DNA of 64,000 nt, from positions 248,001-312,000 of the forward strand of contig NZ_PVTF01000011.1 of the NCBI RefSeq assembly GCF_003002815.1, read 5' to 3'. Positions 1 through 64,000 of this stretch are shown here, in pieces. The notes beneath the pieces were generated by a model. That model was not told the origin of the DNA. It worked only from the letters and a program-made list of their open reading frames with translations, and did not search any database. The translations under genes and the position numbers were made by a program. Source of the stretch: Umezawaea tangerina. Lineage in GTDB: Bacteria > Actinomycetota > Actinomycetes > Mycobacteriales > Pseudonocardiaceae. Position 1 is the stretch's first letter. Each line of letters begins with the position of its first letter.

Positions 1-328
1 GTCCGGGATCGTGGCTCTTTCGGGCGGGGTTCCGCTTGTGCCGCAACGGAATCGCGGGTCGACGTGCTCGACACCCTGGCCCGGCACGACCGGCCCGCGG
101 GTGCCGTCGCGATCACGGGTACGGCGGGGGTCGGGAAGACCGCGCCGGCCCTGCACTGGGCCCGCCGGGTGCGGGAGCGGTTCCCCGACGGCTCTACGCG
201 GACCTGCTCGGGTACGCGCCCGGCGCCCCGGTCGACCCCGGACAGGCGCTGGAGGGGTCCTGCACGCACTGGGCGTGCCCGGTGCGGAGATCCCCGCCCG
301 ACTCGACGCGCAGGCGGCGCTCCACCGG
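1..328 (+). pseudogene. NB-ARC/AfsR-type regulator remnant, frameshifted and truncated
   Basis: This is part of a STAND/NB-ARC ATPase of the AfsR/SARP-associated kind, a class that usually acts as a transcriptional activator. The P-loop GTAGVGKTA is read in frame 1 (about nt 112-145) and leads to RRVRERFPDG. The expected continuation LYADLLGYAPGAPVDPGQAL lies in another frame, and VLHALGVPGAEIPARLDAQA in a third, so at least two frameshifts (near nt 190 and nt 255) break it. Homology stops at about nt 328, where a transposase fragment begins. The 5' end lies outside the window. It cannot encode a working protein, although sequencing errors at the frameshifts cannot be excluded. Confidence 0.75.
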
Positions 329-598
329 TCATCGAAACAACCCGTACACGGTCTGCCATGGCCTGTACTCGGACGGGACATCCCGCCAAGGCGCACCGAC
401 GCGTACCCGCCAGCGGACGCCGTCGATCAACTGCCGCTTGCTCCACTTGGGTGGACGACCGGGCTTCCAGCCGACGGGTAGCAGCGGGTGCAGCAGTGCC
501 CACTGCGCGTCGGTCAAGTCGGCCCGGCACGTCGCCGCTACGCCGGCCACGAGGTCTCCGGTACCGCTGTCGGTGTCGGAGCGCGGTGGCGTCCGCAT
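329..598 (-). mobile_element. IS5-family transposase N-terminal fragment
   Basis: This 89-residue frame matches the N-terminal (DUF4096-type) part of IS5-family transposases: LTDAQWALLHPLLP, GRPPKWSKRQLIDGVRW and RVGAPWRDVP. It stops at WQTVYGLFR, where intact family members continue with RRWQ and the DDE catalytic core. The stop is formed at the junction with the NB-ARC remnant, so the element was inserted and then lost its 3' part. No terminal inverted repeats were recognised. It is not functional as a transposase. Confidence 0.8.
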
Positions 599-617
599 GG
601 GGCGTTAGGATTCCCGC

Positions 618-1421
618 ATGTCAGGACAATCGGAGCGGACCAAGGGCGGTAGTGCCTACCGCGAGCGCAACTCCACGGCGGATCGGGCCCTCGAGATCCT
701 CAACATGTTCGAGGACGACGTGCCGGTGGTGTCGGCCGTGCAGGTGGCGGAGCGGCTCGGGGTGGCGCGGTCGACGGGCTACCGGTACCTGCAGAGCCTG
801 GTGGTGAACCGCTACCTGGAGGAGGCGCCAGGTGGTCGTTTCCGGTTGGGGATGCGGGTGCTGGAGCTCGCCCGGCTGGCGCGGCGCACGCACAGCCTGA
901 CCGACATCGCCGCCCCGGTCCTGGAAGGGCTCGCCGAGGCGGTCGACGAGACGGCCCTGCTCACCCGTCGGGTCGGCGGCGTGGTCACCTGCCTGGACCG
1001 CGCCGAGTCGCACGCCCACCGCGTGCGCATCTCCTACGAACGCGGGTCGACCCTGCCGGTGAACGCGGGCGCGTCCGCGCTGGCGATCCTCGCGTTCGCG
1101 CCGTCGGCCGAGGCCAGGGCGATCCTCGAGTCCTCGCCGCTGCAGCGCTTCACCCCGGCGACCCTGGTCGACGTCGAGGCGGTGATGGACCGGCTGGAGG
1201 TCATCCGCCGGGACGGCTACGCGATCACGCGCTCCGAGGTCGACCACGACGTGCTCGGCGTCGCCGCGCCCATCCGCGACGGGAGCGGCAAGGCCACGGC
1301 GGCGATCAGCATCGCGGCCGTGGCCTCCAGGGTGTCGGCCCAGCTCGAACGCGAGATCATCGCGGCCGTCCTGGCCGCGGCCGCGCGGGTCACCGCCGAG
1401 GTGGCCGCGCTCGACGCCTGA
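618..1421 (+). CDS. IclR-family transcriptional regulator
   Basis: The protein has 267 residues, a normal IclR length. A winged helix-turn-helix occupies about residues 20-80 (VQVAERLGVARSTGYRYLQSL), followed by the effector-binding domain (about 90-260) with the family signatures GVVTCLDR and ADVEA-like/VLGVAAPIRDGSG. IclR proteins typically sense an aromatic or related small acid and repress or activate a neighbouring catabolic operon. The gene heads an island of hydroxylase, dioxygenase and hydrolase genes. Three promoter regions there share a palindrome built on TTAAC(A/G)GG, the best candidate for its binding site. No copy was seen in its own short upstream region. Confidence 0.9.
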   Translation: MSGQSERTKGGSAYRERNSTADRALEILNMFEDDVPVVSAVQVAERLGVARSTGYRYLQSLVVNRYLEEAPGGRFRLGMRVLELARLARRTHSLTDIAAPVLEGLAEAVDETALLTRRVGGVVTCLDRAESHAHRVRISYERGSTLPVNAGASALAILAFAPSAEARAILESSPLQRFTPATLVDVEAVMDRLEVIRRDGYAITRSEVDHDVLGVAAPIRDGSGKATAAISIAAVASRVSAQLEREIIAAVLAAAARVTAEVAALDA

Positions 1422-1518
1422 TCGGACCCGCTCCACCGCGAGCGGCCGGGCACTGCGCCGGGCCGCTCCCGCCGTGTGCCCGAGGGACGGGACATCTGTT
1501 TCCTTTTTCAGGAATGGG

Positions 1519-1535
1519 ATACCGTTAATCAGGAC
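1519..1535. promoter_or_regulatory. Candidate IclR operator upstream of the M24-fold gene
   Basis: Read on the minus strand this is GTCCTGATTAACGGTAT. It matches 13 of 17 positions of the perfect palindrome at 8672-8688 (GTCCTGTTTAACAGGAC). It ends 17 nt before the GTG at 1553, so bound protein would cover the promoter or ribosome-binding region. The assignment to the IclR protein is inference. Confidence 0.5.
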
Positions 1536-1552
1536 ACGGATGAGGAGTCGGA

Positions 1553-2722
1553 GTGAACGTAGTTGAACGCGACTGGCGCTGGGCGCGGGTGCGCGACGAG
1601 ATGGCGGCCCGTGACATCGACCTGCTGATCGCGCTGCCGGAGTCGAACCCCACCGACGTCAGGTACCTGGCGAACGAGAACGGCGCGGTGCTGTTCCCGC
1701 TGGAGGGGGCACCGTCCATCCTGCTGGGCGGGGAGGACAGCAACCTGGCCGTCGACCGGGAGGGGTGGATCGAGCGGCGGGCGAGCGCGACGCCGTCGGG
1801 CTCGACGAAGGTCCCCTACGGCGCGGTCGTCGCGGCCGAGCTCCGCAGGAGGAGTCCGCGGGCGGCGCGCGTGGCCATCGCGGGGCTCGACGGCAACGAC
1901 TACTCCCACGTCCGGTCGGCCGACGGCTACGTCGTCCACTCGACGGTCGTCCGGATCCTGGAGGCCCTCCCGGACGCCGAGGTCGTCGACGGCGCCCCGG
2001 TCATGGCGGCGGCCAGGCACGTCAAGAGCGACGCCGAGGTCGAGGACATCCGGGCGGGCATCGAGGTCGCCGAGGCCGGTGCGCGGGCGATCGGGGCGGC
2101 CTTCCGCGTGGGGGCGGAGCAGGCCGACGCCTACCGCGCGGGCATGGTGGCCATGATGCGACCGGGTCTCGCCCTGCCGACCATCGCCTGGTGCCCCGGC
2201 GCGTGGGGCGAGCCCCGGCCCCGGCTCGTCGCCGTCCCCCGCGGTCGGGTGGCGGACGGGCTGTGCGTGGCCGCCGAGATCATGCCCGGCTACCAGCACG
2301 TGGTGCAGGTGGCCGAGCCGTTCATCGCCGGGCGGGTCCTGCCGGAGCAGCAGGACGCGTTCGACCTCAACATCGCGGCCTTCGAGGCGGCCAGGGCGGC
2401 ACTCGTGCCCGGCGCGACGTGGCGCGAGGTGCGGGCGGCCGCGACGGCGGTCGCGGCGGGCACCGGCTCGGAGATCTGCTTCCTGCTCCACGGCGGGTTC
2501 GACGGCCCGCTGTTCATCCCGAACGACACCCCGGAGGCCGTCCTCGACGACCCGGTCGAGGAGGGCGCGGTCTTCATCTGCAAGCCGACGGCGTTCCCGA
2601 GGTCGGCGGGACGCGTCGTCGCGCGCAGCTACGACGTGAGCTGGGGCGACATGGTCGTGGTGCGCAAGGGCGGCGCGGAGCGGCTGGGCACCCGACCGCA
2701 GCTGCTCCACTCCTGCGCGTGA
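1553..2722 (+). CDS. Creatinase/M24-fold protein, probably lacking metallopeptidase activity
   Basis: This 389-residue protein has the two-domain layout of Xaa-Pro peptidase/creatinase family M24: a creatinase N-terminal domain (about 1-140, with VRYLANENGAVLFPLEG) and a pita-bread domain (about 150-380). The metal-ligand motifs are degenerate. The DxG segment reads AAEIMPGY, the following Asp is replaced in HVVQVAEPF, and the late Glu segment reads FICKPTAF. LLHGGFDG keeps a His. Creatinases also work without metal, so a C-N hydrolase role is as likely as peptidase activity. The GTG start at 1553 has AGGAG five bases upstream. It lies in the IclR-linked island. Confidence 0.75.
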   Translation: MNVVERDWRWARVRDEMAARDIDLLIALPESNPTDVRYLANENGAVLFPLEGAPSILLGGEDSNLAVDREGWIERRASATPSGSTKVPYGAVVAAELRRRSPRAARVAIAGLDGNDYSHVRSADGYVVHSTVVRILEALPDAEVVDGAPVMAAARHVKSDAEVEDIRAGIEVAEAGARAIGAAFRVGAEQADAYRAGMVAMMRPGLALPTIAWCPGAWGEPRPRLVAVPRGRVADGLCVAAEIMPGYQHVVQVAEPFIAGRVLPEQQDAFDLNIAAFEAARAALVPGATWREVRAAATAVAAGTGSEICFLLHGGFDGPLFIPNDTPEAVLDDPVEEGAVFICKPTAFPRSAGRVVARSYDVSWGDMVVVRKGGAERLGTRPQLLHSCA

Positions 2723-2726
2723 GAGA

Positions 2727-2765
2727 GGCCGGGGCCGGGCACGGTGGTCGTGTCAGGCCCCGGCC
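2727..2765. terminator. Bidirectional hairpin between convergent genes
   Basis: GGCCGGGGCC (2727-2736) pairs with GGCCCCGGCC (2756-2765), a 10-bp GC stem with a 19-nt loop. It sits at the 3' ends of the M24-fold gene and the oppositely oriented hydroxylase gene and slightly overlaps the latter. No T-tract is present, as is common in actinomycetes. Confidence 0.6.
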
Positions 2766-4333
2766 GGTGCGGGAGCGGCGAACGACAGCGTGGCGGCGAG
2801 GCCGTCCGGCGGGTGGCCGGGGTGCCACGCCGCGGCGACGAAGCGGTCCGGGCGCACCAGGACGAGGTGCCCGGCGTACGGCGCGGTCTCGGCGTCCAGA
2901 CCACCGTCCACGTCGACGATCGCTCGACCGGTCGCGAACCGGTCGTCCACCGCCACCTGGACGACCGCGGTGACGGGGGAGCCGACCACCGCGGCCGCGG
3001 CGGCGAGGTCGTCGGCGCCCACCCCGACCCCGAGCAGCGCCCACCCGTGGCCGAGCACGTCGTCGAGGAGGCGGACCGCGCCGGTCGCGGTGTCGAACAC
3101 CCTCGGCTGGCCGAGCATGACGCCGACCTCGGCCGAGGCACCCGCCACGACCATGCCGTCGCGGTAGCGGTGCTCGGGCCGGTAGCGCATCTCCTCGTAG
3201 AACGCGCGGGTGCCGGGGTCCCGCAGCGCGGCGGCGAAGTGGGCGTCCCGGCGGCGCGCCAGCCGGGGGTCGGTGGTCATGACGATCCGCCCGAGGCGTT
3301 CGGACAGCCGGACCGTCGCCTCGGCGTGCGGACGGCGTTCGGACTCGTAGCTGTCGAGTGCCCACTCGGCGAGCCCGCCCGCCAGCACGTCGGCGATCTT
3401 CCAGCAGAGGTTGGCGGCGTCGCGGATGCCGGAGTTGAGGCCCTGCCCCGCGAACGGCGGCATCATGTGCGCCGCGTCGCCGAGCAGGAAGACCGGCCCG
3501 ACCCGCCAGCGGTCGGCCACCAGGGCGTGGAAGCGGTAGACCACGGCGCGCTCGACCTGGGCGGGCTCGACCCGCCGGTGGGGCGCGAGCAGGCGTTCGA
3601 CCACCTCGAACGGGACCTCGTCGCCGGGCGTCCCCTCACCGTCGTGCAGGAGGAACTCGTAGCGGCACCGGCCGTCCCGTCCCGGCACGATCACGTGCGG
3701 TCGCGCCGGGTCGGCGTGGTGCATGCCGTAGCGCTCGTCGTGGTGGTCGCCGACGACGTCGACCACGAGCCACGACTCCGCGTGGCTGCGCCCGGACATC
3801 CCCACGCCGAGGGCGGTGCGGACGCCGGACCGGCCACCGTCGCAGCCCAGCGCGTACCGGGCGCGCACGGTGGTGGCTCGCCCGTGCTCGCGGAAGGCCA
3901 CCTCGACCCCGTCCGCGTCGCGGAGCAGCCCGGTCACCTCGGCGCCCATCCGCACCTCGACCCGCGGATGGGACAGGAGGTGCCGGTGCAGCGCGCGTTC
4001 CAGGTCCGGCTGCGCGAACGGGTTCTTGAACGGGTGGCCGTGCCGGAACGGCCGGGGCGCGCGCACCTGCACCACCGCGCGGCCGTCGCGGTCGTAGTAG
4101 CGGGTGCCGATGCCGGGCACGATGATCCCGAGCACCCGGTCGACCACCCCGGCCGCCTGGAAGGCGCGCAGCGACTCGTCGTCGAGGCTGATCGCCTTCG
4201 GCTCGTCGCTGGTGGTCGCGTTGCGCTCCAGCACCAGGACCTCCACGCCACGTGCCGCCAGCAGCGCCGCCGCGGTCAGGCCCACCGGGCCCGCACCCAC
4301 CACCACGACACGGGTCGTCGGGTCGTTCGACAT
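2753..4333 (-). CDS. FAD-dependent aromatic hydroxylase (MhpA/PheA-like)
   Basis: This is a 526-residue group A flavin monooxygenase. It has an N-terminal Rossmann FAD motif VVVVGAGPVGLTAAALLAARG, DG-type motif residues in YALGCDGGRSGVRTALG, and the GD motif GDAAHMMPPFAGQGLNSG. The C-terminal thioredoxin-like extension is typical of 3-(3-hydroxyphenyl)propionate and phenol hydroxylases. It would use NAD(P)H and O2 to hydroxylate a phenolic ring before ring cleavage. The ATG at 4333 was preferred over upstream in-frame starts because the FAD motif follows within ten residues and GAGGGGGA lies just upstream. It diverges from the hydrolase operon across a shared operator region. The exact substrate cannot be read from the sequence. 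Confidence 0.88.
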   Translation of the reverse strand: MSNDPTTRVVVVGAGPVGLTAAALLAARGVEVLVLERNATTSDEPKAISLDDESLRAFQAAGVVDRVLGIIVPGIGTRYYDRDGRAVVQVRAPRPFRHGHPFKNPFAQPDLERALHRHLLSHPRVEVRMGAEVTGLLRDADGVEVAFREHGRATTVRARYALGCDGGRSGVRTALGVGMSGRSHAESWLVVDVVGDHHDERYGMHHADPARPHVIVPGRDGRCRYEFLLHDGEGTPGDEVPFEVVERLLAPHRRVEPAQVERAVVYRFHALVADRWRVGPVFLLGDAAHMMPPFAGQGLNSGIRDAANLCWKIADVLAGGLAEWALDSYESERRPHAEATVRLSERLGRIVMTTDPRLARRRDAHFAAALRDPGTRAFYEEMRYRPEHRYRDGMVVAGASAEVGVMLGQPRVFDTATGAVRLLDDVLGHGWALLGVGVGADDLAAAAAVVGSPVTAVVQVAVDDRFATGRAIVDVDGGLDAETAPYAGHLVLVRPDRFVAAAWHPGHPPDGLAATLSFAAPAPAGA

Positions 4334-4410
4334 GGGTCCCCCTCGTGGCTGTCGCGCGGCAGGTGTCGTGCTCGCGAGTGGGCGGCACTGCCTCCGCAAC
4401 CACAGCCTAC

Positions 4411-4449
4411 CTACTGACTAACAGGACACAAGACCTGCAATGTGGGACA
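4411..4449. promoter_or_regulatory. Candidate IclR operator in the divergent hydroxylase/hydrolase promoter
   Basis: CTACTGACTAACAGGAC (4411-4427) matches 13 of 17 positions of the perfect palindrome at 8672-8688. AACAGGAC is followed after exactly 16 nt by GGGACA (4444-4449), the same spacing as at 8681-8710. It lies between the divergent starts at 4333 (minus) and 4536 (plus). Confidence 0.55.
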
Positions 4450-4535
4450 TGTGCTATCTTCGGTCGCATGATCCACGTGTCCACCCGACCGGCTCCCGGT
4501 GTCGACCGGGGCCCGCGGTCGGCAGGAGGTCGGCC

Positions 4536-5270
4536 ATGACGGCCCAGCCGGACGACATCGGAACGGAATGGGGCGAGGTCCCGACCGAGGACGGCCCGAT
4601 GGGCCTCTACCGCGCGGGCGGTGACGCCACCTCGGCCGTCGTCGTCCTCCAGGAGGCGTTCGGGGTGAACGACCACATCCAGGACGTCACCCGCCGGTTC
4701 GCCGCCCTCGGCCACCTCGCCGTGGCGCCGGACCTGTTCCACCGCACCGGTACCGGCGTCCTCGGCTACGAGCGGCACGCCGAGGCCATGCCGCTGATCG
4801 GGGCGATCGACGCCGGGGCGATCACCCGCGACGTGCGGGCGGTCTTGGCGCACCTCGCCGAGCACGACGGCGTCCCGGCGAACCGGGTCGCCGTCGTGGG
4901 CTTCTGCTTCGGCGGCCGGGCCGCCTTCACCGCGGCGACGTCGATCCGGGGACTCGGGGCCACCGTCGTCTTCTACGGCCCCGGTATCGCCGCGGGCCCG
5001 CACGCCGTGCTCGGCGACGCGGGCCGGATCGACGCCCCGCTGCTGGTGCACGTCGGGGGTGACGACCCGACGATCCCGGCCGACCAGGTCGCGGCGGTCG
5101 ACACCGCGCTCGCCGCGCTCCCGGTGCCCGCCCGGCAGTTCGTCTACCCCGACGCGGGACACGCCTTCGCCTGCGACGCGCGGCCTGCCCTGTACCGCCG
5201 GGAGGCCGCCACCCTCGCCTGGGACCGCACCACCGCGTTCCTGGCCGACCACCTGCCCCTCGCCCACTGA
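4536..5270 (+). CDS. Dienelactone hydrolase-family protein
   Basis: This is a 244-residue alpha/beta hydrolase of the dienelactone hydrolase (carboxymethylenebutenolidase) family. The nucleophile is the Cys of GFCFGG, the acid is in GGDDPTIP, and the His is in DAGHAF, giving the usual Cys-Asp-His triad. The family hydrolyses lactones or related esters formed after aromatic ring cleavage. The ATG at 4536 is preceded by AGGAGG at 4524-4529, which decides this start over an upstream in-frame one. It is the first of three closely spaced genes with the bicupin (23 nt downstream) and the alcohol dehydrogenase. Confidence 0.88.
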   Translation: MTAQPDDIGTEWGEVPTEDGPMGLYRAGGDATSAVVVLQEAFGVNDHIQDVTRRFAALGHLAVAPDLFHRTGTGVLGYERHAEAMPLIGAIDAGAITRDVRAVLAHLAEHDGVPANRVAVVGFCFGGRAAFTAATSIRGLGATVVFYGPGIAAGPHAVLGDAGRIDAPLLVHVGGDDPTIPADQVAAVDTALAALPVPARQFVYPDAGHAFACDARPALYRREAATLAWDRTTAFLADHLPLAH

Positions 5271-5293
5271 CCGGACGATCCGGAGGAGCGACG

Positions 5294-6292
5294 ATGCCCA
5301 CCGTCACCGAACACCTCGTGCTGTTCGGCGCGGACGAGCCCCTGCGCGTGCTCGACCGCGACGAGCACCTGCTGCTGGCCGAACCGCGACCGCACCCCCT
5401 GATCCCGATCGCGCTGTGGAGGGAGCACGCGCCGCTGGAGGTCGTCCACCACCCCGTGGAGTTCCGCGCGCAGCCGTTCGCCCCGCCCCGCGGGGTCTAC
5501 GAGAACGACAAGCTGCGGGTCGAGTGGCAGACGATGGACAACCGCCAGCCCTTCTACCACCGCAACTGCGACGTCGACGAGATCTCCTACCAGATCGACG
5601 GGGAACGCACGCTCATGACCGAGCTCGGGGTGGTCGAGCACCGGCCGGGCGAGTTCTCCCGGCTGCCCCGCGGCGTCGCGCACGACAACCGGGGCCGCCA
5701 GGAGTCGCACCTGCTGTTCTACACACCGGCTCCGGTCGCCGAGGAGTGCGCCGCGGTGCGGGAGTCCGAGCCCGTCATGCCGCCCTTCCCCGGCTGGGAG
5801 GCGGGCCCCGCGAACGAGGCGGTCACCCAGTGCCTCGGCGCGCCGGGGCACGACGTCGCCGTCTTCCCCGTCGACGAGCGGCGGCTGCTCGACCAGGTGC
5901 ACCAGGAGAAGGAGCGGCTGCGGGTGCTGCGCGGCGCCGGGACCGGCACGACCTGGCTCTACCGCAACGACCACATCCGGATCGGGATGGCCGCGACACC
6001 GCCCTCGACGGGACGCACCTACGTGCGCACGCTCGACGCCGACGAGGTGCAGTACCAGGTGAGCGGCACCCGCACGGTCGTGACCCAGCGCGGGATCGTC
6101 GAGCTGCGGCCGGGCGACTTCCTGCTCGTCCCGCTCGGTGTCGCCCACACCTCCGTCGCGCACGAGCAGGGCGAGCACGTCCGCGTGCTGTGCGACCGCG
6201 AGCTGCCCCGGATCGGCGAGGTCGACCGGGTCGCGGTGCCGTACGCGCCCGAGCTGCTGGCCGCCGTCCGGCGCGCCGGGGCCGCGTCGTGA
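5294..6292 (+). CDS. Bicupin protein, putative ring-cleavage dioxygenase
   Basis: This 332-residue protein has two cupin-like halves and resembles gentisate/homogentisate-type dioxygenases in architecture. The first half keeps likely iron ligands (FYHRN, DEISYQ, GVAHDN), with HRPGEF and PRGVAHD as the cupin 2 motif. The second half (about residues 205-310) repeats the pattern as DADEVQYQ and RPGDFLLVPLGVAHTS but lacks the first His. AGGAGCGACG precedes the ATG. Its stop overlaps the next start (GTGA), so translation is coupled to the dehydrogenase. Family assignment is good, but dioxygenase activity and substrate are inferred from the neighbouring hydroxylase and hydrolases. Confidence 0.7.
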   Translation: MPTVTEHLVLFGADEPLRVLDRDEHLLLAEPRPHPLIPIALWREHAPLEVVHHPVEFRAQPFAPPRGVYENDKLRVEWQTMDNRQPFYHRNCDVDEISYQIDGERTLMTELGVVEHRPGEFSRLPRGVAHDNRGRQESHLLFYTPAPVAEECAAVRESEPVMPPFPGWEAGPANEAVTQCLGAPGHDVAVFPVDERRLLDQVHQEKERLRVLRGAGTGTTWLYRNDHIRIGMAATPPSTGRTYVRTLDADEVQYQVSGTRTVVTQRGIVELRPGDFLLVPLGVAHTSVAHEQGEHVRVLCDRELPRIGEVDRVAVPYAPELLAAVRRAGAAS

Positions 6293-7422
6293 CCGGCACC
6301 GGCAGGACCATGCTGGCCGCCCGCGTGGAGGCGGGCTCGACCACCGTCGCCCTCGTCCGCGTCCCGGTCCCCGAGGTCGGGCCGCAGGACGTGCTGGTGC
6401 GCGTCGTCTCCGCGGGTGTCGCCCCCGGCATCCTGCGACTGCTCGCGAGCGGCGGGTTCCCGAACCTGCCCACCACGATCGGCCACGAGGCGGCGGGCAC
6501 CGTCGAGGCCGTCGGCCCGGCGGTGTCCGGCATCGTCCCCGGTACCAGGGTGAGGGTGCACCCCAACCTCACCTGCCTGCGGTGCGCCTACTGCACGTCG
6601 GACCGCGAGATGATGTGCGAGCAGAACGCCATGATCGGGCACGCCGCGTTCGGCACGGGCGCGAAACCGCTCTACGACGCCTACCACGACGGCGGGCTCG
6701 CCGAGTTCGTCCGAGTCCCGCACTGGCTGGTCGACCCGCTGCCCGACCGCGTCGGCTTCGAGGTCGGCGCCAAGGTGCACGACCTCGCCAACGCCGTGCG
6801 CGCGTTGAAGTGCGCCGACCTGCGCGACGGGGCCGCGGTGGTCGTCACCGCGGCGACCGGGGCGATGGGGACGGCGACCGTGGCACTCGCGGCGCGGTTC
6901 GGGGTGGCGCGGCTGGTGCTCGTCGGCCGGGACGCGAAACGGCTGGCGGCGGTCCGCGAACTGGCGGGCGACCTGCCCACCGACACCGTCGCGACCGACG
7001 ACCTCCCGCCCGACTGGGCCGCGAACGGCGGCCTCACGACCGTGCTGCGCGGGCTGCTGCCCGGCGGAGCCGACGCCGTGCTCGACTACGCGCCCGAAGG
7101 CGTGCTCGGCACGCAGGCGCTCCACTCGATGGCGACCGGTGCCACGTTCGTCCACATGGGAGGCAACTTCACCGGCGAGCTGGTCCCGATGGCGGTCATG
7201 ATGGTCCGGTGCTGGCGGCTGGTCGGCACCCGCGCCAACACCAGGGCCGACGTCCGCGACGTGCTCTGCCTCATCGGCGACGGCTCCGTCGACGCCGACC
7301 GCCTGATCACCCACCGCTACCCGCTCGACGACATCGGCACCGCCCTCGCCGAGATGCAGGCCCGAGAGGAACCGATCTGGATGGCCGTGGTCACCCCGCC
7401 GCAGTCGGACACCGCCCTGTAG
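6289..7422 (+). CDS. Zinc-type alcohol dehydrogenase (MDR family)
   Basis: This is a 377-residue medium-chain dehydrogenase. GHEAAGTVEAVGPAVSGIVPG is the catalytic-domain signature, CLRCAYCTSDREMMC is a structural-zinc cysteine cluster, and the cofactor site is read around VVVTAATGAMGTATVAL. It should oxidise an alcohol or reduce an aldehyde generated in the same pathway. The GTG start at 6289 overlaps the bicupin stop by 4 bp and has no separate strong ribosome-binding site, which supports coupling. A strong hairpin follows the stop. An open frame runs in phase well upstream (from about 5059), but that part is antisense-like shadow of the hydrolase and bicupin genes. Confidence 0.88.
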   Translation: MTGTGRTMLAARVEAGSTTVALVRVPVPEVGPQDVLVRVVSAGVAPGILRLLASGGFPNLPTTIGHEAAGTVEAVGPAVSGIVPGTRVRVHPNLTCLRCAYCTSDREMMCEQNAMIGHAAFGTGAKPLYDAYHDGGLAEFVRVPHWLVDPLPDRVGFEVGAKVHDLANAVRALKCADLRDGAAVVVTAATGAMGTATVALAARFGVARLVLVGRDAKRLAAVRELAGDLPTDTVATDDLPPDWAANGGLTTVLRGLLPGGADAVLDYAPEGVLGTQALHSMATGATFVHMGGNFTGELVPMAVMMVRCWRLVGTRANTRADVRDVLCLIGDGSVDADRLITHRYPLDDIGTALAEMQAREEPIWMAVVTPPQSDTAL

Positions 7423-7426
7423 ACGC

Positions 7427-7459
7427 CCGTCGCGGCGCAGGAACACTGCGCCGCGACGG
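7427..7459. terminator. Bidirectional terminator hairpin
   Basis: CCGTCGCGGCGCAG (7427-7440) pairs perfectly with CTGCGCCGCGACGG (7446-7459), a 14-bp stem with a 5-nt loop. It fills the gap between the convergent dehydrogenase and aldolase genes. Confidence 0.85.
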
Positions 7460-8167
7460 TCAGGGGATCCGGCGCACGAGGTAGCGCCAGCCGGCTTCGA
7501 GCTGGTGCGGTGGCCAGCACTCCTCGGCCTTGCGGCGCGTCTCGTCCTCGTCGGGCAGCGCGCGGGGTGATCCGGCGGCCATGGCGACCAGCTGGTCGCG
7601 GCACGCGCGGTCCAGGAGCACGGCGTGCATCACGGCCGCGCCGACGGTCGGGCCGGTGGTGACGATGCCGTGGGCGGGCAGCAGGGCGGCGGGTGCGCTT
7701 CCCAGTGCCGCGGCCAAGGCAGCGCCCAGTTCGGGTGTGCGGACCAGGCCGGTGGTCGCCTGGAAGCGGGGGAGGCCGCGGGCCGCGAAGAGGGCGCCCG
7801 CGTGCGACAGCGGGAGCAGGGCGGTATCCAGGGAGGCGAACGTCGTCGCGCCCGCCGAGTGGGTGTGCACCGAGCACACGAGCGAAGCGTCGGCGCGCAG
7901 GACCTCGAGGTGGATGGAGCACTCCACGTGCGGGGTGCCCTCGCCCTCCAGCACCCCGCCGTCGAACGAGACGAGCTGGAGCCGGGGGCCGGTCACCTCC
8001 GCGAGACCCCAGCCGGGCTGCTTGATCCAGACGCCCCGGCCGTCGGGGTCGCGCACGGCGACGTGGCCCCAGACCATGTCCTCCTGCCCGGCGGCGGCCA
8101 GGGCGTGGGACGCGGAGATCGTCAGGGCGCGCGCTTCCTCCGACGTCGTGGGGACGCTGGGCTTCAC
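7460..8167 (-). CDS. Class II aldolase/adducin-family protein
   Basis: The 235-residue protein has the class II (zinc) aldolase fold used for fuculose/ribulose phosphate aldolases and some decarboxylases. The metal-binding histidines appear in SVHTHSAG and LLPAHGIVTTG, and a candidate catalytic Glu in HVECSIHLEV. Its GTG start at 8167 overlaps the upstream VOC stop by 4 bp (GTGA), so the two are translationally coupled. In this setting a retro-aldol or decarboxylation step on a ring-cleavage product is plausible, but no substrate can be assigned. Confidence 0.85.
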   Translation of the reverse strand: MKPSVPTTSEEARALTISASHALAAAGQEDMVWGHVAVRDPDGRGVWIKQPGWGLAEVTGPRLQLVSFDGGVLEGEGTPHVECSIHLEVLRADASLVCSVHTHSAGATTFASLDTALLPLSHAGALFAARGLPRFQATTGLVRTPELGAALAAALGSAPAALLPAHGIVTTGPTVGAAVMHAVLLDRACRDQLVAMAAGSPRALPDEDETRRKAEECWPPHQLEAGWRYLVRRIP

Positions 8168-8658
8168 TGGACGGGCAGGTAGGCGGGACCGGCCTCGGCG
8201 AGCAGCCGTTCGGCCTCGGCGTGGATGGCCTCCGGGGACTGCCCGAGGTCGATCGTCTTGCGGAAGGGCTGCCGGACGTCGCGCTCCAGGCGCAGGTAGA
8301 CCTCGTTGCGGTTGCCCTCGGGGTCGAAGAAGTAGATGCCGAACGCGTTGCCGTGCGTGACCTCCTGCTGCACCTCGACCCCCTCGGCCGCGAACAGGTG
8401 GTGGTAGCGGATGAGGTCCTCCAGCTCCTCGACGCGCCACGAGACCTGGTGCTGGAGCTTCGCGCCCGGCACGGCGGTGCGGCCGGTCTGCAGCACGAAC
8501 TCGTGGTGCTCGGTCTCGGGGTGCGAGCTGAGGAACACGATGCCCAGCTCGGCGTCCTCGTCGGTGACGGTCAACCCGATCACGCGCTCGTAGAAGTCGC
8601 GCATCCTGGCGAGGTCGAAGACCCACAGTCCCGTGTGCCCCAGCTGCGAGATCGCCAT
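8164..8658 (-). CDS. VOC-family extradiol-type dioxygenase
   Basis: This is a 164-residue single-module vicinal oxygen chelate protein. It keeps the usual 2-His-1-carboxylate ligands of extradiol enzymes: His in LGHTGL, His in QHQVSW, and Glu in NEVYLR. Such proteins are Fe(II) or Mn(II) catechol-cleaving dioxygenases or related isomerases. It is the first gene of a divergent pair facing the FAH-family gene and is followed by the overlapping class II aldolase. Two-module catechol 2,3-dioxygenases are about twice this length, so it could be a small extradiol enzyme or a VOC lyase/isomerase. Confidence 0.8.
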   Translation of the reverse strand: MAISQLGHTGLWVFDLARMRDFYERVIGLTVTDEDAELGIVFLSSHPETEHHEFVLQTGRTAVPGAKLQHQVSWRVEELEDLIRYHHLFAAEGVEVQQEVTHGNAFGIYFFDPEGNRNEVYLRLERDVRQPFRKTIDLGQSPEAIHAEAERLLAEAGPAYLPVQ

Positions 8659-8671
8659 CTTGACCTCCTGA

Positions 8672-8710
8672 GTCCTGTTTAACAGGACGTGTGGACTGTT
8701 TTATGGGACA
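8672..8710. promoter_or_regulatory. Perfect 17-bp palindrome, candidate IclR operator
   Basis: GTCCTGTTTAACAGGAC (8672-8688) is a perfect inverted repeat with 8-bp arms around one central base. AACAGGAC is followed after 16 nt by GGGACA (8705-8710), identical in spacing to the site at 4420-4449. It lies between the VOC start (8658, minus) and the FAH-family start (8761, plus), so one bound regulator could control both. Confidence 0.65.
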
Positions 8711-8760
8711 ACGATACGATTCGGGTCCGGTCGCGTCAACATCGAGGGAGGGCGACGACC

Positions 8761-9603
8761 ATGCGCCTGGCCACACTGCGCCACCACGGGCGGACCCGCG
8801 CCGCACGGCGCGACGGCGACTCCTACGTGCTGTTCCCGCACAGCGACGTCGGGACGCTGCTCGGGGACCCGGACTGGCGTGTGCGCGCCGCCACGGGCGG
8901 GGGTGCGACGGTGCCGGTGTCCGAAGTGGACTACGCGCCCCTGGTCCCGCACCCCAACAAGATCGTCTGCCTGGGCCTGAACTACGCGAGCCACATCGCG
9001 GAGATGGGGCGCGACGTGCCCGCCTACCCCACGCTGTTCGCCAAGTACGACGGGGCCCTGATCGGCGCGCGCGACGACGTCGTGCTGCCCGCTGTCAGCG
9101 ACCGCGTCGACTGGGAGGCCGAGCTCGGCTTCGTCGTGGGCCGAACGGCCCGGCACGTCCCGCGCGACGAGGCCATGGACCACGTCGCCGGCTACACCGT
9201 CGTCAACGACGTGACCGCGCGCGACTGGCAACGGCGCACCAGGGAGTTCCTGTCCGGCAAGACCTTCGAGTCGACGACACCCGTCGGGCCGGAGCTCGTC
9301 ACCCCCGACGAGCTGGGCGACCCCGGCGCGACACCCGACCTGGAGATCCGGTGCGAGGTCGACGGCGAGGTGATGCAGCGCTCGCGCACCTCGGACCTGC
9401 TCTTCGGGATCGCCGAGATCCTGTCCTACGTCAGCGACATCATCACCCTGCACCCCGGCGACCTCATCGCCACCGGCACGCCCGGCGGTGTCGGCGACGG
9501 CCGCGACCCGAAGCTCTACCTCGGGCCCGGCCAGGTGCTGCGCACCGTCGTCGAGGGCCTGGGCGAGCTCCGCAACACCTGCGTCGCCGAGAAGAGCGCT
9601 TGA
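8761..9603 (+). CDS. Fumarylacetoacetate hydrolase-family protein
   Basis: The 280-residue protein has the FAH fold. Metal-binding acidic residues lie in WEAELGFVVG and YTVVNDVTARDWQ, and the family signatures KTFESTTPVGPELVT and GDLIATGTPGGVG are present. Members hydrolyse acylpyruvates or hydrate and decarboxylate ring-cleavage products, for example fumarylpyruvate in the gentisate route. The ATG at 8761 has AGGGAGGG about ten bases upstream. It diverges from the VOC/aldolase pair across the palindrome. The gene most probably carries out a late step of the island's pathway. Confidence 0.9.
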   Translation: MRLATLRHHGRTRAARRDGDSYVLFPHSDVGTLLGDPDWRVRAATGGGATVPVSEVDYAPLVPHPNKIVCLGLNYASHIAEMGRDVPAYPTLFAKYDGALIGARDDVVLPAVSDRVDWEAELGFVVGRTARHVPRDEAMDHVAGYTVVNDVTARDWQRRTREFLSGKTFESTTPVGPELVTPDELGDPGATPDLEIRCEVDGEVMQRSRTSDLLFGIAEILSYVSDIITLHPGDLIATGTPGGVGDGRDPKLYLGPGQVLRTVVEGLGELRNTCVAEKSA

Positions 9604-9611
9604 GTCCGGGC

Positions 9612-10232
9612 CTACCCGGTGAGCTGGGCGAGGTTGCGCACTAGGGTGTCGAGGAGCTTGTCGTCGGCGGGCCAGGGGAAGTCGTGCAGGGTCGACCGGG
9701 TGCCGACGTAGCCGTGCAGGGCGAGCCAGAGCGCGGTGGCGTCGACCTCGGGGTCCTGGCTGCGGGAGCGGCCCGCGCTCACGCAGTCGCGGATGCCGTC
9801 GAGCAGGAACGCGAACGCGTCGGCCCCGGTCATCGTCTCCATGTCCTTGTCCAGCTGCTCGCGCCGGTCGGCCGGGGGGACGGTGAACAGCACGCGGTAC
9901 TGGTGGGGCTGCTGGAGGCCGAAGTCCACGTAGGCGCGGATCGCCGAGTGCAGGCGGTCGACCGGGTCGGTGATGCCGTCGACGGCGTGGCGGATGTGGG
10001 TGGTCAACGCGTGGAAGGTGTTGTCCACCACGGCTTGCAGGACGTCGTTGAGGTCGGCGAAGTGGGCGTAGATCGACGGGGCGGTGATGCCCGCCGTCCT
10101 GGCCACGGCGCGCAGGGTGACACCCGCGCCGCCCGACTCCTCCAGCAGGCGGGCTGCCGCGCGGACGATCTCCTCGCGCAGGTGACCGCCTTGACCTCGG
10201 GGGTTGGGGGCGCGGCGCGCTGCTTGCGGCAC
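9612..10232 (-). CDS. TetR-family regulator with WHG-type C-terminal domain
   Basis: This 206-residue regulator has a TetR helix-turn-helix (VTLRAVARTAGITAPSIYAH, about residues 35-65) and a C-terminal domain with LWLALHGYV, characteristic of the TetR WHG subgroup. The GTG at 10232 with GAGGAGT just upstream was chosen over an in-frame upstream start. It is divergent from the uncharacterised gene at 10398. The same pair recurs at 58400-59644, and both intergenic regions carry TTACAGTCGTTT-like motifs, the likely operators. Confidence 0.88.
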   Translation of the reverse strand: MPQAARRAPNPRGQGGHLREEIVRAAARLLEESGGAGVTLRAVARTAGITAPSIYAHFADLNDVLQAVVDNTFHALTTHIRHAVDGITDPVDRLHSAIRAYVDFGLQQPHQYRVLFTVPPADRREQLDKDMETMTGADAFAFLLDGIRDCVSAGRSRSQDPEVDATALWLALHGYVGTRSTLHDFPWPADDKLLDTLVRNLAQLTG

Positions 10233-10284
10233 GGGACTCCTCTTCGCTGTCGACGCGGGTCGGGGTCCGAGCCTAGCAGATGGC

Positions 10285-10332
10285 AAAACGCCTGTAATCA
10301 TGGATCACGAAAATTAGGGTTTACAGTCGTTT
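10285..10332. promoter_or_regulatory. Inverted pair of TTACAGnCGTTT motifs, candidate TetR operator
   Basis: TTACAGGCGTTT occurs on the minus strand at 10286-10297 and TTACAGTCGTTT on the plus strand at 10321-10332, differing at one base. They lie between the divergent TetR and uncharacterised genes. Related motifs occur in the equivalent position of the paralogous module at 59045-59089. Confidence 0.5.
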
Positions 10333-10397
10333 AGCGTTGACGTACGTTCCTCCTCGGGGAAACGGCCGTTTCCCGCTGATCAGGTGAGGAGATCGTC

Positions 10398-10889
10398 GTG
10401 AGGTACGTGGCGCAAGCGGTCCTGGACGCCCCGGTGGAGCGCGTGGACCTGGCGGAATGGCTTTTCACCCTGACCGACGCCGAGTACCGGGCGGCCGCGC
10501 GGGGCCACCACGCGGCGGGTGTGAGCGTCGACGACCGGGGGCGCGGGACGGTCAACGTCGAGTCGGTGGGCGGGAACCTGCTCGTCCAGCACTACCGGGC
10601 CGAACGCGCGGACCCCGCGTTCGTGGAGATGTACTCGGCCACCACCCGCGCCTACCTCTACCACCTGGTCCCGTTGACGTGCCGGGTCAGGTGGATCCTG
10701 GAGGCCGAGGCCGGGGACGAGAGGTCGTCGGTGTTCTCGTGCACGGTGGACGTCGACCTCCCGCTGCCGCTGCGCGTGCTGGCACGGGTGACCGCGATGC
10801 CGTTCTTCCTGCGCAGGCACCTGGTCGAGGAGACCGCCGGTTTCGCCGCGGACATCAACCGCAAGCTCGCGCTCGCCCGCGCGGCGTGA
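10398..10889 (+). CDS. Uncharacterised protein, paralogue of 59141-59644
   Basis: The 163-residue product is not recognised with confidence. It shares conserved blocks with the product at 59141, including AVLDAP, RVDL-EWLF, LTDAEY, RGTVNVE and VQHY, so both belong to one family. There is no signal peptide, and a mildly hydrophobic stretch near residues 125-145 is present. The charge and aromatic pattern could fit an SRPBCC-like or small lipid-binding fold, but this is a guess. GTG at 10398 has GTGAGGAG six bases upstream. Control by the divergent TetR is likely. Confidence 0.75.
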   Translation: MRYVAQAVLDAPVERVDLAEWLFTLTDAEYRAAARGHHAAGVSVDDRGRGTVNVESVGGNLLVQHYRAERADPAFVEMYSATTRAYLYHLVPLTCRVRWILEAEAGDERSSVFSCTVDVDLPLPLRVLARVTAMPFFLRRHLVEETAGFAADINRKLALARAA

Positions 10890-10914
10890 GCCCTCGCGGC
10901 ACGGGGTGACCGGC

Positions 10915-11379
10915 TCAGGGTGCGCCGGTGGCCGGGTGCTCCGGCAGCGCCCTGGTGTAGACGTCGGCGACACCGCGCAGGAACGAGGAGATCTTCTCCC
11001 TGGTGTCGGCGTCCGCGGCACCCAGCAGTCCGTCGAGGCCCTCGATGACCGGCGCCACGTACCGGTTCGCGAGCGCCTCGGTGCCGGGGTCGACGGCGAT
11101 CACCATCTTCCGCCGGTCCGAGTCGTGCTTCGCGCGCCGGATGTGCCCGCCCGCCTCCAGTCGCTTGAGCACCTGGGCGGTGGCCGCGGTCGACAGGCCC
11201 GCGGCCCTGGCGAGGTCGGTCGGCGTGCTCGGGCCGCGGGCGATGAGGTGGTAGACGACCTCCAGGCCCGTGCGGTCGATCCCCAGCGCCGTCGCCATGG
11301 AGCGTTCGAACCACTGCTGGCGCACCGCCATGACCTGGAGCAGATCCCGCAGGTGGGGGACCGGGGAGTCCGTCGTCAC
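10915..11379 (-). CDS. MarR-family regulator
   Basis: The protein has about 154 residues and a winged-helix DNA-binding domain (STPTDLARAAGLSTAATAQV, then the wing with KHDSDRRKMVIAV), typical of MarR repressors of oxidative-stress or phenolic-compound genes. The frame stays open to 11502, but the divergent promoter and palindrome lie there, so a start at GTG 11379 or 11382, preceded by AAGGGGTGGG, is preferred. It most likely represses the divergent flavin monooxygenase at 11532 and itself, with an aromatic ligand relieving repression. Confidence 0.82.
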   Translation of the reverse strand: MTTDSPVPHLRDLLQVMAVRQQWFERSMATALGIDRTGLEVVYHLIARGPSTPTDLARAAGLSTAATAQVLKRLEAGGHIRRAKHDSDRRKMVIAVDPGTEALANRYVAPVIEGLDGLLGAADADTREKISSFLRGVADVYTRALPEHPATGAP

Positions 11380-11496
11380 CACCCACCCCTTCGTCCGGTC
11401 CTCCGTGGACGGATCGGCGCGACCCGTCTCGGCCGCCGATGGTCTCACGACCCGGCGGACCGCGCGGCGCCGTCCAGGTACTAGGACATCATACTG

Positions 11497-11532
11497 TTGC
11501 ACCAGTTGCTAACTGAGTTTACTATCTCGAGG
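11497..11532 (+). promoter_or_regulatory. Leaderless promoter with MarR-type palindrome in its spacer
   Basis: TTGCAC (11497-11502) and TACTAT (11520-11525) form a -35/-10 pair with a 17-bp spacer. Transcription starting about seven bases after the -10 would begin at 11532, the G of the monooxygenase GTG, so the mRNA would be leaderless. CAGTTGCTAACTG (11503-11515), with 5-bp inverted arms, sits entirely in the spacer and is a likely MarR site. Confidence 0.6.
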
Positions 11533-12743
11533 TGACCTCCTCCCGAACCGCTCTGATCGCCGGCGCGAGCATCGCCGGTCCGGCCCTGGCCCACTGGCTC
11601 TCCCGCTACGGCTGGGACGTCACGGTCGTCGAACGGGCGCCCGCACCGCGCACGGCCGGGCAGAACATCGACGTGCGCGGTGTCGGCGCCACCGTGCTGG
11701 AGCGGATGGGCATCCGCGACGCCGTGGCGGCCCGGCGCACCGGCGAGCTCGGAGCCTCCTTCATCGGACCCGACGGCAAGGTTGCCGGCGTCTTCCCCGC
11801 GGGTGCCAGCGGCGTCGACGGCGCCACCGCCGAGCTGGAGATCCTGCGCGGCGACCTGTCCGACCTCCTGGTGGAGGCGACCGCGGGCGAGGTCGAGTAC
11901 GTCTACGGCGACCACGTCACCGAGGTCGAGGACACCGCGGACGGGGTGCGGGTCCACCTGCGCTCGGGCGCTGTCCACGACGTGGACGTGGTCGTCGCCG
12001 CCGACGGCCTGAACTCCACCACCCGCGAGGTGTTCGGCTTCCGGGTGCCCGTCCACCACATCGGACTGGAGTCGACGTACTTCACGATCGACCGCGCGCC
12101 CGAGGACGACGACTACTGGCGGTGGTACAACCCCGGTCGCGGTCGTTCGGTGCAGCTGCGCCCCGATCCCTACGGCGGGATCCGCGCCGTCCTGTCCCAG
12201 CTGGTGTCGCCTGCCTGGGCCGCGGGCTCCGTCCGGCGGACCCGTGCGGAACAGGTCAAGCACCTGCGCGGGGCGTTCGCCGACGCCGGGTGGCACACCG
12301 ACCGGGTCCTGGACGGCCTGGTGACCGCCGACGACCTGTACTACGAGCACCTCGGACAGGTCAAAGCGCCGCAGTGGTTCCACGGCAGGACGGTGCTGGC
12401 GGGGGACGCGGCCCACTGCGCGTCCCCGTTGAGCGGCATGGGCACCACCCTGGCCCTCACCGGCGCCTACGTCCTGGCGGGTGAGCTGGCCCGCCACGAC
12501 GACCACACCGACGCTTTCTTCGAGTACGAGCGGATCATGCGGCCGTTCGTGGCGCGCGCCCAGAAGCTGCCCCCGTTCGGCCCGCGACTGGCCACTCCGG
12601 TCTCCAGGTTCGGGGTGGCCGCCTTCGCCGCGGTCGTCAAGGTGGTGTCCAGTCCGCCGCTGCGCCGCCTCGGGGACAAGGTGGCCTCGCGTCCCGCCGA
12701 CGCCGTCGACCTGCCGGACTACCGAGCCCTCGTCCGCCTCTGA
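11532..12743 (+). CDS. FAD-dependent monooxygenase (PHBH/TetX-like)
   Basis: This is a 403-residue group A flavin monooxygenase. The FAD-binding motif ALIAGASIAGPALAHWL is at the N-terminus, the DG motif is VVAADGLNS, and the GD motif is LAGDAAHCASPLSGMGTT. It would hydroxylate or inactivate a small aromatic compound using NAD(P)H and O2. GTG at 11532 has no spaced ribosome-binding site, consistent with the leaderless promoter. It pairs with the divergent MarR gene and is followed 34 nt later by a small membrane protein gene. Confidence 0.85.
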   Translation: MTSSRTALIAGASIAGPALAHWLSRYGWDVTVVERAPAPRTAGQNIDVRGVGATVLERMGIRDAVAARRTGELGASFIGPDGKVAGVFPAGASGVDGATAELEILRGDLSDLLVEATAGEVEYVYGDHVTEVEDTADGVRVHLRSGAVHDVDVVVAADGLNSTTREVFGFRVPVHHIGLESTYFTIDRAPEDDDYWRWYNPGRGRSVQLRPDPYGGIRAVLSQLVSPAWAAGSVRRTRAEQVKHLRGAFADAGWHTDRVLDGLVTADDLYYEHLGQVKAPQWFHGRTVLAGDAAHCASPLSGMGTTLALTGAYVLAGELARHDDHTDAFFEYERIMRPFVARAQKLPPFGPRLATPVSRFGVAAFAAVVKVVSSPPLRRLGDKVASRPADAVDLPDYRALVRL

Positions 12744-12777
12744 CCGCCGCCCGCACCCATCGATCGGAAGGATCTCC

Positions 12778-13176
12778 TTGTCCTCCAAGCCTTTCCCCCG
12801 TCGGACCCCGCACCGGCCCACCTCCGGGCTCCTGGTCGCCAGTGCCCTCGCCGCACTGGCCTCCACCGCGATGTCCGCCGCCACCACCGGTGTCGGCATC
12901 CCGGAGCGGACCCGTCGCCTGCTCGTCGCGGGCGACGGGAAGGACCTCGACTTCTGGGTCGTCGCCACCGCCGTGCGGACGTACTCGGTGACCGGACCCC
13001 TGCTGTGGTCCCTCCTGCGCCGTAGGGTGCCGTCACCGGGACTGCTCGTCGCGGCGGGCCTCACCCAGTTCGGCGACGCCTACCTGTGCCTGCGGTCGAG
13101 GAACCCGGTCGGCGCCGTGGGCACCGGGGCCTTCGGCCTGCTGCACCTGGTCGCCGCCCGGAAGGTGGCCTCCTGA
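12778..13176 (+). CDS. Small integral membrane protein of unknown function
   Basis: The 132-residue product has about four hydrophobic segments (around residues 18-40, 58-80, 88-105 and 112-128) and short charged loops, and resembles DUF4267-type actinobacterial membrane proteins. The TTG start at 12778 has GGAAGGA eight bases upstream. The next possible ATG, at 12871, would remove the first membrane segment. It follows the flavin monooxygenase closely and is probably co-transcribed with it. No function can be assigned. Its stop abuts the stop of the convergent esterase gene. Confidence 0.7.
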   Translation: MSSKPFPRRTPHRPTSGLLVASALAALASTAMSAATTGVGIPERTRRLLVAGDGKDLDFWVVATAVRTYSVTGPLLWSLLRRRVPSPGLLVAAGLTQFGDAYLCLRSRNPVGAVGTGAFGLLHLVAARKVAS

Positions 13177-14487
13177 TCAGGTCGCCGAGCACGCCGAACC
13201 GTTGAGCGCGAAGGAGGACGGTGCGGCGGTGTCGCCGCTGTGGCTCGCCTGGAAGCCGATGTCGACCGAGCCACCGGCCGGGATCGTCGCGTTGTAGCCG
13301 GCGTCGCGGGCGCTCACCCGGCCGGACGCGGGGGAGTAGGTGGCGTTCCAGCCCGAGGTGATGGACTGCCCGCCGGGCAGGGTGAACGCCAGGGTCCAGC
13401 CGTTCACCGCGGCGGCGCCGGTGTTGGTGACGGTGATGCTCGCGGTCAGGCCGTTGTTCCAGGCGTTGACCTTGCTCGAGATCCGGCACGAACCGGTTCC
13501 CGGCGTGGTGGTCGTGGTGGTGGTCGTGGTCGTCGTGGTGGGGGTACCGGGGCCGTCGAGTCCGAAGAAGGCGACCGCACTCGCGGCCATGCCGGTGGAC
13601 GGGAGGCTGTGCCCGGCGCCCTGGACGCTGTAGGCCTCGACCTGGGTGGTGCCGGAGGAGTCGGCGTAACGGCGGCGGTTCCAGCCTGCTTGCGGGGTGT
13701 CGGTCGACGTCGGTGTCTGGCTCAGGCCGAACACGTCGGTCCACTGCTCGATCGACTCCTGCAGCAGCGAGTAGGGCACGAGCGTGTCGTTGGTGCCGTG
13801 CCACAGCTGCAGACGCGGGCGCGCCCCGGTGTAGCCGGGATTCACCTGCCGGACCGCGTCGCCCCACTGCCGGGGCGTGCGGTCCGCCCCTCCGCCGCCG
13901 GTGCAGCGGCTGCTGCCGGGCGGGTAGTCGGCGGCGTTCGCGAAGCAGTCGAACGGCACGCCCATGAACGCCGCGCCCGCCTTGAACACGTCCGGGTACA
14001 GCGCGAGCATGTGGTCGGTCATCATGCCGCCGGACGACGAGCCCGTGGCGAAGACCCGGTTCGGGTCGCCGCCGTAGCGCTGCTCGACGTAGCCGACCAT
14101 CGACACGATGGACACCGGGTCGCTGCCTCCGCCGCGGCGCTTCGCGGCGGAGGACCAGGTGTCGAAGCACTTGCCGAACCCGGCCTCCTGCTGGGCGCTG
14201 GGGTACACGACGACGAAGCCGAACCGGTCGGCCAACGACGCGAACTCGCTGCCCGAGTAGAAGCCGGGCCCCGAGCCGCCGCACCCGTGCATGGCCACCA
14301 CCACCGCCGGACTGGCCGGGCGCGAGTCGGGCACGTAGACGTGCATCCGCATCCCGCCGGGGTTGTCGCCGAAACCGGTGACCTCGACCAGCGACGCCGC
14401 CGACGCGGGCGGGGCCGCGGTGGCGGCGAGGCCGCCGACGACCAGCGATGTCACCGCTGCGAGGAGCAGACTGGCTTTGGTCTTCAT
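13177..14487 (-). CDS. Secreted CE1/PHB-depolymerase-type esterase with CBM2
   Basis: The 436-residue secreted enzyme starts with a signal peptide (basic start, SLLLAAVTSLVVGGLAATAA, cleavage near ASA/ASL). An alpha/beta hydrolase domain of the polyhydroxybutyrate depolymerase/CE1 family follows (about 35-310), with nucleophile motif ATGSSSGGMM, acid in HGTNDTLVP and His in GAGHSLP. A run of twelve Thr leads to a C-terminal CBM2 (CRISSKVNAWNNGLTA to NGSACSAT) with its terminal cysteine pair. In a xylan locus, acetylxylan or feruloyl ester cleavage is the likely role. ATG 14487 begins the signal peptide. Confidence 0.87.
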   Translation of the reverse strand: MKTKASLLLAAVTSLVVGGLAATAAPPASAASLVEVTGFGDNPGGMRMHVYVPDSRPASPAVVVAMHGCGGSGPGFYSGSEFASLADRFGFVVVYPSAQQEAGFGKCFDTWSSAAKRRGGGSDPVSIVSMVGYVEQRYGGDPNRVFATGSSSGGMMTDHMLALYPDVFKAGAAFMGVPFDCFANAADYPPGSSRCTGGGGADRTPRQWGDAVRQVNPGYTGARPRLQLWHGTNDTLVPYSLLQESIEQWTDVFGLSQTPTSTDTPQAGWNRRRYADSSGTTQVEAYSVQGAGHSLPSTGMAASAVAFFGLDGPGTPTTTTTTTTTTTTPGTGSCRISSKVNAWNNGLTASITVTNTGAAAVNGWTLAFTLPGGQSITSGWNATYSPASGRVSARDAGYNATIPAGGSVDIGFQASHSGDTAAPSSFALNGSACSAT

Positions 14488-14575
14488 GCGCTCGACTCCC
14501 TTGTCCCCGGTACGTGCGCGCGGGGAGTACGACGTCGACTTCGTCGTCGACTTCACTTCGGAGTGTGGCGCGCCA

Positions 14576-14589
14576 TGTTCACGCTCACA
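14576..14589 (-). promoter_or_regulatory. LacI-type operator-like site upstream of the CE1 gene
   Basis: TGTGAGCGTGAACA on the minus strand fits the consensus TGTKANCGYNAACA seen at six places in this region. It lies about 90 nt upstream of the esterase start. Confidence 0.45.
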
Positions 14590-14716
14590 AGACATAGCCC
14601 ACTATTCCAACTCCGGGTTCGGCCGATCGGTCCAGGTGGAACAGTCCGGAGTGCTAATCGTTGTGCGGCAGGAGTTGTGGGCGTTCTGACGAAATGTCCT
14701 TCGGATCGTCCACGAG

Positions 14717-14736
14717 GATTAACGCTAACATTTAGC
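14717..14736 (-). promoter_or_regulatory. LacI-type operator between the two secreted esterase genes
   Basis: The minus strand reads GCTAAATGTTAGCGTTAATC. It contains the TGTTAGCG half-site and the flanking GCTAAA also found at 16323, 26184 and 28560. It lies between the gene ending at 14768 and the esterase starting at 14487, so it should serve the latter. Confidence 0.5.
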
Positions 14737-14767
14737 AAGATCGGCATGATGTCTCGCGGTGCCGGGC

Positions 14768-16027
14768 TCAGAAGTTCTTCTTCGCCACCGTCCACGGGCT
14801 CCTGGAGGCGAGGCCCGACGGGTCGAGGATGTAGGACCGGGCGGTCCGGTTGCCGTTGAGCACCATGTCCAGGAACTGCACGACGGTCGTCATGCCGTCG
14901 CCCACCTGGTTGCCGGAGATGAAGCCGACGTGACCCGCCTGCGGCTGCCTGGCGAGCACGGCGGGAACGGTGGCCTGGTCGTAGTTGGCCTGGTTGTTGG
15001 CGTAGGCGACGTCGGAGGATCCGCCGTCCAGGAACAGCGCGGGTGTGTGCAGCTTGGCGAGCTCGGAGCGGGGGTAGCCGAAGGAGCCGTCGGCGAAGAA
15101 GCCGCTGTTCAGGGAGACCACGGCGGACACCCTGCGGTCCTGGGCCGCGACGAGGGCCTCCAGGCCGCCGCACGAGTGGCCCGCGGTGGCCACCTTGGTG
15201 AGGTCGAGCCGTTGGGACAGCGGCGATCCGGAACGGTTCTGCTCCCGTTCGGCCCAGGAGATCGCGTCGGTCAGCAGGGACGGGATCGGCGAGCCGCTGG
15301 GCAGGCCGTTGGCCGAACCGTTCACCGAGCCGATGTCCACCACGACGAAGCCCTTGGACGCGATGATCGTCAACGCGCGGGTGACCTCGCTGTTGTTCGT
15401 GTGCGCGCACGCGCCGTTGCCGAACGCCAGCACGGGCAGCGGACCCCCGACGGCCTGCGGGTTCGACGGGCGCAGGACGGTGAAGCGGATGTCGCCGTAG
15501 GCGCCCTCGCGGGTGACGGCGAAGTTGTTGTCCACCATGGGTCGGTCGGCCGGCGTCGAGGTGGTCGTCGTGGTCGTCGTCGTGGTCGTGGGTGTCGCCG
15601 ACCCGGTGCACACGACGTCGTTGAGCGTGAACGTCGAGGGGGTCGCCGGACTGGCACCGGAGGTGGCGTTGAAGCCGAACGAGACCGTCGCGCCGGTGGC
15701 CAGGTCGCCGTTCCACGCCGCGTTGGTCGCGGTCACCCCGGCGCCCGACTGGGTGTGCGTCCCGTTCCACGACTGCGTGATGCGCTCGTCACCGGGGAAG
15801 GTCCAGGACAGCCGCCACCCGGTGAGCCGGTCGCCCAGGTTAGTCACCACCACGGTCGCCCCGAACCCGCCCGGCCACTCGGAGCCGACCGCGTAGTCGA
15901 CCCGGCAGCCCGCGGTGGCGGAGGCGGGAGGCGAACCGATCAGCGCGGTGGCGCCCGCGACCACCGACACGGCGATCCCGGCGGCCGCCATCCGCCTGGT
16001 GCGGGAGTCGATCCTGGGCACGGACAT
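14768..16027 (-). CDS. Secreted alpha/beta hydrolase with N-terminal CBM2
   Basis: The 419-residue protein has a signal peptide (IAVSVVAGATALIGSPPASA), then a CBM2 (CRVDYAVGSEWPGGFGATVV to LNDVVC, about 40-140), a ten-Thr linker, and a C-terminal alpha/beta hydrolase (about 165-419). The nucleophile motif is ATAGHSCGGLEA, with candidate Asp in FLDGGSSD and His in QAGHVGF. The hydrolase part resembles PAF-acetylhydrolase/cutinase-like esterases, so a polymer-linked ester is a plausible substrate. The order of modules is the reverse of its downstream neighbour. ATG 16027 is preceded by GAGGAGAAGC. An operator-like site lies about 110 nt upstream. Confidence 0.8.
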   Translation of the reverse strand: MSVPRIDSRTRRMAAAGIAVSVVAGATALIGSPPASATAGCRVDYAVGSEWPGGFGATVVVTNLGDRLTGWRLSWTFPGDERITQSWNGTHTQSGAGVTATNAAWNGDLATGATVSFGFNATSGASPATPSTFTLNDVVCTGSATPTTTTTTTTTTSTPADRPMVDNNFAVTREGAYGDIRFTVLRPSNPQAVGGPLPVLAFGNGACAHTNNSEVTRALTIIASKGFVVVDIGSVNGSANGLPSGSPIPSLLTDAISWAEREQNRSGSPLSQRLDLTKVATAGHSCGGLEALVAAQDRRVSAVVSLNSGFFADGSFGYPRSELAKLHTPALFLDGGSSDVAYANNQANYDQATVPAVLARQPQAGHVGFISGNQVGDGMTTVVQFLDMVLNGNRTARSYILDPSGLASRSPWTVAKKNF

Positions 16028-16129
16028 CGCTTCTCCTCGGTGGGATGACGGCAGGGGCCCGGCGCCCCCACGCCCGCCCTGAATCGGGGTGGGGGCACCG
16101 GAGTCGTCGGCGGATCTGTGCGCCACATC

Positions 16130-16143
16130 TGTTATCGCTAACA
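16130..16143 (-). promoter_or_regulatory. LacI-type operator upstream of the CBM2-hydrolase gene
   Basis: TGTTATCGCTAACA (as read on the plus strand) differs from the perfect palindrome TGTTAGCGCTAACA at one position. The 16028-16538 stretch has no credible gene. It holds this site, the site at 16323-16347 and the divergent promoters of the esterase and the ABC operon. Confidence 0.55.
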
Positions 16144-16322
16144 ATTGGCGGTCCGCAGTCCACTCGGGACCATTCGCCCCAGCGGTGTCGGGATATCGTC
16201 CGCGCCCGGCTGCTCCCGACTGTGGACGAAGAAATGGTCCCGGTCAAGGACCATTGCGGCTGTCTCATTCGGATGGCCCACGTGGTGCGTGCCGGTTGGC
16301 CCGTTGTGCTGCTTGAACGCGG

Positions 16323-16347
16323 AGCTAAAGTTAGCGCGAACATTTAG
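16323..16347 (+). promoter_or_regulatory. LacI-type operator upstream of the sugar ABC operon
   Basis: The core GTTAGCGCGAAC (16330-16341) is flanked by inverted GCTAAA and ATTTAGC arms, the same extended architecture as at 26184-26210. It lies about 190 nt before the solute-binding protein gene. Confidence 0.6.
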
Positions 16348-16538
16348 CACGTCGGAGGCATTGACCGCCGTTTGCGGCCGTGGTTACCGTGACGACGGCG
16401 CCAAGCAGGGGAATCCCCGCCGACGCGCCGCCCGATATCCGCGCGCCACCGCCGTTGCCGGAGTCGCAGGCATCTCACGTGTGGAGCTCGGGCAGGGAAT
16501 TCCCGATCTCGGCCTGCCCGAAGACATTGGAGAAGCCC

Positions 16539-17804
16539 GTGACCTTCCGCGTGCCCCTGCTGCTCGTCGTCGGAGCACTGGCGCTGTCCGCCGCGTGCAC
16601 CCCCGGTACCGGTGGCGGCGGGGGAGGGGACGGCAGGTCGTTCGAGTTCTGGTCGTTCGCCGCCATCAACCAGAAGGTGTCCGTGGACGCCTACCACGGC
16701 AAGCACCCGGACGTGCAGGTCAAGCTGACCGAGGTGGGCACCTCGACGGAGACGGCCCAGGCGCTGACGACCGCGCTGGCGGGCGGCAAGGTCCCGGACC
16801 TGGTGCTCATCCAGGGCGACAACCTGCCGAAGTTCGTCCAGCAGCCCCAGAACTTCGTCGACCTGAGGACGTTGGGCGCCGACGACGTCAAGGGCGACTA
16901 CCTGGACTGGGTCATGAAGCAGAGCATCGCCAAGGACGGCGAGGTCCTGGGCATGCCCACCGACGTGGGCGGCATGGCCATCGCCTACCGCACCGACCTG
17001 TTCGCCGCCGCGGGGCTGCCCACCGACCCGGCGGCCGCGAGCGCGCTGTGGCCGTCGTGGGACGCGTTCATCGAGACCGGGAAGCGCTACAAGCAGGCGA
17101 CCGGCAAGGCGTTCCTGGACAACGCCGCCACCAGCGTGTTCTACCAGGCGGTCAACCAGGTCTCCGAGAAGTACTACGACGACGCCCGCAATCTGGTCTA
17201 CGACCGCAACCCCCAGGTGAGGGCGGCGTTCGACCTCGGCGTCAAGGCCGCCACGGCCGGGATCACCGCCGGGCAGTCCTCGTTCGAGACCGCCTGGAGC
17301 GCGGGCCTCGCGCAGGGCCAGTACGCCGCGGTGGCCGCGCCGTCGTGGATGCTCAACACCATCCGCAGCACGGCTCCCGACACCAAGGGCAAGTGGGCCA
17401 TCGCGAAGATCCCCGGCGGCGCGGGCAACTGGGGCGGCAGCTACCTGGCCATCCCCAAGCGCGCCAAGAACCCGCAGGCCGCCTGGGACTACATCAAGGA
17501 GATGCAGTCGCCCCAGGGGCAGCTGGAGCACTTCACCCGCGTCGGAGCCCTGCCCTCGACCCCTTCGGTCTACCAGGACGACAAGCTCGCCTCGTCGAAG
17601 GACCCGTTCTTCTCCGACGCGCCGACCGGGAAGATCTACACCGACTCGCTGCTGGGCCTCAAGCCGTTCTACATCGGCCCCGACAGCGCCACCATCGGCC
17701 AGGAGTTCCTCAACGCCATCACCAACGTCGAGCAGAGCGGCGGCGACCCGGCCACGGCGTGGGACGACGCGGTGCGCAACATCAAGACCGCCATCGGCGG
17801 GTGA
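16539..17804 (+). CDS. ABC transporter sugar-binding lipoprotein
   Basis: This is a 421-residue family 1 (MalE-like) solute-binding protein. It has a lipoprotein signal ending in LALSAAC (lipobox Cys near residue 20), a Gly-rich tether, and a bilobal domain with EFWSFAAIN, SWDAFIETGKRYKQ and GGSYLAIPKRAKNPQAAWDY. It should deliver xylo- or cello-oligosaccharides to the permeases encoded immediately downstream. GTG 16539 with GGAGAA just upstream gives a good signal peptide. The gene overlaps the next one by 4 bp. No ATPase gene is in the cluster, as is usual where a shared MsiK-type ATPase is used. Confidence 0.9.
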   Translation: MTFRVPLLLVVGALALSAACTPGTGGGGGGDGRSFEFWSFAAINQKVSVDAYHGKHPDVQVKLTEVGTSTETAQALTTALAGGKVPDLVLIQGDNLPKFVQQPQNFVDLRTLGADDVKGDYLDWVMKQSIAKDGEVLGMPTDVGGMAIAYRTDLFAAAGLPTDPAAASALWPSWDAFIETGKRYKQATGKAFLDNAATSVFYQAVNQVSEKYYDDARNLVYDRNPQVRAAFDLGVKAATAGITAGQSSFETAWSAGLAQGQYAAVAAPSWMLNTIRSTAPDTKGKWAIAKIPGGAGNWGGSYLAIPKRAKNPQAAWDYIKEMQSPQGQLEHFTRVGALPSTPSVYQDDKLASSKDPFFSDAPTGKIYTDSLLGLKPFYIGPDSATIGQEFLNAITNVEQSGGDPATAWDDAVRNIKTAIGG

Positions 17805-18760
17805 GCGGCGTGGTCGTCGCGCTCGTCCCCGCACCGCGTGCGGCACCACCGGCACCCGTCCGCAGGACCGCCAGGGGGCTGGGGGAGCGGCTGGCGCCCT
17901 ACGCCTACATCGCCCCGTTCTTCGTCCTCTTCGGGATCTTCGGGCTGTTCCCGTTCGCCTTCACCTTCTACGTCGCCCTGTTCGACTGGAACCCCATCGG
18001 CGACCAGGTGTTCATCGGCGTGGACAACTTCACGCGGATGTTCGCCGACCCCAGGTTCTGGAACGCCGCCCGCAACACCGTGAGCATCTGGTTCCTGTCC
18101 ACCGTGCCGCAGCTGTCGCTGGCACTGGTGCTGGCGCACGTGCTCAACCACGCCAGGCTGCGCTTCGCGCTGTTCTTCCGGATGTCGGTGCTGGTCCCGT
18201 ACGTCACCTCGGTGGCGGCCACGGCGATCGTGTTCGCGCAGCTGTTCGACCGCGACTACGGGATGCTCAACTGGCTGCTCGGGCTCGTCGGCGTGGCGCC
18301 GGTCGACTTCGTCCAGTCCACCGCGGGCAGCCACGTGCTGATCGCCACGATGGTGACCTGGCGGTGGTTCGGCTACACCACGCTGCTCTACCTCGCCTCG
18401 CTGCAGGCGGTGCCGCTCGCGGTCTACGAGGCCGCGGCCATCGACGGCGCGGGGCCGTGGCAGCGGTTCCGCCACATCACGATCCCCTCGCTGCGACCGG
18501 TGATCATCTTCACGGTGGTCACCTCGACCATCGGCGGCCTGCAGATCTTCACCGAGCCGCTGCTGATCGCGACCGGCGCACCGCTGACGTGCGGCGCGGT
18601 GCGGCAGTGCCAGACGTTGACGCTGTTCCTCTACGAGCAGGGTTTCGGGGAGTTCGAGTTCGGCTACGGCTCGGCGGTCGGCGTCGCGCTGTTCGCCATG
18701 GTGGTGGTGATCGCCGCGGTCAACTACCTGCTGGCGGGCCGGATCAGGGCGGACCGGTGA
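17801..18760 (+). CDS. Sugar ABC transporter permease (MalF-like)
   Basis: The 319-residue inner-membrane protein has six predicted membrane segments and the permease EAA loop EAAAIDGAGPWQRFRHITIP, which contacts the ATPase. It pairs with the next gene to form the channel for sugars delivered by the upstream lipoprotein. GTG 17801 overlaps the previous stop by 4 bp. GTG 17810 is an alternative start. It sits in a tightly coupled importer operon inside the xylan locus. Confidence 0.93.
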   Translation: MSGVVVALVPAPRAAPPAPVRRTARGLGERLAPYAYIAPFFVLFGIFGLFPFAFTFYVALFDWNPIGDQVFIGVDNFTRMFADPRFWNAARNTVSIWFLSTVPQLSLALVLAHVLNHARLRFALFFRMSVLVPYVTSVAATAIVFAQLFDRDYGMLNWLLGLVGVAPVDFVQSTAGSHVLIATMVTWRWFGYTTLLYLASLQAVPLAVYEAAAIDGAGPWQRFRHITIPSLRPVIIFTVVTSTIGGLQIFTEPLLIATGAPLTCGAVRQCQTLTLFLYEQGFGEFEFGYGSAVGVALFAMVVVIAAVNYLLAGRIRADR

Positions 18761-19605
18761 CGGCCGCCGCGCCGCGCGTGCGCGGCCACGGCCGGGTCCG
18801 CTGGTGGACCTACGCGCTGCTGGCCGCCGCCGCGGTCGTGTGCCTGTTCCCGCTGTACTGGATGTTCGTCGTCGCCACCAACGACACCGCGACCGCGACG
18901 CGGATGCCGCCCGCGGTCGTGCCGGGTGGCAACTTCCTCCACCTGCTGGGTCTGGTCCTGGACACCGTGCCGTTCGTGCGGGCGCTGCTCAACAGCCTGT
19001 TCGTGGCCGCGGCCATCGGTGCGGGCCAGGCCGTGCTGTGCGCGGTGGCCGGGTTCGCCTTCGCCAAGCTGAGCTTCCCCGGTCGCAACACCCTGTTCCT
19101 GGTCGTCGTGCTCACCATGACCGTGCCCACCCAGCTGGCCGTGATCCCGCAGTACATGATCATGTCCTGGCTGGGCTGGGTGGACACCCTCCAGGCCCTG
19201 GTGGTGCCCGGCCTGGCCAGCGCCTTCGGGATCTTCTGGATGCGCCAGCACATCACCGCCACGATCGACGACGAGCTGGTGCAGGCCGCGACGATCGACG
19301 GCGCGAGCACGTGGCAGGTGTTCTGGCGGGTGGCCTTCCCCATCGTGCGCCCCGCCGCGCTCGTGCTCGGCCTGTTCGGCTTCGTGACCGCCTGGAACGA
19401 CTTCCTCTGGCCCTTCATCGTGCTCAAGACCCCGGAGCGGTACACCGCGCAGATCGCCATCAAGGCCCTGCAGAACAGCTACGACGTCGACCTGGGGCTG
19501 GCGATGTCCGGCTCGTTCCTGGCCACCGCGCCCCTGGTCGTGCTGTTCGTCCTGGTGGGACGGCGCATGGTCGCGGGCATCCTCGACGGCGCCTTCAAGG
19601 GGTGA
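18757..19605 (+). CDS. Sugar ABC transporter permease (MalG-like)
   Basis: This 282-residue permease has six predicted membrane segments, starting with WWTYALLAAAAVVCLFPLYW. The EAA loop QAATIDGASTWQVFWRVAFP is in the second half. It is the partner of the preceding permease in a CUT1-type importer. GTG 18757 overlaps the upstream stop by 4 bp. The GH43 gene follows after 34 nt, so uptake and intracellular hydrolysis of oligosaccharides are probably transcribed together. Confidence 0.93.
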   Translation: MTAAAPRVRGHGRVRWWTYALLAAAAVVCLFPLYWMFVVATNDTATATRMPPAVVPGGNFLHLLGLVLDTVPFVRALLNSLFVAAAIGAGQAVLCAVAGFAFAKLSFPGRNTLFLVVVLTMTVPTQLAVIPQYMIMSWLGWVDTLQALVVPGLASAFGIFWMRQHITATIDDELVQAATIDGASTWQVFWRVAFPIVRPAALVLGLFGFVTAWNDFLWPFIVLKTPERYTAQIAIKALQNSYDVDLGLAMSGSFLATAPLVVLFVLVGRRMVAGILDGAFKG

Positions 19606-19639
19606 CCCCCGTCCCGACGACACCAGGAGAGACGAGCCC

Positions 19640-21167
19640 GTGGACGCGGAAACGACCGACTGGCACTACGACAACCCCGTCATCCCCGGATTCCACCCCG
19701 ACCCCAGCGTCTGCCGGGTCGGCGAGGACTACTACCTGGTCTGCTCCAGCTTCGAGTACTTCCCCGGCGTCCCGGTGTTCCACAGCCGGGACCTGGTGCA
19801 CTGGCGGCAGATCGGCAACGTCCTCGACCGGCCGGCCCAGCTGCCGCTGCCACCCGACGCCGCGGCGTCCGACGGCATCTACGCGCCCACGATCCGGTAC
19901 CACGACGGCCGGTTCTGGATGATCACCACGAACGTCTCGCACGGCGGCAACCTCATCGTCACCGCCGAGCGACCGGAGGGCCCGTGGTCGGACCCGGTGT
20001 GGATCGACCTGCCGGGCATCGACCCCGACCTGGCCTGGGACGAGGACGGCGACTGCTGGTGCGCCTTCCAGGGCGTCCAGGTCGCCCGCGTCGACCCGGA
20101 GGCGGGGAAGGTGCTGGAGGGGCCGTTCCCCGCCTGGTCGGGCACGGGGCTGCAGTGGCCGGAGGCGCCGCACCTGTACCGGATCGGCGAGTGGTGGTAC
20201 CTGATGATCGCCGAGGGCGGCACCGAGCGCGGCCACACCGTGGCCATGGCGCGCGCCCGTTCTCCGCGCGGCCCCTGGGAGGCCGCGCCCGCCAACCCGA
20301 TCCTGACCCACCGCGGCACCGCCCACCCGGTCCAGAGCACCGGCCACGCCGACCTCGTCACCACCCCGGACGGGCAGTGGTGGATGGTCCTGCTCGCGAC
20401 CCGGCCGCGCGGGTACAGCCCCGGTTTCCACGTCCTGGGCCGGGAGACGTTCCTGACGCCGGTCCGCTGGGAGGACGGCTGGCCGGTCGTCGGCCCGGTC
20501 GCCCTGCGGGAGCGGGGTCCGGGCAGTCCGCGGCCCGTGCGGGCGCGTCCGTCGCGAGACGACTTCGACGACCCCGCGCTCGACCCCCGGTGGATCTCGC
20601 CGCGGTCGCGGCCGGACGACTCCTGGTCGACGACCGAACGACCGGGCTGGCTGGCCCTGCACGCCGCGGGCTCCACCGCGGACCGACCGGGCTGCACGTT
20701 CGTCGGGCGCCGCCAGGAGCACCCCGCGAGCCGGACCGCCGTGCTCCTGGACCCCGGCTCCGGTCGCGCGGGTCTGTCGATCCGGATGGACGAGGCCCAC
20801 CACTACGACATCGAGGTCGCCGACGGGCAGGTCGGCGTCATCGCCCGCATCGGCCCGCTGCGCCAGCGGGTCGCGGTGCGGTCCGCGCCTCCCGGACCGC
20901 TGACCCTCGTGATCACCACCAGCCCCGACCGACAAGGGCCTCCCGGCGCCGGGGAGCCCACGGGCCTGCACGTCGCCGCGCCGGACTTCGTCGCCTTCCA
21001 CGTGGGCGACGAGCTGCTCGCCGAGCTCGACGGCCGCTACCTGTCCACGGAGGTCGCCACGGGCTTCACCGGACGGGTGGTCGGCATGTACGCCACCGCG
21101 GGCACCGCGTGGTTCGACTGGTTCGACCACGGCCCGCTCGACCCTCCCGGAGTGCCCCTGACCGACT

Positions 21168-21169
<2 letters not shown>
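19640..21169 (+). CDS. GH43 glycosidase, probable intracellular beta-xylosidase
   Basis: The 509-residue protein lacks a signal peptide, so it should act in the cytoplasm on imported oligosaccharides. A five-bladed GH43 propeller fills about residues 8-310: NPVIPGFHPDPSV holds the catalytic base Asp, GIDPDLAWDEDG the pKa-modulating Asp, and QWPEAPHLYR the acid Glu. A C-terminal beta-sandwich (about 315-505) is typical of beta-xylosidases of this family. The GTG at 19640 follows AGGAGAGACGAGCCC. It is the last gene of the importer operon. Arabinofuranosidase activity is an alternative or additional function. Confidence 0.88.
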
Positions 21170-22717
<1,548 letters not shown>

Positions 22718-22721
22718 CACC

Positions 22722-22759
22722 CGTGGCGGAGGGCCCGGCACGCCGGGTCCTCCGCCACG
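22722..22759 (+). terminator. Terminator hairpin after GH10 xylanase 1
   Basis: A stem of about 18 bp is formed by CGTGGCGGAGGGCCCGGC (22722-22739) and the complementary stretch at 22742-22759, with one G-T pair and a very short loop. It lies 5 nt after the xylanase stop. Confidence 0.8.
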
Positions 22760-22882
22760 CCACGCCGGGACGCAGGGGGTCCGGCGCGGCCACCACGCCG
22801 CCGAAGGGGGAGCGGGCGGCGTGGTGGCCGGCGGCGTCCGTCCACTCGGGAGTGCGGACCCCGGTGCTCCGCCTGTCGGGGC

Positions 22883-22966
22883 CTAGGTGAGCTGGACCGC
22901 CACCAGCAGCAGGGTGGCCAGCGCCACCGCCAGGACGGCGGCGAACAGGGGCGCGAGCTGCCTCAT
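22883..22966 (-). CDS. 27-residue single-span membrane peptide
   Basis: A short frame encodes MRQLAPLFAAVLAVALA followed by TLLLVAVQLT and a TAG stop: a hydrophobic span of about 22 residues with one N-terminal Arg. GGAG sits about nine bases before the ATG, so translation is plausible. It lies 89 nt beyond the end of the GH43-CBM6 gene on the same strand. It may be a co-transcribed membrane microprotein or a chance frame; only conservation could settle it. The rest of 22760-23055 holds nothing recognised. Confidence 0.4.
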   Translation of the reverse strand: MRQLAPLFAAVLAVALATLLLVAVQLT

Positions 22967-23055
22967 CACCGCGTTCTCCAGGTGGGCTCGGCGTCAGGGG
23001 GACGTCGACCGTCCTTCGGGGACGGTGGAATCCGACGGGCAGGACGACGAGCAGG

Positions 23056-24498
23056 TCACGTCGATCGGCGCGGTGGCGGAACCACCCGCACCGCGGAGCT
23101 GGTCGCGGAGGTGCCGAACCGCCACCAGTCGACGTTGAGCAGGTAGCCGCTGCCGCCGCTGAACCGCAGGTACAGGTCGCGGGTGCCGGACAGGCCGCTG
23201 ACGGGGCAGGACACGGTGGTCCAGGTCTGCCACCCGCCGGTGTTGGGGACGGCGCACCGGCCGACGACGGTCCCGGTGGCGCCGCCCGTGCGGACCTCCA
23301 CGGCGGAACCCGACACGGTGGAGGAGACGCGGGCGGTGAACGTCGTCGCGCCGTTGCCGAACGCGACGTTGCGCACCTTGAGGTTGTCGCCGTTCTCCAC
23401 GTAGCCGACGTTCATGCCGCCCTCGGACGAGCGCTCGGTCTCGACACCCGAGCCCCAGGCGATGGTCTCGGCCTCCTGGCGGACGTAGGGGTCCAGGGTG
23501 TCGGCGGGCGGTGGACCGCCGGTGGTCATGGACAGGGTGGGGATCGAGCCGTCGGCGTTGTAGGAGAACTTCTCGACGGCGACCGAGCGGGTGTAACCGC
23601 CCCCGCCGGGCAGCGCGCCGTTGTGGTAGAAGAAGTACGAGCCGCCCTTGAAGTCGACGACGCCCGCGTGGTTGGTGAAGCTGCCGCCCTGCGTGGGCAT
23701 GACGGTGCCGCGGTAGGTCCACGGCCCGGTCGGCCCCGTCGCCGTGGAGTAGGCGATGAACTCCGAGCAGCACTTGGCCGCGAAGACGTTGTAGTACAGC
23801 CCGTTGCGCTTGTAGACCCAGGGCCCCTCCTCGTAGAGGGTGGGCCGGTTGGCGTCACCGGTGCGGGTGCCGAAGCCCGAGGTCGTGAGCGGGATCTTCG
23901 TGGCGCTCCCGGAGTAGGAGATCATGTCGTTGTTGAGCTTGACGTACCAGAGGTTCGGGTTGCCCCAGTACAGGAAGGCCTGACCGCTGTCGTCGATCAT
24001 CACGGTCGGGTCGATCTCGCCGTTCTCCACGAGCGGGTGGCCGAGGGCGTCGCGGAACGGGCCGGTCGGGCTGTCCGCGACGCCCACGCCGATGGCCATC
24101 CGGCCGGTGGCCCGGTTGACGACGGGGACGTACCAGTAGAACTTGCCGCCGCGCTCGACGGCTTGGCCCGCCCAAGCGTCCTTGCTGGCCCAGCTGAAGG
24201 TGCCGACGTCCATGGGGGAGCCGTGGTCGGTCCAGTTCACCATGTCGGCGGACGACCAGACGCGCCACTCCTTCATGGTGAAGTAGGTGGAGCCGTCCTC
24301 GTCGTGTCCTGTGTAGAGGTACACCCGCCCGTCGTGCACCAGCGGTGCCGGGTCGGCGGTGTAGACGTGCTGCACGATCGGGTTGTCGGCCTTGGCGGGC
24401 ACCGGTGCCGCGACCGCGTTCACCGCGGCCGCGACCAGCGCCAGGCCCAGCAGCGCGGCCGACCGCGCCCTGGGACGGCTCAACGCGGAAGAGGTCAT
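23056..24498 (-). CDS. Secreted GH43 with CBM6, probable arabinoxylan arabinofuranosidase
   Basis: The 480-residue protein has a signal peptide (LLGLALVAAAVNAVAAPVPA) and a GH43 propeller (about 38-320). Catalytic-type acids are in YTADPAPLVHDG, GEIDPTVMIDD and YEEGPWVYKRN. A C-terminal CBM6 follows (about 335-465, beginning RQEAETIAWGSGVE and ending YLLNVDWWRFG). GH43-CBM6 proteins usually remove arabinose from arabinoxylan. About 18 extra residues follow the CBM6 core. ATG 24498 follows GGGAGACGACG. It is preceded on the same strand by GH10 xylanase 2 but separated from it by a hairpin. Confidence 0.9.
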   Translation of the reverse strand: MTSSALSRPRARSAALLGLALVAAAVNAVAAPVPAKADNPIVQHVYTADPAPLVHDGRVYLYTGHDEDGSTYFTMKEWRVWSSADMVNWTDHGSPMDVGTFSWASKDAWAGQAVERGGKFYWYVPVVNRATGRMAIGVGVADSPTGPFRDALGHPLVENGEIDPTVMIDDSGQAFLYWGNPNLWYVKLNNDMISYSGSATKIPLTTSGFGTRTGDANRPTLYEEGPWVYKRNGLYYNVFAAKCCSEFIAYSTATGPTGPWTYRGTVMPTQGGSFTNHAGVVDFKGGSYFFYHNGALPGGGGYTRSVAVEKFSYNADGSIPTLSMTTGGPPPADTLDPYVRQEAETIAWGSGVETERSSEGGMNVGYVENGDNLKVRNVAFGNGATTFTARVSSTVSGSAVEVRTGGATGTVVGRCAVPNTGGWQTWTTVSCPVSGLSGTRDLYLRFSGGSGYLLNVDWWRFGTSATSSAVRVVPPPRRST

Positions 24499-24522
24499 CG
24501 TCGTCTCCCTGGCAGTGGTGGA

Positions 24523-24561
24523 GCCGGGGCGCCGGGGGCGGACCGCTCCGGGCGCCCCGGC
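24523..24561 (-). terminator. Hairpin between GH10 xylanase 2 and GH43-CBM6
   Basis: GCCGGGGCGCC (24523-24533) pairs with GGCGCCCCGGC (24551-24561), an 11-bp GC stem with a 17-nt loop directly after the xylanase stop. It may attenuate rather than fully stop read-through into the GH43 gene. Confidence 0.65.
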
Positions 24562-24563
24562 GG

Positions 24564-26105
<1,542 letters not shown>

Positions 26106-26113
26106 CTAAAAAC

Positions 26114-26127
26114 CGGGAGCGCTCCCA
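26114..26127. promoter_or_regulatory. CebR-like palindrome
   Basis: CGGGAGCGCTCCCA contains the perfect 12-bp palindrome GGGAGCGCTCCC and matches 13 of 14 bases of the CebR box TGGGAGCGCTCCCA known from actinomycete cellulase genes. It lies about 180 nt upstream of GH10 xylanase 2, implying cellobiose or cello-oligosaccharide control by a regulator encoded elsewhere. Confidence 0.7.
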
Positions 26128-26183
26128 GATGCCACTTAAAAGGACTACAGCGGTGATCCGCTTCTGTCTCAATTGGAAATTCG

Positions 26184-26210
26184 GCTAAAGTTAGCGCTAA
26201 CAATTTTAGC
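26184..26210. promoter_or_regulatory. Perfect LacI-type operator between the xylanase and GntR genes
   Basis: GTTAGCGCTAAC (26190-26201) is a perfect 12-bp palindrome with a central CG, flanked by inverted GCTAAA and TTTAGC arms. It is the best copy of the operator family in this window. The 25938-26394 stretch has no gene. It holds this operator, the CebR-like box, the site at 26047 and the divergent promoters. Confidence 0.7.
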
Positions 26211-26394
26211 TATCGGAAATGGCCTCAGGCTCTCGGCTGCCCGTGCGGGGAAGGTGTCGGAGCAGGTGGGAGCCGACGACAGCCGGGTGGTGACCCCGGC
26301 GGCCGGGGCGGGTCGTAGGACGTCTGACGTCAACGGTGTTACGTATGCCCTTCGCGTGCCATAGTGGGTGGTCCGACGGTGCACCGGAGGGACG

Positions 26395-27156
26395 ATGACG
26401 GCGACCAGCCCGCAGCCGACCGCGAGCCCCGACTGGGCTCGACGGCCGACCAACCTGGCCAAGGCGGTCACGGCCGAGCTGGTCCGGCGCGTCGTCCGCG
26501 GCGACCACCCTCCCGGCTCCGTCCTCCCGCCCGAACCCGTGCTCGGCGAGCTGTTCTCGGTGAGCCGGACGGTGGTCCGCGAAGCGGTGAAGGTCTTGCA
26601 GGAGAAGGGGCTCGTCCAGGTCCGCCAGGGCGCGGGCACCACGGTCACCCCGCCGGTGTCGTGGAACATGCTCGACGAGCTGGTGCTCGCCGCCGTCATC
26701 GCCGAGGACGAGAGCCTGGCCATCCTCGACGACGTCGTGGTGACGCGCAGGCTGCTGGAGTCCGACATGGCCCACGTCGCCGCGCACACGGCCGACGAGG
26801 AGACCGTCGACCGGTTGGGCGCCCTCGTGGACCGGATGGACCGGCTCGTCCACGACCTCGACGCCTACCACGAGCACGACCGGGCCTTCCACGACACGAT
26901 CATGCGCGCGTCGGGGAACCGCATCGCCCGCGGCGTGGTGCGGTCGTTGGAGAGGCAGGTCGTCAACTCGGCCGACTACATGGGCGTGAGCGGGGTGGAG
27001 CTGTGCAAGGCGTCCAACCGCGGGCACCGGCGCGTCTTCGAACGCATCGCGGCCCACGACCGGGAGGGTGCCTCCGAGGCCATGTCCACCCACATCACCC
27101 AGGCCTGGCTGGTGCGCCGCGCCGCCGTGGGCGACCCCGGTCGCCTGGAGCGCTGA
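26395..27156 (+). CDS. GntR-family regulator, FadR/FCD subfamily
   Basis: This 253-residue regulator has an N-terminal winged helix (about 25-90: GSVLPPEPVLGELFSVSRTV, REAVKVLQEKGLV) and an all-helical FCD ligand domain (about 110-240). The likely metal-binding residues are in DRAFHDTIMRASGN and NRGHRRVFERI. FCD members often sense uronic or other organic acids, so a glucuronate or galacturonate signal from hemicellulose would fit the locus. ATG 26395 follows GGAGGGACG, ruling out an in-frame upstream start. A TGACGTCA palindrome near 26330 could be its own site, but this is weak. Confidence 0.88.
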   Translation: MTATSPQPTASPDWARRPTNLAKAVTAELVRRVVRGDHPPGSVLPPEPVLGELFSVSRTVVREAVKVLQEKGLVQVRQGAGTTVTPPVSWNMLDELVLAAVIAEDESLAILDDVVVTRRLLESDMAHVAAHTADEETVDRLGALVDRMDRLVHDLDAYHEHDRAFHDTIMRASGNRIARGVVRSLERQVVNSADYMGVSGVELCKASNRGHRRVFERIAAHDREGASEAMSTHITQAWLVRRAAVGDPGRLER

Positions 27157-27229
27157 CCCGCGTCGCCGTGGCCGAGGAAAGGGGAGTCGACAGGGGAGCA
27201 AAATGGGGTGAATTGTATTCTCATGATGT

Positions 27230-27241
27230 TGAAACGTTTTA
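27230..27241. promoter_or_regulatory. AAACGTTT palindrome in an AT-rich promoter stretch
   Basis: TGAAACGTTTTA contains the perfect 8-bp palindrome AAACGTTT with the central CG typical of LacI-family operators. It lies in a stretch (about 27195-27320) clearly richer in A and T than its surroundings, upstream of the LacI gene at 27378. It could be an autoregulatory site. The 27157-27377 gap holds no other recognised feature. Confidence 0.35.
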
Positions 27242-27377
27242 TCGCGGAGGTGTGAACGGTAATTCCCCGATGTTTCCAGCGAGTTAATCGGTGTTAGTAT
27301 CAGATCATTCAACGGGTGTCCTGCCGGGTACCCATATCCGTTGATTCGGTTGACAGCCGTCGAGACGGAGGATTGCG

Positions 27378-28460
27378 TTGGCACGACAACGCGTGACGCT
27401 GGCAGATGTGGCCAAGGCGAGTGGTGTGTCCCCCACGACCGCGTCCTTGGTGCTGACCGGTCGCGGCAGGGACCTGCGCATCTCCCACGCCGCCGAGCAC
27501 AGGGTGCGATCGGCCGCGGAGGAGCTGGGGTACCGGCGCGGCACCGCCTCGGGCGCCCCGCGCCGAGGGCGTACCCGGACCATCGGTCTCATCTCGGACT
27601 CCACCGCGCCCTCGATGCCGGCGGGCGACATGGTGACGGGCGCGGTGGAGGCGGCGGGCGCGCGCGGCTTCGTGCTGTTCACCGGCGCGAGCGGTGGTGA
27701 CCCCGCGACCGAGCGCTCGCTGGTCGAGGCGATGCGCGACCACCGGGTGGACGGCATCGTCCTGGCCTCCATGCGCACCAGGAGGGTCGTCGTTCCCAGC
27801 GGGCTGGGCGAGGGGCCTGCCGTGCTCCTCAACGCGCTGCCCACCCACCCGTCCGCCGTGCCGTCGGTGCTGCCCGACGAGGTGCAGGCTGGCCGTTCCG
27901 CCGCCCGCGTCCTCGTGGAGGCCGGACACCGCGAGGGGGTGCACCTGATCGGAGCGGGCCCCGGTCCCGGCCAGGTCCCCCCGAACAGCATCGCCGCCGT
28001 GGAACGCCTGGTCGGCGTCCGCGAGGTGTTCGACGCCGCGGGCGTCGCGGTGGCCGGAGGGCGGTGCTGCGCGGACTGGAGCCCCGAGAACGGCTACGAC
28101 CTCACCCGCGACCTGCTGCGCCGCACGACGCCGTCGGCCCTGCTGTGCCTCAACGACCACCTGGCCTTCGGCGCGTACCAGGCGCTCGCCGACGCATCGC
28201 TGTCCGTGCCGGAGGACGTGTCGGTGATGTCGTTCGACGACCACCCCATCGCCTCGTGGCTGCGGCCGAGGCTGACCACCGTCGCCCTCCCGCACCGCCA
28301 GCTCGGGGCCAAGGCGGTCGAGGTGCTGTTCGCGGTCGCCGAGCGCCGGGGCAGGCCGCCGAGCACCGCGGCGGTGCACCGCGTGCCCATGCCCGTGCAC
28401 CACGGGAGGTCGGTCGGACGGCTCGTCGCCCCGCTGGTCCACCACCGCGCCACGGGTTGA
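27378..28460 (+). CDS. LacI-family transcriptional regulator
   Basis: This 360-residue LacI-type repressor has an N-terminal helix-turn-helix (VTLADVAKASGVSPTTASLV) and hinge. A periplasmic-binding-protein-like sensor domain follows (about 65-345) with TIGLISDSTAP, DGIVLAS and VSVMSFDDHPIA. The TTG start at 27378 has GGAGG ten bases upstream. It sits in the middle of the cell-wall degradation locus and is the best local candidate to bind the TGTTAGCGCTAACA-type operators, with an oligosaccharide as inducer. A 25-bp hairpin follows the stop. Confidence 0.9.
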   Translation: MARQRVTLADVAKASGVSPTTASLVLTGRGRDLRISHAAEHRVRSAAEELGYRRGTASGAPRRGRTRTIGLISDSTAPSMPAGDMVTGAVEAAGARGFVLFTGASGGDPATERSLVEAMRDHRVDGIVLASMRTRRVVVPSGLGEGPAVLLNALPTHPSAVPSVLPDEVQAGRSAARVLVEAGHREGVHLIGAGPGPGQVPPNSIAAVERLVGVREVFDAAGVAVAGGRCCADWSPENGYDLTRDLLRRTTPSALLCLNDHLAFGAYQALADASLSVPEDVSVMSFDDHPIASWLRPRLTTVALPHRQLGAKAVEVLFAVAERRGRPPSTAAVHRVPMPVHHGRSVGRLVAPLVHHRATG

Positions 28461-28477
28461 CCGCCGGTCACGGGTTC

Positions 28478-28533
28478 GCCGCGGCGGCCCGTCCGTTCCA
28501 CCCGGCGCGGTGGAACGGACGGGCCGCCGCGGC
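28478..28533 (+). terminator. Very strong terminator hairpin after the LacI gene
   Basis: The segments 28478-28502 and 28509-28533 form a perfect 25-bp stem with a 6-nt loop (CGGCGC). It lies 17 nt after the LacI stop and separates it from the esterase/glycosidase operon. No T-tract follows. Confidence 0.88.
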
Positions 28534-28559
28534 ACCGTGGTACCGCCATTTCCGCCACG

Positions 28560-28614
28560 GCTAAATCGCCGCCCACATTTAGCTTTGACGCCCTTCCGCC
28601 ACCCTGGATACATT
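28560..28614 (+). promoter_or_regulatory. Promoter and LacI-like arms for the five-gene glycoside hydrolase operon
   Basis: GCTAAAT (28560-28566) and ATTTAGC (28577-28583) are perfect inverted arms like those flanking the operators at 16323 and 26184, but the centre has diverged. TTGACG (28585-28590) and TACATT (28609-28614) form a -35/-10 pair with an 18-bp spacer, immediately beside the arms. The rest of 28615-28887 is a long leader without a recognised gene. Confidence 0.5.
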
Positions 28615-28887
28615 GCTCCACAGGGATCGCCGCTAAACCCCACCTCGGCCGGACGCCCGTCAGTCGGCCGCCGTCGACGATGACGATGAGGATTCCGATG
28701 CGACGAGCACGAGTGCCATTCGCCCGCGTTCGGCACGCCGTTGCGGCGATGGCGGGTCGCCGGAGATCCGGCGCCCGGTAGCGCGCCCTTCCCATTCCCG
28801 TTCCCCGTCCGCGATCCGGTGGCGCGTCCGCCCGCCGGAGCGCCGACGCGCGCCCGTGAGCCGATCCCACACCCAGAAGGGCCTCGC

Positions 28888-29913
28888 ATGAGGACGCTGC
28901 TTTTCGGAGTCGTGACCGCGGTGGTGCTCGCCGCGGCGCCCGTCATCGCGGAGGCGACACCGCCGGTGCGGCAGGACGTCGGCGCGCAGGCCGACCCGGT
29001 GCGGATCATGCCGCTCGGCGACTCCATCACCCAGGGCGGGTCGATCGGCGGCTACCGCCTCGACCTCGGCTCGAAGCTCCGGTCGAGCGGTCGCGCGGTC
29101 GACTTCGTCGGCTCCCTCGCCGACGGCCCCAGCTCCATGCCCGACCGCGACCACGAGGGCCATCCCGGCTGGACCATCGCCCAGGTCGACGCCAACGTCG
29201 TCTCCTGGCTGCGGACCTCCACCCCGCGGACGGTCCTGCTGCACATCGGCACCAACGACATGTACGGCAGCGACCCCGGTGGCGCGCCGAACCGGCTCGG
29301 CACGCTGGTCGACCGGATCACCGCCCAGGCGCCCGGAGCCGACGTGTTCGTCGCGACGATCATCCCGATCAGCTTCGCCGACCAGACCGTGCGCACCTTC
29401 AACGCGGCCGTCACGTCGATCGTGCGGGCGAAGGCCGCCGCGGGCAAGAAGGTCCACCTGGTCGACATGTACCCGTCGGTGTCGGTCTCCGACCTGCCCG
29501 ACGGCATCCACCCCAACGCCGCGGGCTACGCCAAGATGGCCACCACCTGGTACAACGCCCTGCTGTCGGTGCCCGGCAGCATCGGCGACGGCACGCAGGA
29601 GCCTCCCCCGGACGGTGCGTGCGCCGCGACGCCGCGCGTCACGGGCAGCTGGGGCGGCGGGTTCCAGGGCGAGGTGACCGTCGCCAACACCTCCACCTCG
29701 GCCCTGACCGGGTGGACCGTCCGGCTGCCCCTGCCCAACGGCCACACCGTCTCCCAGATCTGGGGCGGGACCGCGTCCGGCAGCGGCACCGTCACCGTCA
29801 AGAACGTCGACTACAACGGGTCGCTCGCCGCGGGCACCTCCACCACGTTCGGCTTCATCGCCTCCGGCACCGGGACCGCCGCCGTGGGCACCGCCACCTG
29901 CGCCGCCGCCTGA
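28888..29913 (+). CDS. Secreted SGNH/GDSL esterase with CBM2 (CE3-like)
   Basis: The 341-residue secreted esterase has a signal peptide (TLLFGVVTAVVLAAAPVIA) and an SGNH hydrolase domain (about 38-230) with MPLGDSITQGG (Ser nucleophile), HIGTNDMYG and DGIHPNAAGY (Asp/His). A short linker and a C-terminal CBM2 follow (CAATPRVTGSWGGGFQGEV to GTATCAAA). SGNH-CBM proteins of this type are usually carbohydrate esterase family 3 acetylxylan esterases. ATG 28888 follows AGAAGGG. It is first in a five-gene operon with gaps of 21-68 nt. Confidence 0.9.
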   Translation: MRTLLFGVVTAVVLAAAPVIAEATPPVRQDVGAQADPVRIMPLGDSITQGGSIGGYRLDLGSKLRSSGRAVDFVGSLADGPSSMPDRDHEGHPGWTIAQVDANVVSWLRTSTPRTVLLHIGTNDMYGSDPGGAPNRLGTLVDRITAQAPGADVFVATIIPISFADQTVRTFNAAVTSIVRAKAAAGKKVHLVDMYPSVSVSDLPDGIHPNAAGYAKMATTWYNALLSVPGSIGDGTQEPPPDGACAATPRVTGSWGGGFQGEVTVANTSTSALTGWTVRLPLPNGHTVSQIWGGTASGSGTVTVKNVDYNGSLAAGTSTTFGFIASGTGTAAVGTATCAAA

Positions 29914-29972
29914 CCGGTCCCGCTCCACCCGCCGACCGCGATGTCCCCGCCTGCCCGGAAAGGGGTGAGACG

Positions 29973-31616
29973 ATGCCCGCCGGACCACGTCGCCGACCAG
30001 CCCACCTCGTGATGGCCCTGCTGGCGGTCGTCCTGACGACCACCGTGCCCGCACCGCCGACCGCGGTCGCCGCCCCCGGCAGTCCCGCGCTCACACCCCC
30101 GCTGGGGTGGAACAGCTGGAACAGCTTCGGCTGCGGCGTCACCGAGACGCAGATCCGGCAGGCCGCGGACGCGATCGTGTCCTCCGGCATGAAGGACGCG
30201 GGCTACCGGTACGTCGTCGTGGACGACTGCTGGTTCGACCCGAACCGCGACTCGGCGGGCAACCTGCGGGCCCACCCGACGAAGTTCGCGAGCGGCATGA
30301 AGGCCCTGGGCGACTACATCCACGGCAAGGGCCTGGGGTTCGGCATCTACCAGGTGCCCAACGAGCGCACCTGCGCGCAGACCAGCGGGGCGCACCCCGG
30401 CTCGACCGGCAGCAAGGGCCACGAGGCCCAGGACGCCCGGTCGTTCGCGGACTGGGGCGTCGACTACGTCAAGTACGACTGGTGCTCGGGCGCGGGCAGC
30501 CGCGACGAGCAGGTCGCCCGCTTCTCGACCATGCGCGACGCCCTGCGCGCGACCGGCCGCGGGATCGTCTACAGCATCAACCCCAACAGCTTCCACGCGA
30601 TCACCGGCGACAAGTACGACTGGGGCCAGGTGGCCGACCTGTGGCGCACCACCGAGGACCTGCTCGACATCTGGCAGAACGGCAACACGAACAGCTACCC
30701 GATGGGCGTGGGCAACGTCCTGGACGTGACCGCGCCGCTGGCCGCGCAGTCGGGGCCGGGCCACTGGAACGACCCGGACATGCTCGTCGTCGGACGCCCC
30801 GGTCTCTCGCTCACCGAGTCGCGGTCGCACTTCGCGCTGTGGGCGCTGATGGCCGCGCCCCTCATGGCGGGCAACGACATCCGCACCATGTCCTCCGACA
30901 TCAGCGCGGTCCTGCGCAACCCCCGCCTGCTCGCGGTGGACCAGGACCCGCTCGGCGCGGGTGGCCGCCGCGTGCGCGACGACGGGAACGCCGAGGTGTT
31001 CGCCAAAGCCCTGTCGGACGGCTCGGTCGCGGTGGGCTTGTTCAACCGGGGGAGCGCCACGGCGACGATCTCCACCACCGCCGCGCAGATCGGCCTGAGC
31101 GGCAGCGCGTTCACCCTGCTCGACCTGTGGACGGGCGGCACGTCGAGCACGTCCGGTGCCATCTCGGCGAGCGTGCCCGCGCACGGCGTCGCCGCGTTCC
31201 GGGTCTCCGGCGGCAGCCCGTCGGCGAACACGACCTCGCGCCTGCGCGGCGTCGGGTCGAACCGGTGCCTCGACGTCGACAACGCCTCCACGGCCGCGGG
31301 TGCCGCCACGCTGATCTGGGACTGCCACACCGCCGCGAACCAGCTGTGGACCACGTGGGCGGGCGGCGAGGTGCGGGTGTTCGGCGACAAGTGCCTCGAC
31401 GCCGCCAACCAGGGCACGGCGAACGGCACGCGGGTGGTCACGTGGTCCTGCAACGGCCAGGACAACCAGAAGTGGACCCTCGGCTCCGACGGGTCCCTGC
31501 GCAACACCCGCGCCGGCCAGTGCCTGGACGTCGAGCAGGCGGCCACCGCGAACGGTTCCCGGCTGGTCCTGTGGACGTGCAACGGCCAGGACAACCAGAA
31601 GTGGGTCCGCGCCTAG
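29973..31616 (+). CDS. Secreted GH27 alpha-galactosidase-type enzyme with CBM13
   Basis: The 547-residue protein has a signal peptide (VMALLAVVLTTTVPAPPTAVA), a GH27 barrel (about 40-300; PPLGWNSWNSFGC, nucleophile Asp169 in YVKYDWC, acid/base in WNDPDM), and a beta-sandwich. A ricin-type CBM13 is at the C-terminus (about 415-547), with QxW repeats NQLW, NQKW and NQKW. It should remove terminal alpha-galactose, or beta-L-arabinopyranose in some actinomycete homologues, from galactomannan or arabinogalactan. ATG 29973 follows AAGGGGTGAG. Confidence 0.93.
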   Translation: MPAGPRRRPAHLVMALLAVVLTTTVPAPPTAVAAPGSPALTPPLGWNSWNSFGCGVTETQIRQAADAIVSSGMKDAGYRYVVVDDCWFDPNRDSAGNLRAHPTKFASGMKALGDYIHGKGLGFGIYQVPNERTCAQTSGAHPGSTGSKGHEAQDARSFADWGVDYVKYDWCSGAGSRDEQVARFSTMRDALRATGRGIVYSINPNSFHAITGDKYDWGQVADLWRTTEDLLDIWQNGNTNSYPMGVGNVLDVTAPLAAQSGPGHWNDPDMLVVGRPGLSLTESRSHFALWALMAAPLMAGNDIRTMSSDISAVLRNPRLLAVDQDPLGAGGRRVRDDGNAEVFAKALSDGSVAVGLFNRGSATATISTTAAQIGLSGSAFTLLDLWTGGTSSTSGAISASVPAHGVAAFRVSGGSPSANTTSRLRGVGSNRCLDVDNASTAAGAATLIWDCHTAANQLWTTWAGGEVRVFGDKCLDAANQGTANGTRVVTWSCNGQDNQKWTLGSDGSLRNTRAGQCLDVEQAATANGSRLVLWTCNGQDNQKWVRA

Positions 31617-31637
31617 CGATCGTCGGAAGGGGAGAAG

Positions 31638-33338
31638 ATGTCCCGTCAACGCCAGTGGACGCTGGGCCTGGCCGCGGTGGCGGTCCTCGCTCTGGTGGGT
31701 GGCGGTGTCGCCACGAGCCCACCCGTGCACGCCGCACCCGGCTGCTCGTCGTCCCACAACGGTTCCGCCGTCGGAGTCGACTCCGACGGCACGAGGTGCA
31801 CCGGAGGCGACATCACCGGGTCGACCAGGGGGGCACGGGCCTCGACGTTCGCGAACCCCGTGCTGTGGCAGGACTTCGCCGACATCGACGTCATCCGGGT
31901 CGACGACACCTACTACTACTCCGCCTCCACCATGCACTACTCGCCCGGCGCGCCGGTCCTGCGCTCCTACGACCTGGTCAACTGGGAGTTCGCGGGCCAC
32001 TCGGTGCCGAAGCTCGACTTCGGCGCGAAGTACGACATGAGCGGCGGCCGCGCCTACGTCAACGGGATCTGGGCGTCCTTCCTCAACTACCGCAAGAGCA
32101 ACCGGACGTTCTACTGGGGCGGCTGCGTCGACTTCGCCAAGACGCACATCTACACCGCCACCGCCGTGGACGGCACGTGGTCGAAGCTGTCCACGATCGA
32201 CAAGTGCTACTACGACGCGGGCATGCTGGTCGACGACAACGACACCATGTACGTCGCCTACGGCAACACGACCATCAGCGTCGCCCAGCTGTCCGCGGAC
32301 GGGAAGTCCGAGGTCCGGTCGCAGCAGGTGTTCCAGACCCCGTCGTCCATCGGCACCCTGGAGGGCGCGCGGTTCTACAAGCGCGACGGCAGCTACTACA
32401 TCTGGCTGACCAAACCGGCCAACGGCCAGTACGTCCTCAAGGCCTCCAGCCCGTTCGGGCCGTACACCGTGCAGCAGGTGCTGCTGAACATGCCCACGCC
32501 GATCTCCGGCGGGGGAGTGCCGCACCAGGGCGGCCTGGTGCGGACGCAGTACGGCGACTGGTACTACCTGGCCTTCGTCGACGCCTACCCCGGCGGCCGC
32601 GTGCCGGTGCTCGCGCCGATCACGTGGACCTCGGACGGCTGGCCGCGCATCACCACCGTCAACGGCGGCTGGGGCGCGAGCTACCCGACGCCGAACCTGC
32701 CCGCGCCACCCCGGCAGGTGAAACCGATGACCGGGGTGGACACCTTCACCGGGACGGCGCTGGGGCCGCAGTGGGAGTGGAACCACAACCCCGACACGAG
32801 CAAGTTCAGCGTGGGCAACGGTGTTCGGCTGTCCACCGCGACCGTCACCAACGACCTGTACTCCGCCCGCAACACCCTCACCCACCGCGTCCAGGGGCCG
32901 ACCTCCACCGGCACCGCCACGCTCGACCTGACGTCCATGCGCGACGGCGACCGCACCGGCCTGGCGGTGCTGCGCGACTCCTCGGCGTGGATCGGCGTCA
33001 AGCGCGACAACGGTCGTAACCGCGTCGTCGTGGTCAACGGACTCACGATGGACAGCGGCTGGCGGACGACCGGCACCGGCACCGAGGTGGCGAGCGCCGA
33101 CCTGTCCGCCACGAGGATCTGGTTGCGCGCCAACGCCGACATCCGTCCGGGCTCGGGCAGGCAGGCGCGGTTCTCCTACAGCACCGACGGGGTGAACTTC
33201 ACCTCGTTCGGACCCGGATTCACGCTCAACAACGCCTGGCAGTTCTTCATGGGCTACCGCTTCGGCGTCTTCAACCACGCCACGCAGGCCCTCGGCGGCG
33301 CGGTCACGTTGCAGCGCTTCGAGCTCGCGACGCCCTAG
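31638..33338 (+). CDS. Secreted GH43-family glycosidase with C-terminal beta-sandwich
   Basis: The 566-residue protein has a signal peptide (TLGLAAVAVLALVGGGVATS), a GH43 propeller (about 70-370) and a C-terminal jelly-roll (about 380-560), ending VTLQRFELATP. Catalytic-type acids are expected in DFADIDVIRVDD, CYYDAGMLVDDN and TLEGARFYKRDG. It differs in sequence from the other two GH43 proteins in the window and is probably of another subfamily. Arabinofuranosidase or beta-xylosidase activity outside the cell is likely. It starts 21 nt after the GH27 gene, with GGAAGGGGAG upstream of the ATG. Confidence 0.85.
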   Translation: MSRQRQWTLGLAAVAVLALVGGGVATSPPVHAAPGCSSSHNGSAVGVDSDGTRCTGGDITGSTRGARASTFANPVLWQDFADIDVIRVDDTYYYSASTMHYSPGAPVLRSYDLVNWEFAGHSVPKLDFGAKYDMSGGRAYVNGIWASFLNYRKSNRTFYWGGCVDFAKTHIYTATAVDGTWSKLSTIDKCYYDAGMLVDDNDTMYVAYGNTTISVAQLSADGKSEVRSQQVFQTPSSIGTLEGARFYKRDGSYYIWLTKPANGQYVLKASSPFGPYTVQQVLLNMPTPISGGGVPHQGGLVRTQYGDWYYLAFVDAYPGGRVPVLAPITWTSDGWPRITTVNGGWGASYPTPNLPAPPRQVKPMTGVDTFTGTALGPQWEWNHNPDTSKFSVGNGVRLSTATVTNDLYSARNTLTHRVQGPTSTGTATLDLTSMRDGDRTGLAVLRDSSAWIGVKRDNGRNRVVVVNGLTMDSGWRTTGTGTEVASADLSATRIWLRANADIRPGSGRQARFSYSTDGVNFTSFGPGFTLNNAWQFFMGYRFGVFNHATQALGGAVTLQRFELATP

Positions 33339-33366
33339 GCACGTCGACGAACGGAAGGAGTCCCCG

Positions 33367-36029
<2,663 letters not shown>

Positions 36030-36050
36030 CCGCGCGGTCCGTCGTCTGAA

Positions 36051-36089
36051 CGGTGTCCCGCCCGGTCGTCGTCACCGGGCGGGACACCG
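36051..36089. terminator. Bidirectional terminator between GH6 and TetR genes
   Basis: CGGTGTCCCGCCCGGT (36051-36066) pairs perfectly with ACCGGGCGGGACACCG (36074-36089), a 16-bp stem with a 7-nt loop. It closes the glycoside hydrolase operon and faces the convergent TetR gene. Confidence 0.88.
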
Positions 36090-36127
36090 CACGCCGACTC
36101 CAGGTGGGCCCACCTCGTCGCCGGGGC

Positions 36128-36742
36128 TCAGCCCGTCCGGTGGGCCGCCAGCAGCGGCAGGAACAGGTCGTCGACGATCGACCGGACGCGGTCGGGGTCC
36201 ACCGGCTTGAGGGCCATGAGCATGTCGTGGCGGACCAGGTCGAAGGGCAGGGCGAGCACGGGCTCGGGGACGCGGTCGAGGTCGATCTCGCCACGGGCGT
36301 GCGCGCGCTGGTAGGCGGTCCGCCGGTGGGGGAGCAGCTGGTCGCCCGCGATCTGCTCGCGGATCCGGGCGGGGGACATCCCGGTGTCGGCCAGCAACCC
36401 GGAGAACGCGGCGCCTGCGGCGATGGCGAAGAAGCCCGCCAGGGCCTCGCTCACCGAGGTCAGCTGGGCGATCAGGTCTCCCCGCAGTGTGCCGGTGTCG
36501 GGCACGGCGACCGGGTGGGCGGTCCGGTGGTGCTCGAGCGCGGCGAGCACGAGCCGGTCCTTGTTGGGCCAGCGGCGGTAGAGCACGGGCTCGCTGGTGC
36601 GGGCGCGGGCGGCGACGGACCCCATGGTCAGGCGGGCGTACCCGACCTCGACCAGCTCGTCCCAGCCCGCGGTGAGGATCGCGGACTCCAGCTGCTCGCC
36701 GTGCCGTCGACGCCGGGCCGGTTCGGCCGCGTTGGTGACCAC
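36128..36742 (-). CDS. TetR-family regulator of the divergent monooxygenase
   Basis: The 204-residue regulator has a TetR helix-turn-helix (LTMGSVAARARTSEPVLYRR) and a helical ligand-binding domain. GTG 36742 was chosen because the open frame upstream overlaps the twin palindromes and the divergent gene. No clear ribosome-binding site precedes it, and a possible -10 (TATCCT) seven bases upstream suggests a leaderless message. It most likely represses the flavin monooxygenase at 36827 and itself through the two 18-bp sites. Confidence 0.85.
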   Translation of the reverse strand: MVTNAAEPARRRRHGEQLESAILTAGWDELVEVGYARLTMGSVAARARTSEPVLYRRWPNKDRLVLAALEHHRTAHPVAVPDTGTLRGDLIAQLTSVSEALAGFFAIAAGAAFSGLLADTGMSPARIREQIAGDQLLPHRRTAYQRAHARGEIDLDRVPEPVLALPFDLVRHDMLMALKPVDPDRVRSIVDDLFLPLLAAHRTG

Positions 36743-36753
36743 CGCCCGAGGAT

Positions 36754-36811
36754 AGAAAGGTTTGCCTTTCTCCTCAACCCGACGTAGCTTCGGAGAAAGT
36801 GATCCCTTTCT
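36754..36811. promoter_or_regulatory. Twin 18-bp TetR operators
   Basis: AGAAAGGTTTGCCTTTCT (36754-36771) and AGAAAGTGATCCCTTTCT (36794-36811) are inverted repeats with identical outer arms. Their centres are exactly 40 bp apart, close to four helical turns, in the divergent TetR/monooxygenase region. This arrangement fits a TetR dimer pair bound on one DNA face. Confidence 0.75.
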
Positions 36812-36826
36812 TGTAGTGGAGACGTG

Positions 36827-38347
36827 ATGACGGCAGAGCCGACGACAACCGAGGTCCTGGTCGTGGGCGCGGGCCCGACCGGCCTGACGCTGGCCTGCGG
36901 GCTCGCCCGCCTGGGCGTCCCGTTCCGCCTGGTCGACGCGGCACCCGGTCCGCGACCGGGGTCGCGGGGCAAGGGGGTCCAGCCGCGCTCCCTGGAGATC
37001 TTCGAGGACCTCGGGATCGCCGACCGCGTGCTGGCGGTCGGTAGACTGGCGATGCCCCTGCACTCGACCGCGCCCGACGGTCGGGTGACGCGCGGCGGGG
37101 CCGTGCCCGAGTCGCTGGCCGACCGCCCCGACATCCCCTACGCGGCGAGCCTGGTCACACCCCAGTGGCGGGTCGAGGAGGCGCTGCGGTGGCGGCTGTC
37201 CGAGCTCGGCGGCGCGGTCGGGTTCGGCACTGCCCTGGTCGGTTTCGAGCAGTCGGACGGCGGCGTGACCGCGCGGCTCGTCACCGGCGGCGTGCCCGAG
37301 ACCGTCACGGCCCGGTGGCTGGTCGGCTGCGACGGCGGCCACAGCGCCGTTCGCAAGCAGGCGGGCATCCCGTTCGTCGGGGAGACGCGCGAGGAGGTCC
37401 GGATGGTCATCGCCGACCTCGCGGTCGACGGCCTCGACCGAGAGGCCTGGCACGCGTGGCAGCACGAGGACGGCCTCCTGAGCCTGTGCCCGCTGCCGTC
37501 GACCGACCTGTTCCAGTACGGGGCCTCCGTCGCGCCCGGCGCGGAGCCGGGGCAGGACCTCGCGGCGCTGCGGGCGGTCCTGGAGCGGCGGACCGGCCGC
37601 ACCGACATCCGCCTCCACGACCCGGAGTGGTCGTCGCTGTGGCGCGCCAACATCCGGCTGGCCGACCGCTACCGCGAGGGCAACGTCCTGCTCGCTGGCG
37701 ACGCGGCGCACATCCACTCACCCGCCGGTGGGCAGGGCATGAACACCGGTGTCCAGGACGCGCACAACCTCGGCTGGAAGCTCGCTGCGGTCGTGAACGG
37801 CGCGTCGCCGGAGCTGCTCGACAGCTACGAGGCCGAACGCCGGCCGGTCGCCGCCCACGTGCTCGCCCTCTCCAACGCCCGCCTCGACCAGGTGCTCAAG
37901 GCCAACGCGATGCCCACCCGGCGCGACGCGAGCACGATCCAGCTCGACGTGGGGTACCGCGGCTCCCGGCTCGCGTGGGACGACCGCGACGAGGCAGCGG
38001 CACTGCGCGCGGGCGACCGCGCCCCCGACGCGACGGAGCTGGCCGTGGTCGACGGCGGCCGACGGCTGTTCGACCTGACCCGCGGCGCCCGGTTCACCCT
38101 GCTGGCGTTCGGGCCCGATGACACGGTTGGGCTCGCTGGTCCGGCGGGGCTCGCGGTCAGGACCCTGCACGTCGTCGACCACCCGACCGGGCCCGACGAC
38201 GTCGTGGACACCGGGAAGCACCTCGCGGCCGCCTACGGCGCGACCGACCGCACCCTGGTGCTGATCCGCCCCGACGGCCACGTCGGGCTGATCTCCGACG
38301 CGGGCGACGCCGGGGCGGTCGCGGACTACCTCGCCGCGATCGGCTGA
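36827..38347 (+). CDS. FAD-dependent aromatic monooxygenase (class A)
   Basis: The 506-residue protein has FAD motif VLVVGAGPTGLTLACGLARLG, DG motif LVGCDGGHSAVRKQAG, GD motif LLAGDAAHIHSPAGGQGMNT, and a C-terminal thioredoxin-like domain (about 400-506). This is the layout of phenol, rifampicin and polyketide hydroxylases. It would hydroxylate an aromatic compound or antibiotic using NAD(P)H. ATG 36827 with GGAG five bases upstream is preferred over the overlapping GTG. Its divergent TetR suggests induction by the substrate. Confidence 0.87.
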   Translation: MTAEPTTTEVLVVGAGPTGLTLACGLARLGVPFRLVDAAPGPRPGSRGKGVQPRSLEIFEDLGIADRVLAVGRLAMPLHSTAPDGRVTRGGAVPESLADRPDIPYAASLVTPQWRVEEALRWRLSELGGAVGFGTALVGFEQSDGGVTARLVTGGVPETVTARWLVGCDGGHSAVRKQAGIPFVGETREEVRMVIADLAVDGLDREAWHAWQHEDGLLSLCPLPSTDLFQYGASVAPGAEPGQDLAALRAVLERRTGRTDIRLHDPEWSSLWRANIRLADRYREGNVLLAGDAAHIHSPAGGQGMNTGVQDAHNLGWKLAAVVNGASPELLDSYEAERRPVAAHVLALSNARLDQVLKANAMPTRRDASTIQLDVGYRGSRLAWDDRDEAAALRAGDRAPDATELAVVDGGRRLFDLTRGARFTLLAFGPDDTVGLAGPAGLAVRTLHVVDHPTGPDDVVDTGKHLAAAYGATDRTLVLIRPDGHVGLISDAGDAGAVADYLAAIG

Positions 38348-39196
38348 TCAGCCGCGGTGCCCGCCCGGTGTGCCGAGGCGGGTGAGCGCGGCGGCGCTCG
38401 GGCTGCCCGGTTCGGCGGTGTACAGCACCAGCCGCAGGTCGGTGCCGGGCACCACCAGGGTCTGGCAGTCCAGCACCAGGTCGCCCACCACGGGGTGGCG
38501 CAGGTGCTTGCGCAGCGTCGTCACGGGGCGCACGTCGTGGTCGCGCCACCCCGCGGCGAAAGCCGGGCTGTGCGCCGCGAACTCGTTGACCAGCTCGCCG
38601 ATGACCCGGTCGTTCGGGTAGCGGGCGCCCGCCGCGCGCAGCTGGGCGGCGGACTGCCGGGCGAACTCGCCCTCGGCGCCCGGCGGCGCCGAGCAGAGGT
38701 CGCCGCCCAGCAGGATGGACAGCCGCACGGTGTTGCGGTCCTGCGCGGGCAGCCGCGCGAAGTCGGTGACCAGCGCGGCCGCGGCGTCGTTCCAGGCCAC
38801 GACGTCCTGCCGGTCGTCGACCAGGTAGGCGGGGATCGCCCCGAGCCGGTCGAGCAGCAGGAGGGCGTCGGAGGGCACCGTCCCCCGGTCGGCGTCGGTG
38901 CCGGGCGGGACCTGCCCGGCCAGCCGCGCCACGTGGTCGCGCTCGGCCGCGGTGAGCCGCAGGGCCGTCCCCAACGCGGCCAGCACCTCCGGTGACGGGC
39001 GTGGCGCGCGGGCCTGCTCCAGCCGTTCGTAGTAGCTGACCGACATCCCGGCCAGCGCGGCGACCTCCTCGCGGCGCAGGCCGGGGGTGCGCCGCGAGCG
39101 CTGCCCCGGTGGGTGGGTGGCGCCCGCCGGAACCTGGTCCGGACGCAGGGCCTCCCGCCTGCGGCGCAGGAAGTCGGCCAGCTCGCCTCTGCTCAT
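38348..39196 (-). CDS. XRE-type regulator with MmyB-like ligand domain
   Basis: The protein of about 282 residues has an N-terminal helix-turn-helix (LRREEVAALAGMSVSYYERL with EQARAPRPS) and a C-terminal PAS-like MmyB domain (about 110-270: YLVDDRQDVVAWNDAAAALV; WRDHDVRPVTTLRK). Such actinobacterial regulators commonly control a divergent oxidoreductase gene. The start could be ATG 39196 or 39205, since no decisive ribosome-binding site is visible. It is divergent from the SnoaL-like/NmrA-like pair. Its stop sits right at the monooxygenase stop (TGATCA). Confidence 0.85.
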   Translation of the reverse strand: MSRGELADFLRRRREALRPDQVPAGATHPPGQRSRRTPGLRREEVAALAGMSVSYYERLEQARAPRPSPEVLAALGTALRLTAAERDHVARLAGQVPPGTDADRGTVPSDALLLLDRLGAIPAYLVDDRQDVVAWNDAAAALVTDFARLPAQDRNTVRLSILLGGDLCSAPPGAEGEFARQSAAQLRAAGARYPNDRVIGELVNEFAAHSPAFAAGWRDHDVRPVTTLRKHLRHPVVGDLVLDCQTLVVPGTDLRLVLYTAEPGSPSAAALTRLGTPGGHRG

Positions 39197-39327
39197 CGCC
39201 CCCATCGTGGCACGGGCGCACCGGCCTGGCCACGGACCAGTGGTCCGGGGCTCAGCCGTCCGTTCCGAGGCCCGCCGGTCCGCGGCCAGCCTGGAGCCGC
39301 ACACACCGCCGAGCACTGGAGAACACC

Positions 39328-39771
39328 GTGCCGAGTACTCCCGAGGAGACGGTCCGCCGTCTCCTGGACCTGTTGCTGGCCAAGGACATGGACGCCGTCG
39401 CCGACCTGTGGGCGCGGGACGGCGTCGCCGAGTTCCCGTTCGCCGCGGGCACCTCGCCGCGCGAGCTGGTCGGGCGCGAGGAGGTCCGCGGCTACCTGGC
39501 GGGCTACCCGGACCTGGTCGACGTGCGGGAGGTCCCCGAGGTCACCGTGCACCACACCCGACAGCCGGACACCGTCGTGGTGGAGTTCACCGCGACCGGG
39601 ACCACCGTGCGCACCGGGGAGCCCTACCGGCTGGACTACATCGCGGTGGTCGTCGTCGTGGACGGGCTGATCCGCCGCTACCGGGACTACTGGAGCCCGC
39701 TCGCCACCGCCGCGGCCGCCGGGACGTGGTCCGAGCTGCTGGACTCGCTGCGCCCGGAGACCGCGCGATGA
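39328..39771 (+). CDS. SnoaL-like (NTF2-fold) protein
   Basis: The 147-residue protein has the cone-shaped NTF2/SnoaL-like pattern: an N-terminal helix pair (VRRLLDLLLAKDMDAVADLW), a DG-type turn (ARDGVAEFPF), and a closing strand (IRRYRDYWSPLA). These small domains act as isomerases, hydrolases or cyclases, or merely bind ligands, so the function is open. GTG 39328 follows GGAG. Its stop overlaps the start of the next gene (ATGA), so the two are coupled and may act on one substrate. Confidence 0.8.
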   Translation: MPSTPEETVRRLLDLLLAKDMDAVADLWARDGVAEFPFAAGTSPRELVGREEVRGYLAGYPDLVDVREVPEVTVHHTRQPDTVVVEFTATGTTVRTGEPYRLDYIAVVVVVDGLIRRYRDYWSPLATAAAAGTWSELLDSLRPETAR

Positions 39772-40619
39772 CCGGCGTGCTGGTGACCGGCGGCACCGGG
39801 AAGACCGGCGGCGCGCTGGTGGACCTGTTGCGCGACAACTGTGTTCCGGTCCGGGTGGCCAGTCGCCACCCGGCCGCGGACGACCCCGGCGCGGTCCGGT
39901 TCGACTGGTCCGACCCGACGACGCACCCGGCCGCGCTGCACGGGGTGGACCGGGTCTTCCTGGTGCCGCCGGTGCAGAGCGTGGACCCGATGCCGAGCGT
40001 CGGACCGTTCCTGGCCATGGCACGCCGCCTCGGCGTGCGCCGGGTGGTGCTCCTCGGCTCCGCCATCGTGCTGCCCGACGCCCCCGGCGCCCTGGAGCTG
40101 GCCGCACAGGTCCGGGCCAGCCCCGGCTGGGTCGTGCTGCGCGCGTCCGGGTTCATGCAGAACTTCCTGAGCCCGCACCCGCTCGGCGAGCACATCCGCC
40201 TGCACGGCGAGATCCGCACGTCCGCGGGCGACGCCAGGGTGGGCTGGATCGACGCGCGCGACATCGCCGCCTCCGCCGCCGCCCTGCTGACCGGCTCCGC
40301 CGCCGAGCCCGACTACCTGCTCACCGGCCCCAAGGCGCTGAGCTACCGGGACGCCGCGGCGGTCATCACCGCCCACGCCGGACGCCCGGTCCGGCTGGTG
40401 CGCGTCGACTCCGCCGAGGTCGCCGCCGGCTACCGGGCGGCCGGTATGCCCGCCGAGTTCGCCGCCGCCCTCGCCGCCGTGGAGGACAGCGCAGGGGCGG
40501 GAGGGGACGACCAGGTCAGCACCGCGGTGCTCGACCTGACCGGCCGTCCGCCCCGCACGTTCACCGGGTTCGTCCAGGAGCACGCGACCGCGTGGGCGCG
40601 AGGACGGCCCGGGCGCTGA
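39768..40619 (+). CDS. NmrA-like NAD(P)-binding oxidoreductase
   Basis: This 283-residue atypical short-chain dehydrogenase has an N-terminal Rossmann motif VLVTGGTGKTGGALVDLL and the NmrA/HSCARG-type body (VVLLGSAIVLP; LRASGFMQNFL; RVGWIDARDIAASA). Members reduce quinones or act as redox sensors. Translation is coupled to the SnoaL-like gene by a 4-bp overlap. Regulation by the divergent XRE-type protein is likely. Substrate unknown. Confidence 0.85.
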   Translation: MTGVLVTGGTGKTGGALVDLLRDNCVPVRVASRHPAADDPGAVRFDWSDPTTHPAALHGVDRVFLVPPVQSVDPMPSVGPFLAMARRLGVRRVVLLGSAIVLPDAPGALELAAQVRASPGWVVLRASGFMQNFLSPHPLGEHIRLHGEIRTSAGDARVGWIDARDIAASAAALLTGSAAEPDYLLTGPKALSYRDAAAVITAHAGRPVRLVRVDSAEVAAGYRAAGMPAEFAAALAAVEDSAGAGGDDQVSTAVLDLTGRPPRTFTGFVQEHATAWARGRPGR

Positions 40620-40623
40620 CCGG

Positions 40624-42111
40624 TCAGCGCGACGCCAGCGCCTCCAGGGTGGCGCGGGCGCCGTCGCGGTGCAGCGACGCGAGGAGGCGGAGGTAGGTGG
40701 AGGCGAACCGCTCGTCGTCGGCGAGGTCGGCGAACACGTCCCGGTTGCGGATGAAGGCGAGCGGGTCCTCGCGCTGGGACCTCGCCAGCGGCACGAGGGT
40801 GGCCTTGAGCCGGTCGACGACCTCGATCGGCTCGCCCTGCTCGTCGACGCCCTCGGCGTAGCGCGCCCACGCCGCCACGACGGCCGTGGCCCGCTCGATC
40901 TCCCCGCCGTGCTCCAGGTTGTGCCGGATCACCGGCAGCACCCACTTCGGGATGCGGTCGGAGCTGTCCGCGCACAGCCGCGCCACCGTGTCGCGCACCT
41001 GCGGGTTCGAGAACCGCTCGACCAGCTGCCGCTGGTAGGCGTGCAGGTCGATGCCGGGCACCGGCGACAGCGTCGGCGTCGCCTCCCGGACCATGTAGTC
41101 CAGCAGGAACCCGGCGAACAGCGGGTCCTGGCTCGCCTGGGACACCAGCCGGTGTCCGGCGAGGTAACCGAGGTAGCCGAGCGCCTGGTGGCCCGCGTTG
41201 AGCAGCCGCAGCTTCATCAGCTCGTACGGCTCGACGTCGGCGACGACCTGCACGCCCACGTCCTGGAACTCCGGCCGCCCCGTCCCGAAGTCGTCCTCCA
41301 GCACCCACTGGGTGAACGGCTCGCACACCACCGGCCACCGGTCCCGCACCCCGAACCGCTCGGCGACCAGGGCTCGGTCCTCGTCGGTGGTGACGGGGGT
41401 GATGCGGTCGACCATGCAGTTGGGGAAGCGGACGTTCGCCTCCACCCACTCGCCCAGCTCCGGGTCCCGCAGCCGCGCGTACGCGGTGAAGCTGCGCCGG
41501 GCGGCGTGCCCGTTGCCCTGGATGTTGTCGCACGACAGCACCGTGAACGGGGCCAGCCCGCGCTCGCGGCGGCGGGCCAGCGCCTCGACGACGAGCCCGA
41601 ACGTCGTGCGCGGTGCGGCACCCGGCTCCAGGTCGTGCACGACACCGGGGTCGTCGGCCTGGAACTCGCCCGTGACGGCGTCGAGGTTGTAGCCGCCCTC
41701 GGTGACGGTGAGCGAGACGATCCTGACCGCCTCGCCCGCCATCTTCTCGATCACGGCCTCGGGGTCGTCGGGCGCGAGCAGGTACTCCACGATCGAGCCG
41801 ACGACACGGGCCTCCTGCCGCCCGTCCGGGTGCTTCTCCACCAGGGTGTAGAGCCCGTCCTGGGCGGCCAGCGCGTCGCGCACACCGGCGTCGCCCGGCA
41901 GCACGCCCACACCGCAGATCCCCCAGTCGAGCGCCTGCCCGCGGTTCATCAGCTTGTCCAGGTACAGCGCCTGGTGGGCGCGGTGGAAGGCGCCCACGCC
42001 CAGGTGGACGATCCCCACCGCGACCGCGCTCCGGTCGTAGGTGGGCATGGCCACCTCGGGACCGAGCGACGACAGCGAGGCCGCCGACAGTGCCGCCACC
42101 GGAAAGTTCAT
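40624..42111 (-). CDS. Mannitol dehydrogenase-family polyol oxidoreductase
   Basis: The 495-residue NAD-dependent long-chain polyol dehydrogenase has GIVHLGVGAFHRAHQALY (Rossmann), VLSCDNIQGNG and FPNCMVDRITP, plus KLRLLNAGHQALGYLG with the catalytic Lys region. It converts mannitol to fructose, or a related polyol to a ketose. ATG 42111 follows GGGGGCGG. It is on the same strand as the solute-binding protein and kinase genes, but a hairpin lies between, so it may have its own promoter in the 254-nt gap. Confidence 0.9.
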   Translation of the reverse strand: MNFPVAALSAASLSSLGPEVAMPTYDRSAVAVGIVHLGVGAFHRAHQALYLDKLMNRGQALDWGICGVGVLPGDAGVRDALAAQDGLYTLVEKHPDGRQEARVVGSIVEYLLAPDDPEAVIEKMAGEAVRIVSLTVTEGGYNLDAVTGEFQADDPGVVHDLEPGAAPRTTFGLVVEALARRRERGLAPFTVLSCDNIQGNGHAARRSFTAYARLRDPELGEWVEANVRFPNCMVDRITPVTTDEDRALVAERFGVRDRWPVVCEPFTQWVLEDDFGTGRPEFQDVGVQVVADVEPYELMKLRLLNAGHQALGYLGYLAGHRLVSQASQDPLFAGFLLDYMVREATPTLSPVPGIDLHAYQRQLVERFSNPQVRDTVARLCADSSDRIPKWVLPVIRHNLEHGGEIERATAVVAAWARYAEGVDEQGEPIEVVDRLKATLVPLARSQREDPLAFIRNRDVFADLADDERFASTYLRLLASLHRDGARATLEALASR

Positions 42112-42286
42112 TCGACCGCCCCCGCACCAGCTCGTCCTGCCCCCGCCGACCCGGCGATGACCACCAGAAAGGTACACGCCGCCCGACGGGGCGACCCCGC
42201 GAGCGATCCGGTGCGCCGGGTGGCATCCCGGTGGGCGGGAAGGGGAACGGCGCGTCGGTCCACTTGCGACCGGCCGGACAGGACCT

Positions 42287-42330
42287 GCGGACGCCCACCA
42301 CCCGGTGCCGTCGGGATGGTGGGCGTCCGC
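42287..42330 (-). terminator. Terminator hairpin after the solute-binding protein gene
   Basis: GCGGACGCCCACCA (42287-42300) pairs perfectly with TGGTGGGCGTCCGC (42317-42330), a 14-bp stem with a 16-nt loop. It lies 35 nt after the solute-binding protein stop. Confidence 0.82.
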
Positions 42331-42365
42331 CAGTCCTGTGAGGACCGACCGGTGCCGGACCGCCG

Positions 42366-43700
42366 TCACCCCCGGTACTTCCGGCCCACCGCCTCCGCGG
42401 CCTGCTGGCCCTTGTCCAGGGCCTCCTGCACCGTCTGCCTGCCCGCGATCACGGCGCTGACGTCCTGGGAGACCTTCGTCCCGAGGTCCGGGAACTCGGG
42501 GATGCCGACGAACTGGATGCCCGGAGCGGGCCGCGGCTGCACACCGGGGTTCTTCGGGTCGGCGTTCGCGATCGCGTTCCTGGTGGGCTCGGCGAACGCC
42601 CGCGCGACCTCGAGGTAGTCGGCGTTGGCGTAGGTCGACGCGCGCTTGCCCGCGGGCGCCTTCGCCCAGCCGAGCCGGTCGCCGACGAGCTTCTCGTAGT
42701 CCTTGCCCGACGCCCACGAGATGAACTTCCAGGCGTCGTCCTGCTTCTTGCTCGCCTTCTGGATCGCCCACGCCCAGGTGTAGAGCCAGCCGGAGCTGCG
42801 CGTCTTCACGACCGGTGCGGGCGCGTAGCCGATCTTGCCCTTGACCGGCGAGTCGTCGGCCTCCAGCGTGCCCGCTCCCACCGTCGCGTCGTACCACATC
42901 GCGACGCTGCCCTGGACCATGTCGTTCAGGCACTCGGTGTACCCGGCCTGGGCGGCGCCGCTCTCCCCGTGCGCCTTGACCAGGTCGGTGTAGAACCGCA
43001 CGGCCTCGGTGAACTCCGGCGCGTTCACCCGCGCGTTCCAGTCCTGGTCGAACCAGGTGCCGCCGAAGGTGTTGACCACGGTGGTCAGCGGGCCGAAGAC
43101 CTGGCCCCAGCCGGGCTGGCCGCGCAGGCAGATGCCCCGCATGTCCGGCTGCGCGTGGTCGACCCGCGCGGCGATGTCGGCGACCTCCTGCCAGGTCGGG
43201 GCGGCGGGCATGGTCACGCCCTTGGCCTCCAGCACGTCCTTGCGGTACATGAGGAACGACGACTCGCCGTAGACCTTGCCGTCCGCCGCGGTGAGCGACG
43301 ACGTCATCGGGGGCAGGACGTCACCCTGGTCGAACGCGGTGTCCTTGGCGATGTGGTCGTCCAGCGGCGCCACCCACCCGTTCTTGGCGTAGATCGGGAT
43401 CTCGAAGTTCGACAGCGTGGCCACGTCGTACTGGCCTGCCTGGCTGGTGAACTCCTGGCTGATCTTGTCGCGGACGTCGTTCTCGGGCAGCACCGTGAAG
43501 TCCACGGTGATCCCGGTCCGCTTGGTGAAGTCGTCGGCCGTCAGCTTCTGCAGGTCGACCATCTGCGGGTTGTTGACCATCAGGACCGAGATGGCCCCGC
43601 CGCCGTCCCCGCCGCCGCTGCCACCCGCTCCGGAGCACGCCGCGGTGCCGACCAGCACCGCGGCGGCGACCACCGCGCCCGCTCGTCCCCAACTCGTCAT
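42366..43700 (-). CDS. ABC transporter polyol/sugar-binding lipoprotein, orphan
   Basis: This is a 444-residue family 1 solute-binding protein. Its lipoprotein signal ends in VGTAACSGAGG (lipobox Cys near residue 22). The two-lobed domain has VNNPQMVDLQKLTADDF, FLMYRKDVLEAKGV and WYDATVGAGTLE, resembling sorbitol/mannitol-binding proteins (SmoE-like). ATG 43700 follows GGAGG. It lies between a kinase and a mannitol-type dehydrogenase, fitting uptake of a polyol. No permease or ATPase genes accompany it, so it must use permeases encoded elsewhere or be the leftover of a larger operon. Confidence 0.87.
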   Translation of the reverse strand: MTSWGRAGAVVAAAVLVGTAACSGAGGSGGGDGGGAISVLMVNNPQMVDLQKLTADDFTKRTGITVDFTVLPENDVRDKISQEFTSQAGQYDVATLSNFEIPIYAKNGWVAPLDDHIAKDTAFDQGDVLPPMTSSLTAADGKVYGESSFLMYRKDVLEAKGVTMPAAPTWQEVADIAARVDHAQPDMRGICLRGQPGWGQVFGPLTTVVNTFGGTWFDQDWNARVNAPEFTEAVRFYTDLVKAHGESGAAQAGYTECLNDMVQGSVAMWYDATVGAGTLEADDSPVKGKIGYAPAPVVKTRSSGWLYTWAWAIQKASKKQDDAWKFISWASGKDYEKLVGDRLGWAKAPAGKRASTYANADYLEVARAFAEPTRNAIANADPKNPGVQPRPAPGIQFVGIPEFPDLGTKVSQDVSAVIAGRQTVQEALDKGQQAAEAVGRKYRG

Positions 43701-43749
43701 CGAGTCCTCCAAGGATCTCCGTGCGCCGCCCGTCCTGGCCGCGCCGCTG

Positions 43750-44415
43750 TCATCGGCCAGGCCGGAACGCCTGTCCTCGATCGGGGTCCACGACCAGGTC
43801 CGCGCGGTGGCGGTAGGACGCCACGAGGTCCGCGTTGCGCTGGTCGACGCGCGCCGCCCACTCCCGGGCCGCGGCCGCGGGCTTGCCGAACGCCACGTGC
43901 CGGGCCACCAGCCTGCGCCGGCGTCCGTGCTCGTCCACCTCGACGTACCAGGTCTCGGTGAGGAACTCCCCGGCCCGCGCCCACTCCCCGTCGAACAGGA
44001 GGTAGTTGCCCTCGGTGATGAGGAGTTCCGCGGAGGGCGGTACGGGGATGCTCCCGGCGATCGGCTGCCCGACGCGCCGGTCGAACGACGGTGCGTACAC
44101 GACCTCCCCGTCGGTCGCGGAACAGCGCCCCAGCAGGGACGCGTACCCGGCGGTGTCGAAGGTGTCCGGCGCGCCCTTGCGGTCGAGGCGGCCCAGCCGG
44201 GACAGCTCGTCGTCGGCGAGGTGGAAGCCGTCCATCGGGACGCGGGCCACCTCCCGTCCGGTGGAGCGGAGCCGTGCGGCGAGGGCGTCGGCGAAGGTCG
44301 TCTTGCCCGAGCCCGGCGCGCCGGTGATGCCCAGCACCGCCCGCCGTCCGCCGCGCGCGAGACCGCGGGCCCTGGAGGCCAGCACGGCGAGCAGGGGCTC
44401 GGCGCTCGACGTCAT
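43750..44415 (-). CDS. P-loop sugar/nucleoside kinase (FrcK/PanK-like)
   Basis: The 221-residue kinase belongs to the phosphoribulokinase/uridine kinase/pantothenate kinase superfamily. It has a P-loop GITGAPGSGKTT near residue 30, VPMDGFHLADDELSRLGRL as the lid/Asp motif, and ITEGNYLL. The DGFHL motif is shared with FrcK-type kinases encoded beside fructose importers. With the mannitol-type dehydrogenase, phosphorylation of fructose made from mannitol is a coherent role, though inferred. ATG 44415 diverges from the LacI gene across a 38-bp palindrome. Confidence 0.8.
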   Translation of the reverse strand: MTSSAEPLLAVLASRARGLARGGRRAVLGITGAPGSGKTTFADALAARLRSTGREVARVPMDGFHLADDELSRLGRLDRKGAPDTFDTAGYASLLGRCSATDGEVVYAPSFDRRVGQPIAGSIPVPPSAELLITEGNYLLFDGEWARAGEFLTETWYVEVDEHGRRRRLVARHVAFGKPAAAAREWAARVDQRNADLVASYRHRADLVVDPDRGQAFRPGR

Positions 44416-44465
44416 CGCGGCCTCCTCGCCACCGGCCGGGCGGCCCCGGCGGAAGCAGAACCGTA

Positions 44466-44503
44466 ACCTCGTACAACCGGTTGCGCAACCGGTTGTACGA
44501 GGT
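44466..44503. promoter_or_regulatory. Perfect 38-bp palindrome, double LacI operator
   Basis: The sequence is its own reverse complement over 38 bp, centred on 44484/44485. Within it CAACCGGTTG occurs twice (44474-44483 and 44486-44495), so it can be seen as two overlapping LacI operators arranged head to head. It lies between the divergent kinase and LacI genes. A TATACT box (44511-44516) follows it, seven bases before the LacI ATG. Confidence 0.8.
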
Positions 44504-44523
44504 GGATCGATATACTCCCGATC

Positions 44524-45558
44524 ATGCGGAAAGGCGTTGTTGTGACCATGGCGGACGTCGCCCTGGCCGCAGGGGTCAACAAGTCCACGGTCTCGCACGT
44601 CCTCAACGGCACCCGGATCGTGTCGGACTCGACCCGCGAGCTCGTGCTGGAGGCGATCTCCGCGACCGGCTACCGGCACAACGTCGTGGCGCGGTCCCTG
44701 GCGACGTCGACGACCATGTCGCTCGGGCTCGCGATCTCCTCGGCCGCGAACCCCTACTTCGGCGACCTGATCCGCGCGGTCGAGGCGAGCGCGAGCGCGG
44801 CCGGGTACATGCTCATGCTCGCCGACACCCACGACGACGCGGACGTGGAGCGGCGCGTGGTGGAGGAGCTGCTGGGTCGCCGCACCGACGGGATCCTGCT
44901 GGCCCCGTCGGTCAACGCGATCGACCGGGCGCTGCCCTACCTGGAGTCGACCGGGGCGCCGACGGTCCTGATCGACCGCTTCGTCGACGCCGAGCTGGAC
45001 CAGGTCGGCTCCGAGAACACCGACGCGACGGCACGTCTCGTGGAGCACCTCGCCGAGATCGGCCACCGCCGGATCGCCATGGTGTGCGGCCTGCGCGGCC
45101 TGCCGTCGACCTCCGAGCGCGTCGACGGGTTCCGGCGGACCGTGGCCGCGCTGAGCCTGGACGACGATCCCGGCCTCGAGCTGGACGGCGGCAGCGACGC
45201 CGCGCGGGCCGAGCAGGTCGTGCACGAGCTGTTCTCCGGTCCCGCCCGACCCTCCGCCGTCGTGGTCGGGAACAACGCGATGACGATCGGCACGATGCGG
45301 GCGCTGCGCCGCCTCGACCTCCGGGTGCCCGCCGACGTCGCCCTGGTCTGCTACGACGACTTCGAGTGGGCGGACCTGTTCGAACCGCGGCTCACCGCGA
45401 TGGAGCAGGACGTCGCCAGGATCGGCGGCATCGCCGTCGACCTCGTCGTCCAGCGCATCCGGGACCCGTCCAGGCCCGCGCGGCGGCAGGTGCTCGACCC
45501 GACCTTCCGCCACCGCGACTCGTGCGGCTGCCACCTGTCGGGGGCTCGCCCGGCGTGA
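44524..45558 (+). CDS. LacI-family regulator of the polyol module
   Basis: This 344-residue LacI-type repressor has helix-turn-helix VTMADVALAAGVNKSTVSHV with hinge NVVARSLATSTT, and a sensor domain (about 65-335) with LGLAISSAANPYF, TDGILLAPS and ALVCYDDFEWADLF. ATG 44524 lies just after a TATACT box, suggesting a leaderless transcript. GTG 44542 is an alternative. It should control the divergent kinase/binding-protein unit and itself through the 38-bp palindrome, with a polyol or ketose as ligand. Confidence 0.92.
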   Translation: MRKGVVVTMADVALAAGVNKSTVSHVLNGTRIVSDSTRELVLEAISATGYRHNVVARSLATSTTMSLGLAISSAANPYFGDLIRAVEASASAAGYMLMLADTHDDADVERRVVEELLGRRTDGILLAPSVNAIDRALPYLESTGAPTVLIDRFVDAELDQVGSENTDATARLVEHLAEIGHRRIAMVCGLRGLPSTSERVDGFRRTVAALSLDDDPGLELDGGSDAARAEQVVHELFSGPARPSAVVVGNNAMTIGTMRALRRLDLRVPADVALVCYDDFEWADLFEPRLTAMEQDVARIGGIAVDLVVQRIRDPSRPARRQVLDPTFRHRDSCGCHLSGARPA

Positions 45559-45663
45559 CCGGCCGCGGGTGTCCTGGACGGTTCCCCCGACGCTCCCGCG
45601 CCCGCACCGGGTCGTCGCGAGCACCGTCCGCCCCGGCGTGATCACGTCGCTAGAGTCACGGCC

Positions 45664-47283
45664 GTGACGGACCTGACCGACTCGGAACAGCGCCTGGTCG
45701 CCGCCGTCGGATCGGGCGAGGTGCTGGACCTGTCCGGGCCTGGGGACCGGTCGGTCCGGGCGCGGGTCGTCCGCGACCTCCTGCGCGGCGTGCTGACCGC
45801 GGACCCTGACCCGCGCGGCGTGCGGCTCAAGGGGGCGGTCGTGGAGGGCGAGCTCGACCTGACCGACCTGCGGACGGCGCTTCCCCTGGTGCTCCTGGCG
45901 TGCACGAGCGACGAGCCCCTGGTGCTGGTCAGGGCGCACCTGCCGCACTGCGACCTGACGGGGTCGCGGTTCCGGGCGGTCGGCGCCGCCTCCCTGCGGT
46001 GCGACCACGACCTGGTCCTGCGGGACACCCGGTGCGAACGGGGTGTCGACCTCACCGACGCGCGGATCTCCGGCTCGCTGGTCCTGGAGGGCGCCCACCT
46101 CGGCAACCCCGAGGGGCCCGCCCTCGCCGCCGACGGCGTCACCGTCGGCGGCGACGTGGTCCTCCGCGACGGGTTCCGCGCGGACGCCACCAGCACCCTC
46201 GGGGCCGTCCGCCTCCTCGGGGCCGCCGTCACCGGCCAGCTCGACCTGAGGGGTGCGCACCTGGCCAACCCGGAAGGCCCGGCCCTCGCCGCCGACGGCA
46301 TCGCGGTCAAGGGCGACGTGTTCCTGAACGAGGGGTTCCGGGCCGAGGCCGCGAGCGCCGACGGTGCGGTGCGCCTGCTCTCGGCCAGGATCTCCGGTTC
46401 GCTCTCCCTGGGCGGCGCGCGCCTGGACAACCCCGAGGGTCCGGCCCTCCTCGCCGACGGCGTGGCCGTGGACGGTGACGTGTTACTGAACGAGGGGTTC
46501 CGCGCCGAGGCGACCTGTGCGGACGGTGCCGTCCGCCTGCACGGCGCCGCCGTCGCCGGGCAGTTCTTCGTCGAGGGCGCGACCCTGCGCAACCGGCACG
46601 AGGACCGCCTGTGCCTGGACCTCGCGAGTGCGGCGGTCGGCGGCGACCTCGCCCTGCCGCTCGACGCCCTCGGCACCCCGGACGAGCCGGGGCGCGTCGT
46701 CCTCGACGGACTGCGCTACCCCGCCATCCCCTGGGGCGCGACGCTTTCCGAGTGGCTCACCCTCCTGCGCGAGCGCACCACGACGTACGCGGCCCAGCCG
46801 TACCAGCAGCTCGCGGTGGTGCACCGCGCCGCCGGGCACGAACGCGACGCGCGCCGGGTCCTCGTCGCCCAGCAGCGGGACCTGCGTCGCCGTGGCGACC
46901 TCGGCGGACCGCTGCGCCGCGCCCTGCACGCCACCGGCGGCGTGCTCATCGGGTACGGCTACCGCCCCTGGCGGGCCCTCGCCTTCCTCCTGGCGGTCCT
47001 CGGCCTGGCCACCGCGCTCGTCCTGTCGGCCGACGCGAACCACCTGACCGCCCACCCCAGGGCGGTGGGCGGCGACCCGTGCACCCTGGTGGAGAACGTC
47101 GGCCTGGGCGCCGACATCGCCATCCCGCTGCTGGGCACCGGCGGCAAGCAGCGCTGCGAGCTGACCACCGCGACCACCGCGGGCCAGTGGCACCTCGGTG
47201 CGGCCTACGTCCTCCAGGTCCTCGGCTGGGCGTTCGCCACCCTCTTCGTCGCCGGCTACACCGGCCTCGTCCGCAAGACCTGA
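45664..47283 (+). CDS. Repeat-containing membrane protein of unknown function
   Basis: This 539-residue protein begins with a beta-rich part containing three near-identical 54-residue repeats (135-188, 189-242, 243-296) plus a degenerate fourth. Each holds GAxLxNPEGPAL, ADGVxVxGDV and GFRAEA-type blocks, like a right-handed beta-helix or pentapeptide-like solenoid. Residues about 360-425 form a charged region, followed by two membrane segments (around 437-455 and 515-533) separated by an extracellular-type loop with two cysteines. There is no signal peptide. It stands alone between the LacI and ABM genes. No function is known to me. Confidence 0.8.
   Translation: MTDLTDSEQRLVAAVGSGEVLDLSGPGDRSVRARVVRDLLRGVLTADPDPRGVRLKGAVVEGELDLTDLRTALPLVLLACTSDEPLVLVRAHLPHCDLTGSRFRAVGAASLRCDHDLVLRDTRCERGVDLTDARISGSLVLEGAHLGNPEGPALAADGVTVGGDVVLRDGFRADATSTLGAVRLLGAAVTGQLDLRGAHLANPEGPALAADGIAVKGDVFLNEGFRAEAASADGAVRLLSARISGSLSLGGARLDNPEGPALLADGVAVDGDVLLNEGFRAEATCADGAVRLHGAAVAGQFFVEGATLRNRHEDRLCLDLASAAVGGDLALPLDALGTPDEPGRVVLDGLRYPAIPWGATLSEWLTLLRERTTTYAAQPYQQLAVVHRAAGHERDARRVLVAQQRDLRRRGDLGGPLRRALHATGGVLIGYGYRPWRALAFLLAVLGLATALVLSADANHLTAHPRAVGGDPCTLVENVGLGADIAIPLLGTGGKQRCELTTATTAGQWHLGAAYVLQVLGWAFATLFVAGYTGLVRKT
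46066..46551 (+). repeat. Three tandem 162-bp in-frame repeats
   Basis: Units 46066-46227, 46228-46389 and 46390-46551 encode the 54-residue repeats of the membrane protein. Blocks such as NPEGPAL and GFRAEA are nearly unchanged between units. The similarity at both protein and DNA level points to recent duplication or repeat homogenisation, and the copy number could vary between strains. Confidence 0.8.
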
Positions 47284-47303
47284 CCTGCGGCCGTCTCGTA
47301 TGG

Positions 47304-47338
47304 GGACAACGGCCGACCCGATGACTTACCATTGGTAA
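47304..47338 (+). promoter_or_regulatory. Leaderless promoter with TTACCATTGGTAA operator
   Basis: TTACCATTGGTAA (47326-47338) is a perfect 13-bp palindrome ending one base before the ATG at 47339. TACCAT inside it (47327-47332) can serve as the -10, with GGGACA (47303-47308) as a weak -35. Transcription would then start at the ATG itself. A near copy lies at 48449-48461, next to the TetR gene. Confidence 0.55.
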
Positions 47339-47689
47339 ATGGAACAGAACGCGGGTAAGTCGACCGGGCCGGTGACCTTCTTCAACGTCTTCGAGGTCGA
47401 CCGCGAGGACCTGGAGTCTTTCAAGGCCGGGTGGCGCGGGCTCGCGGAGATCATGGCCTCGGCGCCGGGGTTCCGCGACGCCCAGCTCCACGAGGCGATC
47501 TCCGGCGAGACGAGGTTCCAGCTGATCAACGTTGCGCACTGGGACAGCGAGCAGGCGTGGCGGGACGCCGCGGCGAACCCGGAGATGCGGGCGGCGGCGC
47601 GGCGGGTCGGCGGTGACCCTGCGGCCCCCCGCGCCGTGCACAACACGGGCCTGTACCGACCGGTCGTCACGTTCGGCGGCGAGGGCTGA
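47339..47689 (+). CDS. ABM-domain (antibiotic biosynthesis monooxygenase-type) protein
   Basis: The 116-residue protein has an ABM/dimeric alpha-beta barrel domain (VTFFNVFEVDREDLESFKAG; GFRDAQLHEA; FQLINVAHWDSEQAWRDA). Members are cofactor-free quinone-forming monooxygenases or heme-degrading or signalling proteins. No ribosome-binding site precedes ATG 47339, which fits a leaderless transcript. The operator covering its -10 matches the one beside the convergent TetR gene, so the two are likely linked with the MFS operon in one response to a small aromatic or quinone. Confidence 0.82.
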   Translation: MEQNAGKSTGPVTFFNVFEVDREDLESFKAGWRGLAEIMASAPGFRDAQLHEAISGETRFQLINVAHWDSEQAWRDAAANPEMRAAARRVGGDPAAPRAVHNTGLYRPVVTFGGEG

Positions 47690-47695
47690 GGCGGG

Positions 47696-48418
47696 TCAGC
47701 GGAGGAAGGCGTCCAGGACCCGGTCGAGGCCGAAGCGGAAGAGGTCGTCCTCGGACCACTGGGTGCGGTCGACGAACCCGGTCGCGTTCAGCGTCGGGTA
47801 GAGCCTGCTCAGGCCCGCGATGTGGGTGCGCGCCTTGGCCAGGGCGGCCGGGTCGTTCAACCGCAGCCACGTGGTCTCGGTGATCGCCGCGCCGATCACG
47901 AACTCGGCGAGCACGCTGGTGGCGGACGCGAGGTCGATGCCGGACAGGCCCGCGCGGGTCAGCGTCGCCTGGAGGAACTCGGTCCGCGCCAGCACGTTCG
48001 GCCCGAGCATGGGGCGTCCGAGCAGGCTGGGTGACCACGGGTGCGCGAGCATCGCGGCCCGCCAGCCGATCAGCAGGTCGCGCACCCCGGACCGCGGGTC
48101 GGCGTCGGCGGCGGGGATCGGCACGTCGGCGAGGACGTGGTCGAGCACGAGGTCGTACAGGTCCTCCTTGGTCGAGACGTGCCAGTAGAGGGCCGTCGAG
48201 GTGACGGCGAGCCGTTGGGCCAGCCGTCGCATGGTCAACCGCTCCGCCCCGTGCTCGTCGAGCTCGGCGACGGCCGCGACGATGATCCGCTCCAGCGTGA
48301 GCGGCTCGGCCCGGCGGGACGCGCGGTCGGACCCTCCGCGGAGCCACACCACGTCCCCGGTGTCGGCCTCGGTCGGCCTCGGTCGGGTCGTGCTCGCAGG
48401 GGGTTCGTCCGTGTCCAC
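47696..48418 (-). CDS. TetR-family regulator with large C-terminal domain
   Basis: The protein of about 240 residues has helix-turn-helix LTMRRLAQRLAVTSTALYWH and a C-terminal TetR_C-type ligand domain, close in style to tetracycline-class repressors (ALYWHVSTKEDLYDLV). A -35/-10 pair (TTGGTA, 17 bp, TAGCAT at 48455-48427, minus strand) predicts a transcript starting near GTG 48418, so that start is preferred to GTG 48424. Its operator candidate overlaps the -35. It should repress the divergent MFS operon, and a second site at 47326 suggests it also controls the ABM gene. Confidence 0.85.
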   Translation of the reverse strand: MDTDEPPASTTRPRPTEADTGDVVWLRGGSDRASRRAEPLTLERIIVAAVAELDEHGAERLTMRRLAQRLAVTSTALYWHVSTKEDLYDLVLDHVLADVPIPAADADPRSGVRDLLIGWRAAMLAHPWSPSLLGRPMLGPNVLARTEFLQATLTRAGLSGIDLASATSVLAEFVIGAAITETTWLRLNDPAALAKARTHIAGLSRLYPTLNATGFVDRTQWSEDDLFRFGLDRVLDAFLR

Positions 48419-48426
48419 GATCACGG

Positions 48427-48463
48427 ATGCTACCGTCGCTCCACTGACTTACCAATGATAAGT
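48427..48463. promoter_or_regulatory. TetR operator and promoter in the tetR/MFS intergenic region
   Basis: ACTTACCAATGATAAGT (48447-48463) is an inverted repeat whose core TTACCAATGATAA differs at two positions from TTACCATTGGTAA at 47326-47338. On the minus strand TTGGTA (48455-48450) and TAGCAT (48432-48427) with a 17-bp spacer form the tetR promoter, whose -35 is inside the operator. Confidence 0.6.
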
Positions 48464-48557
48464 TGACTTTACGACGTTAGGTAGACGGTGCGGGAGCTCC
48501 CCTCCTCATCACTTCGACCTGCGACGACACCACCCAGCGCACACAGCGAAGGTCGAC

Positions 48558-50096
48558 ATGAGCCCTGTCACGCCCGTGGAGAAGTCCGGCGCCCCGGCCG
48601 CCTCGGCGGCACCGACCACCGGAGTCGCGTCCGACGGCGGGCGGCGTCCCGTGAACCGGTGGCTCGCCCTCGTGGTCCTGAGCCTGGCCCAGCTGATGGT
48701 CGTCCTCGACTCCACGATCGTGAACATCGCGCTGCCCACCGCGCAGCACGACCTCGGCTTCTCCGCCGACGGCCGCCAGTGGGTGGTGACCGGCTACGCG
48801 CTCGCGTTCGGCAGCCTCCTGCTGCTCGGTGGCAGGCTCTCGGACCACTTCGGCCGCAGGCGGGTGTTCGTCGTCGGGGTGGTCGGGTTCGCCGCCGCGT
48901 CGGCGCTGGGCGGTGCCGCGGGCGGGCTCGCGGTGCTGCTCGTCGCCCGCGTCGCCCAGGGTGTGTTCGCGGCACTGCTCGCGCCCGCGGCGCTGTCGAT
49001 GGTGGCGGTGGCGTTCGCCGACGACCCGGCCGAGCGCGGGCGGGCGTTCGGGGTGTTCGGCGCGATCTCCGGTGCCGGCGGCGCACTGGGGCTGCTGCTG
49101 GGCGGTGTCCTCACCCAGGGCCTGTCGTGGCGGTGGTGCCTGTACGTGAACCTGGTCATCGCCGGGGTCGCGTTCGTCGGCGCGCTGCTGTTCCTCCCCG
49201 CGACGGGCCGGCCGGAGCGCACCCGGTTCGACGTCGCGGGAACGGTCACCGCGGTCCTCGGCCTGGTGGGCGTCGTGTACGGCCTCGGCAACGCGGCCTC
49301 GACCGGCTGGACCGACGTCCGGACGGTGGGGCCGACGGTCGCGGGCGTCCTGCTGATGGCCGTGTTCGTGCTCGTCGAGCGCCGCGTCCGCGACCCGCTG
49401 CTGCCGCTGCCGGTGATCCTGGACCGCGACCGGGGCGCGGCCTACCTGGCGGTCGGGATCTCGGGGACCGGTGGGTTCGCCGTGTTCCTGTTCCTCACCT
49501 ACTACCTCGCGGAGACGCTGGGGTTCTCGCCGGTGCGGACCGGGGTGGCGTTCCTGCCGATGGTCGGGCTGATCATGGTGGGGGCGGTGTTCTCCGGCGC
49601 GGTGCTGCTGCCCAGGACCGGGCCCCGTCCGGTCGTCGCGGCCGGGTGCCTCCTCGCCGCGGTCGGCATGGCACTGCTCACCGGTATCGGCGTGGACTCC
49701 ACCTACGCCAGCGGCGTCCTGCCGTCCCTGCTCGTCATCGGCCTCGGGCTCGGGCTGGTCTTCGGTCCTGGCCAGAACGCGGCGACCAGCGGGGTGGGGC
49801 CGCACGAGACCGGCGCGGCCTCGGCGATGGTGAACATCGCCCAGCAGGTCGGCGGGTCCATCGGACTGGCCGTCTTCAGCTCGCTGGGCGCCTCCGCGGT
49901 GGCGGGCCACCTCGCCGCCCACCCGGCGACGGCGGCGGACCCGGCCGCCTTGGTCGAGGCGACCCTCGCCGGCTACCACCTCGTGTTCCGGGTCGCGGCG
50001 GCGCTGTTCCTCGGCGGCGCCGTGCTGGCCGCCGTCCTCTTCCGCGGCGGCCCCCTGCCGACCAACCCGGACGCGCCGCCCGTGAGCGCGCACTGA
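48558..50096 (+). CDS. MFS drug-efflux transporter (DHA2/EmrB-QacA type)
   Basis: This 512-residue transporter has about 14 membrane segments. It has the DHA2 signatures VVLDSTIVNIALPTAQHDL (segment 1), GRLSDHFGRRRVF (loop 2-3, motif A) and GALGLLLGGVL-like motif C in the fifth segment. These proton antiporters export drugs, dyes or the cell's own antibiotics. It is the first gene of an operon (gaps 73, 28 and 63 nt) with two oxidoreductases and a sodium/proton antiporter, divergent from a TetR gene, so induction by an exported toxic compound is likely. Confidence 0.93.
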   Translation: MSPVTPVEKSGAPAASAAPTTGVASDGGRRPVNRWLALVVLSLAQLMVVLDSTIVNIALPTAQHDLGFSADGRQWVVTGYALAFGSLLLLGGRLSDHFGRRRVFVVGVVGFAAASALGGAAGGLAVLLVARVAQGVFAALLAPAALSMVAVAFADDPAERGRAFGVFGAISGAGGALGLLLGGVLTQGLSWRWCLYVNLVIAGVAFVGALLFLPATGRPERTRFDVAGTVTAVLGLVGVVYGLGNAASTGWTDVRTVGPTVAGVLLMAVFVLVERRVRDPLLPLPVILDRDRGAAYLAVGISGTGGFAVFLFLTYYLAETLGFSPVRTGVAFLPMVGLIMVGAVFSGAVLLPRTGPRPVVAAGCLLAAVGMALLTGIGVDSTYASGVLPSLLVIGLGLGLVFGPGQNAATSGVGPHETGAASAMVNIAQQVGGSIGLAVFSSLGASAVAGHLAAHPATAADPAALVEATLAGYHLVFRVAAALFLGGAVLAAVLFRGGPLPTNPDAPPVSAH

Positions 50097-50169
50097 GGCG
50101 ACCACGCCTCCACCACCACTTCCGCACGACACCCGACACAGGCGCGTCCGCGCCGGAGATGAGAGCACG

Positions 50170-51081
50170 ATGAAAGCAGCCCGGTTCCAGCGGTTCGGCG
50201 GTCCCGAGGTCCTGGAGGTCGTGGACCTGCCCGTCCCGCGTCCGGGGCCCGGCCAGGTCCGGATCGCCGTGCGCGCCGCCGGGGTCAACGCCTCGGACCT
50301 GAAGCTGCGCGGCGGCGAGCTGAGCTTCGGCGCGGGGCTGCCGCAGACGACCGGCCGCGACGTGGCGGGCGTCGTCGACGAGCTCGGGGAGGGGGTCACC
50401 GACGTCGCCGTCGGCGACCGCGTCTTCGGCATCTCCGACGACGGCGCGGGCGCGGCCCAGTTCGCGCTGCTGACCTTCCGCGCGGTCATCCCGGAGTCCC
50501 TCGGGTTCGTCGACGCCGCCGGGCTGCCGTGCGCGCTGGAGACGGCGACGCGCGCCCTCGACCAGCTCCACGTCACCGACGGCACCACGGTGCTGCTCAA
50601 CGGCGCCTCCGGCGGCATCGGCAGCGCGGCCGTCCAGCTGGCCGTCGCCCGCGGCGCGCGGGTGATCGGCGTCGCGGGCGCCCTGAACCAGGGGTACCTG
50701 TCCGGTCTCGGCGCGGAGCCGGTGACCTACGGGGACGGCATGGTCGACCGCGTCCGCGCCCTGGCCCCGGACGGTGTCGACGCGGCGGTGGACGTCGCGG
50801 GCAACGGCGTGCTGCCGCAGCTCGTCGACCTCGCGGGCGACGCCAAGAACGTGCTGACGCTCGCCGACTTCGCGGGCTCGAAGGAGCACGGTGTGCGGTT
50901 CAGCAACGGGTTCGCCGACGGCCACGCCTTCCACGCCCTCGCCGAGGTCGGACGGCTCGTCGAGACCGGCCGGTTCTGGCTCCCCGTCGAACGGACCTTC
51001 CCGCTCGCGCGGATCGCCGACGCGCACCGGCTGCTGGAGAACGGGCACGTCCGCGGACGGCTCGTCCTGATCGCCGACTAG
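50170..51081 (+). CDS. Quinone oxidoreductase-like MDR protein
   Basis: The 303-residue NADPH-dependent zinc-independent MDR enzyme of the quinone oxidoreductase type has GVNASDLKLRGG, TTGRDVAGVVDELGEGV, the nucleotide site LLNGASGGIGSAAVQLAVARG, and the C-terminal GHVRGRLVLI. No zinc ligands are evident. It probably reduces a quinone or activated alkene, fitting the ABM and efflux genes nearby. ATG 50170 follows GAGATGAGAGCACG. It is the second gene of the TetR-controlled operon. Confidence 0.9.
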   Translation: MKAARFQRFGGPEVLEVVDLPVPRPGPGQVRIAVRAAGVNASDLKLRGGELSFGAGLPQTTGRDVAGVVDELGEGVTDVAVGDRVFGISDDGAGAAQFALLTFRAVIPESLGFVDAAGLPCALETATRALDQLHVTDGTTVLLNGASGGIGSAAVQLAVARGARVIGVAGALNQGYLSGLGAEPVTYGDGMVDRVRALAPDGVDAAVDVAGNGVLPQLVDLAGDAKNVLTLADFAGSKEHGVRFSNGFADGHAFHALAEVGRLVETGRFWLPVERTFPLARIADAHRLLENGHVRGRLVLIAD

Positions 51082-51109
51082 CCGACCCACGAGCAGCAGG
51101 AGCGTCGCC

Positions 51110-52162
51110 GTGACGATGAACGAGTGCCCGCCGAGCCCTTCCGGTGCCACCGCCGCGATCCCCGACCGCGCCAGGGCGGTGCACCTGGTGGCGCGCCCGG
51201 ACGGCCCGCTGACGACGGACGCCTTCCGCGGTGTCGAGGTCCCCGTCCCGGATCCGGGGCCCGGCCACGTGCTCGTGCGCACCGGGCACCTGGGCGTGGC
51301 CGCGGTGATGCGCGAGCGGATGGACCTCGACGGCGATCTGCCCGTACCGCCGTACGCGCTCGACGAGCCGATGTCCGGGCCCGCCGTCGGCACCGTCGTG
51401 GCGAGCCGGGCCGAGGCGGTACCGGTCGGGGCGCTGGTCGCGTACTGGGGTCCGTGGGCGGAGTACGCCGAGGTCGCGGTCGAGGCGGCGCGGGTCCTCG
51501 ACCCGGCCCTGCTGCCCGCGCCGCAGTACCACCTGGCCACCGCCAACGGGGCGACCGCGCTGCACGGCGTGCGCGACGTCGCCGGGGTCGGCCGGGGCGA
51601 CGTGGTCCTGGTGTCGGGCGCGGCGGGCGGTGTCGGCTCGTTGGCGGGCCAGATCGCCCGGCGGCTCGGCGCGGCCAGGGTGATCGGGACCGCCGGATCG
51701 GCCGCGAAGTGCCGTTGGCTGGTGGACGAGCTCGGCTTCGACGCGGCCGTCGACCACCACGTCGACGACCTCGCCGGAGCCCTGCGCGAGCACGCGCCCG
51801 ACGGCGTCACGGTCTACCTCGACCTGGTCGGCGGGGCGCAGTTCGAAGCGGCCGTCGCGGTAGCCGCCACCCACGCCCGGTTCGCCGTCGGCGGCGCGCT
51901 GTCGACCCAGCAGGCGGGCGCGCCGTGGCCGCGGTTCGACACCGGGGCCGCGATCGTGAAGGCCCTGGCGGTCCGGGGCTTCGCCCTCGTCCACGCGCCG
52001 CAGGTGCTGGGGGAGTGGCCCGCCCTGTTCCGCCGGTGGTTGGCCGAGGGCATGACCTTCCCGCACACCAGCGTCGACGGCGGCCTCCCGGTCCTGCCCG
52101 ACACCCTGGTCGCCCTGCTCGCCGGGCACCACCGGGGGCACGTGTCGGTCCGGATGGCCTGA
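51110..52162 (+). CDS. NADP-dependent MDR oxidoreductase (CurA/PTGR-like)
   Basis: This 350-residue enzyme belongs to the leukotriene B4 dehydrogenase/CurA subgroup of MDR proteins: VEVPVPDPGPGHVLVRTGHL, the cofactor site VLVSGAAGGVGSLAGQIARR, and VTVYLDLVGGAQFEAAV. These reduce activated double bonds of alpha,beta-unsaturated ketones. The GTG at 51110 has AGGAG seven bases upstream. Its neighbour of similar fold (50170) has a different sequence, so this is not a recent tandem duplication. Together they may detoxify the same inducer in successive steps. Confidence 0.85.
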   Translation: MTMNECPPSPSGATAAIPDRARAVHLVARPDGPLTTDAFRGVEVPVPDPGPGHVLVRTGHLGVAAVMRERMDLDGDLPVPPYALDEPMSGPAVGTVVASRAEAVPVGALVAYWGPWAEYAEVAVEAARVLDPALLPAPQYHLATANGATALHGVRDVAGVGRGDVVLVSGAAGGVGSLAGQIARRLGAARVIGTAGSAAKCRWLVDELGFDAAVDHHVDDLAGALREHAPDGVTVYLDLVGGAQFEAAVAVAATHARFAVGGALSTQQAGAPWPRFDTGAAIVKALAVRGFALVHAPQVLGEWPALFRRWLAEGMTFPHTSVDGGLPVLPDTLVALLAGHHRGHVSVRMA

Positions 52163-52225
52163 CGCCGTGCCGCGCCCGCACGACCGCGAGCCCCTCACCG
52201 ACGGAACCTCCAGGAGTGCAAGCAC

Positions 52226-53869
52226 GTGACCGAGCCGCTAGTGGTGATGGTGACCGCGTTCGCGGTGATCGCCGCCGCGACCGTCGTGGGTCCGCGGCTG
52301 GGGGTCGCGGCGCCGCTCCTGCTCGTCGTGACCGGCGTCGTCGCGAGCCTGTCGCCGATGTTCGGATCGGTGCACGTCGAGCCGGAGTGGATCCTCGAAG
52401 GCGTGCTGCCGCCGCTGCTCTACTCGTCCGCGGTGTCGATGCCGCCGATGAACTTCCGGCGCGAGTTCGGGGCCGTCAGCGGCCTGTCGGTGCTCCTCGT
52501 CATCGGCACCGCGCTCCTGCTCGGCCTGTTCTTCGCGCTCGCCATCCCCGGACTCGGCTTCGCGTGGGGCGTGGCGCTCGGCGCGATCATCAGCCCGACC
52601 GACGCCGTCGCGACGTCCATCGTCAAGCGGACACCGGTGTCCAGGCGCGTGGTGTCCATCCTGGACGGTGAGAGCCTGCTCAACGACGCGACCGCCCTGG
52701 TGCTGCTGCGCACGGCGGTCGTCACCACGGCCGCGGCGTTCTCCTTCTGGGGCGCGGTGGGCACGTTGGCGTACTCGGTCGTCGTCGCCCTCGCCGTCGG
52801 GTGGGCGGTCGGACGGCTCGACCTGCTGGTGCGCAAGCGCGTCACCGACCCGACGGTCAACACCGTCATCTCGTTCACGGCACCGTTCCTCGCCTCCGTG
52901 CCCGCCGAGCACCTGGGGGCGTCCGGCCTCGTCGCGGCCGTGGTCGCCGGTCTCGTCACGGGCATCCGCGCACCGCGCGACCTGTCCCCGCGCAACCGCC
53001 TGTCCGACTCGCAGAACTGGCGCACGGTCGAGCTCGTCCTGGAAGGAGCGGTGTTCCTGACGATGGGCGTCCAGATCGGCCCGATCGTCGCGGACGTGCG
53101 GGCGGACTACGACGAGATCGGCACGGCCGTCCTGGTCGCCGCCGCGGCCCTCGCCTTGACGGTGCTCGTGCGCGCGGCCTACATCGGGCCGCTGCTCGCC
53201 GTCCTCGCGGCCCGCGCCCGCGGCAGCGACACGATCCGGACGCGGGTGCGGGGCCTGCAGGAGCGGATGAGCACACCGGAGGGCAAGCAGCAGACCATGG
53301 ACGAGGCCAAGCTCCGCGGGAGACCGCCCAAGGAGCGCGACCTCGACCGGTTCGCGGGCCGGATCGTCCGGATCCTCGCCGACCTCGACTACTTCCGCCG
53401 CGAGGTGCTCGGCTGGCGCGAAGGTACGGCGGTGGTGTGGGCGGGCATGCGCGGCGCCGTGACGGTCGCCGCCGCCCAGACGCTCCCCGAGGACACGCCG
53501 CGGCGGTCGGTCCTCGTGCTCATCGCCTTCGCGGTCGCGCTGCTGTCCCTCCTCGTCCAGGGCGGCACCATCGGCCCGCTGCTGCGCCGCCTGACGCCTG
53601 CCGCCGACCACGTCGCGGCCGCGCGGAGGGCGTCCGCCGAACGGGACCGGATCGCCGAGATCATGCGGACGACCTCCGCGACAGCGCATCCGGACGCGAC
53701 GTCCTCACCGGCGTCCGCCCACCGGCTCGCGGTCATCTCCGCCCAGAGGTCGGCGTTGCTCGACGCGCGCGACAACGGCACCTTCGACGCCGAGGTCCTG
53801 GAGGAGGCGCTGGCCGACCTCGACGCGGCGCAGATCGCCATCGAGCTGCGCGGCGGCCTCCGCGGGTGA
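52226..53869 (+). CDS. Na+/H+ antiporter, CPA1 (NhaP) family
   Basis: The 547-residue protein has about 12 membrane segments. It carries the family's ion-binding motif in ALGAIISPTDAVATSIVK and the following ILDGESLLNDATALVLL, both characteristic of CPA1 exchangers, with a cytosolic C-terminal tail of about 100 residues. It exchanges sodium or potassium for protons. GTG 52226 follows CTCCAGGAG. It is last in the TetR-controlled operon; pairing with an MFS drug pump suggests help with proton balance during efflux, which is inference. Confidence 0.92.
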   Translation: MTEPLVVMVTAFAVIAAATVVGPRLGVAAPLLLVVTGVVASLSPMFGSVHVEPEWILEGVLPPLLYSSAVSMPPMNFRREFGAVSGLSVLLVIGTALLLGLFFALAIPGLGFAWGVALGAIISPTDAVATSIVKRTPVSRRVVSILDGESLLNDATALVLLRTAVVTTAAAFSFWGAVGTLAYSVVVALAVGWAVGRLDLLVRKRVTDPTVNTVISFTAPFLASVPAEHLGASGLVAAVVAGLVTGIRAPRDLSPRNRLSDSQNWRTVELVLEGAVFLTMGVQIGPIVADVRADYDEIGTAVLVAAAALALTVLVRAAYIGPLLAVLAARARGSDTIRTRVRGLQERMSTPEGKQQTMDEAKLRGRPPKERDLDRFAGRIVRILADLDYFRREVLGWREGTAVVWAGMRGAVTVAAAQTLPEDTPRRSVLVLIAFAVALLSLLVQGGTIGPLLRRLTPAADHVAAARRASAERDRIAEIMRTTSATAHPDATSSPASAHRLAVISAQRSALLDARDNGTFDAEVLEEALADLDAAQIAIELRGGLRG

Positions 53870-53918
53870 TCCCCCGGAAAGCCTTGGCGGACAAGGGGAG
53901 TGGACTCCGCCCGCGGTC

Positions 53919-54779
53919 CTAACGGCGGTTCGCGATCGCCTGGCGGGTGCGCTCGCTGCTCGCCGCGAGCTCGTAGAGCACCATGATCAGGCCCTGCACC
54001 TCGTCCGCCGAGGCCACGGTGACCGACACCGTGCGGTCGGCCGTGCGGTCGCAGCCGGGGATGCCCGCGGCGAGCTCGGCGGCCACCGGTGACGGCATGT
54101 CGACCTCGACGCGGAACGAGGACGGCAGGTCCGGACAGGGCGCTCCCGCGGCACCGGCGACCGCGACTCCGGCGACCGCGGCGGCGGTGGCCTCGCGGAT
54201 GAGGTCCCTGGCGACCGACGGGGCGAGCGAGTCGACGGCCGAGAACCCGCGCGAGGTCTTGACGGTGACGACGCGGGCGTCCGGGAACGCCTTCGCGGCG
54301 ATCTCGCCGATCACGTCGTCGCCGGTGACCAGACCGACCGGGACTCCGAGCGAGTTGGCGTACAGCGCGTTGACCTCCGCCTCCGACACGCTCACCCCGT
54401 TGATCCGGACCTCGCCGAAGTACGCCGAGAAGGTGTGCGCCAGCACGCCCGGCGCACCCGCGGGCGCGTGGTAGCCGACGAACAGCGCCACGCCGCAGTC
54501 CTCGGTCAGGCCCTCGGCCATGCACTGCGCCTTGGGCGTGCCGAAGACCAGGCGGGCACGGGGGTCGAGGTGCTCGTGGACCAGGTTGTCCATCGTCCCG
54601 TGGGAGTCGTTGACGACGACGCTCGTCGCGCCGCCGTCGAAGGCGCCCGCGATGGCGGCGTTCGCCTCCCCGGTCATCAGCTCCTGGGCGCGGGGGTAGC
54701 CGGAGCCGCCGCGGAGGACCTGGTCCAGCGTCGCGATGCCCGCGACGCCCTCCATGTCGACCGAGATGTAGACCTTCAC
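53919..54779 (-). CDS. M55-family D-aminopeptidase (DppA-like)
   Basis: This 286-residue zinc peptidase family M55 protein has SVDMEGVAG (Asp/Glu ligands), NDSHGTMDN (His), GYHAPAG (His) and SEAEVNALYAN (Glu), the complete metal set. DppA-type enzymes cleave D-Ala-containing peptides and so recycle peptidoglycan or feed on it. ATG 54779 follows GAGGAGCCGACA. It is in the same orientation as the peptide deformylase gene upstream, 136 nt away. The pair may simply be adjacent housekeeping genes. Confidence 0.93.
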   Translation of the reverse strand: MKVYISVDMEGVAGIATLDQVLRGGSGYPRAQELMTGEANAAIAGAFDGGATSVVVNDSHGTMDNLVHEHLDPRARLVFGTPKAQCMAEGLTEDCGVALFVGYHAPAGAPGVLAHTFSAYFGEVRINGVSVSEAEVNALYANSLGVPVGLVTGDDVIGEIAAKAFPDARVVTVKTSRGFSAVDSLAPSVARDLIREATAAAVAGVAVAGAAGAPCPDLPSSFRVEVDMPSPVAAELAAGIPGCDRTADRTVSVTVASADEVQGLIMVLYELAASSERTRQAIANRR

Positions 54780-54915
54780 TGTCGGCTCCTCGCTGGCGGG
54801 TGTCGGCGGTCGGACCGAGTCCGATTGTCGGCGCTGTTCCCGTGGCGGACGTTGTCCGATCGGCCGAACCGGACGCCGTCGGACTGTGCGGCGGACCAGG
54901 GTCGGGCTCGCGGGG

Positions 54916-55461
54916 TCAGTGCGGACTGACCTTGACGACCGGCTCCGGGCCGCCGACCTCGTCGAACCAGGACGCCGCGCGCAGGGTCGACATGATCCGC
55001 CGCTGCCCCTCCACGTCCTGCCGGTCGAGGAAGAGCACCCCGTCCAGGTGGTCGGTCTCGTGCTGGACGCACCGCGAGAGCAGCCCGGAACCGACGATCT
55101 GCACCGGGTCGCCGTGGACGTTGAAACCCTTGGCGGTGACGTTCATCCGGCGCTTCGTGTCGAGGTAGACGCCGGGGATGGACAGGCAGCCCTCGATGCC
55201 GTCCTGCTCGTCCTCGTCCGGGAAGGTGAGCTGGGGGTTGACCAGGTGGTCGAGCTCGCCGTCGGAGAGCTTGGGGTGGATGGCGAAGACCCGCAGACCG
55301 ACACCGATCTGCGGCGCGGCCAGTCCCGCGCCGTTGCTGTCGTCCAGCGTCTGCCGCAGATCGGCGACAAGTCGCCGCAGTTCCGCGTCGAACGTCTCGA
55401 CAGGCTGCGCGGCCTGGCGGAGCACGGGGTCTCCGAGGAGTCTGATCGGAACAACTGTCAC
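54916..55461 (-). CDS. def: Peptide deformylase
   Basis: This is a 181-residue deformylase that removes the formyl group from the initiating methionine of new proteins. All three motifs are present: GAGLAAPQIGV, EGCLSIPGV (Cys ligand), and QHETDHLDGVLF (HExxH-type with two His and Glu). GTG 55461, with AGGGA five bases upstream, is preferred over GTG 55473, which would place no ribosome-binding site. It stands apart from the usual def-fmt pair, so it may be an extra copy, sometimes found where a natural deformylase inhibitor is made or met. Confidence 0.95.
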   Translation of the reverse strand: MTVVPIRLLGDPVLRQAAQPVETFDAELRRLVADLRQTLDDSNGAGLAAPQIGVGLRVFAIHPKLSDGELDHLVNPQLTFPDEDEQDGIEGCLSIPGVYLDTKRRMNVTAKGFNVHGDPVQIVGSGLLSRCVQHETDHLDGVLFLDRQDVEGQRRIMSTLRAASWFDEVGGPEPVVKVSPH

Positions 55462-55639
55462 GGTTTCCCTCACGAAGGATCATCGCGCGTGGTCGCGCGA
55501 GCGCCGCCAATCCCGCTGCGGAAGGCGGAAGGAGTGCCGTGATCGACAGTACACACGGGTCGCACCTCGCTCCACAAAGGAAGCGGGCGGGGACGGACCA
55601 CCCACCGCACACCGGCGTGCGGTGGGCGTGGTGCTCCGG

Positions 55640-56794
55640 TCAGCCCGCCGCGGTGTCGCGCGGCCGCACCAGGTTCTCCAGGTTCGCCCGTGCGACCCGT
55701 TTGCGGAACTCGCCCGTGGACGAGGAGTCACCGGACTCGTGCATCGTCTCGGTCATCCAGACCGCGGAGGCCTGGCGCTCCCAGACGTGGGCGAGGCAGG
55801 TGTCGGAGTAGCCCTGGAGCAGGCTGGAGTCGCCCTCGTCGACGTGCTTCACCACCGCGAGCGCGAGCAGTTCGGCGTCGTGCAGGGCCAGGCTCATGCC
55901 CTCGGCGCTCATGGGGGAGATGAGGTGGGCGGCGTCCCCGAGGAGGTGCAGCCTGCCGTGGGTCATCGGGCTGAACACCACCCCGCGCAGTGGCACGACC
56001 TGCTTGCCCGCGATCGGGCCCCTCACCACGGGCTGCTCCCCGAACCGGGTCTCCAGCTCGGTCCAGATCCGCTCGTCCGGCCACTGGTCGACGGTGTCGG
56101 TCACCGGGCACTGAAGGTAGACGCGACTGGCCTCGGGGCCCCTGGTGATCTGCGCCGCGAAACCGCGGGAGTGCACCGCCATCACCGCGGGCGGGTTCGC
56201 GGGCACCCCGGCCAGGATGCTCAGCCACGCGTACCCGAACTCGTGCGCGGAGCAGGTGAGGACGTCCTCGGGGATCACCGTCCTGCTGACGCCGTGGTAG
56301 CCGTCGCTCCCGGCGACGAACTCGCAGCCGATCGCCTTCGCCGACCCGGCGGGGTCGCGGTAGCGCACGACGGGACGTTCGGTGTCGATGCCGTGGATGG
56401 TGATGTCCGCGGACCCGAACCGGAGGTCGCCGCCCTCCTTGAGGAACAGCGCCACCAGGTTCCGGACGAGGACCTGCTGCGGGCAGAAGACGGACTCGGC
56501 GTCGTCCTCGTCCCTCCTCCAGAACCGCTTCTCGCCGTCGACCAGCAGCGGCAGCTCCGCGTCGCCGTGACCGCCGCCGACGTCCTCCAGGACCTCGTCG
56601 ACTCCCCATTTCCGGAGCATGCGCACGCCGCTCGCGTCGAGGGCACCGGCTCGCTGCCGGTTCTCCACGTGCTCCCGATCGTGCTTCTCGAGGATCGTGC
56701 ACGCGACTCCGCGGCGCAGCAGGAACATGCCGAGGGTGAGTCCGGCGACTCCGCCGCCCACGACGACGACGGTGGTGTTCTCGTTCTCCGGCAT
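55640..56794 (-). CDS. 4-hydroxybenzoate 3-monooxygenase-like flavoenzyme
   Basis: The 384-residue group A hydroxylase resembles PobA: FAD motif VVVVGGGVAGLTLGMFLLRRG, the PobA-like IENRQRAGAL segment read here as HVENRQRAGAL, DG motif FVAGSDGYHGVSR, and GD motif LLGDAAHLISPMSAEGMSLA. It should convert 4-hydroxybenzoate (or a relative) to the 3,4-dihydroxy product with NADPH. It starts at ATG 56794; the open frame further upstream lacks support. The AraC-type gene upstream on the same strand may regulate it, as PobR does in other bacteria. Confidence 0.85.
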   Translation of the reverse strand: MPENENTTVVVVGGGVAGLTLGMFLLRRGVACTILEKHDREHVENRQRAGALDASGVRMLRKWGVDEVLEDVGGGHGDAELPLLVDGEKRFWRRDEDDAESVFCPQQVLVRNLVALFLKEGGDLRFGSADITIHGIDTERPVVRYRDPAGSAKAIGCEFVAGSDGYHGVSRTVIPEDVLTCSAHEFGYAWLSILAGVPANPPAVMAVHSRGFAAQITRGPEASRVYLQCPVTDTVDQWPDERIWTELETRFGEQPVVRGPIAGKQVVPLRGVVFSPMTHGRLHLLGDAAHLISPMSAEGMSLALHDAELLALAVVKHVDEGDSSLLQGYSDTCLAHVWERQASAVWMTETMHESGDSSSTGEFRKRVARANLENLVRPRDTAAG

Positions 56795-56941
56795 CAGGTT
56801 TTCCGTTCCGTGAAGAGGTGTTCGGCCCGACGGGGGAGTGGTGGTCCCCGCCGTCGGACACCACCGTGCTCCCCACGGGCGGTTGCCGACCACCGACAAC
56901 AGGTCACGGGATAAGGAAAACCCGCCAACGTGCCGCGGGCG

Positions 56942-57718
56942 TCATCCGCCGCGGGTGTGCAGCCCGGCCTGGTACCGGCCCGGCGTCTGGCCGACGATCA
57001 TGGCGAACGTCTCGATGAACGTGGACGGGTTGGACCACCCGCACGCGATCGAGGTCTCGGTCACCGACCGGCCGTCGGTGAGGTGGACGATGGCGTGGTG
57101 GATGCGCAGGACCGTGCGCCAGCGCTGGAAACCCATCCCGAGGTCGGCCTGGAAGAGGCGGCTCAACGTGCGTTCGCTCGCTCCGACCGAACGCCCCAGC
57201 CCGGCCAGCGTCGTGTCCCGGCCGGGGTCGGCGCGCAGCAGGTCGGTGACCGCGTGCAGCCGGTCGTCGCGCGGCTCGGGCAGGTGCAACGACTGCTCGG
57301 GCGTCTCGACGAGCTCGTCGACCACCACTCCGCGCAGCCGCCGCACGGCCTCGGGCGACCTCGTGCTCCGGCCGGTCAACGCGAGTAGCGCCTCGCGCAC
57401 CAGCGGGCTCACCGCGAACACGCCGGGCAGCGGCGAGAGCGCGGAGCACTCGTCGGCCGGGATGGCGAGGAGCCGGGCGTCGGTGTCGCCGTAGAAGCGG
57501 TGGGAGTGCGCGAAACCCGGCGGCGTCCAGGTGACCCGGTTGGCGGGCGCGACCCACGTCCCGTGCTCCGTCGTGGTCGCGAACGCCCCCGCGGCCGCGT
57601 AGACGAGCTGGCCGTCGGGGTGCGAGTGGGAGTCGAGGTGGTAGCCGTGCGGAATCCGACCCCCGCCCTGGGGCGTCCTGTGCTCCTCGGGCGGTGCGGA
57701 CCGGCGGATCTCCGACAT
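56942..57718 (-). CDS. AraC-family regulator
   Basis: The 258-residue protein has an N-terminal cupin sensor (HSHPDGQLVYAAAG, VTWTPPGFAHSHRF) and two C-terminal AraC helix-turn-helix motifs (DTTLAGLGRSVGASERTLSR; SVTETSIACGWSNPSTFIET). Cupin-AraC regulators of this kind often control an adjacent efflux or oxidoreductase gene. It lies 147 nt upstream of the PobA-like gene on the same strand and divergent from the methyltransferase gene with a 41-nt gap, so it may regulate either. Confidence 0.88.
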   Translation of the reverse strand: MSEIRRSAPPEEHRTPQGGGRIPHGYHLDSHSHPDGQLVYAAAGAFATTTEHGTWVAPANRVTWTPPGFAHSHRFYGDTDARLLAIPADECSALSPLPGVFAVSPLVREALLALTGRSTRSPEAVRRLRGVVVDELVETPEQSLHLPEPRDDRLHAVTDLLRADPGRDTTLAGLGRSVGASERTLSRLFQADLGMGFQRWRTVLRIHHAIVHLTDGRSVTETSIACGWSNPSTFIETFAMIVGQTPGRYQAGLHTRGG

Positions 57719-57759
57719 GGGGCGTCAGATTACGGGGCGCCCTCGGCATGATGGCGCTC

Positions 57760-58356
57760 ATGACCAGCGAGGTGCAGGGGTTCTGGGACGGTCAGGCCGC
57801 GAGCTTCGACGAGGAGCCCGATCACGGGCTTCTCGACCCGGAAGTCCGGGCCGCGTGGAGTGGCGTGCTGCTTCCAGCGATGCCGCCGGTGCCGGCACGG
57901 GTCGTGGACCTGGGGTGCGGGACGGGCAGTGTCGCCTTGCTGCTGGCCCAAGCGGGCTACGACGTGCACGGGGTCGACCTGTCCGGTCGGATGGTCGCCG
58001 CGGCGAGGGCGAAGCTGGCCGGTGCCGGTCTGGCGGTCGGTGTCCGGCAGGGTGATGCCGCGTCACCGCCGTTCGCGCCCGCGTCGTTCGACGTGGCGTT
58101 CGCGCGGCATGTGCTGTGGGCGCTGCCGCGTCCGGGCGCCGCGCTGGCCCGGTGGGCGGGGCTCCTGCGACCTGGTGATCGTCTGGTCCTGGTCGAAGGC
58201 CTGTGGACGACGGGCGCGGGGATGGGTGCCGCCGACTGCCGGGGGCTCGTGGAGGAGCACTTCGACGACGTCGCCGTGCACCCGCTGGTCGACCCCCGGT
58301 TGTGGGGTGGTCCCACCTCCGACGAGCGGTACCTGCTGACGGGCTCGGCGCGCTGA
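57760..58356 (+). CDS. SAM-dependent class I methyltransferase
   Basis: This methyltransferase of about 198 residues has motif I VVDLGCGTGSVALLLAQAG, an acidic loop VHGVDLSGRMV, and motif IV-like SFDVAFARHVLWALPRP. It belongs to the ubiE/UbiG-like group that methylates small molecules. Three in-frame ATGs (57748, 57751, 57760) are possible; the last gives the usual family N-terminus (TSEVQGFWDG). No strong ribosome-binding site is visible. The substrate is not apparent. Confidence 0.85.
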   Translation: MTSEVQGFWDGQAASFDEEPDHGLLDPEVRAAWSGVLLPAMPPVPARVVDLGCGTGSVALLLAQAGYDVHGVDLSGRMVAAARAKLAGAGLAVGVRQGDAASPPFAPASFDVAFARHVLWALPRPGAALARWAGLLRPGDRLVLVEGLWTTGAGMGAADCRGLVEEHFDDVAVHPLVDPRLWGGPTSDERYLLTGSAR

Positions 58357-58376
58357 ACTCCGCCGTCGGCGAGGTC

Positions 58377-58395
58377 GTCCGGTTTCCGAACGGAC
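58377..58395. terminator. Weak hairpin between convergent genes
   Basis: GTCCGGTT and GAACGGAC flank a 3-nt loop with one mismatch. It lies between the methyltransferase and the convergent TetR gene. A modest terminator at best. Confidence 0.35.
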
Positions 58396-58399
58396 GGTC

Positions 58400-59035
58400 T
58401 CACGGGGTGAGGAGGGCGAGGCGGTCGGCGTACTGGTCGAGCACGCTGTCGCGTGACGGCCACGGGAAGTCGGCAGTGGAGTGCGGCAGGGTGACGTAGC
58501 CGTGCAGCGCGGTCCACAGCAGGGTCGCGTCGCGCGTGGGATCGGTGCTGGTCGACCTGTCCGCCTCGACGCAGGCGGCGACGGTCCGGACGAGCAGGTC
58601 GAAGGCGTGGGCGCCGGGCATGGTGGCGACCGACTTCGGCGGCAGCGGTCCGGCCTCCGGCTGTCGGAGGAGGAACACCTTGTCCTGGGTGAACATCAGG
58701 CCGTAGAGCCGGGGGTTGGCCACGGCGAAGGCGGCGTACGCCCGGCACAGCGCGCGCAGGCGTGCGGCCGGGTCGTCGTTCCCGGTGCGCGCCTCATCGA
58801 GGGTCGAGTGCAGCCGTTCGAAGGCCCGGTCGACCACGGCGGTCAGGACGGCGCCGAGGTTGGCGAAGTGCGGGTAGATCGAGGGTGCGGTGATCCCGGC
58901 CTCGCGCGCCACTCCCCGCAGGGTGATGCCGGACGGGTCGGGAGTGGCCTCCACGAGGCGGAGGGCGGCGTCGACGACCTCCTCGCGCAGACCGCCGCCC
59001 GCCCCTCGGGGATTGGGTTTGCGAGTGCGTTCCAC
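58400..59035 (-). CDS. TetR-family WHG regulator, paralogue of 9612-10232
   Basis: The 211-residue regulator has helix-turn-helix ITLRGVAREAGITAPSIYPH and the WHG-type block LLWTALHGYV near residue 185. It parallels the TetR at 9612 along its whole length (PNPRG, LREE-V, AREAGITAPSIY, ALHGYV, DFPWP). GTG 59035 was taken as start. It diverges from a paralogue of the uncharacterised gene that the other TetR faces, so a two-gene module was duplicated. Ligand unknown. Confidence 0.9.
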   Translation of the reverse strand: MERTRKPNPRGAGGGLREEVVDAALRLVEATPDPSGITLRGVAREAGITAPSIYPHFANLGAVLTAVVDRAFERLHSTLDEARTGNDDPAARLRALCRAYAAFAVANPRLYGLMFTQDKVFLLRQPEAGPLPPKSVATMPGAHAFDLLVRTVAACVEADRSTSTDPTRDATLLWTALHGYVTLPHSTADFPWPSRDSVLDQYADRLALLTP

Positions 59036-59044
59036 GGCATCACT

Positions 59045-59089
59045 TTACAACTGTTTGTCTTGCCGCTACTGTTCGCCTAACGGTCGTTT
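59045..59089. promoter_or_regulatory. TTACAGTCGTTT-like motifs of the second TetR module
   Basis: TTACAACTGTTT (59045-59056) and TAACGGTCGTTT (59078-59089) match 9 and 10 of 12 positions of the TTACAGTCGTTT motif found in the first module at 10321-10332. They occupy the divergent region between the TetR gene and its target. Confidence 0.45.
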
Positions 59090-59140
59090 AGTGATGCTCT
59101 TCGCGACAACGACCTCCACTCGACCGGAAGGGTGAAAGAC

Positions 59141-59644
59141 ATGAAGCACACCGGAACCGCGGTCCTCGACGCACCTGCCGACCGCGTGGACCTGGAGGAA
59201 TGGCTCTTCGGGCTCACCGACGCGGAGTACCAGGCCTGCGCGCGGGGGCACCGCGCCGCGGGGACGTTCGTCCAGGACGGCGTCCGCGGCACGGTCAACG
59301 TCGAGGCCATCGGCGGACACCTCATCGTCCAGCACTACCAGGAGGTCTCGGCGGAGCCGTCCCGCGTGGAGATGCTGTCCAGGCGCAGCCGGGTGTACCT
59401 GTTCCACCTCGTCCCGGCGACCATCCAGGTCCGCTGGACGATGTCGGCGACCGCCCGCGACGCGGAGACCTCCGAGTTCCGCTGCACCGTCGAGCTGACC
59501 ATGAACCCGCTGCTGCGCGTGCTCGGCGCCCTGTCCCTGCTCGGTCCGGCCATCCGCTCCCACACGGTGGAGGAGACGAGGCTCTTCGGCGACGACATCG
59601 TCCGGAAGATCGGGACCGGCCGCGGCACACCGGTGGGCGAGTAA
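59141..59644 (+). CDS. Uncharacterised protein, paralogue of 10398-10889
   Basis: The 167-residue product shares aligned blocks with that at 10398: TAVLDAP, RVDL-EWLFGLTDAEY, RGTVNVEAIGG and VQHYQE. It has no signal peptide and no recognised domain. ATG 59141, preceded by GGAAGGG, is preferred over GTG 59132 because the ribosome-binding site would be too close to the latter and because the alignment with the paralogue starts there. Another uncharacterised gene follows 35 nt later, which the first module lacks. Confidence 0.75.
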   Translation: MKHTGTAVLDAPADRVDLEEWLFGLTDAEYQACARGHRAAGTFVQDGVRGTVNVEAIGGHLIVQHYQEVSAEPSRVEMLSRRSRVYLFHLVPATIQVRWTMSATARDAETSEFRCTVELTMNPLLRVLGALSLLGPAIRSHTVEETRLFGDDIVRKIGTGRGTPVGE

Positions 59645-59679
59645 CCGCGGAACGCGCCGAGTCGAAGGGGGCGGGAATC

Positions 59680-60585
59680 GTGTTGCTGGTCGACTCGCCG
59701 GAGCGCACCCGGTGGAGCGGAACCCCGCGCACGCGGGACGGGGGTCGGGCCGGTTCCGCGGCGGCGGCCGTCGTGGCGGCCGTCCGCGACGACCCGGCGG
59801 CTCGGCTGGCACTGGCCGCCCGCTTCTACGACGGCACCGCGGGCATCCGGCCGTACCGGCGGGCGGAGCTGGCGTTCATGCGGTGGCAGATCCGCCGCGG
59901 TGTCCTCGGCCCGCCCGGCGCGGGTGGCAGCCCGTGGTGGCGGGCGGTCAACGAGGAGCTGCTGCGCGACACGGTGGAGGCGGAGCTCCGGCTGCGCGGG
60001 GACGACCGGTCCGCCCCTTCCACGCGGGTGGACCGGTGGATGCGCTTCCTGCGCGACCCCTCCGTGCGGACCTGGTACCGGGCCCACAACTCCAGCATCG
60101 TCGCGGGGTACCTCGCCCACCGCGGCCTGGCCGACCTGGAGAACACCGCCGAGCGGTTCTTCATGAACGCCGCGCTGCTGCGGGTCCTCTACGCCGACTG
60201 CCTGGTGTCCGACCCCGGCCTCGCCCTGGGCCGCTTCGCCCCGGTGGGTCGCCTGCTCGGGGACCCGCGCCGCCGTGCGACCGACGTGTTCCTGTCCCTG
60301 CGCAACATCCTGCCCGCGCGGTACCCGCTCGACGACGTCGGGCTCGGCGACCTGCTGGACGCCGAGAACCACCTGGGCCACCTGCTCGACTACGGCGTGA
60401 TCCTGCCCCGTGCCGCCGGGCTGTACGAGCACGCCGCGCGCGACCTCGACGAACCGGCACTGCTCGACCTGGTCCACGACGGCCGCCCCGCGTACGCGTG
60501 GTCGCGGGAGGACGACGAGGTCTGGCGCGGCCGTCGGGCTCCTCGGACGCGGCACCTGCTGGAGGCCGCGACCCGTCCCCGCTGA
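59680..60585 (+). CDS. Uncharacterised 301-residue protein
   Basis: The protein is rich in Arg and helical segments, with no signal peptide or clear membrane span. Notable stretches are AELAFMRWQIRRGVL, STRVDRWMRFLRDPSVRTWY and DTVEAELRLRGDD. No catalytic motif is recognised. The spacing of Arg, His and Trp residues could hint at a helical oxygenase of the MpaB type, but the diagnostic motifs are not evident. GTG 59680 follows AAGGGGGCGGG. It is probably co-transcribed with the upstream uncharacterised gene under TetR control. Confidence 0.7.
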   Translation: MLLVDSPERTRWSGTPRTRDGGRAGSAAAAVVAAVRDDPAARLALAARFYDGTAGIRPYRRAELAFMRWQIRRGVLGPPGAGGSPWWRAVNEELLRDTVEAELRLRGDDRSAPSTRVDRWMRFLRDPSVRTWYRAHNSSIVAGYLAHRGLADLENTAERFFMNAALLRVLYADCLVSDPGLALGRFAPVGRLLGDPRRRATDVFLSLRNILPARYPLDDVGLGDLLDAENHLGHLLDYGVILPRAAGLYEHAARDLDEPALLDLVHDGRPAYAWSREDDEVWRGRRAPRTRHLLEAATRPR

Positions 60586-60592
60586 CCGGGGC

Positions 60593-61162
60593 TCAGCGGC
60601 GCCGCTTCGGGAGGTGGCCCGCGCGCTGGGCCAGGCCGTCCATGATCAGCGCCAGTCCCGCCTCGAACGCCGCCGTCCGGTCGAGGCCGGGGCCCTCCGC
60701 GTCGTCACCAGCCTCCGCCTGCTCCTCCAGCACGCTGCCGACGGTGAAGTGGCTCGTGGTGAGCATCGCGATCCGCGCGTCCTGCTCGGGCAGCCCCGCG
60801 GAGACCAGGAACTCCAGCTTGTGCAGCGCGCGTGAGAGGTCCACGCCCTGCGGTGTGGTCCCGGCGTGCAGCCGCGCGCCGTCGCGGTGCGCCAGCAGCG
60901 CCCGCCGGAAGCTGCGCGAGTTCTCCACGAGCCAGTCGCGCCAGTCGTCCGAGGGCGCGGGCAGGGGAGTCGTCGCGTGGCCCGCGACGGCGGCCTCGGC
61001 CATCGCGTCGAGCAGCGAGGCCTTGTTGCGGAAGTGCCAGTAGAGCGAAGGCTGTTCCACGCCAAGGCGTTTGGCCAGCTGCCGGGTGCTCACCGCGTCG
61101 AGCCCCAGCTCGTCGAGGAGGGTGAGCGCCTCGCTCACGATGGTCTCGCGGTCCAACTTCAT
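60593..61162 (-). CDS. Tetracycline-class TetR repressor
   Basis: This 189-residue repressor closely resembles classical TetR at its N-terminus: LDRETIVSEALTLLDELGLD and RQLAKRLGVEQPSLYWHFRN (the LGVEQPTLYWHVKN region in TetR). The C-terminal helical domain is of the TetR_C type. ATG 61162 was chosen over the overlapping GTG 61165. It is divergent from a TetX-like flavoenzyme across three CCTATCAxTGATAGG sites, nearly the known tetO core. A tetracycline or related polyketide is the natural guess for the ligand. Confidence 0.92.
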   Translation of the reverse strand: MKLDRETIVSEALTLLDELGLDAVSTRQLAKRLGVEQPSLYWHFRNKASLLDAMAEAAVAGHATTPLPAPSDDWRDWLVENSRSFRRALLAHRDGARLHAGTTPQGVDLSRALHKLEFLVSAGLPEQDARIAMLTTSHFTVGSVLEEQAEAGDDAEGPGLDRTAAFEAGLALIMDGLAQRAGHLPKRRR

Positions 61163-61173
61163 CACCCCGACAG

Positions 61174-61246
61174 CCTATCAGCGATAGGCCTTGACGACCT
61201 ATCAGTGATAGGCGATGCTGGGCGCCAGTTGCCTATCACTGAAAGG
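61174..61246. promoter_or_regulatory. Three tetO-like operators and promoter
   Basis: CCTATCAGCGATAGG (61174-61188), CCTATCAGTGATAGG (61198-61212) and CCTATCACTGAAAGG (61232-61246) match the tet operator core CTATCAGTGATAG. TTGACG (61191-61196) and GATGCT (61214-61219), 17 bp apart, form a plausible promoter for the flavoenzyme with the second operator filling the spacer. The third operator overlaps the ribosome-binding site region of the flavoenzyme gene. Confidence 0.85.
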
Positions 61247-61253
61247 GGCGCAC

Positions 61254-62507
61254 ATGGACGCGACATCCGGGCCTTCGCTGAAGGTCCTCGTCTGCGGTGG
61301 CGGTATCGCCGGTCAGGCCGCGGCCTACTGGCTCGTGCGGGGTGGCCACGAGGTCGTGGTGGTGGAGCGCTTCCCCGTGCTGCGCGCCACCGGCGCGCAG
61401 ATCGACCTGCGCGGGCAGGGGATCGAGGCGGTCGAGCGCATGGGGCTGCTCGACGCCGTGCGCGACAAGCTCGTGCACGAGCCGGGCGTGGCCTTCGTGG
61501 ACGAGCGGGGCAGGCGCTGGGGTGCGGTCATGGCCAACACGTCGGGGAAGGGGCGCCAGACCATGACGTCCGAGTACGAGATCATGCGCGGCGACCTGGT
61601 GCGCATCCTCCACGACGCCACGAAGGACGACGCGCGGTACGTCTTCGGCACCGGCGTCGAGAGCTTCGAGCAGAACGCGGACCGCGTCCTCGCGCACTTC
61701 TCCGACGGGACCACCGACGAGTTCGACGTCCTGATCGGAGCCGACGGACAGGGTTCGCGCGTCCGGCGGGACCTCCTGCCCGTAGGCACCGACCCGTACT
61801 GGCCGGTGGGGATCCACATGGCCTACTGGTTCATCCCGCGCGACGAGACCGACGACGCCCTCAGGGAGACCTACAACGCCCCCGGCGGCCGCATGATCAT
61901 GCGGCGCAGCCACAACCCCACCGAGACCCAGGTCTACTTCGCGCTGTGGGAGCGGTCCGAGGAGGCCACGGCGATCCACCGCCGGCCGGTCGACCGGCAG
62001 AAGCGGTTCTGGGCCGACCGGTTCCGCGACGCCGGGTGGCAGACCGGGCGGTTCCTCGCGGGCATGGAGACGGCCGAGTTCTTCTACTCCCAGGAGGTCG
62101 CGCAGGTCCGGATCCCGACCTGGTCCGACGGGCGGGTCGCGCTCGTCGGCGACGCGGGCTACTGCCCGTCGCCCTACAGCGGCATGGGGACCTCCGCCGG
62201 ACTGGTCGGCGCCTACGTCCTGGCGGGCGAGCTCAACCGCAACCCCGGCGACATCCCGACGGCGTTCGCCGACTACCAGACCGCGCTCCAGCCCTTCGTC
62301 GACACCGTGCAGGCCGAGGTCAACCCGAAGGTCCTGCGACTCGGGTTCCCGCAGGGCAGGTTCGGGATCAACGCCCTGCGCACCATGGGCGCGGTGGGCA
62401 CGTTCCTCAAGCTCCCCGAGCTCGCCGCCCGGTTCGCGAAGGAGGACCGCGGCGGTGCCTGGCCACTGCCGGACTACGCCGAGCTGCGAGCCGGTCGGGT
62501 CGGGTAG
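61254..62507 (+). CDS. TetX-like FAD-dependent monooxygenase
   Basis: The 417-residue group A flavoenzyme has FAD motif VLVCGGGIAGQAAAYWLVRGG, RATGAQIDLRGQGIE, DG motif VLIGADGQGSRVRRDL, and GD motif ALVGDAGYCPSPYSGMGTSA. It belongs to the TetX/PHBH-like group, whose members hydroxylate aromatic polyketides or inactivate tetracyclines. ATG 61254 follows AAAGGGG. Its divergent classical TetR and tetO-like sites make a tetracycline-type substrate or inducer likely, but homologues also act on other aromatics, so activity must be shown. Confidence 0.88.
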   Translation: MDATSGPSLKVLVCGGGIAGQAAAYWLVRGGHEVVVVERFPVLRATGAQIDLRGQGIEAVERMGLLDAVRDKLVHEPGVAFVDERGRRWGAVMANTSGKGRQTMTSEYEIMRGDLVRILHDATKDDARYVFGTGVESFEQNADRVLAHFSDGTTDEFDVLIGADGQGSRVRRDLLPVGTDPYWPVGIHMAYWFIPRDETDDALRETYNAPGGRMIMRRSHNPTETQVYFALWERSEEATAIHRRPVDRQKRFWADRFRDAGWQTGRFLAGMETAEFFYSQEVAQVRIPTWSDGRVALVGDAGYCPSPYSGMGTSAGLVGAYVLAGELNRNPGDIPTAFADYQTALQPFVDTVQAEVNPKVLRLGFPQGRFGINALRTMGAVGTFLKLPELAARFAKEDRGGAWPLPDYAELRAGRVG

Positions 62508-62651
62508 CACCACGGCGGGGTCCGCCGCTGCCGGGAGTGCTGACCCGCCGGCGCGCCGACCGGGGCGGGTCCGGCGAGCGGGTCCCGCTGCCGGGTGGCC
62601 GGGTCGGGCTCGTGCGGTCGGTCGGACGGCGGTGTCCGTCGCGGGGACTGC

Positions 62652-64000
62652 TCAGCGCACGGTCACGCGCTGCGCGGTCGAGCCGTTGCAGTCCCAGACG
62701 CGCAGTCGGGTGCCGTCGGCGGTGGCGCCGTTGGGGGAGTCCAGGCAGCGACCGGACAGGGGGTTGAGCAGGGTGCCGTCCGCGCGGTGCAGCCACTGCT
62801 GCGGCGGGAGTCCGTTGCAGTCCCAGATCTGCAGCTGCGTACCGGCGGTCGGGGTGCCGCCGGGGAGGTCGAGGCAGCGGCCGTTGACGGCCAGGGAACC
62901 GTCGGGCCGCCACGTCCAGCGCTGCACCGCCCCGCCGTTGCAGGTCCAGAGCTGCACGGCGTCGCCGTTGTGGACACCTCCGGCCGCGGCGTCCACGCAG
63001 GTGCCGCCCACGGCGACCAGGGCGCCGGTCCGCTCGGTCGCGGGTGGCAGCACGGCGGTCCCGGCGTACGCCCGGCACGTCCCGTCCGACCCCGCGTCGG
63101 TGGCCACCTCCGCGATCCGGTCGCCCTCCAGCGGGACCACGGTGGGGCTGTAGTTGGGGCACACGCCCGCCCGCGCGCCCGCCACGCCGACCGGGGTGGG
63201 CACGGTGCTCCACGTGCCCAGCGCCGTGCCCGCGGTGAACAGGACGAGCCCGTTGGCGGGCGCGGTCCGGCCGTCGGACAGCAGGACCCGTTGTCCAGCA
63301 AGCAGAACGCGGCCCGACTGCGTCACGGCGAGGGTGGGTGTCGCCACGAGGTAGCGGCCGTCGCCGGTGCGCGCCACCGGACCGAGGTCGGCCGGGTCGC
63401 CCCACGACCAGCCGTCCGACGAGGTGCGGTAGCGCACCGCGCAGTCGAACTGGCCGCCGTACCCGCACACCTCGTAGGCCATCAGGTAGGTGCCGCCGGG
63501 CAGGCGGCGCACCGAGGGCATCCCCGGTCGGTGCCCGGCCGCGGTGCCCGCGACCGTCGTCGTGCGCTGGCTCCACGTGACGCCGTCGCTGCTCACCACC
63601 CTGGACAGCACCTGGCTGTGGCCTGCCTGGCCCTCGTCGGCGTAGTGCAGCACCAGTCGGCCGGAGGAGTCCACGGACAGCTCGGGCTCCCACAGGCCGC
63701 CGGTGCCGCCCGCGCGCACGGCGGTCGACAGCAGGGTCCACGTCCGCCCCACGTCGGTGCTGCGCCACACGCGCAACGCCATCCGGCGGTCGGTGCCGTT
63801 CTGGCCGGTGCTGCCCACCCACAGCAGGGTGCCCTCGGCCAGTGCGCCGATCCGCTGCGGCAGCTCGAACAGAGTGGTGCAGCACAGCCCGGTGGCCGCG
63901 GTGTCGTCGGAGACGGAGCCGACGCGGCGGTAGGTGCTCCCGCCGTCGACGCTCTCGCTGATCGCCCCGACCGGCCCGGCCGACGGGAAACCGGTGGTGG
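62652..64000 (-). CDS. BNR/sialidase-like protein with C-terminal CBM13, partial at window edge
   Basis: At least 449 residues are visible and the 5' end lies beyond the window. The N-terminal visible part has Asp-box/BNR-like repeats (SESVDGGSTY, STDVGRTW, SSDGVTW, SSDGWSWG), indicating a sialidase-type beta-propeller. The C-terminal part (about the last 130 residues) is a ricin-type CBM13 with CVDAAAGG, VQLWTCNGGAVQRW, QIWDCNGLPPQQW and RVWDCNGSTAQR. Secretion is likely but unproven because the start is missing. Substrate class cannot be set; exo-sialidase and other exoglycosidases share this fold. Confidence 0.8.
   Translation of the reverse strand, partial: TTGFPSAGPVGAISESVDGGSTYRRVGSVSDDTAATGLCCTTLFELPQRIGALAEGTLLWVGSTGQNGTDRRMALRVWRSTDVGRTWTLLSTAVRAGGTGGLWEPELSVDSSGRLVLHYADEGQAGHSQVLSRVVSSDGVTWSQRTTTVAGTAAGHRPGMPSVRRLPGGTYLMAYEVCGYGGQFDCAVRYRTSSDGWSWGDPADLGPVARTGDGRYLVATPTLAVTQSGRVLLAGQRVLLSDGRTAPANGLVLFTAGTALGTWSTVPTPVGVAGARAGVCPNYSPTVVPLEGDRIAEVATDAGSDGTCRAYAGTAVLPPATERTGALVAVGGTCVDAAAGGVHNGDAVQLWTCNGGAVQRWTWRPDGSLAVNGRCLDLPGGTPTAGTQLQIWDCNGLPPQQWLHRADGTLLNPLSGRCLDSPNGATADGTRLRVWDCNGSTAQRVTVR

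Follow-up and report, generated by a model that had tools for sequence, protein, structure and literature searches.

The window, a stretch of 64,000 nucleotides from Umezawaea tangerina, contains two paralogous pairs of divergent genes, and in each pair a TetR-family regulator (T1, T2) faces a gene for a small protein of one and the same family (U1, U2). Both shared promoters carry operator-like sites of one pattern, and U is probably regulated by its TetR. The predicted fold of U and four of its conserved residues suggest a minimal, PhlG-like metal-dependent C-C hydrolase; this assignment is tentative, and we rate its probability slightly below even.

In the first unit, T1 (9612..10301, minus strand) is divergent from U1 (10398..10889, plus strand), which encodes a START-fold protein of 163 aa; in the second unit, T2 (58400..59035, minus strand) is divergent from U2 (59132..59644, plus strand), which encodes a START-fold protein of 170 aa. 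All four are open reading frames. The first-pass annotation of this DNA had described the pairs at 9612-10889 and 58400-59644 as paralogous at both genes, and this was borne out: the identity between U1 and U2 is 53% over 162 aa (E 9e-60), and that between T1 and T2 is 49% over 206 aa (E 8e-58). Both regulators passed the cut-off of 26.8 bits for the C-terminal domain TetR_C_33 (PF13305), with 49.1 and 63.0 bits; we take this domain to be the "WHG" domain of the annotation. For TetR_N, T1 was above the cut-off (40.1) and T2 slightly under it (22.0 versus 24). In genome-wide searches, T1 was the best match of T2 and T2 the best match of T1 (170 bits in both directions), and the runner-up reached 130 bits from T2 and 144.5 bits from T1. 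The whole 10.7-Mb genome contains two U copies at E 10 or better. The real start of T1 is probably codon 24, a GTG at 10232, because the ATG at 10301 is not conserved in the orthologue of another Umezawaea genome (G002) and would place one operator-like site within the gene.

The claim that the two divergent promoters have motifs in common also held, with a pattern, WWACRNNYGTTT, that is larger than the one first given. All of its six matches in the window (at five places, one being a palindrome that is read on both strands; 0.06 expected) were found in the two divergent promoters; because the pattern was drawn by eye from these promoters and those of orthologues, the match counts for the window and the orthologues are partly circular, and tests on other promoters weigh more. 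In the first unit, the operator-like sites TTACAGGCGTTT (10286..10297, minus strand) and TTACAGTCGTTT (10321..10332, plus strand) are kept in G002, the latter as TTACAGCTGTTT. They are accompanied by a perfect palindrome, GGGAAACGGCCGTTTCCC (10357..10374), which holds the operator-like site AAACGGCCGTTT on both strands (10360-10371) and is conserved in G002 as AAACGGTTGTTT. In the second unit, the sites TTACAACTGTTT (59045..59056) and TAACGGTCGTTT (59078..59089), both on the plus strand, lie 33 bp apart, and the spacing is equal in Nonomuraea and Umezawaea endophytica, so that each of the three U2-type promoters with a T2 gene shows it. The exact matches in the stretches fetched from the other strains were all located between T and U, namely two in Nonomuraea (10 kb), three in U. 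endophytica (19.5 kb), and four in G002 (19.5 kb); of these last four, one falls within T1 if the extended frame is taken and outside it if T1 begins at the downstream GTG. The operator-like sites are thus conserved together with the divergent layout in four strains.

The whole genome contained 18 matches to the pattern, compared with six for a reversed control pattern. Two of the 12 matches outside the window lie 59 bp apart between a TetR_C_33 regulator on contig C7 and a divergent gene of the RPE65/carotenoid-oxygenase family (L164, G000:C7:408000-416500, 2765-4875), where the start codons are uncertain. As these sites are outside the source of the pattern, they are less circular evidence than the matches in the window and the orthologues. 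The helix of the C7 regulator, GITAPSLY, is close to GITAPSIY of T1 and T2. On contig C2, two TetR_C_33 regulators with the helix GIAAPSIY flank a zinc-type dehydrogenase gene (L107, G000:C2:212500-222500, 4129-6568) without an exact site; one copy with a single mismatch (4828-4839) was found in the spacer beside one of these TetR genes, with 0.61 expected over the whole 10 kb. The correspondence between helix and motif is therefore not clean, since this copy adjoins a TetR with a differing helix.

The annotation had called the two units a duplicated module. The paralogy stands, but a recent local duplication of the T/U unit is not favoured, and two paralogous lineages in one genome is the better description: in each of two other Umezawaea genomes a single U copy was found, of the U2 type in U. 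endophytica and of the U1 type in G002. In a small FastTree tree, U1 and U2 did not form a sister pair, although two deep nodes were weak (0.17 and 0.55); U2 grouped with Nonomuraea (0.65), then with Kibdelosporangium (0.91), and then with U. endophytica (0.97), again with some weak deep nodes. The TetR tree joined T1 and T2 (0.83). Local duplication is probably not the origin of the two units, and the grouping of U2 across genera suggests transfer. In the window, U2 is followed by a gene that we call X (59680..60585, plus strand), a second TetR gene (60593..61165, minus strand), and an FAD-dependent monooxygenase gene (61215..62507, plus strand). Nonomuraea glycinis keeps the block T2-U2-X-TetR-monooxygenase, with identities of 79, 89, 84, 68, and 66%, respectively. 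With this common order of X, TetR, and monooxygenase, the earlier statement that the second copy had gained gene X is not supported, and the U2-type cassette may have moved as one block. U. endophytica has retained T2, U2, monooxygenase, and TetR within 8.2 kb. In Kibdelosporangium, U, TetR, and monooxygenase are kept at 81, 80, and 83% identity, and no T2 was found within 10.5 kb. A further genome, G047 (L004, 743-1977), has a U2-like gene (71% identical) whose TetR_C_33 neighbour is not divergent but follows it on the same strand.

Searches of genome contigs yielded 163 relatives of U, the best 80 of which were analyzed. Judged by record titles, these 80 come from Actinomycetota, Pseudomonadota, Bacteroidota, Planctomycetota, Acidobacteriota, and others. 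The distribution is patchy, as U was found in three of 394 genomes of its own class and in five of 60 relatives, the own genome being counted in both. Divergent linkage to TetR_C_33 genes recurred outside the window in U. endophytica, G002, Nonomuraea, SAR86, and Halieaceae. In Halieaceae (L019), the TetR_C_33 regulator is directly divergent from U, while in SAR86 (L026) it diverges from a carotenoid-oxygenase-family gene that is followed by U; in the latter genome, the regulator, the carotenoid-oxygenase-family gene, U, and a VTT-domain gene stand in a row (2912-6112). A TetR-like gene was present in the fetched stretch at 14 of the 80 loci and on the divergent side within 2.4 kb at nine; among these nine, L027 and L029 passed the TetR_C_33 cut-off, L031 remained below it, and L010 has another TetR type. 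TetR linkage as a family-wide rule was rejected on these counts, and it is a minority arrangement in the U family. The conserved regulator-target pair that the annotation had postulated is thus backed by the shared operator-like sites and by divergent TetR_C_33 linkage elsewhere, but does not extend to the family in general. Among 26 of 28 divergent neighbours scanned (one 1126-aa protein and one repeat were excluded), six were LysR and four TetR regulators. Control by a ligand-sensing regulator therefore recurs at some loci, while its class varies and many loci show none. The same-strand neighbours, 68 of 88 of which were scanned, include alpha/beta hydrolases, carboxymuconolactone decarboxylases, zinc-type dehydrogenases, and carotenoid oxygenases, each at few loci.

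For the comparison of U sequences, an alignment of 74 rows was used, comprising 69 of the 80 loci (L037 twice), L004, L005, and the two window copies. Eight loci missed by the simple gene finder, L044 and L018 at contig ends, and L063 with two frames were left out. At L037 (4938-6264), from Acidobacteriales, two U-family members are adjacent and convergent. The annotation had regarded the partner protein as uncharacterised, and the family is indeed undescribed in Pfam and NCBIfam: the 74 members had no credible match, the best being a flagellar hook domain (E 0.00086; 8 of 74 at E 1), and the polyketide aromatase/cyclase families PF10604 and PF03364 were absent from the 18 families listed for the 74 members at E 1. 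The PDB contained no credible match by sequence (best E 0.39 in one search, none in another), and few and indirect literature queries retrieved no paper on the family. Of the 20 plasmid records listed (47 had a match), 12 label the U gene "hypothetical protein", and the others have no feature or no annotation there. The AlphaFold2 model of U2 (mean pLDDT 94.5) has the START/Bet v1 topology, with the beta-alpha-alpha-beta6-alpha helix-grip arrangement of START/SRPBCC proteins. In VIA-align comparisons, the best structural matches were tied, namely ZhuI (3tfz_B; Z 14.8, 152 aligned, rmsd 3.1), TTHA0849 (Z 14.7, 142 aligned, rmsd 2.9), and onion LFS (Z 14.1, 139 aligned, rmsd 2.9). PhlG was not among the 50 structural matches listed, an absence that excludes nothing.

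Seven residues are invariant in the 74 rows (W24, N56, E58, G61, Y69, S83, and W102; U2 numbering), and H40, Q67, H68, H144, and E148 are kept in 73 rows. H40, E58, H144, and E148, which correspond to H37, E55, H141, and E145 of U1, are all present in 73 of the 74 members and follow the fixed order H, E, HxxxE of the reported PhlG ligands. The exception, L057 (4977-5525), carries H40N, H144D, and E148Q and retains E58 as well as nine other conserved residues that were checked, which is expected if the residues form one site. L057 is possibly a non-catalytic binder. One of the 74 members touched the DAPG hydrolase family PF18089 at E 0.16, which is not significant, and there was no listed match for the other 73, so that by the Pfam cut-off the U family lies outside PF18089. 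This match led us to build a PhlG profile of 16 sequences, from which the truncated row L131 was excluded. The hhalign score of U versus PhlG was not significant (P 0.061 with three PhlG sequences, 0.097 with 16), 16 of 200 column shuffles scored as high as the real alignment, and the general START profile PF10604 outscored the PhlG profile against U (23.6 versus 17.8). The alignment itself, in contrast to its score, set the four ligand columns of PhlG, which are H, E, H, and E in 16 of 16 PhlG-family rows, on H40, E58, H144, and E148 of U2. This was observed in none of the 200 column shuffles, the best of which reached three of the four once, and it was repeated in 61 of 72 choices of reference sequence, which are not independent of each other. 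PF10604, used as a control, shared neither the two H columns nor the helix E. At the remaining E column, 15 of its 30 rows have E in the alignment to PhlG, so that the column equivalent to E58 is weak evidence by itself; in the alignment to U, the PF10604 residues there are mostly L or F. The metal ligands of PhlG are reportedly H129, E160, H270, and E274 (attributed to He et al. 2010), and these fit positions 137, 168, 278, and 282 of the 3hwp chain with a constant offset of 8, counted by hand. Because the residues were picked after the resemblance had been seen, the four-residue match is a strong lead and not proof.

The closest known system is that of PhlG (PF18089), the C-C hydrolase of 2,4-diacetylphloroglucinol (DAPG) in Pseudomonas, and its TetR repressor PhlH. 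The literature presents PhlG as a hydrolase that depends on zinc and has a Bet v1-like fold (PMC8003664), and the U2 model likewise has a Bet v1-like domain. The zinc-type H/E/H/E of PhlG are the residues at the aligned U positions. PhlH is described as a TetR regulator whose binding site is located between the phlH and phlG genes and which DAPG sets free (PMC8003664), and the two genes are given as oppositely transcribed (PMC11878095); U is also divergent from a TetR gene, with operator-like sites between them. In size the proteins differ: PhlG-type proteins have about 280-300 aa with an N-terminal extension, and U, with 163-170 aa, is more than 100 residues shorter than the PhlG chain of 302. 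Phloretin hydrolase from Mycobacterium abscessus (5xe5) has H, E, and HxxxE at the same positions as PhlG in the alignment, and it is a full-length PhlG-type protein of 280 aa, whereas U is without the N-terminal part. Another protein, Rv1775, was inferred to be a PhlG-like C-C hydrolase (PMC8562490). Bet v1-fold C-C hydrolases seem rare, as PhlG and phloretin hydrolase were the only solved structures to which a PhlG-family protein could be matched. If the assignment is true, U would represent a new enzyme family of little over half the size of PhlG and phloretin hydrolase, distributed over several phyla, without a name in Pfam or NCBIfam, and with a four-residue site that lends itself to testing.

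The mechanism that we propose takes the paralogy, the divergent layout, the conserved operator-like sites, the predicted fold, and the conserved residues with their PhlG-ligand alignment from the sequence, and from these we infer DNA binding, metal binding, hydrolysis, the substrate class, and co-function with the monooxygenase. Given that T and U have the same anatomy as phlH and phlG, the TetR would repress U until an aromatic substrate binds. Each unit would be a self-contained sense-and-degrade switch, in which the WHG-type TetR would bind the repeated operators in the shared promoter and repress both its own gene and the U gene opposite. The TetR would be freed, and U induced, by an aromatic ligand that is most likely the substrate of U itself. 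The enzyme would be a single-domain START/Bet v1-fold protein that holds a divalent metal, probably zinc, on H40, E58, H144, and E148. Like PhlG and phloretin hydrolase, it would hydrolyse a C-C bond beside a ketone (acyl-phenol or beta-diketone type). In the U2-type cassette, the neighbouring flavin monooxygenase, which has a tetracycline-repressor-like regulator of its own, may use the same polycyclic aromatic as U or a related one. As the TetR gene and the operator-like sites adjoin the U gene, use as a biosensor would be possible. A far-reaching version would have U found a new, widespread family of zinc C-C hydrolases of about 165 aa, single-domain proteins on the START fold, and would have TetR and U in actinobacteria act as a mobile detoxification switch that dismantles aromatic polyketides jointly with a tetracycline-destructase-like monooxygenase; we regard this version as quite unlikely.

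Three other explanations were considered. U might be a START enzyme or binder without metal, of the polyketide aromatase/cyclase kind, in which the polar residues line the pocket and the TetR senses the same polyketide. The aromatase/cyclases ZhuI (3tfz) and TcmN (2rer) indeed resemble the U2 model in overall fold, size, and topology and are among its best structural matches (Z 12.6 to 14.8), and the PF10604 profile is nearer to U than the PhlG profile. However, identities are 11-17% among the matches listed, and high Z values are common to many START folds in the structural list. Furthermore, at E 1 none of the 74 U members matched a polyketide-cyclase family of Pfam, and no PKS family was found in ten window genes or in the 25 of 80 same-strand neighbour families listed. 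The agreement in H and E at the four PhlG-ligand columns is more in keeping with a metal site, as is the joint loss of three of these residues in L057, and we consider the metal-free explanation somewhat unlikely.

The same residues would be accounted for equally if U were a metal-dependent START enzyme of other chemistry, such as a decarboxylase, a lyase, an isomerase, or an ester/lactone hydrolase, acting on a product of oxidation by the flavin monooxygenase. The hydrolases, decarboxylases, dehydrogenases, and carotenoid oxygenases among the same-strand neighbours would agree with this; yet the sole metal-START enzymes matched here are C-C hydrolases, which leaves another chemistry unlikely in our estimation. 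Lastly, TetR_C_33 regulators are numerous, and the pairing of T and U could be incidental, with U as a mere neighbour and the motif serving only self-repression of the TetR. The minority status of TetR linkage in the U family points in this direction, as do Kibdelosporangium and G047, which hold a U2-like gene without a divergent TetR of the T2 type. Nevertheless, the divergent order was retained in two of two U1-type genomes and in three of five U2-type genomes (G047 counted), T2 orthologues are 79% and U2 orthologues 82-89% identical, and the two sites are 33 bp apart in all three, so that an incidental pairing appears very unlikely. Regulation of a putative metal-dependent C-C hydrolase by its divergent TetR remains our preferred reading.

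The product of gene X has 301 aa, is predicted to be all-helical, and belongs to an actinobacterial family that has no Pfam match; the listed start of the gene (59680-60585) is an internal one within a longer open frame. A species-specific gain of X was rejected: although the other 59 of the 60 relatives lack the gene, 22 of 394 genomes of the class carry it (the own genome counted), and in Nonomuraea glycinis an orthologue occupies the equivalent position. At 19 other loci with X, 45 of 60 neighbouring genes were scanned and no recurrent partner was found (at most three per family). By sequence, X had no credible match in the PDB (best E 0.42). Its model (pLDDT 88.3) was matched by VIA-align to the platypus monotreme lactation protein (6b4m_B, Z 12.3; 4v00_A, Z 12.2; next match Z 3.3), with 210-213 residues aligned, an rmsd of 4.1-4.3, and 11-12% identity. 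With helical proteins, a Z value below about 13 may arise by chance, and neither the Foldseek list nor the sequence profile supported the likeness. The fold of the monotreme lactation protein was described as novel (PMC4834066).

The regulator and the monooxygenase downstream of X form a divergent pair (60593-62507) that resembles a tetracycline destructase/TetX-type monooxygenase and its TetR, but both proteins are under the curated cut-offs: the TetR_C_1-type regulator reached 214.7 bits with the NCBIfam tetracycline-repressor model (cut-off 265), and the monooxygenase, with 212.9 bits for NF033476 (cut-off 550), falls outside the tetracycline destructases. Near U1, a MarR-family regulator (10915..11502, minus strand), whose membership in the unit is uncertain, is divergent from a second FAD-dependent monooxygenase (FAD_binding_3; 11532..12743, plus strand), which is 37% identical to the one at 61215-62507. 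In a search from the 61215 gene, the 11532 gene was the best by 1.6 bits of 29 matches (self included; one search direction). A fixed linkage of both units to an FAD monooxygenase was half supported, as it is not kept for the U1 type in G002, where no such gene was found within 19.5 kb. With a flavin monooxygenase as neighbour, the degradation of aromatic polyketides, tetracycline-like or other, becomes something that can be assayed concretely. The gene context of U1 and U2 fits aromatic breakdown, with the flavin monooxygenase and the tetracycline-repressor-like regulator near U2, and a flavin monooxygenase together with class II aldolase, VOC/dioxygenase-type, and fumarylacetoacetate-hydrolase-type proteins near U1. 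The latter three lie beside the first pair (7460-9603), and this group looks like an aromatic-degradation cluster.
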